Of a DNA stretch of 32,725 bases, positions 1 through 32,725 are shown piece by piece. Positions within the stretch are counted from its first letter, which is position 1; each line of letters begins with the position of its first letter. Under the pieces are notes generated by a model. The model saw only the letters and a program-made list of their open reading frames with translations, was not told the origin of the DNA and did not search any database. The stretch is from the NCBI GenBank assembly GCA_017628205.1, contig JAGBZO010000039.1, positions 99,279-132,003 of the forward strand, in the 5' to 3' direction. Made by a program: the position numbers and the translations under genes. The DNA comes from Duodenibacillus sp. (GTDB lineage: Bacteria > Pseudomonadota > Gammaproteobacteria > Burkholderiales > Burkholderiaceae_F).

Positions 1-142
1 TGATCGGAATCTGGCGTTGGGCGCACGATTCGGCCTGAACGGCACGCCGGCCATTATTTTCGAGGACGGCTCCTTGCACAACGGCGCGATGCCTCCGGCT
101 CAGCTCGAAAATGCGTTGCAGACTCGCAAAGCCCTGAAGTAA
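1..142 (+). CDS. dsbC: DsbC-family periplasmic disulfide isomerase, C-terminal fragment
   Basis: Only the last 46 codons are in the window; the frame runs from base 2 to the TAA at 140-142. The visible residues contain a Gly-Thr-Pro-Ala motif followed by a short aspartate-glycine hairpin. This is the cis-proline loop and the end of the thioredoxin fold in DsbC/DsbG proteins. Family knowledge: DsbC is a periplasmic V-shaped dimer that reshuffles wrong disulfides and is kept reduced by DsbD. A DsbD-type gene lies about 5.4 kb downstream on the same strand, which fits this pairing. The active-site CxxC and signal peptide would lie upstream of the window. Another thioredoxin-fold protein with a cis-Pro loop cannot be excluded from so short a fragment. 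Confidence 0.7.
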   Translation, partial: DRNLALGARFGLNGTPAIIFEDGSLHNGAMPPAQLENALQTRKALK

Positions 143-150
143 CGATTGAC

Positions 151-180
151 AAAAGCGTCGGATCATTCCGTCGCTTTTTC
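151..180 (+). terminator. Intrinsic terminator after dsbC
   Basis: A 12-bp stem with one mismatch (AAAAGCGTCGGA pairing with TCCGTCGCTTTT), a 4-base loop and a run of T. It lies 8 bases after the dsbC stop and ends that transcription unit. Confidence 0.8.
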
Positions 181-266
181 ATTTTCAAATCACGTAGAAT
201 TGAATGATTGTCCCGTCCGCCGGATCGGACGCTCGGCTAGGAAAACAACACAAGGATTGATGCACC

Positions 267-2396
267 ATGAGCTCTCTCGACTTCATTATGAAACCCCGTG
301 CCATCGCCGTTGTCGGCGCCAGCACCAAGGCTCACACCATCGGCTCGGATATCATGAAGCGCCTGCAGGAATATGCATTCCAAGGTCCCATTTACCCCAT
401 CAATCCCAAGGGCGGCGTTATCGAAGGTTTGCCCGCTTACCCGTCCGTTTTGGACGTCCCCGGTCCGATCGATCTGGCCGTCATCGTCGTCAATTCCAAT
501 TTCGTTCTTCAAACCATCGATCAGTGTCATGAAAAAGGCATTCGCGGTTTGATCGTCATCTCGGCCGGTTTCAAGGAATCGGGCGCCAAGGGTGCCGAGC
601 TCGAAGCGGCTCTGCTTCAGAAAGTGCGCGATTACGACATGCGTTGCGTCGGCCCCAACTGTCTGGGCGCCGTCAATACACATCCGAGCGTACGGATGGA
701 TGCTTGCTTTGCCGAAGCTTTGCCTCTGCGCGGCGACATCGGTTTCGTGTCCCAGTCCGGCGCCTTGGGCGGCGGCATTTTGAACATCCTCAAAGACCTT
801 AACATTGGTTTCGCCCAGTTCATTTCCATCGGCAATCAAGCCGACGTCAATGCGGAAACCGCCATGGAATACTGGGAAAACGAAGAAGACGTCAAGCAGA
901 TCCTGCTTTACATGGAGTCCATCCAGAACCCCGCAAACTTCCGTCGTTTGGCCACGCGCATTTCCAAGAAAAAGCCGATCCTCGCACTCAAAGCCGGCCG
1001 TTCCGACGCGGGGGCCAGCGCCGCCAGTTCCCACACCGGTTCGTTGGCCGGTTCCGACAAGGCGGCCGACGCCCTGTTGCGTCAATCCGGCGTCATCCGT
1101 GAATTTTCCTTGCAAAAGCTCTTTGCAACGGCCAAGGTATTTTCCAATTGCCCGATTCCCAAGGGCAATCGCGTTGCCATCGTGACGAACTCCGGCGGCC
1201 CCGGCATTATGGCCACCGACGCCATTTGCGAACTGGGCATGCAAATGGCTCCGTTGTCGGACTCCACCAAAGAAACGTTGCGCAGCTTCCTTCCCGCCGC
1301 CGCTTCCGTCAAAAATCCCGTCGACATGATTGCCTCGGCTCCGCTCGAACATTATCGCCGCACGATGGAAACGGTTTTGGCCGACGACAACGTCGACATG
1401 GTGATCGCGATCTACCTGCCGTTCCTCGGTCTCAAGGACATCGACGTCGCCAAGTGCATGATGCAAGTGCGTGAAGAGCATCCCGACAAGCCCTTGCTCG
1501 GCGTCTTCATGACCACCAGCGACTTCTTCAGCACGCTTTCCGACATGGACGTGACCGTCCCCTTCTTCATGTACGCCGAAGAGGCCGTCGACGCCATGGC
1601 CCGTCTTGATCAGCAGCGTCGTTGGATCGAACGTCCCGTGGGCGAATGCGTTCGTTACGCTGTCGACCGCGACGCCGTCGTCGCCACCTTCAAACAGGCG
1701 CTTGCCGAAAATCGCGATCAGCTCACGACGCGCGAAAGCATGGACGTACTCAAAGCTTACGGCATTCGCATTTGCGGCTCGGGCTTTGCCCGCACGGCTG
1801 ACGAAGCGGTCGCCATCGCCGACGCCATCGGCTACCCGGTCGTAATGAAGATGACCTCCAAGACCACGTCGCACAAGACGGACGTCGGCGGCGTTCGCGT
1901 CAACATCACGTCCGCGCAAATGCTGCGCGAACAGTACGCCGACCTCATTGCCAAGCTCGAACAAAAGGGCTTGCTTGATGGTCTCGAAGGCGTCATTATT
2001 CAGGAAATGGTCAAGGGGTCGCGTGAAATGGTCTGCGGCATCGCCACGGATCCTCAGTACGGTCCGATGATGATGTTCGGCCTGGGTGGCGTCTTCATCG
2101 AAGTCATGAAAGACGTCACCTTCCGTTTGGCTCCGCTCACGAACGTCGATGCGGCCGAAATGGTGCGCTCCGTCAAGGCCTTCAAGTTGCTCGAAGGCGC
2201 CCGCGGCACGACGCCGGCCAATATCGATCAAATCGAAGAAACCTTGCTTCGTTTGTCGCAGCTTGTCACCGACTTCCCGTTCGTCGACGAATTGGACATC
2301 AATCCGCTCATGATCAGTGAGAAAAACGGCGAAGCCATCGCCGTTGACGGACGTATCAAGGTGCGTTTGGCCGAAGCTCAGGGGGCTTTGGCTTAA
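267..2396 (+). CDS. ADP-forming acetyl/acyl-CoA synthetase, fused alpha-beta type
   Basis: A 709-residue protein of the NDP-forming acyl-CoA synthetase family, which interconverts acyl-CoA + ADP + Pi and acid + CoA + ATP. Order of domains: CoA-binding Rossmann domain (about 1-130, with an early VGAS nucleotide loop), succinyl-CoA-ligase-like flavodoxin domains (about 150-460), and a C-terminal ATP-grasp domain (about 480-705). The Ser-His-Thr-Gly motif places the expected phospho-histidine at His256. The ATP-grasp part has a His-Lys-x-Asp-Val-Gly-Gly motif at His536, the position of the second phosphohistidine in archaeal ACD beta subunits. ATG 267 is preceded by AAGGA at 252-256. The gene stands alone between two terminators. 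It could serve acetate/ATP formation or a fermentative acid pathway; the substrate cannot be read from sequence. There is no C-terminal acetyltransferase domain, unlike Pat/YfiQ proteins. Confidence 0.85.
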   Translation: MSSLDFIMKPRAIAVVGASTKAHTIGSDIMKRLQEYAFQGPIYPINPKGGVIEGLPAYPSVLDVPGPIDLAVIVVNSNFVLQTIDQCHEKGIRGLIVISAGFKESGAKGAELEAALLQKVRDYDMRCVGPNCLGAVNTHPSVRMDACFAEALPLRGDIGFVSQSGALGGGILNILKDLNIGFAQFISIGNQADVNAETAMEYWENEEDVKQILLYMESIQNPANFRRLATRISKKKPILALKAGRSDAGASAASSHTGSLAGSDKAADALLRQSGVIREFSLQKLFATAKVFSNCPIPKGNRVAIVTNSGGPGIMATDAICELGMQMAPLSDSTKETLRSFLPAAASVKNPVDMIASAPLEHYRRTMETVLADDNVDMVIAIYLPFLGLKDIDVAKCMMQVREEHPDKPLLGVFMTTSDFFSTLSDMDVTVPFFMYAEEAVDAMARLDQQRRWIERPVGECVRYAVDRDAVVATFKQALAENRDQLTTRESMDVLKAYGIRICGSGFARTADEAVAIADAIGYPVVMKMTSKTTSHKTDVGGVRVNITSAQMLREQYADLIAKLEQKGLLDGLEGVIIQEMVKGSREMVCGIATDPQYGPMMMFGLGGVFIEVMKDVTFRLAPLTNVDAAEMVRSVKAFKLLEGARGTTPANIDQIEETLLRLSQLVTDFPFVDELDINPLMISEKNGEAIAVDGRIKVRLAEAQGALA

Positions 2397-2418
2397 CGCC
2401 GTTTGCCCGTTCGGCTGA

Positions 2419-2460
2419 AAAAAAAAAGCGTGATTCGATCATCGAATCACGCTTTTTTAT
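2419..2460. terminator. Bidirectional terminator between acyl-CoA synthetase gene and rnpB
   Basis: A perfect long stem (AAAAAGCGTGATTCGA pairing with TCGAATCACGCTTTTT) around a TCA loop, with an A-run on the left and a T-run on the right. It can end the + strand synthetase transcript and the - strand rnpB transcript. Confidence 0.9.
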
Positions 2461-2466
2461 GCAATA

Positions 2467-2787
2467 CGACGCAAAGTCCGCTTGTAAGCCGGATTCAGTG
2501 TCGGCGCGGCATGCCGTGCCGATGACAGTCATTCATCTAGACCGTTATTCGCATAACGGCTCGAGCCACCTACCCACAATCTCTCCCGAGCCGAGATCAA
2601 ACGATTGCTTATTTGGTGTTGCTCCCCGTAGAGATTGCCCGTTTCACCCGGACTTAACCGGCTCGTCTCTGTTGCTCTAATCCTCGCCTCACGGCGGACA
2701 GGCGTTACCTGCTACGGCGCTCTTCGGAGTCCGGACTTTCCTCGTGCAGAACCAGGCTGCCCACGACTGTCCGGCGAACTTTGCGTG
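2467..2787 (-). ncRNA. rnpB: RNase P RNA (M1 RNA, class A)
   Basis: The catalytic RNA of ribonuclease P, which trims the 5' leader from tRNA precursors. On the - strand the conserved GAGGAAAGTCCGGACTCC block lies at about 2726-2744, and the closing GAATCCGGCTTAC block near 2483-2495. The 5' and 3' ends pair as helix P1: ACGCAAAGTTCGC (2774-2786) with GCGGACTTTGCGT (2469-2481), 13 bp with one G-U. The P1 end, the promoter spacing and the downstream bidirectional terminator together set the ends. Length is about 320 bases, slightly below the E. coli RNA. The + strand reading frame that crosses this RNA is spurious. Confidence 0.95.
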
Positions 2788-2794
2788 AGGCGAG

Positions 2795-2823
2795 ACTTTA
2801 CCGACAAAAGCCGAAGTATGCAA
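2795..2823 (-). promoter_or_regulatory. rnpB promoter (sigma-70 type)
   Basis: On the - strand, TTGCAT (2818-2823), a 17-base spacer and TAAAGT (2795-2800). The predicted transcription start about 7-8 bases downstream coincides with the first base of RNase P helix P1, which supports the call. Confidence 0.75.
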
Positions 2824-2873
2824 GTCCGATGTCTCGTGCGTGGTGATTTTTTCGTTTTATTTTCAAGGATGTT

Positions 2874-2902
2874 CTGCCAGACTGCACTTTCTTTGGTATA
2901 TT
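2874..2902 (+). promoter_or_regulatory. Candidate promoter of the pagP-like gene
   Basis: CTGCCA (2874-2879), 17 bases, TATATT (2897-2902; 5 of 6 to consensus). The leader then contains a perfect GAGAGA-TT-TCTCTC inverted repeat at 2923-2936, 23 bases before the start codon. Confidence 0.4.
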
Positions 2903-2958
2903 TCGCGCCATGGAATCCTAGAGAGAGATTTCTCTCGATCAACAAAAAAGAAAAAAAC

Positions 2959-4071
2959 ATGAAGCGTTGTATTACTTCGATTGCCGCCGCCACTTTGACG
3001 GCGTTGTGCGGCAGCGCCCAAGCGGGCTTTCTCGATGCCTTCGTCGACACGTTGCCCGGCGGTTACACCTCCAACGGCGATACCTTCCTCGCCAATCAAT
3101 GGGAAGGCATGAAGTCCATTGTCAAAAAGGGCAATACGGGTTTGGTCATGGGTTTGCACACGAACCATCCCAGCTGGGACTACGAGAACCGTGACGAAGA
3201 AAACGCCTACCCGTACGGCGGCGGCATCATCCGCAGCGTCATCGACGATCAGGGCAACGAGCGCACGATGTTCATCATGGCCTTCTCCGATTCGCACTAT
3301 TCCCCCGAACCGATCATCGGTTACAGCTGGATGCACCGTTACAACCTCACGAACGACTTCCACCTGGGTGCCGGCTACATTCTCGGTTTGACCTTCCGCG
3401 AAGACTACAACTGGTTGCCCATTCCGACGCCGCTGCCCATCGTCGGCGCCGGCTACCGCAACGTCGACGTCTACATGACCTTCATCCCGATCTCGAACGT
3501 CTTCTTCTTCTACTCGACGATCAAGACCGATGACAAGGAATCGCGCATGTTCCCGTTGGAACCGAGCTCTCCCTTCTACAACAAGACGGAACTGTACGCG
3601 GCCGGCTTATGGGAAAAGACCGACTCGGCCACCGCCAAGGGCTTTATGGTGTCGTCCGATGCTGGCACGATGCTCGGCGCCCGCCACTTCCTGAACCAAA
3701 CGTGGGCGATCGACGTCAACTGGACGTCCAGCGAGCATGAAACCAACTACAACCGCGTCAAGGACCGCGATTGGAAGTTGTCGTCCTACTCGGTTTCCGC
3801 CCAGTACCACATGAATCTGACCTCCTCCGTGCGCATGCACGCCGGTGCCGGCGTAGCCTACGCCAAGCTCAAGCAAGAGGGCGGCTCGGCCTCTTACTCC
3901 GACGTTTATCCCGTTGTTCAAACGGGCTTTACCTGGGCCCCCTCGGCCAACACCCGCGTATTGGGCGGCATCAACGTCCACTTCCCGCGCTTTGGCGACG
4001 TGGGTAACAACGACGAAGTGTTCATGCCTTCGCCCGTACAGTTCTATCTCGGCGCCGGCGTCGCTTTCTAA
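2959..4071 (+). CDS. PagP-like lipid A acyltransferase fused to a second outer-membrane barrel-like domain
   Basis: A 370-residue secreted protein. Start ATG 2959 was chosen because it opens a classic signal peptide (residues 1-22, cleavage after Ala-Gln-Ala). The longer upstream frame runs through rnpB. Residues about 45-190 resemble PagP, the outer-membrane enzyme that moves a palmitoyl chain from phospholipid to lipid A. The proposed catalytic residues are His67, Asp111 and Ser112 (AFSDS motif), matching E. coli His33, Asp76 and Ser77. A Gly-Gly-Gly turn, the PEPIIGY segment and the NWLPIPTPLP segment also align by eye. E. coli PagP stops about here. This protein continues for about 175 more residues (195-370) with alternating aromatic/polar strands, roughly eight, ending in a terminal Phe as outer-membrane barrel proteins do. 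The second domain is OmpW/OmpX-sized but I could not assign a family. No clear Shine-Dalgarno; the leader is A-rich. PagP call good; fusion architecture read directly from one uninterrupted frame. Confidence 0.75.
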   Translation: MKRCITSIAAATLTALCGSAQAGFLDAFVDTLPGGYTSNGDTFLANQWEGMKSIVKKGNTGLVMGLHTNHPSWDYENRDEENAYPYGGGIIRSVIDDQGNERTMFIMAFSDSHYSPEPIIGYSWMHRYNLTNDFHLGAGYILGLTFREDYNWLPIPTPLPIVGAGYRNVDVYMTFIPISNVFFFYSTIKTDDKESRMFPLEPSSPFYNKTELYAAGLWEKTDSATAKGFMVSSDAGTMLGARHFLNQTWAIDVNWTSSEHETNYNRVKDRDWKLSSYSVSAQYHMNLTSSVRMHAGAGVAYAKLKQEGGSASYSDVYPVVQTGFTWAPSANTRVLGGINVHFPRFGDVGNNDEVFMPSPVQFYLGAGVAF

Positions 4072-4093
4072 GACGCGACGATCCGTGACCGAC

Positions 4094-4126
4094 GGGGTGA
4101 CACGCACGATGTGTCGCCCTGTTTTT
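4094..4126 (+). terminator. Intrinsic terminator after the pagP-like gene
   Basis: Stem GGGTGACAC / GTGTCGCCC with one G-U pair and a 7-base loop, followed by TGTTTTT. Confidence 0.75.
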
Positions 4127-4268
4127 CCTCCGACTTCAGCTACGTCTTAAGCCAAAATTCGACTTGAGGTGCTAAGTTCTTACAGTTGGCGCAATAATTC
4201 TGACATCGACTTGACGATGCCCCTGAAACAGGAGCGCCTCTCTTTTTTAATCACGAAGGATTTACGAC

Positions 4269-5552
4269 ATGTCCACCAATGAAGCCTTGTTCGAACGTGC
4301 ACAAAAAACCATCCCCGGCGGTGTCAACTCCCCCGTCCGTGCTTTCAAGAGCGTCGGCGGCGCCCCGCGTTTCATCGAACGCGCCAACGGTCCGTTCATG
4401 TGGGATGCGGAAGGCAAGCGTTACATCGATTACATTGGCTCTTGGGGTCCGATGATCCTCGGTCACAATCACCCGGCCGTCATCGAGGCCGTTGAGAAGG
4501 CCGTCACCAAGGGCCTGTCTTTCGGCGCCGCCACCGAAGGCGAAATCGAAATCGCAGAAGAAGTCTGCAGCATCATGCCCAACATCGAACAAGTGCGATT
4601 CGTCAGCTCCGGAACCGAAGCCGGCATGAGCGCCATCCGTCTGGCCCGCGGTTACACCGGTCGCAACAAGATCGTTAAGTTCGAAGGTTGCTATCACGGT
4701 CACTCCGACAGCTTGTTGGTCAAGGCCGGCTCCGGTTTGCTTACCTTCGGCAACCCCTCTTCATCCGGCGTTCCCGTCGGCACGACCGAACACACTTTGG
4801 TATTGGAATACAACAACCCGCAACAGCTGCACGACTGCTTCCGTCAGTTCGGCGACGACATCGCCTGCGTTATCGTCGAAGCCGTTGCCGGCAACATGAA
4901 CATGATTCCCGCCACGCAGGAATTCATGGACACCATGCGCGCTTTGTGCACGCAGTACGGCGCCTTGTTGATCGTGGACGAAGTCATGACCGGTTTCCGC
5001 GTTGCGCTCAAGGGCGCCCAGTCCCTTTACAACGTTCAACCCGACATCACCATGCTCGGCAAGGTCATCGGCGGCGGTTTGCCCGTCGCCGCATTCGGCG
5101 GTCGCAAGGAGGTCATGAGCAAGATCGCTCCGCTCGGCTCCGTCTATCAGGCCGGCACGTTGTCCGGCAACCCGGTCGCCGTCGCATGCGGCATGGCCAC
5201 GTTGAAGGAAATTCAAAAGCCCGGTTTCTACGAGGCGCTCTCGGCTCAGACGCAAAAACTCACCAAGGGTCTGACCGAAGTCGCTCAGCAAGCCGGCGTC
5301 GACTTCTGCACCCGTTCCATCGGCGGCATGATGGGCTTGTTCTTCCTGCCCGAACTTCCCAACGGCTTTAACGACGTCATGAAGTGCGATCCGGCCGTGT
5401 TCGGCACGTTCTTCAACGCCATGCTCGATCGCGGCGTTTACCTGGCTCCCTCCATCTTTGAAGCGGGCTTTGTCTCGGCCGCTCATACCGACGAGGTGAT
5501 CGAAGAAACCTTGACGGCTGCACGCGAATCGTTTGCGCTGCTCAATCGTTAA
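4269..5552 (+). CDS. hemL: Glutamate-1-semialdehyde 2,1-aminomutase
   Basis: Converts glutamate-1-semialdehyde to 5-aminolevulinate, the committed step of C5-pathway tetrapyrrole synthesis, in the cytoplasm with PLP. 427 residues, the normal length. Visible signatures: [11 protein letters not shown] near the N-terminus, the SSGTEA substrate loop at about 113-118, Asp-Glu-Val-Met at 237-240, and the PLP lysine Lys265 in [16 protein letters not shown] at 4256-4260 sits 8 bases before ATG 4269. The dsbD-type gene begins 24 bases after its stop without a terminator, so the two are probably co-transcribed. Heme supply and thiol transfer are both needed for cytochrome maturation, so the pairing is sensible but not proof of a shared role. 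Confidence 0.96.
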
Positions 5553-5575
5553 TCTCAAGACGGGGTGATCTCGAC

Positions 5576-7777
5576 ATGTCCGTACTGTCTCGATTGATTT
5601 CGGGAACTGTGGCCGTCATCGGTTCCGTTGTCATGGCAGCCACCGCGGCGGCCGCGCCGAATTTGTTTGAGAAAGCAAGCTCGGCGCCCATCGCGAGCCC
5701 GGGCTCGGCGCTCGGCAACAAGTCGCCCGTCAAGGTCGACATTGTCGCCAATAAAACCAACGGGACGCCCCGTTCGGATTATCAAGTCGGGATCCGCCTT
5801 CAACACGAACCCGGCTGGTACACCTATTGGCGTTTCGCCGGCGATACCGGCTATCCCACCACCGTCGACTGGAGCCTTCCCAAGAATTGGTCCGTTACGC
5901 CTTTAGGCACGCCCTTGCCTCAACGCGACAGCAAGGGCGGATTGACCAATTTCATCTTGACGGGCACAACCCTGCTGCCTTTCAAGCTCGACATTCCTTG
6001 GGGAACGCCCTACGGCACCCACGGCACGATTCGCGCCAAAGTCGAATGGCTCGCTTGCAAAGACTTGTGCGTTCCTGGCGAAGCCACGGTACGCTTCAGG
6101 GTTCCCGTCCGCGTCTCGGGCGAACCGAGCCAACACGCGGCCTTGTTCGAGACGACGCACAAACTGATTCCGGAAGTCGTCGACACCAAGTCGATTCAAG
6201 CCGTCGCGGACGAAACGCGACTGCGTATCGATTTGGATCCTATGGCAGGCAAAATCGCCCGATCCGTCGAGTTCTTCCCGACCAAGGACGAGGTCATCAA
6301 CCTGAAGGTCGAGCCCGTCCAAACAACGCGTGAAGACGGCGTCACGAGCCTGTTCCTGGCAACGGACGAAGCGTTCGCCAAGCAGCCCGACCGAACCATC
6401 AGCGGCGTCTTCGTCGCCGACGGTGGCCCGTCCAAGGGCGGTTGGGCGATCGAGACGTCCATTCCCGTCGTAGCGGGCTCTGTCGTCGTGCCCGAGAGCA
6501 AACCCAAAGTAACTCCCGCGCTCCCCTCCGCAACGCAAACACTCTCCGCCGATCCCTCGTTCTCGACGTGGAGTGCGATGCTGTTTGCGCTGTTGGGCGG
6601 CATGATCCTGAACTTGATGCCGTGCGTCTTTCCCGTTCTGAGTCTGAAGATTTTGCAGCTCGTCGATACGCAGAAGCGCCGCGGTTCCTTGTTCTTGCAC
6701 GGCCTGGCTTTTACGGGCGGCGTCTTGGCAAGCATGCTCGCTTTGGCAGGCACGTTGATCGCGCTGCGTGAGATCGGCTGGGCCGTCGGTTGGGGATTCC
6801 AACTGCAAACGCCTTGGGTCGTTGCCGGTCTGTCCATGCTGTTTGTCGCTTTGGCTCTGAATTTGTTCGGCGTCTTTGAATTTACGTTCGGTACCGGTCT
6901 GGCCGATACGCGCGCCGTTAATACGCTGCCCACCAAGGGACCTTCCGGCAGCTTCTGGACCGGCATGTTGGCCGTCGTCGTCGCTTCCCCTTGCACGGCC
7001 CCGTTTATGGGAGCCGCGTTGGGCTACGCCATCACGCAAAGCGCCGTTGAATCCCTGTCGGTCTTCTTGGCTCTGGGATTGGGCATGGCGTTGCCCTGGT
7101 TGTTGCTCACGTTGGTGCCGTTCTGGGTCAAGTGGTTGCCCAAGCCCGGCATGTGGATGGTGCACTTCAAGCGCGTCATGGCCGTTCCGATGCTACTGGC
7201 AGCTTTCTGGCTCGTTTGGGTATTGTCCCGACAGGTCGACGTCTTCGGACTTCTTACCGTCTTGCTGGGTATCGGTACCGGTTCGATCGTTTTGTGGCTG
7301 ATCGGTCGCGAACAGTTCGGGTTGCAAATCTGTCGCATGCTCAAGTATTCGTGCGCGATCGTTACCGTCACGTGCTTGGGATTGATCGGTTTGGGACTGT
7401 TCGACCAGCAAAGCGTCGTATCGGACGAAGAGTGGAAGCCTTGGTCCGAACAGGCTGTCACCGAAGCCCTGCAGGACGGCCATCCCGTTGTAGTGGACTT
7501 TACCGCCGCCTGGTGCGTCACGTGTCAATTCAACAAACTCAACGCGTTAAGAACCGAATCGGCCACACGCGTGATGGATGATCTCGGCTACAAGCGCTTT
7601 AGCGCCGATTGGACCAACCGTGACGAATCCATTACGAAAATGCTGAACGCTTTCGGTCGCACCGGGGTTCCGTTGTACTTGGTATACGATAAAACCGGCG
7701 TGCCGACGGTTCTGCCGGAATTGCTCACCGAAGATCAATTTATCGAGGCGCTCAAGCGAAACGCAACGCAACGTTGA
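5576..7777 (+). CDS. dsbD: DsbD/ScsB-type protein-disulfide reductase
   Basis: Carries electrons from cytoplasmic thioredoxin across the inner membrane to periplasmic disulfide isomerases. 733 residues in three parts. First, a signal peptide (1-27) and an N-terminal periplasmic domain whose WLACKDLCVPG motif holds the Cys161/Cys165 pair; this resembles ScsB more than E. coli DsbD. Second, a hydrophobic core of about eight membrane segments (about 333-610) with the redox cysteines Cys350 (NLMPCVFPV) and Cys473 (SPCTAPF). Third, a C-terminal thioredoxin-like domain with CVTC at 647-650. All three redox pairs are intact. The start is supported by GGGGTG at 5561-5566. It sits 24 bases behind hemL and ends at a strong terminator. 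The dsbC tail at the left edge is a plausible partner. The family (DsbD versus ScsB) is not settled by eye. Confidence 0.9.
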   Translation: MSVLSRLISGTVAVIGSVVMAATAAAAPNLFEKASSAPIASPGSALGNKSPVKVDIVANKTNGTPRSDYQVGIRLQHEPGWYTYWRFAGDTGYPTTVDWSLPKNWSVTPLGTPLPQRDSKGGLTNFILTGTTLLPFKLDIPWGTPYGTHGTIRAKVEWLACKDLCVPGEATVRFRVPVRVSGEPSQHAALFETTHKLIPEVVDTKSIQAVADETRLRIDLDPMAGKIARSVEFFPTKDEVINLKVEPVQTTREDGVTSLFLATDEAFAKQPDRTISGVFVADGGPSKGGWAIETSIPVVAGSVVVPESKPKVTPALPSATQTLSADPSFSTWSAMLFALLGGMILNLMPCVFPVLSLKILQLVDTQKRRGSLFLHGLAFTGGVLASMLALAGTLIALREIGWAVGWGFQLQTPWVVAGLSMLFVALALNLFGVFEFTFGTGLADTRAVNTLPTKGPSGSFWTGMLAVVVASPCTAPFMGAALGYAITQSAVESLSVFLALGLGMALPWLLLTLVPFWVKWLPKPGMWMVHFKRVMAVPMLLAAFWLVWVLSRQVDVFGLLTVLLGIGTGSIVLWLIGREQFGLQICRMLKYSCAIVTVTCLGLIGLGLFDQQSVVSDEEWKPWSEQAVTEALQDGHPVVVDFTAAWCVTCQFNKLNALRTESATRVMDDLGYKRFSADWTNRDESITKMLNAFGRTGVPLYLVYDKTGVPTVLPELLTEDQFIEALKRNATQR

Positions 7778-7790
7778 TGTTTCTCATCCC

Positions 7791-7823
7791 AAGGGACGGT
7801 CCCAACGACCGTCCCTTTTGTTT
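7791..7823 (+). terminator. Intrinsic terminator after dsbD
   Basis: Perfect stem AAGGGACGGT / ACCGTCCCTT, loop CCCAACG, then TTGTTT. Confidence 0.85.
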
Positions 7824-7830
7824 GATCCTC

Positions 7831-7869
7831 AAAATAAAAACCTCGCCGACGCACCGTCGACGAGGTTTT
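7831..7869 (-). terminator. Intrinsic terminator of the chalcone-isomerase-like gene
   Basis: AAAACCTCG-C-CGACG pairs with CGTCG-A-CGAGGTTTT around a CAC loop, one internal mismatch. On the - strand the stem is followed by TTTTTATTTT. Confidence 0.85.
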
Positions 7870-7894
7870 CACAATCGCGCGAAAACTCAAACGC

Positions 7895-8461
7895 TTACGG
7901 GATCAAAGCACGCTTGAGGGTATCGTCAATGGCCTTGGGACCGAGCCAAATGCGCAACACGGCGTCATACAGCGCCTTGCCGCCGATCCCTTCGCCGATC
8001 ATGCGACCGTTCAAAGAAACGCACGTCCCCTTCGTGGCGGAGAAATCAAAGTTGATCAGGTCGCCGACTTTCACGTCGCCGATCTTGTTCATCACGTCGA
8101 TCAACGCGTTGAGTTCCGAAGCGATCTCTTTTTGTTGCGCCGGGGTAGAGTTGTCCATCAGCCCGTCTTTCAATGCGTCGACAAAGCTGCTGGCCGACAC
8201 GTTGCGCAACAACCCGAGCTGAACGCGTACGGGGGCGCTTTGCGCCATGACGGCGTCAACGCTGGAAGCCTTCTGCCCCAAATACAATCCGGCGGAATAG
8301 ACCTTAAAGAAAACCTTCTTGCGCAAACCGGCCCCGTTCAAGACCAACTGCCGTTGCTCCATCACGATGGTGTCTTCATAACGAATGTCTTCAATTTGAA
8401 CGGCGGCCTGGGCGGTCAAACCGATCCCCGCCAAAGCCATAGCTACTGCCAAGCGCTTCAT
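7895..8461 (-). CDS. Secreted chalcone-isomerase-like protein
   Basis: A 188-residue protein with a signal peptide (about residues 1-19, ending in Ala-Gln-Ala). The body matches the bacterial chalcone-isomerase-like family by its FFKVYSAGLYL segment, the recurring small/charged pattern, and the GxIGEGIGGKALYDAVLRIWLG ending region. Members are periplasmic; the catalytic function known from plants should not be assumed, as bacterial roles are largely undefined. ATG 8461 was chosen over an in-frame start 126 bases upstream because it opens the signal peptide and follows GGAGT at 8467-8471. The gene stands alone between terminators, with pyrD upstream on the same strand. Confidence 0.75.
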   Translation of the reverse strand: MKRLAVAMALAGIGLTAQAAVQIEDIRYEDTIVMEQRQLVLNGAGLRKKVFFKVYSAGLYLGQKASSVDAVMAQSAPVRVQLGLLRNVSASSFVDALKDGLMDNSTPAQQKEIASELNALIDVMNKIGDVKVGDLINFDFSATKGTCVSLNGRMIGEGIGGKALYDAVLRIWLGPKAIDDTLKRALIP

Positions 8462-8537
8462 GAGAAACTCCGAATCAAGCACGAAAATGAGTAATTTTAT
8501 TTGCCTGAAAAGCGATTGCACCGCACCGCAAACGCTA

Positions 8538-8562
8538 GAAAACCCCGACAAGCGGGGTTTTC
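8538..8562 (-). terminator. Intrinsic terminator after pyrD
   Basis: Perfect 9-bp stem AAAACCCCG / CGGGGTTTT with a 5-base loop, 13 bases past the pyrD stop; a short T-run follows on the - strand. Confidence 0.8.
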
Positions 8563-8574
8563 CTTGCTCGGTGA

Positions 8575-9612
8575 TTAGGCGTGCCAATCGCGAATGGCCG
8601 CTGCCGCGTCATTAATCAACGCGGGGCCCTTGTAAATAAAGCCGGTGTAAAGCTGTACCAAACTGGCACCCGACTCCATCTTGGTGACTGCATCTTCGGC
8701 GCTCATGACACCGCCCGAAGCGATGATCGGCAGCTCGCCCTTCAAGTGTTCGGCCAACACCTTGACGACGGCGGTCGAACGCTCAAACAACGGACGACCG
8801 GACAAACCGCCCTTATTGGCCGCTGCCGGCAGATGCTCAACTCCCTTGCGAGACGTCGTAGTGTTGGTTGCCGTCACGGCATCCATGCCGTACTGAACGA
8901 ACACGTCAGCGGCGCTGCGCACGGCATCGTCGTCCAAATCGGGACTGATTTTAACGGTCATGGGGACATAACGACCGAACTTGTCCGCCAACATCTTGCG
9001 TCGTTCCGCCAAACCGCTTACCAAACCGTTGAGTTCGGAACAGCCTTGCAATTTCGTCAACTCGGGCGTGTTGGGGCAGGAAATGTCAATGGCGAAATAA
9101 TCGGCGGCATCGTACAAATTGTCCAAACAGAAGCAATAGTCTTGCAAGGCGTTGCTCAGCGGACTGGAGTTTTGCTTGCCGATGTTGATACCGAGAATAC
9201 CGCCGTTTCGACGGAATTCATCGGCACTGCGCAAATTGATCTTGGCTTGTTCAACACCGCAATTGTTAAAGCCCATCCAATTAACGACCCCCTGAGCGGG
9301 AATCAAACGCCAACAACGGGGCTTGGGATTACCCTCTTGCGGACGAGGCGTAATGGTACCCACCTCGATATGACCGAACCCCAACTTGCCGAACGCCGTC
9401 ACATGGGAGGCCGTCTTGTCCATCCCGGCGGCCAGACCAATCGTATTGGGAAACGTCAACCCCATGACTTTGACAGGGTCGCTGACCACCGCACCGCTGA
9501 CCAAACGCGTCAAACCGCAAGCACTGGCCCAATCAATATTGCTCATGATGACGTTGTGAGCCGTTTCAGGCTGCATCTTGAACAAAACGGAACGCGCAAT
9601 TTCATACAACAT
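8575..9612 (-). CDS. pyrD: Dihydroorotate dehydrogenase (quinone), class 2
   Basis: Oxidises dihydroorotate to orotate in pyrimidine synthesis, passing electrons through FMN to the membrane quinone pool. 345 residues, normal for class 2. The N-terminal amphipathic membrane-binding helices (about 1-40), the IGLAAGMDK FMN loop (58-66), the GTITPRPQEGNPKPR segment and the NWMGFNN motif are all class 2 features. One key position is unusual: the DISCPNTPEL motif has Cys179 where class 2 enzymes normally carry the catalytic-base serine (E. coli Ser175); cysteine there is typical of class 1. ATG 9612 is preceded by GGAGA. pyrF, another pyrimidine gene, lies 7 kb away. No obvious regulatory site was seen. 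Confidence 0.95.
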   Translation of the reverse strand: MLYEIARSVLFKMQPETAHNVIMSNIDWASACGLTRLVSGAVVSDPVKVMGLTFPNTIGLAAGMDKTASHVTAFGKLGFGHIEVGTITPRPQEGNPKPRCWRLIPAQGVVNWMGFNNCGVEQAKINLRSADEFRRNGGILGINIGKQNSSPLSNALQDYCFCLDNLYDAADYFAIDISCPNTPELTKLQGCSELNGLVSGLAERRKMLADKFGRYVPMTVKISPDLDDDAVRSAADVFVQYGMDAVTATNTTTSRKGVEHLPAAANKGGLSGRPLFERSTAVVKVLAEHLKGELPIIASGGVMSAEDAVTKMESGASLVQLYTGFIYKGPALINDAAAAIRDWHA

Positions 9613-9755
9613 GAGAATTCTCCATACGCCTCAATCTCGTCTCAGTGTCGTCCGTCCCATACGGTCCGACTACCTCGTTCGAGTATGGCTCTTCGCAATC
9701 TATTTATTTTACACCTTTGCCCAAACGGCACCTCGGGACAGCGTTCGCATCAAAA

Positions 9756-11198
9756 CTAGGGTTTGCCCACCGTACGCGCGGCGCCCGATGCCACCCACTG
9801 TACGACGCCATCGATAAACGACTTACCTCCCTCGAGACGCTCGTCGTTAAGCATAACGACTACTACCCAACGCTCGCCGTTCGTATCCGTAACATAGCCG
9901 GCCAAAGAGCGAACATTTTTCAGATACCCCGTTTTCGCGTGCGCGCTTCCCCGAGCCAACGGACGACGCTTGAGCGTTCCGTCGACGCCTGCCATCGGAA
10001 GCGAACCGATGAACTCGGGCATGACGGCGCTCCGATACCCCGCCACCATCAATCGACCCAACGCACGGGCGCTCGCTCGGGTCTCGCGTGACAGCCCCGA
10101 GCCGTTGTCGACGACAATGCGGGTCGGATCGACGCCTTTGCTCCGTAGCCAGCGTGACAGAACGCGACGACTGCGCTCGAGCGAGGCCGGTCTCGTCGTT
10201 CCGTGGGCGTCCGCAAACGAGAGCGTGAGGAAAAGTTGCCGAGCCATCGGATTGTTGGAGAACTTGTTCACGTAGTCCGCGATGTGAGACAACGGCTCCG
10301 AATCCTGAGAGAAAATCGGTCGGCGATCGGCGGCGATCGTCCCGTCTTTGACGGTTCCGTTCCAAACTCCGCCCGTTTGTTCGAACAAGGTGCGAAAAAC
10401 TCGAGCGAAATAGTCGTTGCGCTCCCACCGTGACACATGCCAATGTCGTTCGGCACAACCGGCCGGATACGCACCGTCAAAACGCAAATGAGTGGGATCG
10501 GAAAAATTGGCTTTAAGCATGGTTTTCCAATCGTCGCAACCACCGGGCGCCGTCTTCACGAGCTCAGGCAGACGCACGCCGCTCAAGCGCGGGGTCATCG
10601 CAACACGCACGCTTTTGCCGTCCGCGTTGGGCGTAAAGCGCAACGAAACGCTTTTGAAATTGGTCAACATTGCATCGGGACCGACGTTATAGCTGCGCAA
10701 AGTTGCTCCGTCGAATCCTCCTTGCTCGTAATGCGGCGTATCGAACAACCCGCGATCGATCACGATGTCTCCTTCGAGCCGTTTGACACCCAGACTACTC
10801 AAGCGTTCGACGATCAGCCACAGGCGTTCAACAACCAAATGCGGATCGCCGCCGCCCCGTAAACTCAGTCCCGACGCCGTACCGTTTGCGTCCGGCAGTC
10901 GGTCAAGATACACCCGCGTTTTCCAAACGTATGCCGGCGACAACAACTCCAAGGCGGCCAAGCTCGTTACAACCTTGATTGAACTGGCCGGTTGCATTAA
11001 TGTGTCGGCGTTGTACTCGGCCGCCACATGCGAGCCGTCCGCCTTGCCGACCCACAGTCCGACAGACTCGAGCGGCACCCCGGTCGCTTGCGCGTTTCGG
11101 CCCAGAACCTCGGGCATGCCGACGGCCGTCTTGCTGGCCAGCGTTCCAATCAGAACGCAAGCCAACGCAAGACATCGTTTAAGTGCTGAATGACGCAT
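9756..11198 (-). CDS. dacB: D-alanyl-D-alanine carboxypeptidase/endopeptidase, PBP4 (DacB) type
   Basis: A periplasmic class C penicillin-binding protein that trims or cleaves peptidoglycan peptide cross-links. 480 residues with a signal peptide (about 1-27). The three active-site motifs are intact: SxxK at Ser72-Lys75 (ASSIK), SxN at Ser314-Asn316 (FSNNP) and KTG at 422-424 (AKTGYLKN). The long stretch between the first two motifs is the extra domain typical of the PBP4 group. ATG 11198 opens the signal peptide; a weak GAG-rich ribosome site lies upstream. The gene diverges from groES, with 216 bases between the two start codons. No clear terminator is seen in the 143 bases before pyrD, so read-through into pyrD is possible. 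Confidence 0.92.
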
Positions 11199-11255
11199 CC
11201 GAGAGACTCTTTTACGCGAAATGAAAAAATTTCTTCAAGTTTAACGCGTAAAGGG

Positions 11256-11284
11256 GTTGAAAAATCGCTCGAGTGCCCCCATAT
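11256..11284 (+). promoter_or_regulatory. Sigma-32 heat-shock promoter of groESL
   Basis: GTTGAAA (11256-11262), a 14-base spacer and CCCCATAT (11277-11284) match the sigma-32 pattern CTTGAAA-N11-16-CCCCATNT with one difference. No CIRCE inverted repeat (TTAGCACTC-N9-GAGTGCTAA) is present, so heat control by RpoH rather than HrcA is indicated. The leader to groES is about 120 bases. Confidence 0.85.
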
Positions 11285-11414
11285 AGGTTTTGCACGCATC
11301 GCGGGAGCGGTTTTGTCGTTCCGAACACGCGCGATACGATCGTTTTTACACAAGGCCGTTCCGTCGTCCAAACGGTGCGGCTCGACTATTTTCAACAGTT
11401 TGGAGTTAGAAAAA

Positions 11415-11702
11415 ATGCAGATTCGTCCGTTGCACGACCGCGTTATCGTCAAGCGTTTGGAAGTTGAACGCACCACTCTCGGCGGCATCATCCTTCCCGA
11501 TACCGCCGGTGAAAAGCCCGATCAAGGCGAAGTCATCGCCGTCGGTCCCGGCAAGCGCGATGAAGCCGGCAAGCTCATCCCCATGGATGTTCAGGTTGGC
11601 GACCGTGTACTGTTCGGCAAGTACTCCGGCCAGACCGTAAAGGTCGACGGCCAGGAATTGCTCGTCATGCGTGAAGACGACATCATGGGTGTCATCGCCT
11701 AA
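11415..11702 (+). CDS. groES: Co-chaperonin GroES (Cpn10)
   Basis: The heptameric lid of the GroEL folding chamber. 95 residues, standard size. It starts with the family's [14 protein letters not shown], carries the mobile loop (about 17-35, with the hydrophobic GGIILP segment that binds GroEL) and ends in [11 protein letters not shown] 11415 follows GGAG at 11402-11405. A longer in-frame reading upstream crosses the heat-shock promoter and is rejected. groEL follows after 61 bases as one operon. Confidence 0.98.
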
Positions 11703-11706
11703 TTGA

Positions 11707-13398
<1,692 letters not shown>

Positions 13399-13430
13399 TC
13401 TGACCGTCGGTTTCCCAATCCGATATAAAA

Positions 13431-13465
13431 CAACCGACTCCTACGGGAGTCGGTTGGTTTTTTTT
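13431..13465. terminator. Strong terminator after groEL (usable in both directions)
   Basis: Perfect 11-bp stem CAACCGACTCC / GGAGTCGGTTG closed by a TACG tetraloop (stable UNCG class), then eight T. The - strand side reads into TTGTTTTA, so it may also end the convergent uxaA-type transcript. Confidence 0.9.
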
Positions 13466-13478
13466 GGGGGGGGGGGGG
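13466..13478. repeat. Homopolymer tract of 13 G
   Basis: Thirteen consecutive G directly after the T-run of the groEL terminator and before CTTTTTTC. It is non-coding, between convergent genes. Tracts this long are prone to slippage in cells and to miscounting in sequencing. Confidence 0.9.
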
Positions 13479-13501
13479 CTTTTTTCAACAATAGCCCAAC
13501 G

Positions 13502-15040
13502 TCAGATCGTCGGGCCCGTCGTGTAAATGTTCATGGCGCCGACGTAATGGCATTGTTCCGCTTTCGTCTGCTCGCCGTCGATCACCCGCAGGAGTTGTTC
13601 CAACAGAACTCTGGCCGCTTCATCCAAACTTTGCGTGCCGTTCATCACACCGCTGACGTCGCAGTCCATGTGCTCCCGCATGCGTTCGAGCGTACGAGGA
13701 TTCCCCGTGATCTTGATCACGGGCACAAACGGGAAGCCTTGAGGCGCTCCGCGCCCCGTTGCAAACAAAACGAGCGAAGCGCCACTCGAAGAAACGCCGG
13801 TCAACAATTCCGGCTCTCTTCCGGGCGAATCCATCATGCTCAAACCGGGGACGCGAATCGGCTCGCCATACTCGATCACGTCTTCAAATCGACTCGAGCC
13901 GCTCTTGGCAAGAGCCCCCAACGACTTTTCCTCAATCGTTGTCAAACCGCCCGCGATATTGCCGCGCGTCGGTTGCCCGCCTCGCATGTCCACCCCCATC
14001 GACAACGCCCTACGTTCCATTTCATTGACCTTGCGAACGATGCATCGACCGATTTCGGGCGTCCGAGCGCGAGCGGCGGCAATATGTTCCGCCCCCATAA
14101 ACTCGGTCGTCTCGCCGATCAACACGCTGGCGCCTTGAGCAATCAACCAGTCGACGGCTCGGCCGATAACAGGATTGGCCGATACGCCTTGCGTCGTGTC
14201 GGAGCTGCCGCACTTGAGCCCGATCACGAGCTTATCCAAAGAGCACGGCACGCGCTTGGCCTCTTGCAACTTCCTCTTGAAGGTTTGGACATGCGCCTGC
14301 ACCGCTTCAATAGCCGCTTGCTTGCCGCCGGCTTCTTGAATGCAGACATAAGCCACCGATTTGCCGGCCTGGCGCAAAGATTCGACGACATGATCGGTTC
14401 GTACGCTTTCGCATCCCAAGCCGACCACGACGACTGCGGCCAAATTCGGATTCTTCCCGAGACCGATCAATACGTTTTCCACTCGACGCACGTCGGGCAA
14501 CGTTTGCGAGCATCCTTGCTGGTGCGTAAAAACGGCAACGTCGGGGGCCGTTGAGAAATGACTGACAACGTCGTTGGCACAAGCGACGGCCGATAGCACG
14601 CCGATGTAATTTCGCGTCCCGATGCGTCCGTCGTCACGAACGAAACCCTTAAATTCCGTGGGCAATCCATCGAATGCCCGAAGATCCATCTTTTCCTCGG
14701 CGGAGAGCTCGACGCAGGCCTCTCCTGATGAATCCTGCGACTCCATCTGATCGCCTCGCGCGCGCGTACTTTCGCAGTTGTGAACGTGCACGCAACGTCC
14801 CGCTTCGATGGGAGCCGAAGCCGTCCCCATGATTTCACCGTACTTCACGACGGGAGCGCCTTTGTCGATGGGTTCCAACGCCATTTTGTGGGCATACTCG
14901 ATCGGCTCGGCCGGCACCATCCGCGTCTCGCTCCCGTCGGCATGTTTAATCACGACAACGGAATCGGGACCCGCCTCTTGCAACAACGTCGCCACGTTGT
15001 CGCGCGCATGAATCTTGAGTGCCAATACTTCGTTTGTCAT
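13502..15040 (-). CDS. UxaA/GarD-family sugar-acid dehydratase (altronate dehydratase-like)
   Basis: 512 residues. An N-terminal SAF domain (about 1-100, with the HVHNCES metal-binding motif) is followed by the large UxaA catalytic domain (about 125-505). The latter shows GFVRDDGRIGTRNYIGV, THQQGCSQ, GLGCES and the GLKCGSSDTTQGVSANP motif. The family removes water from altronate, galactarate or related acids and needs a divalent metal. The fused full-length form fits altronate or galactarate dehydratase rather than the split sulfolactate lyase SuyAB. GGAGCGAGAGA precedes ATG 15040. No other hexuronate or galactarate genes flank it, so the substrate is undecided. Confidence 0.85.
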   Translation of the reverse strand: MTNEVLALKIHARDNVATLLQEAGPDSVVVIKHADGSETRMVPAEPIEYAHKMALEPIDKGAPVVKYGEIMGTASAPIEAGRCVHVHNCESTRARGDQMESQDSSGEACVELSAEEKMDLRAFDGLPTEFKGFVRDDGRIGTRNYIGVLSAVACANDVVSHFSTAPDVAVFTHQQGCSQTLPDVRRVENVLIGLGKNPNLAAVVVVGLGCESVRTDHVVESLRQAGKSVAYVCIQEAGGKQAAIEAVQAHVQTFKRKLQEAKRVPCSLDKLVIGLKCGSSDTTQGVSANPVIGRAVDWLIAQGASVLIGETTEFMGAEHIAAARARTPEIGRCIVRKVNEMERRALSMGVDMRGGQPTRGNIAGGLTTIEEKSLGALAKSGSSRFEDVIEYGEPIRVPGLSMMDSPGREPELLTGVSSSGASLVLFATGRGAPQGFPFVPVIKITGNPRTLERMREHMDCDVSGVMNGTQSLDEAARVLLEQLLRVIDGEQTKAEQCHYVGAMNIYTTGPTI

Positions 15041-15100
15041 TCTCTCGCTCCCGTTTATTGCTCTAATTCAATGAAATCTTCCGTACATCCCAAAATACAC

Positions 15101-15137
15101 AACCCGATCTCCTATCGGGAAATCGGGTCGCTTTTTT
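15101..15137 (-). terminator. Probable terminator after the U32/TrhP-type gene
   Basis: Stem ACCCGAT / ATCGGGT with an overlapping alternative pairing CCCGAT / ATCGGG in the same segment. The T-run is better on the + strand than the - strand, so direction is uncertain. Confidence 0.5.
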
Positions 15138-15140
15138 CGT

Positions 15141-16385
15141 TTAACGTGTCACTGAAACGACACGGTACAACTTGTCGTTTTCTCGAATTTTCTCAGGCAC
15201 CTTGAACGTGACGTCCATCCCCTTTCGGGCCGACTGCACCTCGAGGCCGTCGGACAAAACGGATTCCGGCTCCACAAAAACGGCACCTGTTGTCGGACCG
15301 GTCACAAGCAACTTGTCTCCGACGTTAAATTCGCCCGCCTGCAGCAGGAACTGTCCCACTTGCGCCTTGGCAAAGTACTTGATGCACTTACCGACGAACA
15401 CCTTCTTTTCCGTCGCCTTCGAGCCGTAATCGTCGGTCAGCTCGGCCATGGTTTTACCCATGTAATAACCGTCCCAAAAACCGCGATTAAAGACCGTTGC
15501 CAACCTGGCGTCCCATTGCGTGCGGCAGTCTTCGTTCCACCGCCCCTGCAACACGGTTTCAATCGCTTCGTTGTAGCATTCGATGACTTTTCTTACGTAT
15601 TCCGGCCCGCGAGCACGACCTTCGATCTTGAAGACGCGTACGCCGGCGTCGATCATGCGGTCCATAAACCCGATCGTTTTGAGATCCTTGGGGCTCATGA
15701 TGTAGCCGTTATCCAATTCAAGCTCGATATCGCGCTCTTTATCCTTGACAATGTACGTGCGACGACACGTTTGCAGACACGCCCCGCGATTGGCGCTATG
15801 TCCGCGTGTGGCCAAACTCATGTAGCACTTGCCGCTGACGGCCATGCACAAGGCTCCGTGGCAAAACATTTCGATGCGAATCGGCCGACCGGAAGGCCCG
15901 CAAATCCCCTGCTCGTCGATGGCCCGACTGATTTCTTTGACCTGATCCAGACGCAGTTCGCGCGCCAATACGACGACATCGGCAAACTGCGCGTAAAAGC
16001 GCAACGCTTCCGTATTTGAAATGTTCAGTTGCGTGGACAAATGCACTTCCTGTCCGATGCTGCGGGCGTAGGTCAAGACGGCGACGTCCGAAGCGATGAC
16101 GGCGTCGATTTGCGCCTCTTTGGCGGCGTCCAAAATTTGTCGCATCAACGCCATGTCGTCGTCGTAAATGATCGTATTGACGGTCAAATAACTTTTGACG
16201 CCGGCTTGACGACACAAAACGGCTATTTCTTTCAAATCGTCGATCGTGAAAGCATTGGCCGAATGCGAGCGCATGTTGAGATTTTCAATGCCGAAATAAA
16301 TCGAATCGGCATGGGCGTTCAATGCGGCGAACAACGACTCGCGAGAGCCGACGGGCGCCATGATTTCAAAGTCTGATCGTTGCAT
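15141..16385 (-). CDS. trhP: U32-family (TrhP/YegQ-type) tRNA hydroxylation protein
   Basis: 414 residues of the family long called peptidase U32. Current knowledge ties the YegQ/TrhP branch to prephenate-dependent 5-hydroxylation of the wobble uridine in tRNA. Seen: MAPVGSRESLFAAL at the N-terminus, the VHLSTQLNISN motif (about 114-124), and the cysteine cluster Cys175, Cys180, Cys187, Cys203, Cys207 (FCHGALC, GKCYMS, NRGACLQTC), which is expected to hold an iron-sulfur centre. The C-terminal 80 residues form a small barrel-like domain. Length agrees better with TrhP than with the larger 23S rRNA enzyme RlhA. It is a single gene with its own candidate promoter, divergent from pyrF. Confidence 0.8.
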   Translation of the reverse strand: MQRSDFEIMAPVGSRESLFAALNAHADSIYFGIENLNMRSHSANAFTIDDLKEIAVLCRQAGVKSYLTVNTIIYDDDMALMRQILDAAKEAQIDAVIASDVAVLTYARSIGQEVHLSTQLNISNTEALRFYAQFADVVVLARELRLDQVKEISRAIDEQGICGPSGRPIRIEMFCHGALCMAVSGKCYMSLATRGHSANRGACLQTCRRTYIVKDKERDIELELDNGYIMSPKDLKTIGFMDRMIDAGVRVFKIEGRARGPEYVRKVIECYNEAIETVLQGRWNEDCRTQWDARLATVFNRGFWDGYYMGKTMAELTDDYGSKATEKKVFVGKCIKYFAKAQVGQFLLQAGEFNVGDKLLVTGPTTGAVFVEPESVLSDGLEVQSARKGMDVTFKVPEKIRENDKLYRVVSVTR

Positions 16386-16409
16386 GTCTGTTCGTGTAGA
16401 GAGAATTTT

Positions 16410-16438
16410 TTTATTTTCTCACAGATTCCCGGCGTCAA
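16410..16438 (-). promoter_or_regulatory. Candidate promoter of the trhP-type gene
   Basis: On the - strand TTGACG (16433-16438), 17 bases, AATAAA (16410-16415). The -35 box is 5 of 6 to consensus; the -10 box is weaker. Confidence 0.45.
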
Positions 16439-16530
16439 GGCGGGACCGACCGAAATAATTCAACGTTCCCGCGCTCAGCCCCGAAACCTGCGTCGAGTGT
16501 TGCCCGAGCGCTTCCCGCACGGAACAAAAT

Positions 16531-16569
16531 AGGCGTGAATGTTCACGCCTTTGCCAAACAGACTAAAAT
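16531..16569 (+). promoter_or_regulatory. Perfect 20-base palindrome overlapping a candidate pyrF promoter
   Basis: AGGCGTGAATGTTCACGCCT (16531-16550) is a perfect inverted repeat. Its right half contains TTCACG (16542-16547), which with a 16-base spacer and TAAAAT (16564-16569) forms a plausible promoter for pyrF. The arrangement suggests an operator bound by a dimeric regulator. As RNA on the - strand it would also be a hairpin followed by ATTTTG. Confidence 0.5.
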
Positions 16570-16655
16570 ACGTTTTCATATCGGCGTAACGTGCGTCTCG
16601 CCCCGTCGGGACCCCGAGAGTGGGTTGCGCGCTCTTTTTCTAGGAAGTCGTCCAC

Positions 16656-17483
16656 ATGTTTGTTGAAAAGTTGCTTAATCGAACCAAAGCCGTCGACTCG
16701 ATGCTCTGCGTCGGTTTGGATCCCGATCCGGCTCGTTTGCCCGAATGCGTCAAGAACGAGGAAGATCCCGTTTTCTCCTTTTGCAAGGCCATTGTAGACG
16801 CCACCGCTCCGTATGCCTGCTCTTTCAAGCCGCAAATCGCTTACTTTGCCGGTGCGGGTAACGAACGTTCCTTGGAAAAAATTTGCGCCTACATTCGCGA
16901 GAACTATCCCGACATTCCCGTGATTTTGGACGCCAAGCGCGGCGACATCGGCTCGACCGCCAAGCAATACGCCAAGGAAGCCTTCGTTCGCTACGGCGCC
17001 GACGCCGTCACCCTCTCGCCCTACATGGGGTTCGACACGATCGAACCGTACTTTGAGTACGCCGATCGCGGCGTCATCGTCTTGTGTCGCACGTCCAATC
17101 CCGGCGGCGCCGACATTGAAGAACTCGACGTCGGCGGCGAAATGGTTTACGAACGCATCGCCCGCTTGGCCGGCTCGACATGGAATAAAACCGGTCAAAT
17201 GTGCCTGGTCGTCGGTGCAACGCAACCGCAAGAAATCGCCAATGTTCGCCGTTTGGCTCCGAAAGTACCCTTGCTCGTTCCTGGAATCGGAGCGCAAGGC
17301 GGCGACGTCAATGCAGCCGTCGCAGCCGGCCTTGACGCCGACGGTTGGGGCATGATGATCAATTCGAGCCGCGCCATCATCTATGCCGGCAAGGATGAAA
17401 ACTACGCCGCTGCGGCCGCTCGTGCTGCCGAGGCTACTCGCGACGCCATCCGCGCTGCCAAGGCCGCCTGCCAAGGAGCCTGA
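16656..17483 (+). CDS. pyrF: Orotidine 5'-phosphate decarboxylase (long, type 2 form)
   Basis: Last step of UMP synthesis: decarboxylates OMP in the cytoplasm. 275 residues, the longer subfamily found in betaproteobacteria and mycobacteria (E. coli PyrF is about 245). The catalytic Asp-Ala-Lys-Arg-Gly-Asp-Ile motif is at 92-98, with Lys94 and Asp97. The phosphate-binding region [11 protein letters not shown] lies near 206-216. AGGAAG at 16642-16647 precedes ATG 16656. It is a single gene with a terminator that runs up to the next start codon. Confidence 0.95.
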
Positions 17484-17502
17484 TCCTTTTTACTCCTCCC
17501 GA

Positions 17503-17546
17503 CAAACACGAAGGCGACGACGTTCGGCTTCGTGTTTGCTTTTTGT
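17503..17546 (+). terminator. Intrinsic terminator after pyrF, abutting the next gene
   Basis: AAACACGAAG pairs with CTTCGTGTTT around a roughly 14-base loop, followed by GCTTTTTG. It ends about 10 bases before the next start codon. Confidence 0.7.
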
Positions 17547-17554
17547 TCGTTGTC

Positions 17555-18178
17555 ATGGATCGTTATTGCATTCCCGATTTGCCTGTCGGCGTCTACCATC
17601 GCGCGGAAGAAACCATTCATCGTTCACGATTTATCGTCACGATGGCGCGCGTGCGTTCGCCTGAAGAAGCCAAAGCCTTCATCGAAAGCATTCGAAAAGA
17701 GCATGCCCATGCCACGCACAATTGCTGGGCCTTCGTTGCCGGGCGCCCCGGCAGCACGGCTCAGGTCGGCGCAAGCGATGATGGAGAACCCAAAGGAACG
17801 GCCGGGCGCCCGATGCTGACCGTCTTGCTGCATTGCGGCGTCGGAGAATTGGCCGCCGTCGTCACGCGTTATTACGGCGGGATTTTGCTCGGTACCGGCG
17901 GTCTCGTTCGCGCTTATCAGGGGCTTGTCAAACTCGGGCTCGACTCGTTGCCTACGCGTGAAAAAGAAAATACCGACGTCGTTCATCTGGAAATCGAACA
18001 TCGATTCCACAATTTGGCGTTGCGCCTGTTCGAGCAACATCGCGCCACGCTACTTGAGAAAGCCTTCGAATCGAACGTTCGGCTGACGCTCGAAGTGCCG
18101 ACCGAGACTAAAGACGCGCTGCTTTCGGTACTTAACGAGAAAACAGGCGGGCGCTGTATCGTCAGAAACAACGATTGA
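17555..18178 (+). CDS. YigZ / IMPACT-family protein
   Basis: 207 residues. The N-terminal IMPACT (UPF0029) domain covers about 15-125 with its hallmarks: HNCWAFV, ASDDGEPKGTAGRPML, and VVTRYYGGILLGTGGLVRAY. A second small domain (about 135-205) follows, as in E. coli YigZ. The family is linked to translation or nucleic-acid binding, but the bacterial role is not well defined. Start ATG 17555 is the first ATG in frame; a TTG at 17543 is also possible. No Shine-Dalgarno is visible because the pyrF terminator occupies that place. Confidence 0.85.
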   Translation: MDRYCIPDLPVGVYHRAEETIHRSRFIVTMARVRSPEEAKAFIESIRKEHAHATHNCWAFVAGRPGSTAQVGASDDGEPKGTAGRPMLTVLLHCGVGELAAVVTRYYGGILLGTGGLVRAYQGLVKLGLDSLPTREKENTDVVHLEIEHRFHNLALRLFEQHRATLLEKAFESNVRLTLEVPTETKDALLSVLNEKTGGRCIVRNND

Positions 18179-18189
18179 GGCGTACCATT

Positions 18190-18224
18190 AAATCAAAAGG
18201 GAGCGAGGTGCTCCCTTTTGATTT
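18190..18224. terminator. Bidirectional terminator between yigZ-type gene and pncC
   Basis: Perfect 15-bp stem AAATCAAAAGGGAGC / GCTCCCTTTTGATTT with a 5-base loop, between convergent genes. Confidence 0.9.
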
Positions 18225-18229
18225 GCGAT

Positions 18230-18727
18230 TCAGTTCGCCAGCAATTCGCACAAACGGCGCAACGCATGCGCAACGGTCGATTGACGCACGAGCGAACGAT
18301 CGCCGTCGAACCACATCGTTTCCGTTTGAACGTCGATGCCGTCGTCCGTGCGCGTCGCAAACCCGAAACACACGGTACCGACCGGCTTGCTCGGTACGCC
18401 CCCCGTCGGTCCGGCGATCCCCGTGACCGCTACGGCATGCGTCGCCCGACTATGCTTCATGACGCCTTCGGCCATCTCGCCGGCAGTCTGAACGCTGACC
18501 GCGCCGTAAGCCCTCAGAGTAGTTTCGCAAACGTCAATCATCTCTTGCTTGGACTCATTGGTATACGTGACAAAACCGCGGTCAAACCAAGCGCTCGATC
18601 CGCTCACGTCGGTAACGGCAAAAGCGATTCCTCCGGCCGTACAACTTTCAGCCGTGGCGATCACGGCCCGTTTTTGTAGCGCCAGTTCTCCCAAAAGACG
18701 CGCCAAGGCAGTGATTTCGTCCGTCAT
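18230..18727 (-). CDS. pncC: Nicotinamide-nucleotide amidohydrolase (CinA C-terminal family)
   Basis: 165 residues, the stand-alone PncC form, which deamidates NMN to NaMN in pyridine-nucleotide recycling. Seen: the TAESCTAGGI motif (about 24-33), the SSAWFDRGFVTYTNESK segment, and GIAGPTGGVPSKPVGTV near 105-121. ATG 18727 is chosen over an upstream ATG at 18805 because it overlaps the pgpA stop as TGATG and follows GGAG at 18735-18738. It is the last gene of the ribH-nusB-thiL-pgpA-pncC unit; pgpA-pncC translation is probably coupled. Confidence 0.92.
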   Translation of the reverse strand: MTDEITALARLLGELALQKRAVIATAESCTAGGIAFAVTDVSGSSAWFDRGFVTYTNESKQEMIDVCETTLRAYGAVSVQTAGEMAEGVMKHSRATHAVAVTGIAGPTGGVPSKPVGTVCFGFATRTDDGIDVQTETMWFDGDRSLVRQSTVAHALRRLCELLAN

Positions 18728-19284
18728 CAGAAGACTCCGAGGAACGTCCAATCGGTGAGACGATTGACGAGCATATCGATCACGATCACAGTCCAAACGG
18801 CCCAAGCGGCGGCAAAGACGTCGTCAAGCATAATGCCCCAACCGTTATGCATCTTCTCGTCGACATACGTTGCCGGAGGCAACTTGACGATATCGAAAAG
18901 ACGGAACGCGACGAAGGCCGCACACCAGGCAACGGGCGTCTGAGGCAACATCAAGCAGACGAGCCAAATGGCGACGACTTCGTCGATCACCACGCAACCG
19001 GCATCGTCAACTCCCAAATCGTCGCACGTCTTTTGACTGGCCAAAGCCCCGACGATGAAAAGCGCGACAACGCAAGCGGCCAACACTTGCCACGGCATCC
19101 ACTGAACCATCAAAATCCAAACGATCAATCCGGCCAACGTTCCCCACGTCCCGGGAGCGGGACGAATGCAGCCGGCGCCGAAAAAGAGCGCGATCATATA
19201 AGCCGGATGGGAAAACGCGAAGCGCAAGCCGGGACGCACTCGATTAGCCGGATTGTCGGCCGCATATTTTTTTGCCAAGCTCAT
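18727..19284 (-). CDS. pgpA: Phosphatidylglycerophosphatase A
   Basis: An inner-membrane phosphatase that makes phosphatidylglycerol from its phosphate. 185 residues with four hydrophobic segments and the conserved features of the family: the GAGCIRPAPGTWGTL loop (about 36-50), the acidic CDDLG segment and VIDEVVAIW near 121-129, and RLFDIVKLPP near 149-158. It starts 12 bases after the thiL stop, with AGGAACAGGA in front, and its stop overlaps the pncC start. Confidence 0.95.
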   Translation of the reverse strand: MSLAKKYAADNPANRVRPGLRFAFSHPAYMIALFFGAGCIRPAPGTWGTLAGLIVWILMVQWMPWQVLAACVVALFIVGALASQKTCDDLGVDDAGCVVIDEVVAIWLVCLMLPQTPVAWCAAFVAFRLFDIVKLPPATYVDEKMHNGWGIMLDDVFAAAWAVWTVIVIDMLVNRLTDWTFLGVF

Positions 19285-19296
19285 CGTCCTGTTCCT

Positions 19297-20295
19297 TTAG
19301 GCAAAATGGTCAAACCCGTTGGCGGCCAAACGCAGGCGTTCACCCTCGCTCGTATACACGACCAACCTTTCGCTATCGTCCTCTTTTTTCACGATTCGTC
19401 CGATCCGAGTCACTTTGGTCAAGGAGGAAATCGCCGCCTGTTCGACCAATCCGCGTTTGTCGGCCGGAGCCGTAAAAATCAACTCGTAATCGTCACCGCC
19501 GCTCAGAGCCGCCTCAAGCTGTCGGCTACGCGGCAAGTGGCGCAACGCATGATGCGCGGGGACGGCGTCCCAAACGATCTGAGCGGCGACGCCGCTTCGG
19601 TCGAGAATATGACCGAGGTCCTGTGACAGACCGTCTGAAATGTCGGCGCATGCCGTCGCGACGCTTAATAGCGCCGTACCGAGCGCGTTTCGAGGCTCGG
19701 GACGATCCATCCGCAAGGCGGCCGCGGGAAAGTCTTCCGCCGGCAACGTCCATTGCCCCTGTCGATGCATCAAAGCGGCATAGGCGCCGCCCACGTCGCC
19801 GGAAACCCACACGTCGTCGCCCTCGCGCGCGCCGCCTCGAGTCAAGCCCATTTGCAACGGCAGATCACCCATTGCCGTAATGGCAATCGTGATGGGCGCG
19901 TGGACATCGCCCACCTTGGCCGTGCGCGTCGTATCTCCGCCCAACAAAGCGCAACCGGCTTGTTGGGCCAACGCCATCATCCCCTCGGTAAACCCGCTTA
20001 ACCAAGCGTCATTGCGTTCGGGCAAACCGATGGCTAGAAAAAAAGCGCGGGGAACGGCGCCGCTGGCCGCCAAATCCGACAAATTCACGGCCAACGCCTT
20101 GTAACCGACGTCTTCCGGATTGGCCGACGGCAAAAAATGCGTGCCGACGGCCATCATGTCGCAGGTCACGGACAAACGACCGGCTCCCGTGTCGATGATG
20201 GCGCAGTCATCGCCCACGCCCTTGCTGCGCCAGGCGCCGAAGGTCTCGTGCGTAAAAAAACGATCGATGATCGCGAATTCACCGTTCTGAACCAT
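19297..20295 (-). CDS. thiL: Thiamine-monophosphate kinase
   Basis: Phosphorylates thiamine phosphate to the active cofactor. 332 residues of the PurM/ThiL fold. Visible: GVGDDCAII (about 26-34), the DMMAVGTHF metal/ATP segment (near 45-53), NLSDLAASGA (about 71-80), LLGGDTTR near 119-126, and SDGLSQDLGH in the second half. AAAGGA precedes ATG 20295. A 107-base gap with a long-loop hairpin separates it from nusB. The nusB-thiL-pgpA order is widely conserved. Confidence 0.95.
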   Translation of the reverse strand: MVQNGEFAIIDRFFTHETFGAWRSKGVGDDCAIIDTGAGRLSVTCDMMAVGTHFLPSANPEDVGYKALAVNLSDLAASGAVPRAFFLAIGLPERNDAWLSGFTEGMMALAQQAGCALLGGDTTRTAKVGDVHAPITIAITAMGDLPLQMGLTRGGAREGDDVWVSGDVGGAYAALMHRQGQWTLPAEDFPAAALRMDRPEPRNALGTALLSVATACADISDGLSQDLGHILDRSGVAAQIVWDAVPAHHALRHLPRSRQLEAALSGGDDYELIFTAPADKRGLVEQAAISSLTKVTRIGRIVKKEDDSERLVVYTSEGERLRLAANGFDHFA

Positions 20296-20317
20296 CTTGT
20301 ATATCCTTTCCGTTTAG

Positions 20318-20378
20318 ACGAAAAAAGCGTCGATCCATCGCGCCCTGATCGGCAGACGACAAATCCACGCTTTTTCGT
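20318..20378 (-). promoter_or_regulatory. Hairpin in the nusB-thiL gap, possible partial terminator
   Basis: ACGAAAAAGCGT and ACGCTTTTTTCGT pair on the - strand with one bulge, enclosing about 36 bases. The right arm is T-rich, so the structure could act as a weak terminator or processing site reducing thiL expression relative to nusB. Confidence 0.4.
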
Positions 20379-20402
20379 GCGTATCGTACGTGAGAAACGC
20401 TA

Positions 20403-20900
20403 TCAGGCGTTGTGCTCGTCCGGTCGAATGTCGCCGGCAACCTTGTCCAAAACGCCGTTGACGAGCTTGTAGCCCTTGTCCGCGCCGAAGCGCTTGGACA
20501 ATTCGACAGCTTCATTGATCACGACGCGATAAGGCGTTTCGATGCAATGCTTCAATTCCCAAGCGCCGATCATCAGGCAAGCACGCTCAATAACGGACAG
20601 GCGGGCGGGATCACGATCCAAGTGCTTAGCCACGGCCTGCGTCAGTTCATCGCGTTCGTCCAGTACGCCAGCCAAAATCCGGCGATAGAACTCCTTATCG
20701 CAATGGGCAAAATCGGCTTCAGTCAATTCGCAACCACTTACGGGCTCACCTTCTTCCGTGATGACGGACAGCAAATTGGCGTCGATGGCGGCAAAATCGG
20801 CTTCCGTATCGATCAGGGATTCGTACACGCCCAACAAGGCGAACTGACGAGCCAAACGACGGTGGCCTGCCAAGGGGCTGCGCATTTTAGTATCACTCAT
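20403..20900 (-). CDS. nusB: Transcription antitermination protein NusB
   Basis: Forms a complex with NusE (S10) on boxA of rRNA transcripts. 165 residues, all-helical. The N-terminal [14 protein letters not shown] segment and the C-terminal [33 protein letters not shown] block are family hallmarks. It overlaps the end of ribH by 8 bases, so translation is probably coupled. The ribH-nusB order is common in proteobacteria. Confidence 0.96.
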
Positions 20901-21387
20901 TCTCTTCGTATTCCATCAAATCGTCTAAGGTCGGGAATTCTTTGGCCAAATTCGCCATTTCAACGGCACACAAGGCGCAATCCTTCCCCTTCATCTTGGT
21001 ACGTGCCTTACATTCTTCATCCGTATTGCAGGTCAAAATGCCGTTGGCAACGGGGATGTCAAATTCCAAGCTAATACGGGAAATACCTGCACCCGATTCG
21101 TTGGCGACCAGTTCAAAGTGATAGGTCTCGCCGCGAATGACCGCACCCAAGGCGATCAAGGCGTCATAGTCGCCCGTAGAGGCCAACTTGGACAAGGCAA
21201 ACGGAGCTTCCAAGGCGCCGGGCACCGAAACGAGAGTAATGTTCTCTTCCTCAACACCCAGACGAACCAGCTCGGCCAAACACGCGGCGTACAACTCCTT
21301 GCCCGCATATTCGTTAAAACGGGATACTACAATACCGATCTGCAAATCCGTACCGTCCAGATTCTGTTCGATTACGTCGACTGCCAT
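20893..21387 (-). CDS. ribH: 6,7-dimethyl-8-ribityllumazine synthase, cysteine-rich variant
   Basis: Condenses the pyrimidine intermediate with dihydroxybutanone phosphate, the penultimate step of riboflavin synthesis. 164 residues. Catalytic loop [12 protein letters not shown] is at 81-92 with His90. The C-terminal part is unusual: Cys120, Cys126, Cys137 and Cys140 (C-x5-C-x10-C-x2-C) replace residues that are normally Thr/Ala in the TTxT...GNKG...EAA region. The start is ATG 21387, behind AAGGAGT; an ATG 30 bases upstream lies before that ribosome site and is rejected. First gene of the ribH-nusB-thiL-pgpA-pncC unit. Confidence 0.93.
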
Positions 21388-21731
21388 AAAAGGACTCCTT
21401 CGTTCTACTTCTCCCACGCTCTTTCGAGCGCAAGAACAAATTCTTTAGCGTATCTGTCATTTTACCTGTTTGTTACTGTCTCAGGGGCTTTTCCGTAATA
21501 AAAGTCCTTTTGTACGCCTCTTTTTTCACTCCGTCTTTATCCTCTAGCGTCGGATTGGACACGGAGGCTCGGCCGTCCGAGAAGAACGCTTACGAGGCAT
21601 TCAGACGGCATGACGAAGAATCCCCGTTCGCTCCCAAGCATTCCTTGCGAAAAACCGTTCGATTGTTTCATTTACCTCTGTCGCTTGCTCCGTCAGCGTG
21701 GCAAAATGTCACTCGATCCAAAGGAGTTCAC
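21388..21731. other. Intergenic region between divergent ribH and membrane-protein gene
   Basis: 344 bases that must hold the promoters of both divergent genes. A TAAAAT at about 21458-21463 on the - strand is a possible ribH -10 box, but no good -35 box fits. I see no FMN riboswitch. A + strand frame across this stretch is not convincing: a strong AAGGAG site at 21721-21726 marks the real start at 21732. Confidence 0.5.
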
Positions 21732-22190
21732 ATGTCCGATACGGCAAGCCTGTCTTTTCTCTGCTTTAGCTTCGCGCTGTTGTACACCGTTTTCGAGCTG
21801 GTACGCTTGTTTTGTCCCGTTTGGGCGATGAAATTTTCCGGCCGCTACACACGTCAAGCCGACATCCTGGCGCTGCACCGAGCCGAGGTGACCAACGCCG
21901 CTTTATCCCGTTCCGTATCCATCGACTCGACCATCAACCGATTGGTGCGCGGTACGACGGAACCGAAAGATACCGATTTCGTACGTCACTTCCGCTTGTC
22001 TTTTATCGTCTTGCTCGGTTGCATTGCCCTTAGTCTGTGGCTCGGCACGACGGAGCAACCGCGTGAAGTGATCGAACTGTCTTATGATTTGATCCCCTTG
22101 GCCGTGGGCATGATCGTTTGCCAAATCGCCAATTACCGTTGCGCTCGCGTGGCCAACCTGATCGACGCGCATTTCGGACAAGCTTCTTAA
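21732..22190 (+). CDS. Small inner-membrane protein of unknown function
   Basis: 152 residues, family not recognised. Three hydrophobic segments are visible: about 6-26 (LSFLCFSFALLYTVFELVRLF), about 86-104 and about 118-136. The loop between the first two (about 30-85) is charged, with many Arg. ATG 21732 follows AAGGAG at 21721-21726. The gene sits on the opposite strand between ribE and ribH, where many betaproteobacteria carry ribBA. Nothing in the sequence points to a flavin role; riboflavin transporters have more membrane segments. Confidence 0.75.
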   Translation: MSDTASLSFLCFSFALLYTVFELVRLFCPVWAMKFSGRYTRQADILALHRAEVTNAALSRSVSIDSTINRLVRGTTEPKDTDFVRHFRLSFIVLLGCIALSLWLGTTEQPREVIELSYDLIPLAVGMIVCQIANYRCARVANLIDAHFGQAS

Positions 22191-22204
22191 CAAAACGCGT
22201 TGAC

Positions 22205-22252
22205 AAAAAAACCAGCGGCTCGAATGTTTTCACATCCGAGCCGTTCTTTTTA
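22205..22252. terminator. Bidirectional terminator between membrane-protein gene and ribE
   Basis: CGGCTCGAATG pairs with CATCCGAGCCG (one mismatch) around a TTTTCA-type loop; T-runs flank both sides (TTCTTTTT on +, GGTTTTTTT on -). It ends the convergent membrane-protein and ribE transcripts. Confidence 0.85.
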
Positions 22253-22263
22253 TCTTCGAACCA

Positions 22264-22890
22264 TCAGAACAGATCGTCGGTTTCCGCTTCGCGCAAAGCC
22301 ATCATACGTTCGACATAACGTGCGATCGTGTCGACTTCGAGATTGACATAGTCCTGCTCGCGCAAGCGCTTCAACGTGGTGACCTCCACCGTATGGGGAA
22401 TCAAGTTGATCGCGACGCGAGCGCCCATGGCGGTGTCTTCCACTTCGTTGATCGTCAACGACACGCCGTTCACCGTGATGGATCCCTTATAGGCCAAATA
22501 CGGCGAGAGCTTCAGAGGAGCTCGAATCACCAAACGATAGCTCTCGGCAACCTTCTCCATGCTTTCAACCATGCCGACGCCGTCGACGTGACCGCTGACC
22601 AGATGACCGTCGATACGATCGCCCAAACGCATGGCCTTTTCAAGATTGACTTCGCCAAACGTATCCAAGCCGCACGTTTTGTTCAAGCTTTCCGCACTGA
22701 CCTCGATTTGGAATTCATTGCCCTGAATGTTCACGACGGTCATGCAAGCGCCGTTGACGGCGATCGAGTCACCGATCTTCACCTCTTTCAAACCGAAAGC
22801 TTCGGGCGTGAGAATCGTCAAGCGGACGCCGTTGCCAAGTTGCTCGGGTTCTCGAACCTTGCCGATCGCTTGAATAATTCCGGTAAACAT
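22264..22890 (-). CDS. ribE: Riboflavin synthase, alpha chain
   Basis: Dismutates two lumazine molecules to riboflavin, the final step. 208 residues with two repeated lumazine-binding barrels: the N-half begins MFTGIIQAIG and has SIAVNGACMTV near 48-58; the C-half repeats this as SITVNGVSLTI near 145-155. The GHLVSGHVDGVG motif links them. ATG 22890 is chosen because MFTGII is the near-universal start; AAGGA lies about 12 bases upstream. It follows ribD by 31 bases and ends the glyA-nrdR-ribD-ribE unit. E. coli naming calls this gene ribC or ribE. Confidence 0.96.
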   Translation of the reverse strand: MFTGIIQAIGKVREPEQLGNGVRLTILTPEAFGLKEVKIGDSIAVNGACMTVVNIQGNEFQIEVSAESLNKTCGLDTFGEVNLEKAMRLGDRIDGHLVSGHVDGVGMVESMEKVAESYRLVIRAPLKLSPYLAYKGSITVNGVSLTINEVEDTAMGARVAINLIPHTVEVTTLKRLREQDYVNLEVDTIARYVERMMALREAETDDLF

Positions 22891-22921
22891 GTCTGTTTCG
22901 TTCCTTTGATAAGTCAAATGA

Positions 22922-24046
22922 TTAATCGTTTGCTCCAGACCGAGCGTGTTTGCGTAATACTAACCGAACGTCAGGCCCAATCCTATCGACGCAATGGAAA
23001 TTCCAACGAAGAATCTGATCCATTTGTTCAAATCGGGGCAATTGCGCCGCCCCTCGCCCTTCGCCCATCAGCAACGGAGCGACATAATAAATCAACTCGT
23101 CGACCAAGTCGGCCTGCAAAAGCCCTCCGTTCAATCCGGCCCCCGCCTCCACATGCAAAACGTTGATCTCTCGAGAGCCGATGTCGCGAATGACGGCCTG
23201 CAGATCCAAACGGCCCTCCGCATCGCTCGGCATGGCCTTCACTTCGGCACCGACACCCTCGAGAGCCGCAACGCGATCCTTGGGCGCGGCGGCCGAAACG
23301 TAAATCGTACAGGGGGCTCCCCGAAGAATCTTTGCCGATACGGGCGTGCGGGCCATTGTATCGAGAATGAACTTGACCGGCTGCGGACAATCTTCATCCA
23401 ACCGAACGTTCATTTGCGGATCATCCGCCAAAACGGTGCCGATACCGGTCAGGATCCCTTGAGCAAAGGAGCGTTGCACATGTCCGTCTCGACGGGCTTC
23501 GGCAGACGTAATCCATTGGCTAACACCGTTAAGCAACGCTGTGCGACCGTCCAATCCCGCCGCCACTTTCAGACGAATCCACGGCTTGCCGGTTCGCATG
23601 CGAGTCAAAAAACCGATATTCGACTCGATGGCTTCTTTCTCACAAACACCGACAACAACGTCAAGACCGGCCTGACGCAACAACTCGCAACCGCGACCGG
23701 CAACGAGCGGATTGGGATCCAAGGTACCGACAACAACGCGAGAGATGCCTTCGTCAATCAGCCGTAATGCACACGGCGGCGTACGGCCGTAATGGGAGCA
23801 GGGCTCCAATGTCACGTAGGCCGTCGCTCCCCTCAAATCCACTGCATTGGCTCGGGCCGTCTCGATCGCATCGATCTCGGCATGACGACCGCCGGGACGT
23901 TGCGTGAAACCGCGAGCCAACTCTTTGCCGTCTTTAACCAAAACGCAACCGACGGCCGGATTGGGCGGGGCAATGCGTTGCCCGCCGCAAGCCGCACGAA
24001 TCGCCTCGCGCATCCATTGGATGTCACGCTGTTGTTGTTCCGACAT
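22922..24046 (-). CDS. ribD: Bifunctional riboflavin deaminase/reductase
   Basis: Carries out the second and third steps of riboflavin synthesis. 374 residues: an N-terminal cytidine-deaminase-like zinc domain (about 1-145) with His55-Ala-Glu57 and the PCSHYGRTPPC motif (Cys83, Cys92), then an NADPH-dependent reductase domain (about 150-370). GGAGTCC precedes ATG 24046, only 3 bases after the nrdR stop, so the genes are co-transcribed. Confidence 0.96.
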   Translation of the reverse strand: MSEQQQRDIQWMREAIRAACGGQRIAPPNPAVGCVLVKDGKELARGFTQRPGGRHAEIDAIETARANAVDLRGATAYVTLEPCSHYGRTPPCALRLIDEGISRVVVGTLDPNPLVAGRGCELLRQAGLDVVVGVCEKEAIESNIGFLTRMRTGKPWIRLKVAAGLDGRTALLNGVSQWITSAEARRDGHVQRSFAQGILTGIGTVLADDPQMNVRLDEDCPQPVKFILDTMARTPVSAKILRGAPCTIYVSAAAPKDRVAALEGVGAEVKAMPSDAEGRLDLQAVIRDIGSREINVLHVEAGAGLNGGLLQADLVDELIYYVAPLLMGEGRGAAQLPRFEQMDQILRWNFHCVDRIGPDVRLVLRKHARSGAND

Positions 24047-24049
24047 GGA

Positions 24050-24505
24050 CTAGGACTCCGTCTCGAGCTCTCGCAACAGTTGAAAAAAACCTTCGGGATT
24101 GTCAACGTTGAAGTAGACGCTGGCAAAACGGATGTAGGCGACGGAATCGAGCTTTTTAAGCTCTTCCAAGACAAACTCGCCGACACGACTGGACATCACT
24201 TCTCTTTCGCCCAACGTCCGCAAACGTTGTTCGATGGCGCCGATGGCCTCTTCAACGCGTTCGTTGTTCACGGGACGTTTTCTCAAAGCCAATCGCATGG
24301 AACCGCGAATCTTTTCTCGATCGTACTCACGGCGCGCCCCGGTTCGTTTGACGATCAGCGGCATGTTCAATTCAACGCGTTCGAACGTCGTAAAACGCTT
24401 GCCGCACGCGGAACACTGACGGCGACGTCGAATGGAATAGCCGTCGTCACTGGCGCGCGAATCAATCACGGCCGAATCTTTTTCTTTGCAGAAAGGACAT
24501 CTCAT
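24050..24505 (-). CDS. nrdR: Ribonucleotide-reductase repressor NrdR
   Basis: A nucleotide-sensing repressor of nrd genes. 151 residues: an N-terminal zinc ribbon with Cys3-x2-Cys6 and Cys31-x2-Cys34, followed by an ATP-cone domain (about 49-139; the VKRTGARREYDREKIRGSM segment is characteristic). ATG 24505 follows GGGGGA. It lies 93 bases after glyA and directly upstream of ribD, an order common in proteobacteria. No NrdR box is visible in the window. Confidence 0.97.
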   Translation of the reverse strand: MRCPFCKEKDSAVIDSRASDDGYSIRRRRQCSACGKRFTTFERVELNMPLIVKRTGARREYDREKIRGSMRLALRKRPVNNERVEEAIGAIEQRLRTLGEREVMSSRVGEFVLEELKKLDSVAYIRFASVYFNVDNPEGFFQLLRELETES

Positions 24506-24598
24506 GCCTATCCCCCTGGTCTGTTTGCTCGTGAGCGGCGATCGGTCGAATCGACGCTGGAACTTTTATTTTACCGCCGAGAGAGCGCCTCTGTCCGC

Positions 24599-25870
24599 TC
24601 AAACCGCGTAGACGGGATAGCGAGAGGTCAATTCCTGTACCTGAGCCTTAACCCGTTGCAATACGGACTCATCTTCAGGGTTGTCCAAAACGTCGGCAAT
24701 CCAATGACCGATTTGACGGCATTGTTCGACACCGAAGCCTCGCGTCGTGACCGCCGGCGTACCGAGTCGAATACCGGACGTCACGAAGGGCGACTGCGGA
24801 TCGTTATGGATGGAATTCTTGTTCACCGTGATGCAAACCTGTCCGAGCAAGGCTTCCGCTTGCTTGCCCGTGAGATTTTTCGCTCGCAGATCGACCAACA
24901 TCACATGACTTTGGGTACCGCCCGAGACAATACGCAGACCACGTTCGGTCAACACGTCGGCCAAGGCCTTTGCATTGAGCTTCACCTGTTGGCCGTAGAC
25001 TTTAAATTCGGGGGAGAGAGCTTCGCCGAAAGCGATGGCCTTACCGGCGATGACATGCATCAGCGGACCGCCCTGCAGGCCGGGGAACACGGCCGTATTC
25101 AGTTGCTTTTCCAACTCGGGACGAACAAAAATAACGCCGCCGCGAGGCCCGCGCAAGCTCTTGTGCGTCGTGGTCGTCACAATGTCGGCGTGTCCGAAGG
25201 GAGAGGGATAAACACCGGCAGCGATCAGGCCGGCGTAGTGAGCCATGTCAACCATGAGGAGCGCGCCGACGGATCGGGCGATCTTGGCGAATCGGGCGAA
25301 ATCGATTTCCAAGGAATAGGCCGACGCACCGGCGATAATCATTTTGGGCTTGTGCTGACGAGCCAATGCCTCGATTTCATCGTAATCAAGCGCTTCGTTG
25401 TCATCGCGAACGCCATAAGGAACGACGTTGTAGTAACGACCGGAGAAATTAAGCTTCATGCCGTGGGTCAAATGCCCGCCGTCGGCCAAGCTCATCCCCA
25501 TCACGGTATCGCCCGGCTGCAAAAACGCCATGAACACGGCCTCGTTGGCCTGCGCTCCCGAATGCGGTTGCACGTTGACCGCCATCTCCACGCCCAAAGG
25601 CTCGCAGAACAAACGCTTGGCACGATCTATCGCCAAACATTCCACGCGATCGACGTTTTCGCAACCGCCGTAATAGCGCTTCCCCGGATAGCCTTCGGCA
25701 TACTTGTTCGTCATGACGCACCCCTGCGCCTGCATGACGGCCGAGCTCGTGTAGTTTTCCGATGCAATCAACTCAATGTGTTGCTCTTGGCGCAAACGCT
25801 CCGCTTGGATTGCGTTCCAAACGTCGACGTCGACATATTGCATGTCGGAAGTCAAAGTACGGTTGTTCAT
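24599..25870 (-). CDS. glyA: Serine hydroxymethyltransferase
   Basis: Interconverts serine and glycine, loading one-carbon units on tetrahydrofolate; PLP enzyme in the cytoplasm. 423 residues. Visible: [10 protein letters not shown] (33-42), [16 protein letters not shown] (56-71), and the PLP lysine Lys237 in [14 protein letters not shown]. The start at 25870 follows GAGGT. An inner Met10 would give a length closer to the usual 415, so a few residues at the N-terminus are uncertain. Its short leader carries a palindrome and a T-run that look regulatory. Confidence 0.96.
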
Positions 25871-25888
25871 GATGTGACCTCAAATAGC

Positions 25889-25943
25889 AAAAAAAAACAA
25901 ATCTCGTCATAGACCGATCAACGATCGGTCCCTATTTGTTTTT
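25889..25943 (-). promoter_or_regulatory. Nested hairpin with T-run just upstream of glyA: terminator or attenuator
   Basis: On the - strand, an outer stem (AAAAACAAAT with ATTTGTTTTT) encloses a perfect inner palindrome GACCGATC-GTT-GATCGGTC, and the outer arm runs into nine T. It lies 19-73 bases before the glyA start. It can end the upstream radical-SAM transcript. No room remains for a promoter between it and glyA, so glyA transcripts probably pass through it. Confidence 0.6.
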
Positions 25944-25944
25944 G

Positions 25945-25973
25945 ACTATACACCAGGCGAGTTCATCAACGAA
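25945..25973 (-). promoter_or_regulatory. Candidate glyA promoter
   Basis: On the - strand TTCGTT (25968-25973), 17 bases, TATAGT (25945-25950; 5 of 6). The -35 box is poor, so an activator or read-through from uvrB is possible. The expected start lies at the first arm of the hairpin. Confidence 0.35.
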
Positions 25974-26043
25974 CTTCGCACACTTTCTGTTGTTGTTTGA
26001 TACGTTTTATTACGAGTTGGCGACTTTTAAGTCCCAAATCACA

Positions 26044-26826
26044 TCAGTAATACGCGTGCGCGCTGATACCCAATGCACGAACGCGGTCCGCAATTCGATC
26101 GAGTTCTTCGGCGCCGGCCTTTTGCAACGTTTTGGCGGGCGTATCGCGCGAAATAGTGTATAGATCGACGCCGTTCGGATTGATCGTTCGAATGGCCTCT
26201 AGCCACGCTTGCACGGCAACCTCACCCGTATTGTCGACGCATTGACCCTCCCATGTTCCCTTCAGGAACATGGTCTGAATGACGCACTTTTTACCGATCG
26301 AGCGCATGGCCTCAAGAAGCTCGTCCAAACGGTAGACGCAGGTCGGGCGATTGACGAAGCGCACATAATCGATATCGACCGAGTCAAGCTTCAAACAAGC
26401 CCTGTCGATGCTCTCGACGGCACGGCGTACGGACGGCTTCAAAATGTTCGTCGCATTGGTCAACAAACAGACCGTGGCGTTGGGAAAATACCGATCGCGA
26501 ATCGCCATGACGTCGTCCACGATCTCCTTGAAATCGGGATGGGACGTCGGTTCGCCGTTACCGGCAAAAGTAATCGCGTCGATCGTGTCGCCCGCCTCAA
26601 GCATCGCCTTTAACTTCGCCTCCAAAGCCAACGCCACTTGACGGCGCGTCGGCATGTCTTGCTTGGGCCGATGCTCAGCGTTTAACCCGCATTCGCAGTA
26701 AACGCAGTCAAAATTGCAAATTTTCCCATCCGAGGGCAATAAATTGAGACCCAAAGACACGCCCAAACGTCGACTTTTGACGGGACCGAAAATGGGAGAA
26801 GGAAACAAAATGGTGGCCACGGTCAC
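26044..26826 (-). CDS. Radical SAM protein, COG0731-like, function unknown
   Basis: 260 residues. The radical SAM cluster motif is Cys37-x3-Cys41-x2-Cys44 (CNFDCVYC). The second family motif GNGEPT (89-94) binds SAM. The sequence resembles the COG0731 group, whose archaeal members make the wyosine base; bacteria do not make wyosine, so that function should not be transferred. It starts 3 bases after the phosphatase stop and is co-transcribed with it and uvrB. I see no extra cysteine clusters that would mark a SPASM domain. Confidence 0.8.
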   Translation of the reverse strand: MTVATILFPSPIFGPVKSRRLGVSLGLNLLPSDGKICNFDCVYCECGLNAEHRPKQDMPTRRQVALALEAKLKAMLEAGDTIDAITFAGNGEPTSHPDFKEIVDDVMAIRDRYFPNATVCLLTNATNILKPSVRRAVESIDRACLKLDSVDIDYVRFVNRPTCVYRLDELLEAMRSIGKKCVIQTMFLKGTWEGQCVDNTGEVAVQAWLEAIRTINPNGVDLYTISRDTPAKTLQKAGAEELDRIADRVRALGISAHAYY

Positions 26827-26829
26827 TCC

Positions 26830-27291
26830 TTACAGTGAATCGAGCAGACCGTTGCAGGCACTTTGACAGTACGCAACGGTGCGGTCAAAATCCTTGTCCG
26901 ATCCGTAATACGGATCGGGAACCACTTCAACGCCGGGCATGCCTGCAAAACTCATGAGCAATTCGATACGGGCCGTCGCATCGGCGGGAGCCAAACGCTT
27001 GAGATCGGACAAATTGTTCTTGTCACAAGCCAAAATCAGATCAAAATGATAAAAATCGTCTTCGCGAACCAGACGCGAGCGCAACATCGAAATGTCGAAT
27101 CCCGCGCGACGACAAGCCGCCTGTGCGCGCGCATCGGGCGCCTCACCCAAATGCCAATCCCCCGTTCCGGCGGAATCCAACTCGAAACGCTCGGAGAGTC
27201 CTTTTCGGTTGAGCAAATCACGCATGGCGCCTTCGGCCGTCGGAGAGCGGCAAATATTGCCCAAGCAAACGAATAAGAGTTTGGTCATCAT
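26830..27291 (-). CDS. Low-molecular-weight protein tyrosine phosphatase
   Basis: 153 residues. The P-loop is Cys9-LGNIC-Arg15-Ser16, and the general acid is Asp126 in PDPYYG; both are intact. Such enzymes often act on tyrosine kinases of exopolysaccharide export, but no such genes are nearby, and the sequence also fits arginine-phosphatase relatives. Two adjacent ATG codons overlap the uvrB stop (ATGATG). The first, at 27291, is preferred because AAGGA lies 8 bases before it. It is translationally coupled to uvrB. Confidence 0.88.
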
Positions 27292-29327
27292 TTTTCAATT
27301 CCTTGTACGCCGTCGCTACCGAACACCATGCGCTTGAGCGCTTCGAGACGATCACGCAATACGGCGGCCTGTTCAAAATCAAGATCCCGAGCACATTCAA
27401 GCATGCGCTTTTCGGTTTCGCGAATCTGCTTGGAAACGCTTTTTTCGTCCATAGGCATCGCCTCGACGGGAGAAGCAGCCTCTTTAACGGCGGCATCCGG
27501 ACCTTTGTAGACGCCGTCGATGATGTCGCGCACGGGTTTGGCAACGGTTCTGGGCGTGATGCCGTGCACCTTGTTGTATTGCTCCTGCTTGATGCGACGA
27601 CGTTGCGTTTCGTCAATGGCGTTTCGCATGGAGTCGGTGATGCGATCGGCATACAAAATAGCCTTGCCCTTGGCGTTACGGGCCGCGCGACCAATCGTTT
27701 GAATCAAAGAACGAGTCGAACGCAGGAACCCTTCCTTGTCGGCGTCCAAAATCGCCACGAGCGACACTTCGGGGATGTCGATCCCTTCGCGCAACAAATT
27801 GATCCCGACCAACACGTCGAACAAACCGGCACGCAAATCGCGGATGATCTCGACGCGTTCGACCGTATCGATATCCGAGTGAAGATAGCGAACCTTGATG
27901 TTGTGCTCGGTAAGATACTCGGTCAACTCTTCGGACATGCGCTTTGTCAACGTCGTTACGAGAACGCGTTCGCCCAAAGCGACGCGCGCGTTAATTTCAC
28001 TCAACACATCGTCGACTTGATCGACGGCCGGGCGCACTTCGACTTCGGGATCGAGCAACCCCGTCGGACGCACGACTTGTTCGACCACATGGGAGCTCTT
28101 GTCCAATTCATAAGCGGCGGGCGTTGCCGAAACGAAAACGCTGCGACGCATTTTTCGTTCGAATTCATCAAAACGCAACGGACGATTGTCAAGCGCAGAG
28201 GGCAAACGAAATCCATACTGCACCAACGTTTCCTTACGCGATCGGTCGCCCCGATACATTGCGCCGAGCTGCCCCATCATGACATGACTTTCGTCAAAGA
28301 ACATAATGGTGTCGGGGGGCAGATAGTCGATCAACGTCGGAGGTGCTTCACCGGGGTTCAATCCCGTCAGATGGCGGGAATAATTTTCAATCCCCTTGCA
28401 AAACCCCACTTGGTCCAACATTTCCAGATCGAACAACGTTCTTTGCTCCAACCTCTGCGCTTCGACCAACTTGTCGTTGGCTCGGAAAAACTGCAATCGC
28501 TCTTTGAGTTCCGTCTTGATCGAGTCCATCGCTCGAACAACTTCCTGACGGGGAGTGACGTAGTGGCTTGCCGGATAAACGACAAAACGCGGGACTTTTT
28601 GTCGCACCTTGCCCGTTAACGGATCAAACAAGACGATGGCTTCGACCTCATCGTCAAACAGCTCAATGCGTACCGCGATTTCCGCATGTTCGGCGGGGAA
28701 AATATCAATGGTGTCGCCGCGGACGCGGAACGTACCTCGCAAAAAATCGGTGTCGTTACGCTTGTACTGCATTTTGACAAGCTGCTTGATGAACTCTTGA
28801 CGATCTTTAGTGTCGCCTTGGCGCAGAATCAAGCGCATTTGCGTGTAGCTTTCGGGCTTGCCGATGCCGTAAATCGACGATACGGTCGCCACCACGATCG
28901 TGTCTCGACGCTCGAGAATACTCTTGGTTGCTGCCAAGCGCATCTGTTCTATGTGTTCGTTGATCGCCGAGTCCTTTTCAATAAAAAGATCGCGCGCGGG
29001 CACATAGGCCTCGGGCTGATAATAATCGTAATAGCTAACAAAATACTCGACCGCGTTGTTGGGGAAGAATTCGCGCATTTCCGAGTACAACTGCGCTGCT
29101 AGCGTTTTGTTCGGAGCTAGCACCAATGCCGGAACACCCAATCGGGCAATCACGTTCGCCATGGTGAACGTTTTACCCGACCCGGTCACCCCCAACAGCG
29201 TTTGAGCGGTCAACCCGTCCTGAAGCCCTTCGGTCAGCTCGGAGATGGCTTGAGGTTGGTCACCGGACGGCACGTAATTGGAGTGCAACTCAAACGGTGA
29301 ATGAGGAAAGGTCAGAACGGAACTCAC
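27288..29327 (-). CDS. uvrB: Excinuclease ABC subunit B
   Basis: The damage-verifying helicase-like subunit of nucleotide excision repair. 679 residues: Walker A GVTGSGKT (46-53), the beta-hairpin region near 92-115 ([11 protein letters not shown]), Walker B DESH in the middle of the protein, helicase motifs V and VI in the second half ([24 protein letters not shown]), and the UvrC-binding UVR domain at the C-terminus. A possible -10 box TATAAA lies at 29424-29429 on the - strand. I saw no LexA-type CTG-N10-CAG site upstream. It heads the uvrB-phosphatase-radical SAM unit. Confidence 0.97.
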
Positions 29328-29509
29328 AAAAACTCTCGAGACGTAACTGTTGAGGAACGGAAATTTGATCGAACTTTACCACGGCAAAGCCCCTGTGATT
29401 TTTTACCCGCCGGCTTTCTGCGCTTTATATTGTTTCGGTTTATTTTCAACGTTAAGGATTGCAGGATCATGACCAATCGGACGTGAAAAAAAGATTTTTA
29501 TAAAATCAG

Positions 29510-29538
29510 TTGCATTTTTCTAAATTAGTCTGTAACAT
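29510..29538 (+). promoter_or_regulatory. tRNA-Asn promoter
   Basis: TTGCAT (29510-29515), 17 bases, TAACAT (29533-29538). The expected start is about 7 bases before the mature tRNA. It shares the TTGCAT -35 and 17-base spacing with the rnpB promoter. Confidence 0.7.
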
Positions 29539-29551
29539 ACCGCTTCTGCAT

Positions 29552-29627
29552 TCCTCGATAGCTCAGTCGGTAGAGCAACGGACTGTTAATCCGTGGGTCG
29601 TTGGTTCGAGCCCAACTCGAGGAGCCA
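29552..29627 (+). tRNA. tRNA-Asn (GTT), copy 1
   Basis: 76 bases with encoded CCA. Acceptor stem TCCTCGA / TCGAGGA; anticodon stem ACGGA / TCCGT; anticodon GTT at 29585-29587; T-loop GTTCGAG. All arms fold. It is identical to the copy at 29703. Confidence 0.97.
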
Positions 29628-29640
29628 AGAATTCTTAGAG

Positions 29641-29689
29641 AATGGCTTGCCATTTTCCAAAAGGGGATACGCCCCTTCTAGTCAACTAG
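29641..29689 (+). repeat. Three small hairpins in the spacer between the tRNA-Asn genes
   Basis: AATGGC-TT-GCCATT, AAGGGG-ATACG-CCCCTT and CTAG-TCAA-CTAG follow one another in the 75-base spacer. They may be processing sites of the dicistronic precursor. Confidence 0.5.
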
Positions 29690-29702
29690 AGAAACGATTT
29701 AT

Positions 29703-29778
29703 TCCTCGATAGCTCAGTCGGTAGAGCAACGGACTGTTAATCCGTGGGTCGTTGGTTCGAGCCCAACTCGAGGAGCCA
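29703..29778 (+). tRNA. tRNA-Asn (GTT), copy 2
   Basis: 76 bases, identical to copy 1 including CCA and anticodon GTT (29736-29738). No separate promoter was seen in the spacer, so both are probably cut from one transcript. Confidence 0.97.
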
Positions 29779-29780
29779 AA

Positions 29781-29811
29781 TTAAAAAAGAGGCCTCTGGC
29801 CTCTTTTTTTT
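29781..29811 (+). terminator. Intrinsic terminator after the tRNA-Asn pair
   Basis: AAAAAAGAGGCC / GGCCTCTTTTTT with a TCT loop and a long T-run, 4 bases past the second tRNA. Confidence 0.92.
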
Positions 29812-30395
29812 CATGAAAATTCGATTGCAAGAGCGATAAGAGCACCTCCCCCTTTTCTCTTAGAGCGGTTTGCCGAGAATAATCCCCCGCTATGTACGAT
29901 GCGAACTCGGTCGTCTGTCCCGTGACAATCTCGACCATCACTTCGGACAGCGCACCACGCTCTTTTTCCGCACCAATGATAGCGTTTAACGATTTGGCTG
30001 CGAGAGCATCGTTTTGTTTACCGCGTACACACTTCCGGCCTTGAACTGCCAATCCATCAATCGAGCAAACGACAGCGCGATGCCTCCATCGACATACGTA
30101 TTCAAACATGGCATGGTCCAAAGCTTGGATCGGATCGTCTAAGGGACGCTCCCCTTTTGGACGTGCTTGCTCGCCCAGCTGCGAGTGGCATGTCAAACCG
30201 GCTTTTATTGTTTACAAAGCAAAAGACATCACCCCTCTTTGGATGTTGTTTTTGCCAATACGATTCATTCCGCCCCATCGAGTCGGCAAGAACGACTACT
30301 GATCCTGTATCATTCATTACTTGTACAAGTTTGGTATTGCCATACGGTTATAGCTTGATCGTTAGCATTGAGCCAGTCAGAACGGTTCGCGACAC
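29812..30395. other. Gene-poor stretch downstream of the tRNA-Asn pair
   Basis: About 580 bases without a convincing gene. A - strand frame of 160 codons (29714-30196) has to read through the terminator and the second tRNA to find its stop, so it is either chance or a decayed gene. A second - strand frame (30102-30317) starts with a plausible protein-like stretch and ends out of frame with the first, as in a frameshifted remnant. Also present: a hairpin GCAAAA...TTTTTGC at about 30220-30258, and the 12-base palindrome ACTTGTACAAGT at 30319-30330 upstream of the next gene. No integrase or attachment repeat was recognised. Confidence 0.4.
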
Positions 30396-31532
30396 ATGTT
30401 CAAATCGACATTTAAATCTGCAGTTATCGAAGCATGCGTGTTGGTGGCTTCCCATACGTTTACGGCTCATACTTTCGAAAAGTTTTGGGGAAAAGTTTCT
30501 CCAAAACTGCAAGAAGGCGTTTCGTACCTCGAAAAGCATGATGCGGAGAAACTCACAAACGACAAATCTTTTCTTGAACTAGTGACGTTCCGCGACAGTA
30601 AGATGGCTCGCATTATCAACAGCTGTCTTCAGGATTTCCTCTCCTCCGAGATTGTCGATCTGATCGATCAAGTCCAAAAAATTCAGGATCAGATTGCCGA
30701 AAGAAAGACGCGCATGAACGCCTGGCGTCTCGGTCTGATTTCCGCACCGAGCACCTCGATCAATCCGTTGAGAAAAACGCGTGCCAAGCTCTATACGCGC
30801 ATTAAAAAAGAACAAGCCGGCATCGATCACGATCTCAAGCAAATTGAGGTCTTGAAGTCTCAGGCACAAGAAAAATTGCATGCGGCCGGAATTGAACTGA
30901 CGATCGATCAGCTTGACGGATTGCTCTACACGGCCGAAGGCGCCGAACTCGCGCAAGTCATGGCCGTCGCGGAGAACATCAAAAAGATTCAGGCTCAGCT
31001 CGGAGCCAATCTTGAACAACCGGACACGAGCGGCGAACAAGTCAAAACGTACACCGGCTTTTTAATGATGAGCTATCGCGTCTATATCGAAGCGATCGAG
31101 CGAGCCGTGAGAGCTATCGAAAAGACCTATCTAGTCAAACTGAACGATCTGTCCGAACAAGCCAACGAGCAGATCCTTCGCGCTAAGGAATTGTTTGAGC
31201 AATCGAAAAAGACGAGTACGATCGCACAGAACAATATTGAACTTAACGCGCAAACGATTCGTTTGATCAACGCCTACCGCGCCCATCTGACGGGACGTTT
31301 GATCGACCTGAAAAAGTTAAACAAGGAAATGTTTATCAACTACGAAGTGGCCGTCAATACCTACCGAACCGTAAAGGTCGGCGCTGAATTGATTGACGTT
31401 ATCAGCGCTTCTGAAAAAGACATTCAAAGCGTGTTCAATTTTGAGCCGCCCAAACTCGCCAGCTTTTACGACGAGGGCCTGAAAACGGAATTCGAACGCA
31501 TGACACGCAAGCTCAAAGGCGTAGAAGCCTAA
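30396..31532 (+). CDS. Uncharacterised helical coiled-coil protein
   Basis: 378 residues, family not recognised. Almost entirely helical in character, with heptad-like stretches at about 84-110, 125-165, 185-205 and 225-315. There is no signal peptide, clear membrane segment or cysteine motif (only Cys14 and Cys77). A conserved-looking ending (FNFEPPKLASFYDEGLKTEFERMTRKL, about 348-373) contrasts with the repetitive centre and may be a binding module; I give it only as an observed segment. The ribosome site before ATG 30396 is weak, so the start may lie elsewhere, for example at an internal Met. The gene has its own strong terminator and lies between a tRNA cluster and a transporter gene. It might take part in membrane or envelope stress, but that is a guess. 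Confidence 0.7.
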   Translation: MFKSTFKSAVIEACVLVASHTFTAHTFEKFWGKVSPKLQEGVSYLEKHDAEKLTNDKSFLELVTFRDSKMARIINSCLQDFLSSEIVDLIDQVQKIQDQIAERKTRMNAWRLGLISAPSTSINPLRKTRAKLYTRIKKEQAGIDHDLKQIEVLKSQAQEKLHAAGIELTIDQLDGLLYTAEGAELAQVMAVAENIKKIQAQLGANLEQPDTSGEQVKTYTGFLMMSYRVYIEAIERAVRAIEKTYLVKLNDLSEQANEQILRAKELFEQSKKTSTIAQNNIELNAQTIRLINAYRAHLTGRLIDLKKLNKEMFINYEVAVNTYRTVKVGAELIDVISASEKDIQSVFNFEPPKLASFYDEGLKTEFERMTRKLKGVEA

Positions 31533-31550
31533 ACGAGTGCGTTGAGTATC

Positions 31551-31590
31551 AAAAAAGGGAGTTAGTTTAAAAACTAGCTCCCTTTTTTAT
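31551..31590. terminator. Bidirectional terminator after the coiled-coil gene
   Basis: An 18-bp stem with one G-U pair (AAAAAAGGGAGTTAGTTT with AAACTAGCTCCCTTTTTT) and a short loop, between convergent genes. Confidence 0.9.
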
Positions 31591-31613
31591 GTGGTATGAC
31601 TCAAGCGCTTCGA

Positions 31614-32372
31614 TTACTTGGGTACCGGACCAAACCACTTTTCATAAATGCGGTCGTACGTACCGTCTGCACGCAGTTCATCCAATGCTTTTTCAAGACG
31701 TTCGCGCAGAGCGACATTACCCTTCTTAAGTGCAAAGCCGTAATCTTCGGCCGCGAACAAAACGGGGATGTGGGCCAGATTCATCTTGGCACCCTTGGTC
31801 TTCAAGAAATATTCATTGACCGGGCGATCGTTGATCATGGCGTAGCAACCCTTCTGATTGATTTCCAGGAAGGCTTCGGCAGCGGAATTGAAGGTGCGCA
31901 ACTTCACGCCAGGAATCTTAGAACTAAAAATGGCGCCGGAAGAGCCGATTTCAACACAAAGCGTCTTACCTTCAAGTTCTTTCGTACCCTTGATTACGTC
32001 TCGATCGTCCTTGTGGGTCATGATGGACAAACCGGACTTGTAATACGACTTGGTGAAATCCACACGCTGAGCGCGTGCTTCGGTAATGGTCAAAGCGGAA
32101 ACGGCCAAATCGATCGATCCGGACATCAATGCCGGAATCAATCCGTCGAGACCCATCGAATAAATCTTGTACTTGAAGTTGGCGCGTTCGGCAATGGCAC
32201 GGATCAAGTCCATGTCAAAACCAACGTATTCACCGGTTTCAGAGTTCAAGAATTCGAAAGGAGGATAGACCGTTTGACTACCGATGCGCAGTTCTTCGGC
32301 AGCATAAGATTGAGTGGCGCTCAACGCAACAAATGCGGATGCAGCTGCAACCGCCATCTTCTTAAAAAACAT
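31614..32372 (-). CDS. Periplasmic amino-acid-type ABC transporter substrate-binding protein
   Basis: 252 residues of solute-binding family 3, with a signal peptide (about 1-24, ending in Ser-Tyr-Ala-Ala). Seen: the ligand-contacting VYPPFEF (about 35-41), GFDMDLIRAIAERA (51-64), ALMSGSIDLAVSALTIT (about 81-97) and R-x-x-x-V-D-F-T-KSYY (about 101-113). The C-terminal helices end in YDRIYEKWFG, typical of the family. Its ligand is probably a polar or basic amino acid, but cannot be named from the sequence. No permease or ATPase gene lies in the window; they may be elsewhere. AAGGA lies 11 bases before ATG 32372. Confidence 0.9.
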   Translation of the reverse strand: MFFKKMAVAAASAFVALSATQSYAAEELRIGSQTVYPPFEFLNSETGEYVGFDMDLIRAIAERANFKYKIYSMGLDGLIPALMSGSIDLAVSALTITEARAQRVDFTKSYYKSGLSIMTHKDDRDVIKGTKELEGKTLCVEIGSSGAIFSSKIPGVKLRTFNSAAEAFLEINQKGCYAMINDRPVNEYFLKTKGAKMNLAHIPVLFAAEDYGFALKKGNVALRERLEKALDELRADGTYDRIYEKWFGPVPK

Positions 32373-32600
32373 AACCGCAGGTTCCTTTTCCTATTGTTGT
32401 ACGGGATTGTTTCGGTTCAGCTATCTGTGGTAATAGAAAATTCAGATCGCCTAGAGAGGCCTGATGAAGGTTCTCGAGGCAATTCTAACAGGTGGCTTCG
32501 TTAGAAAGGAAAGGAATAAACGGAGATTGACGGAAACCTAACCGAATAAGCTGAAGTACTTAAGTAGGTTATAACGATTCAATCGGCGTGAGAGATAAAA
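32373..32600. other. Intergenic region upstream of the binding-protein gene
   Basis: About 230 bases with no gene. It contains a 7-bp inverted repeat TTCTAAC...GTTAGAA (32483-32489 and 32500-32506) that could be a small hairpin or an operator for the binding-protein gene. I found no convincing -35/-10 pair on either strand. Confidence 0.35.
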
Positions 32601-32601
32601 C

Positions 32602-32635
32602 AAAACCCCCGGTACCTTTCGGTATCGGGGGTTTT
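32602..32635 (-). terminator. Terminator of the rRNA operon
   Basis: 15-bp stem AAAACCCCCGGTACC / GGTATCGGGGGTTTT (one G-U) with a TTTC loop, just beyond the 5S gene; T-rich on the - strand side. Confidence 0.9.
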
Positions 32636-32643
32636 GAAAAGGG

Positions 32644-32725
32644 AAGCCTGACAATGTCCTACTTTCACTGGAAATACAACCAACTATCATCGGCCCTAAA
32701 GCGTTTCACTGTCCTGTTCGGAATG
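32644..32725 (-). rRNA. rrf: 5S ribosomal RNA, 3' part
   Basis: The - strand reads CCGAACAGGACAGTGAAACG, then GGGCCGATGATAGTTGG, then AGTGAAAGTAGGACATTGTCAGGC. These are the loop A-to-C region, the middle helix and the 3' strand of 5S rRNA. The 5' third lies beyond the window edge. A rRNA operon on the - strand is therefore entering from the right, with its terminator at 32602-32635. Confidence 0.93.

What the first reader, a model, noticed from the sequence alone, without database searches (positions are those of the whole stretch)
2959..4071. PagP-like acyltransferase continuous with a second outer-membrane barrel-like domain
Known PagP enzymes such as that of E. coli are single 8-strand barrels of about 160-190 residues. 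Here one uninterrupted frame of 370 residues holds a PagP-like half with His67, Asp111 and Ser112 in place, then about 175 residues with further amphipathic strands and a terminal Phe. Two barrels in one chain, or one larger merged barrel, would be an unusual architecture for a lipid A-modifying enzyme. The second half could position the enzyme, form a pore, or bind a partner.
Basis: partly seen in the sequence, partly recalled or inferred. Interest (0 to 1): 0.72.

Follow-up and report, generated by a model that had tools for sequence, protein, structure and literature searches.

The report
PagP enzyme fused to OmpW-like barrel
In one bacterial family, an outer-membrane enzyme that normally adds a fatty acid to the endotoxin anchor was found only fused end to end with a second membrane barrel, a two-barrel protein that could show how neighbouring membrane proteins tune an enzyme.

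Summary
The 370-aa frame is real. Residues 52-182 match PagP (102.3 bits, cut-off 24). The second half is a relative of the OmpW/AlkL barrels (PDB best hit AlkL 7e-8; E. coli OmpW alone 92%) and is unrelated to the first half (0.4%). It is no sequencing join: all 41 PagP places found in 40 of 67 family genomes match the full-length two-domain profile. None of 64 PagP-bearing genomes sampled outside the family shows the fusion. The PagP catalytic residues are invariant, but the histidine is His70, not His67 (35 of 35 against 1 of 35). The halves co-evolve (r 0.88), and the PagP halves fit one origin (support 92, not decisive). The slot between rnpB and hemL is empty in 4 of 4 gene-less same-genus genomes tested. 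Best reading: an active PagP with a permanently tethered, sealed OmpW-like neighbour barrel. Multi-barrel outer-membrane proteins are a known class; I saw this pairing in none of the listings my searches showed.

The parts
2959..4071 (+). whole gene, PagP-OmpW-like fusion, 370 aa plus stop
2959..3024 (+). signal peptide, residues 1-22, cleavage guessed after AQA
   Evidence: read by eye; no signal-peptide program run
3025..3111 (+). N-terminal extension, residues 23-51, with a conserved T-x-P-x-G stretch (T31 32/35, P33 34/35, G35 32/35) that I do not see in E. coli PagP or the four single-domain outgroups aligned
3112..3528 (+). PagP barrel, residues 52-190 (Pfam match 52-182)
3166..3168 (+). 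His70, equivalent of E. coli PagP His33
   Evidence: 35 of 35
3289..3294 (+). Asp111-Ser112, equivalent of E. coli Asp76-Ser77
   Evidence: 35 of 35
3325..3327 (+). Ser123 at the position of E. coli Gly88, the floor of the hydrocarbon ruler (role recalled)
   Evidence: A 16, G 8, S 7, Q 4 of 35
3529..3585 (+). linker, residues 191-209, following directly on the last PagP strand; presumably periplasmic (inference)
3586..4068 (+). OmpW/AlkL-like barrel, residues 210-370, ending in a Phe kept in 35 of 35
2469..2782 (-). RNase P RNA gene (rnpB), divergent neighbour; 176 bp before the fusion gene
4269..5552 (+). hemL-like gene (glutamate-1-semialdehyde aminomutase; name recalled from its sequence, no family search run), downstream neighbour
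   Evidence: found in the flank of 14 of 21 loci

Best explanation
A secreted, BAM-assembled two-barrel outer-membrane protein. The first barrel is a catalytically complete PagP that moves an acyl chain from a phospholipid stranded in the outer leaflet to lipid A (or a related acceptor). A short linker leads into a second, non-catalytic 8-strand barrel derived from the OmpW/AlkL family, which ends the chain with the Phe expected of a barrel-assembly signal and stays beside the enzyme as a permanent neighbour. In most of the fusions that barrel has lost the proline behind the OmpW lateral opening, so I read it as sealed: a tethered partner that stabilises PagP, sets which lipids reach its side openings, and replaces chance encounters with other barrels. 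Shown by sequence: domain identity, invariant active site, conservation at 41 of 41 places, co-inheritance, selection on both halves. Inferred: two separate closed barrels, activity on lipid A, the tuning role. Ser123 at the ruler position suggests a slightly shorter acyl chain than palmitate (weak inference).
For: PagP Pfam 102.3 bits, PDB PagP chains E 3e-20, hhalign to E. coli PagP 99.8% over 132 columns. His/Asp/Ser, Arg114 and Pro127 equivalents 35 of 35 each. Second half: best solved match AlkL E 7e-8, then OmpW 1e-3; E. coli OmpW alone 92% over 145 columns; six OmpW proteins 99.2% over 146 columns (five of the six had been found with the second-half profile itself, so this figure is biased upward). 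Controls: OmpX 47% over 40 columns, OmpA 41% over 92 columns. Full-length fusion at 41 of 41 PagP places in 40 of 67 family genomes. Halves co-evolve, Mantel r 0.876, 0 of 2000 permutations as high. dN/dS of both halves 0.01-0.29 in the 8 of 13 close pairs with finite estimates in both halves (four of the 8 have dS above 1, so are rough). OmpW Pro94-like position kept in 4 of 35, read against passages of the OprG paper. Precedent for neighbour tuning: OmpA or its barrel lowers PagP activity in liposomes to about 35% and 45%, OmpX does not (PMC7617971, passages).
Against: No structure was predicted and no activity is known. A strand-counting scan was too noisy to count 16 strands. OmpW strand 1 is not covered by the profile alignment, which begins at strand 2. 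The window's score against the NCBIfam PagP equivalog is below cut-off (108.7 against 155 bits), and OmpW in Pfam is below cut-off for the whole protein (22.0 against 24). The Pro28 equivalent is Gly65 here (Pro in 31 of 35), so one side opening may differ. OmpA tuning of PagP was inhibitory and AlphaFold gave no confident contact in that paper. Nothing shows that the second barrel touches PagP.
Confidence: 0.6

Rival explanations
1. Two unrelated outer-membrane functions share one chain. PagP acylates lipid A, the OmpW-like barrel does its own small-solute or hydrophobic-compound job, and the fusion only fixes a 1:1 dose.
For: Lineage-specific fusion of small barrels is a known pattern (Solan 2021, content recalled; cited in PMC11494523). 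No evidence of contact between the halves.
Against: PagP without the second domain was not found at any of 41 PagP places of the family. In 4 of 4 gene-less same-genus genomes tested the slot between rnpB and hemL is empty, so no half survives there alone.
Confidence: 0.2
2. Substrate supply: the OmpW/AlkL-like barrel takes up or releases a hydrophobic molecule (phospholipid, fatty acid, bile acid) sideways into the outer leaflet, next to the PagP active site.
For: [quoted passage not shown] best solved match is AlkL; four fusions (L018, L019, L020, L027), one branch beside the other 31 in the tree, keep the Pro94-like residue.
Against: The Pro94-like residue is lost in 31 of 35 and the Pro69 position falls on a gap in the window, so the opening is probably gone in this species.
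Confidence: 0.13
3. One merged barrel of 16 strands.
For: Fused 8-strand barrels have been made into larger pores in the laboratory (recalled). No structure was available here.
Against: The PagP lumen and side openings depend on a closed 8-strand barrel (recalled); their residues are mostly kept. Each half matches a separate closed-barrel family to about its end.
Confidence: 0.05
4. Assembly or sequencing join of two genes.
For: None found.
Against: Same full-length match in 40 of 67 family genomes from 10 of 18 genera and in a named assembly, Ca. Aphodousia faecipullorum.
Confidence: 0.01

Closest known systems
PagP lipid A palmitoyltransferase (PF07017; E. coli b0622)
   Same: Barrel profile, His/Asp/Ser, Arg114 and Pro127 equivalents
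   Different: Chain runs on past the last PagP strand into a second barrel; extra N-terminal stretch with T-x-P-x-G; Ser instead of Gly at the ruler position; below the NCBIfam equivalog cut-off
OmpW/AlkL/OprG family (PF03922)
   Same: Second half aligns over OmpW strands 2-8 to the terminal Phe; best solved matches AlkL and OmpW
   Different: Fused to PagP; the Pro94-like residue at the lateral opening kept in 4 of 35 only, the Pro95-like in 0 of 35; Pfam score at or just below cut-off (22.0 whole protein, 24.0 second half alone, cut-off 24)
Multi-barrel outer-membrane proteins (Solan 2021; GfcD)
   Same: Two barrel domains in one chain
   Different: GfcD is predicted with 12 and 13 strands and a periplasmic middle domain (PMC11494523 passages); here an enzyme barrel and an OmpW-like barrel with a short linker. 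Whether the 2021 survey lists this pair I could not read.

Membership tests
PagP (PF07017) | Pfam profile over curated cut-off | tested here: met
   102.3 bits against 24
PagP (PF07017) | catalytic His, Asp, Ser | tested here: met
   H70, D111, S112 aligned to E. coli H33, D76, S77; 35 of 35. The role of these residues is recalled.
PagP (PF07017) | NCBIfam PRK11045 equivalog cut-off | tested here: not met
   108.7 against 155 bits; so not filed as the E. coli-type equivalog
PagP (PF07017) | single barrel ending the chain | tested here: not met
   about 180 further residues. In the 15 single-domain rows (14 different proteins, one a 111-residue piece) 0-1 residues follow PagP.
PagP (PF07017) | transfers an acyl chain to lipid A | not testable with these tools
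   needs biochemistry
OmpW (PF03922) | Pfam profile over curated cut-off | tested here: inconclusive
   22.0 whole protein, 24.0 for the second half alone against 24; 12 of 21 second halves match at E 0.01
OmpW (PF03922) | profile homology to OmpW | tested here: met
   E. coli OmpW alone 92%, E 5.5e-7; PDB AlkL 7e-8; six OmpW 99.2% (set partly chosen with the same profile); OmpX and OmpA controls 47% and 41%
OmpW (PF03922) | prolines beside the lateral opening (Pro69, Pro94; Pro95 less strict) | tested here: not met
   Ser276 at Pro94, Tyr277 at Pro95, gap at Pro69 (prolines named). Pro94-like in 4 of 35, Pro95-like in 0 of 35. Pro69 itself is present in only 3 of the 6 OmpW I aligned. So an OmpW relative, not filed as a working OmpW channel.
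multi-barrel outer-membrane proteins | two complete barrel domains in one chain | tested here: inconclusive
   both domains by sequence homology; structure prediction switched off

The most novel reading that the evidence does not exclude
A lipid A-modifying enzyme with a hard-wired regulatory barrel: evolution replaced transient contacts between outer-membrane proteins by covalent tethering, and the former OmpW channel was closed and turned into a subunit that controls lipid access to PagP and its acyl-chain choice.
Probability: 0.3. Interest if true: 0.72.

Novelty: new variant of a known kind. Interest (0 to 1): 0.5.

Why it matters
PagP is a standard model for outer-membrane enzymes and folding, described as a single 8-strand barrel (abstract of PMC2887491). 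A family in which all 41 PagP places found are fused to an OmpW-like barrel gives a natural, covalent test of whether a neighbouring barrel tunes an outer-membrane enzyme. That question was opened by the finding that OmpA lowers PagP activity (PMC7617971, abstract and passages). It also bears on endotoxin structure in Sutterellaceae, to which the one named relative belongs.

Tried and rejected
Internal duplication of PagP: rejected, the two halves do not match (0.4%). Fusion outside the family: one frame of 417 aa (G159) looked long enough, but PagP lies at its C-terminal end, residues 267-411 of 417. Because a few outside frames were broken or partial, I searched the stretches around 19 outside-family PagP loci for the second domain, piece by piece: 0 of 19, while both fusion controls (L001, L025) were found. 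In one of the 19 (L148) not even PagP was found again. Viral contigs: no relative. Strand count by amphipathicity: too noisy, not used. Standalone OmpW: PF03922 hits outside fusion frames in 5 of 67 family genomes (G076, G070, G030, G016 and a second place in G021), so OmpW itself is not absent from the family; of these only G021 also has the fusion. The scan of genome contigs found one relative only, a limit of its short patterns. My first script on the loci ignored that some lie on the minus strand; it was redone. Papers: one paper holds both PagP and Sutterella, on oral and gut microbiomes (listing only). I saw no PagP-OmpW fusion in the listings (20 of 109 shown; 20 of 45; 12 of 39; 12 of 37); the papers not shown were not seen. 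Solan 2021 was not held, nor were the two hydrocarbon-ruler papers.

Full report
What is there. The frame 2959-4071 (+) is one open frame of 370 codons with an ATG, a signal-peptide-like start and a terminal Phe. Pfam finds PagP at residues 52-182 (102.3 bits, cut-off 24) and, just under cut-off in the whole protein, a generic outer-membrane barrel at 226-370 (27.8 against 28.7) and OmpW at 224-306 (22.0 against 24). PDB sequence search returns two E. coli PagP sequences at E 3e-20.

The active site. Aligned with E. coli PagP and four single-domain outgroups, the residues equivalent to His33, Asp76 and Ser77 (roles recalled) are His70, Asp111 and Ser112. All three are invariant in 35 distinct full-length fusions. 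The position of Gly88, the ruler floor (recalled), is Ala 16, Gly 8, Ser 7, Gln 4 of 35, Ser here. The Pro127 equivalent is kept in 35 of 35, Pro144 in 33 of 35, and Pro28 in 31 of 35 but Gly in the window.

The second half. Scanned alone it passes the generic barrel cut-off (30.1 against 28.7) and sits at the OmpW cut-off (24.0 against 24). Of 21 second halves, 21 match the generic barrel and 12 match OmpW at E 0.01; 4 match OmpA. The profile of the 21 (A2) hits AlkL (7e-8) and then OmpW (1e-3) in the PDB, followed by NspA (4e-3) and OmpA (0.02). By hhalign it matches E. coli OmpW alone at 92% over 145 columns, against 47% over 40 columns for OmpX and 41% over 92 columns for OmpA. Against six aligned OmpW it reaches 99.2%, E 2.4e-19, over 146 columns to the last residue; five of those six came from a search with the same profile, so that figure is biased. 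The two halves are not related to each other (0.4%). OmpW strands 2-8 are covered; I place strand 1 by eye at residues 210-222.

How far it is conserved. In the window's family, PagP was found in 40 of 67 genomes at 41 places, in 10 of 18 genera, and all 41 match the 378-position full-length fusion profile from position 17 or earlier to the end. One of them (G086) has a stop inside. In the order sample of 399 genomes, 58 have a PagP match, 50 of them outside the family, one of these (G251) below the curated cut-off; in the class sample of 369, 15 have it, 14 besides the window's own. None of these 64 has a frame that could hold both domains, except G159, where PagP ends the frame. Some of these frames are broken or partial (for example G368, G611, G100), so I searched around 19 outside-family loci for the second domain: 0 of 19. 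The samples are drawn from larger groups, so a fusion elsewhere is not excluded. The family is unnamed in the tool, but L025, Candidatus Aphodousia faecipullorum, Sutterellaceae, has a coding sequence identical to that of family member G062 (locus L108).

Evolution. A quick tree of the PagP part of 35 fusions and 15 single-domain rows (14 different) puts all fusions on one side of a branch (support 92, not decisive; the nearest single-domain row, L021, has a long branch that the program flags). This is consistent with one fusion at or before the base of the PagP-bearing part of the family. Pairwise distances of the two halves correlate at r 0.876 over 595 pairs (0 of 2000 permutations as high); the second half is about 1.5 times as diverged. 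Of 13 close pairs, 8 give finite dN/dS in both halves: 0.01-0.29 for PagP and 0.04-0.19 for the second half. Four of the 8 have dS above 1 and are rough; the other five pairs were saturated in at least one half. Both halves are therefore probably under purifying selection.

Where it sits. RNase P RNA lies divergently 176 bp upstream. It was found within reach in 10 of 17 profile members examined (window; 9 of 16) and in L069; four of the 21 members were not given to that call and flanks were short. hemL is in the flank in 14 of 21, downstream in the 13 whose positions were printed. In four same-genus genomes without the gene (G002, G006, G008, G009; a fifth, G001, was not tested) rnpB lies 221-338 bp from hemL (distances worked out), so the slot is empty and the gene apparently dispensable. 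In the six other loci given, of other genera, no rnpB lies near hemL.

How it may work. OprG/OmpW barrels open sideways between strands 3 and 4, next to conserved prolines (passages of PMC2993939). In the fusion the Pro94-like residue survives only in L018, L019, L020 and L027 (4 of 35), the Pro95-like in none, and the Pro69 position is a gap in the window, though only 3 of my 6 canonical OmpW have a Pro there. I therefore read the second barrel in this species as a sealed neighbour rather than a lateral channel. A neighbour can matter: OmpA or its barrel lowers PagP activity in liposomes to about 35% and 45% while OmpX does nothing, with no confident predicted contact (PMC7617971, abstract and passages). 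A covalent neighbour could stabilise PagP and fix lipid access. This is inference; the tool for structures was off.

What is known. Outer-membrane proteins with several barrels are a known class, such as GfcD (passages of PMC11494523). The survey that defined it was not held; I recall that it stresses lineage-specific fusions of 8-strand barrels. My searches showed no paper on a PagP-OmpW fusion in their listings, most of which were capped. I rate it a new variant of a known kind.

Noticed in passing
window 2469-2782 (-): RNase P RNA gene; much of the upstream part of the fusion's open frame (from 2635) is antisense read-through of it.
   Followed up: yes
window 3025-3111: Extra N-terminal stretch with conserved T-x-P-x-G after the signal peptide, in nearly all fusions and not seen in the single-domain PagPs aligned. 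May contact the second barrel; unexplained.
   Followed up: partly
L069 (G085), open frames at about 277-1863 and 1969-3294: Two complete fusion genes in tandem in one genome.
   Followed up: partly
window 29552-29627 and 29703-29778: Two identical tRNA-Asn genes 75 bp apart.
   Followed up: no
window 30396-31532 (+): 378-aa open frame, helix-rich by eye, no family searched.
   Followed up: no
window 237-2231 (-) and 23792-25912 (+): Very long open frames (664 and 706 aa) opposite likely real genes; probably a codon-usage effect.
   Followed up: no
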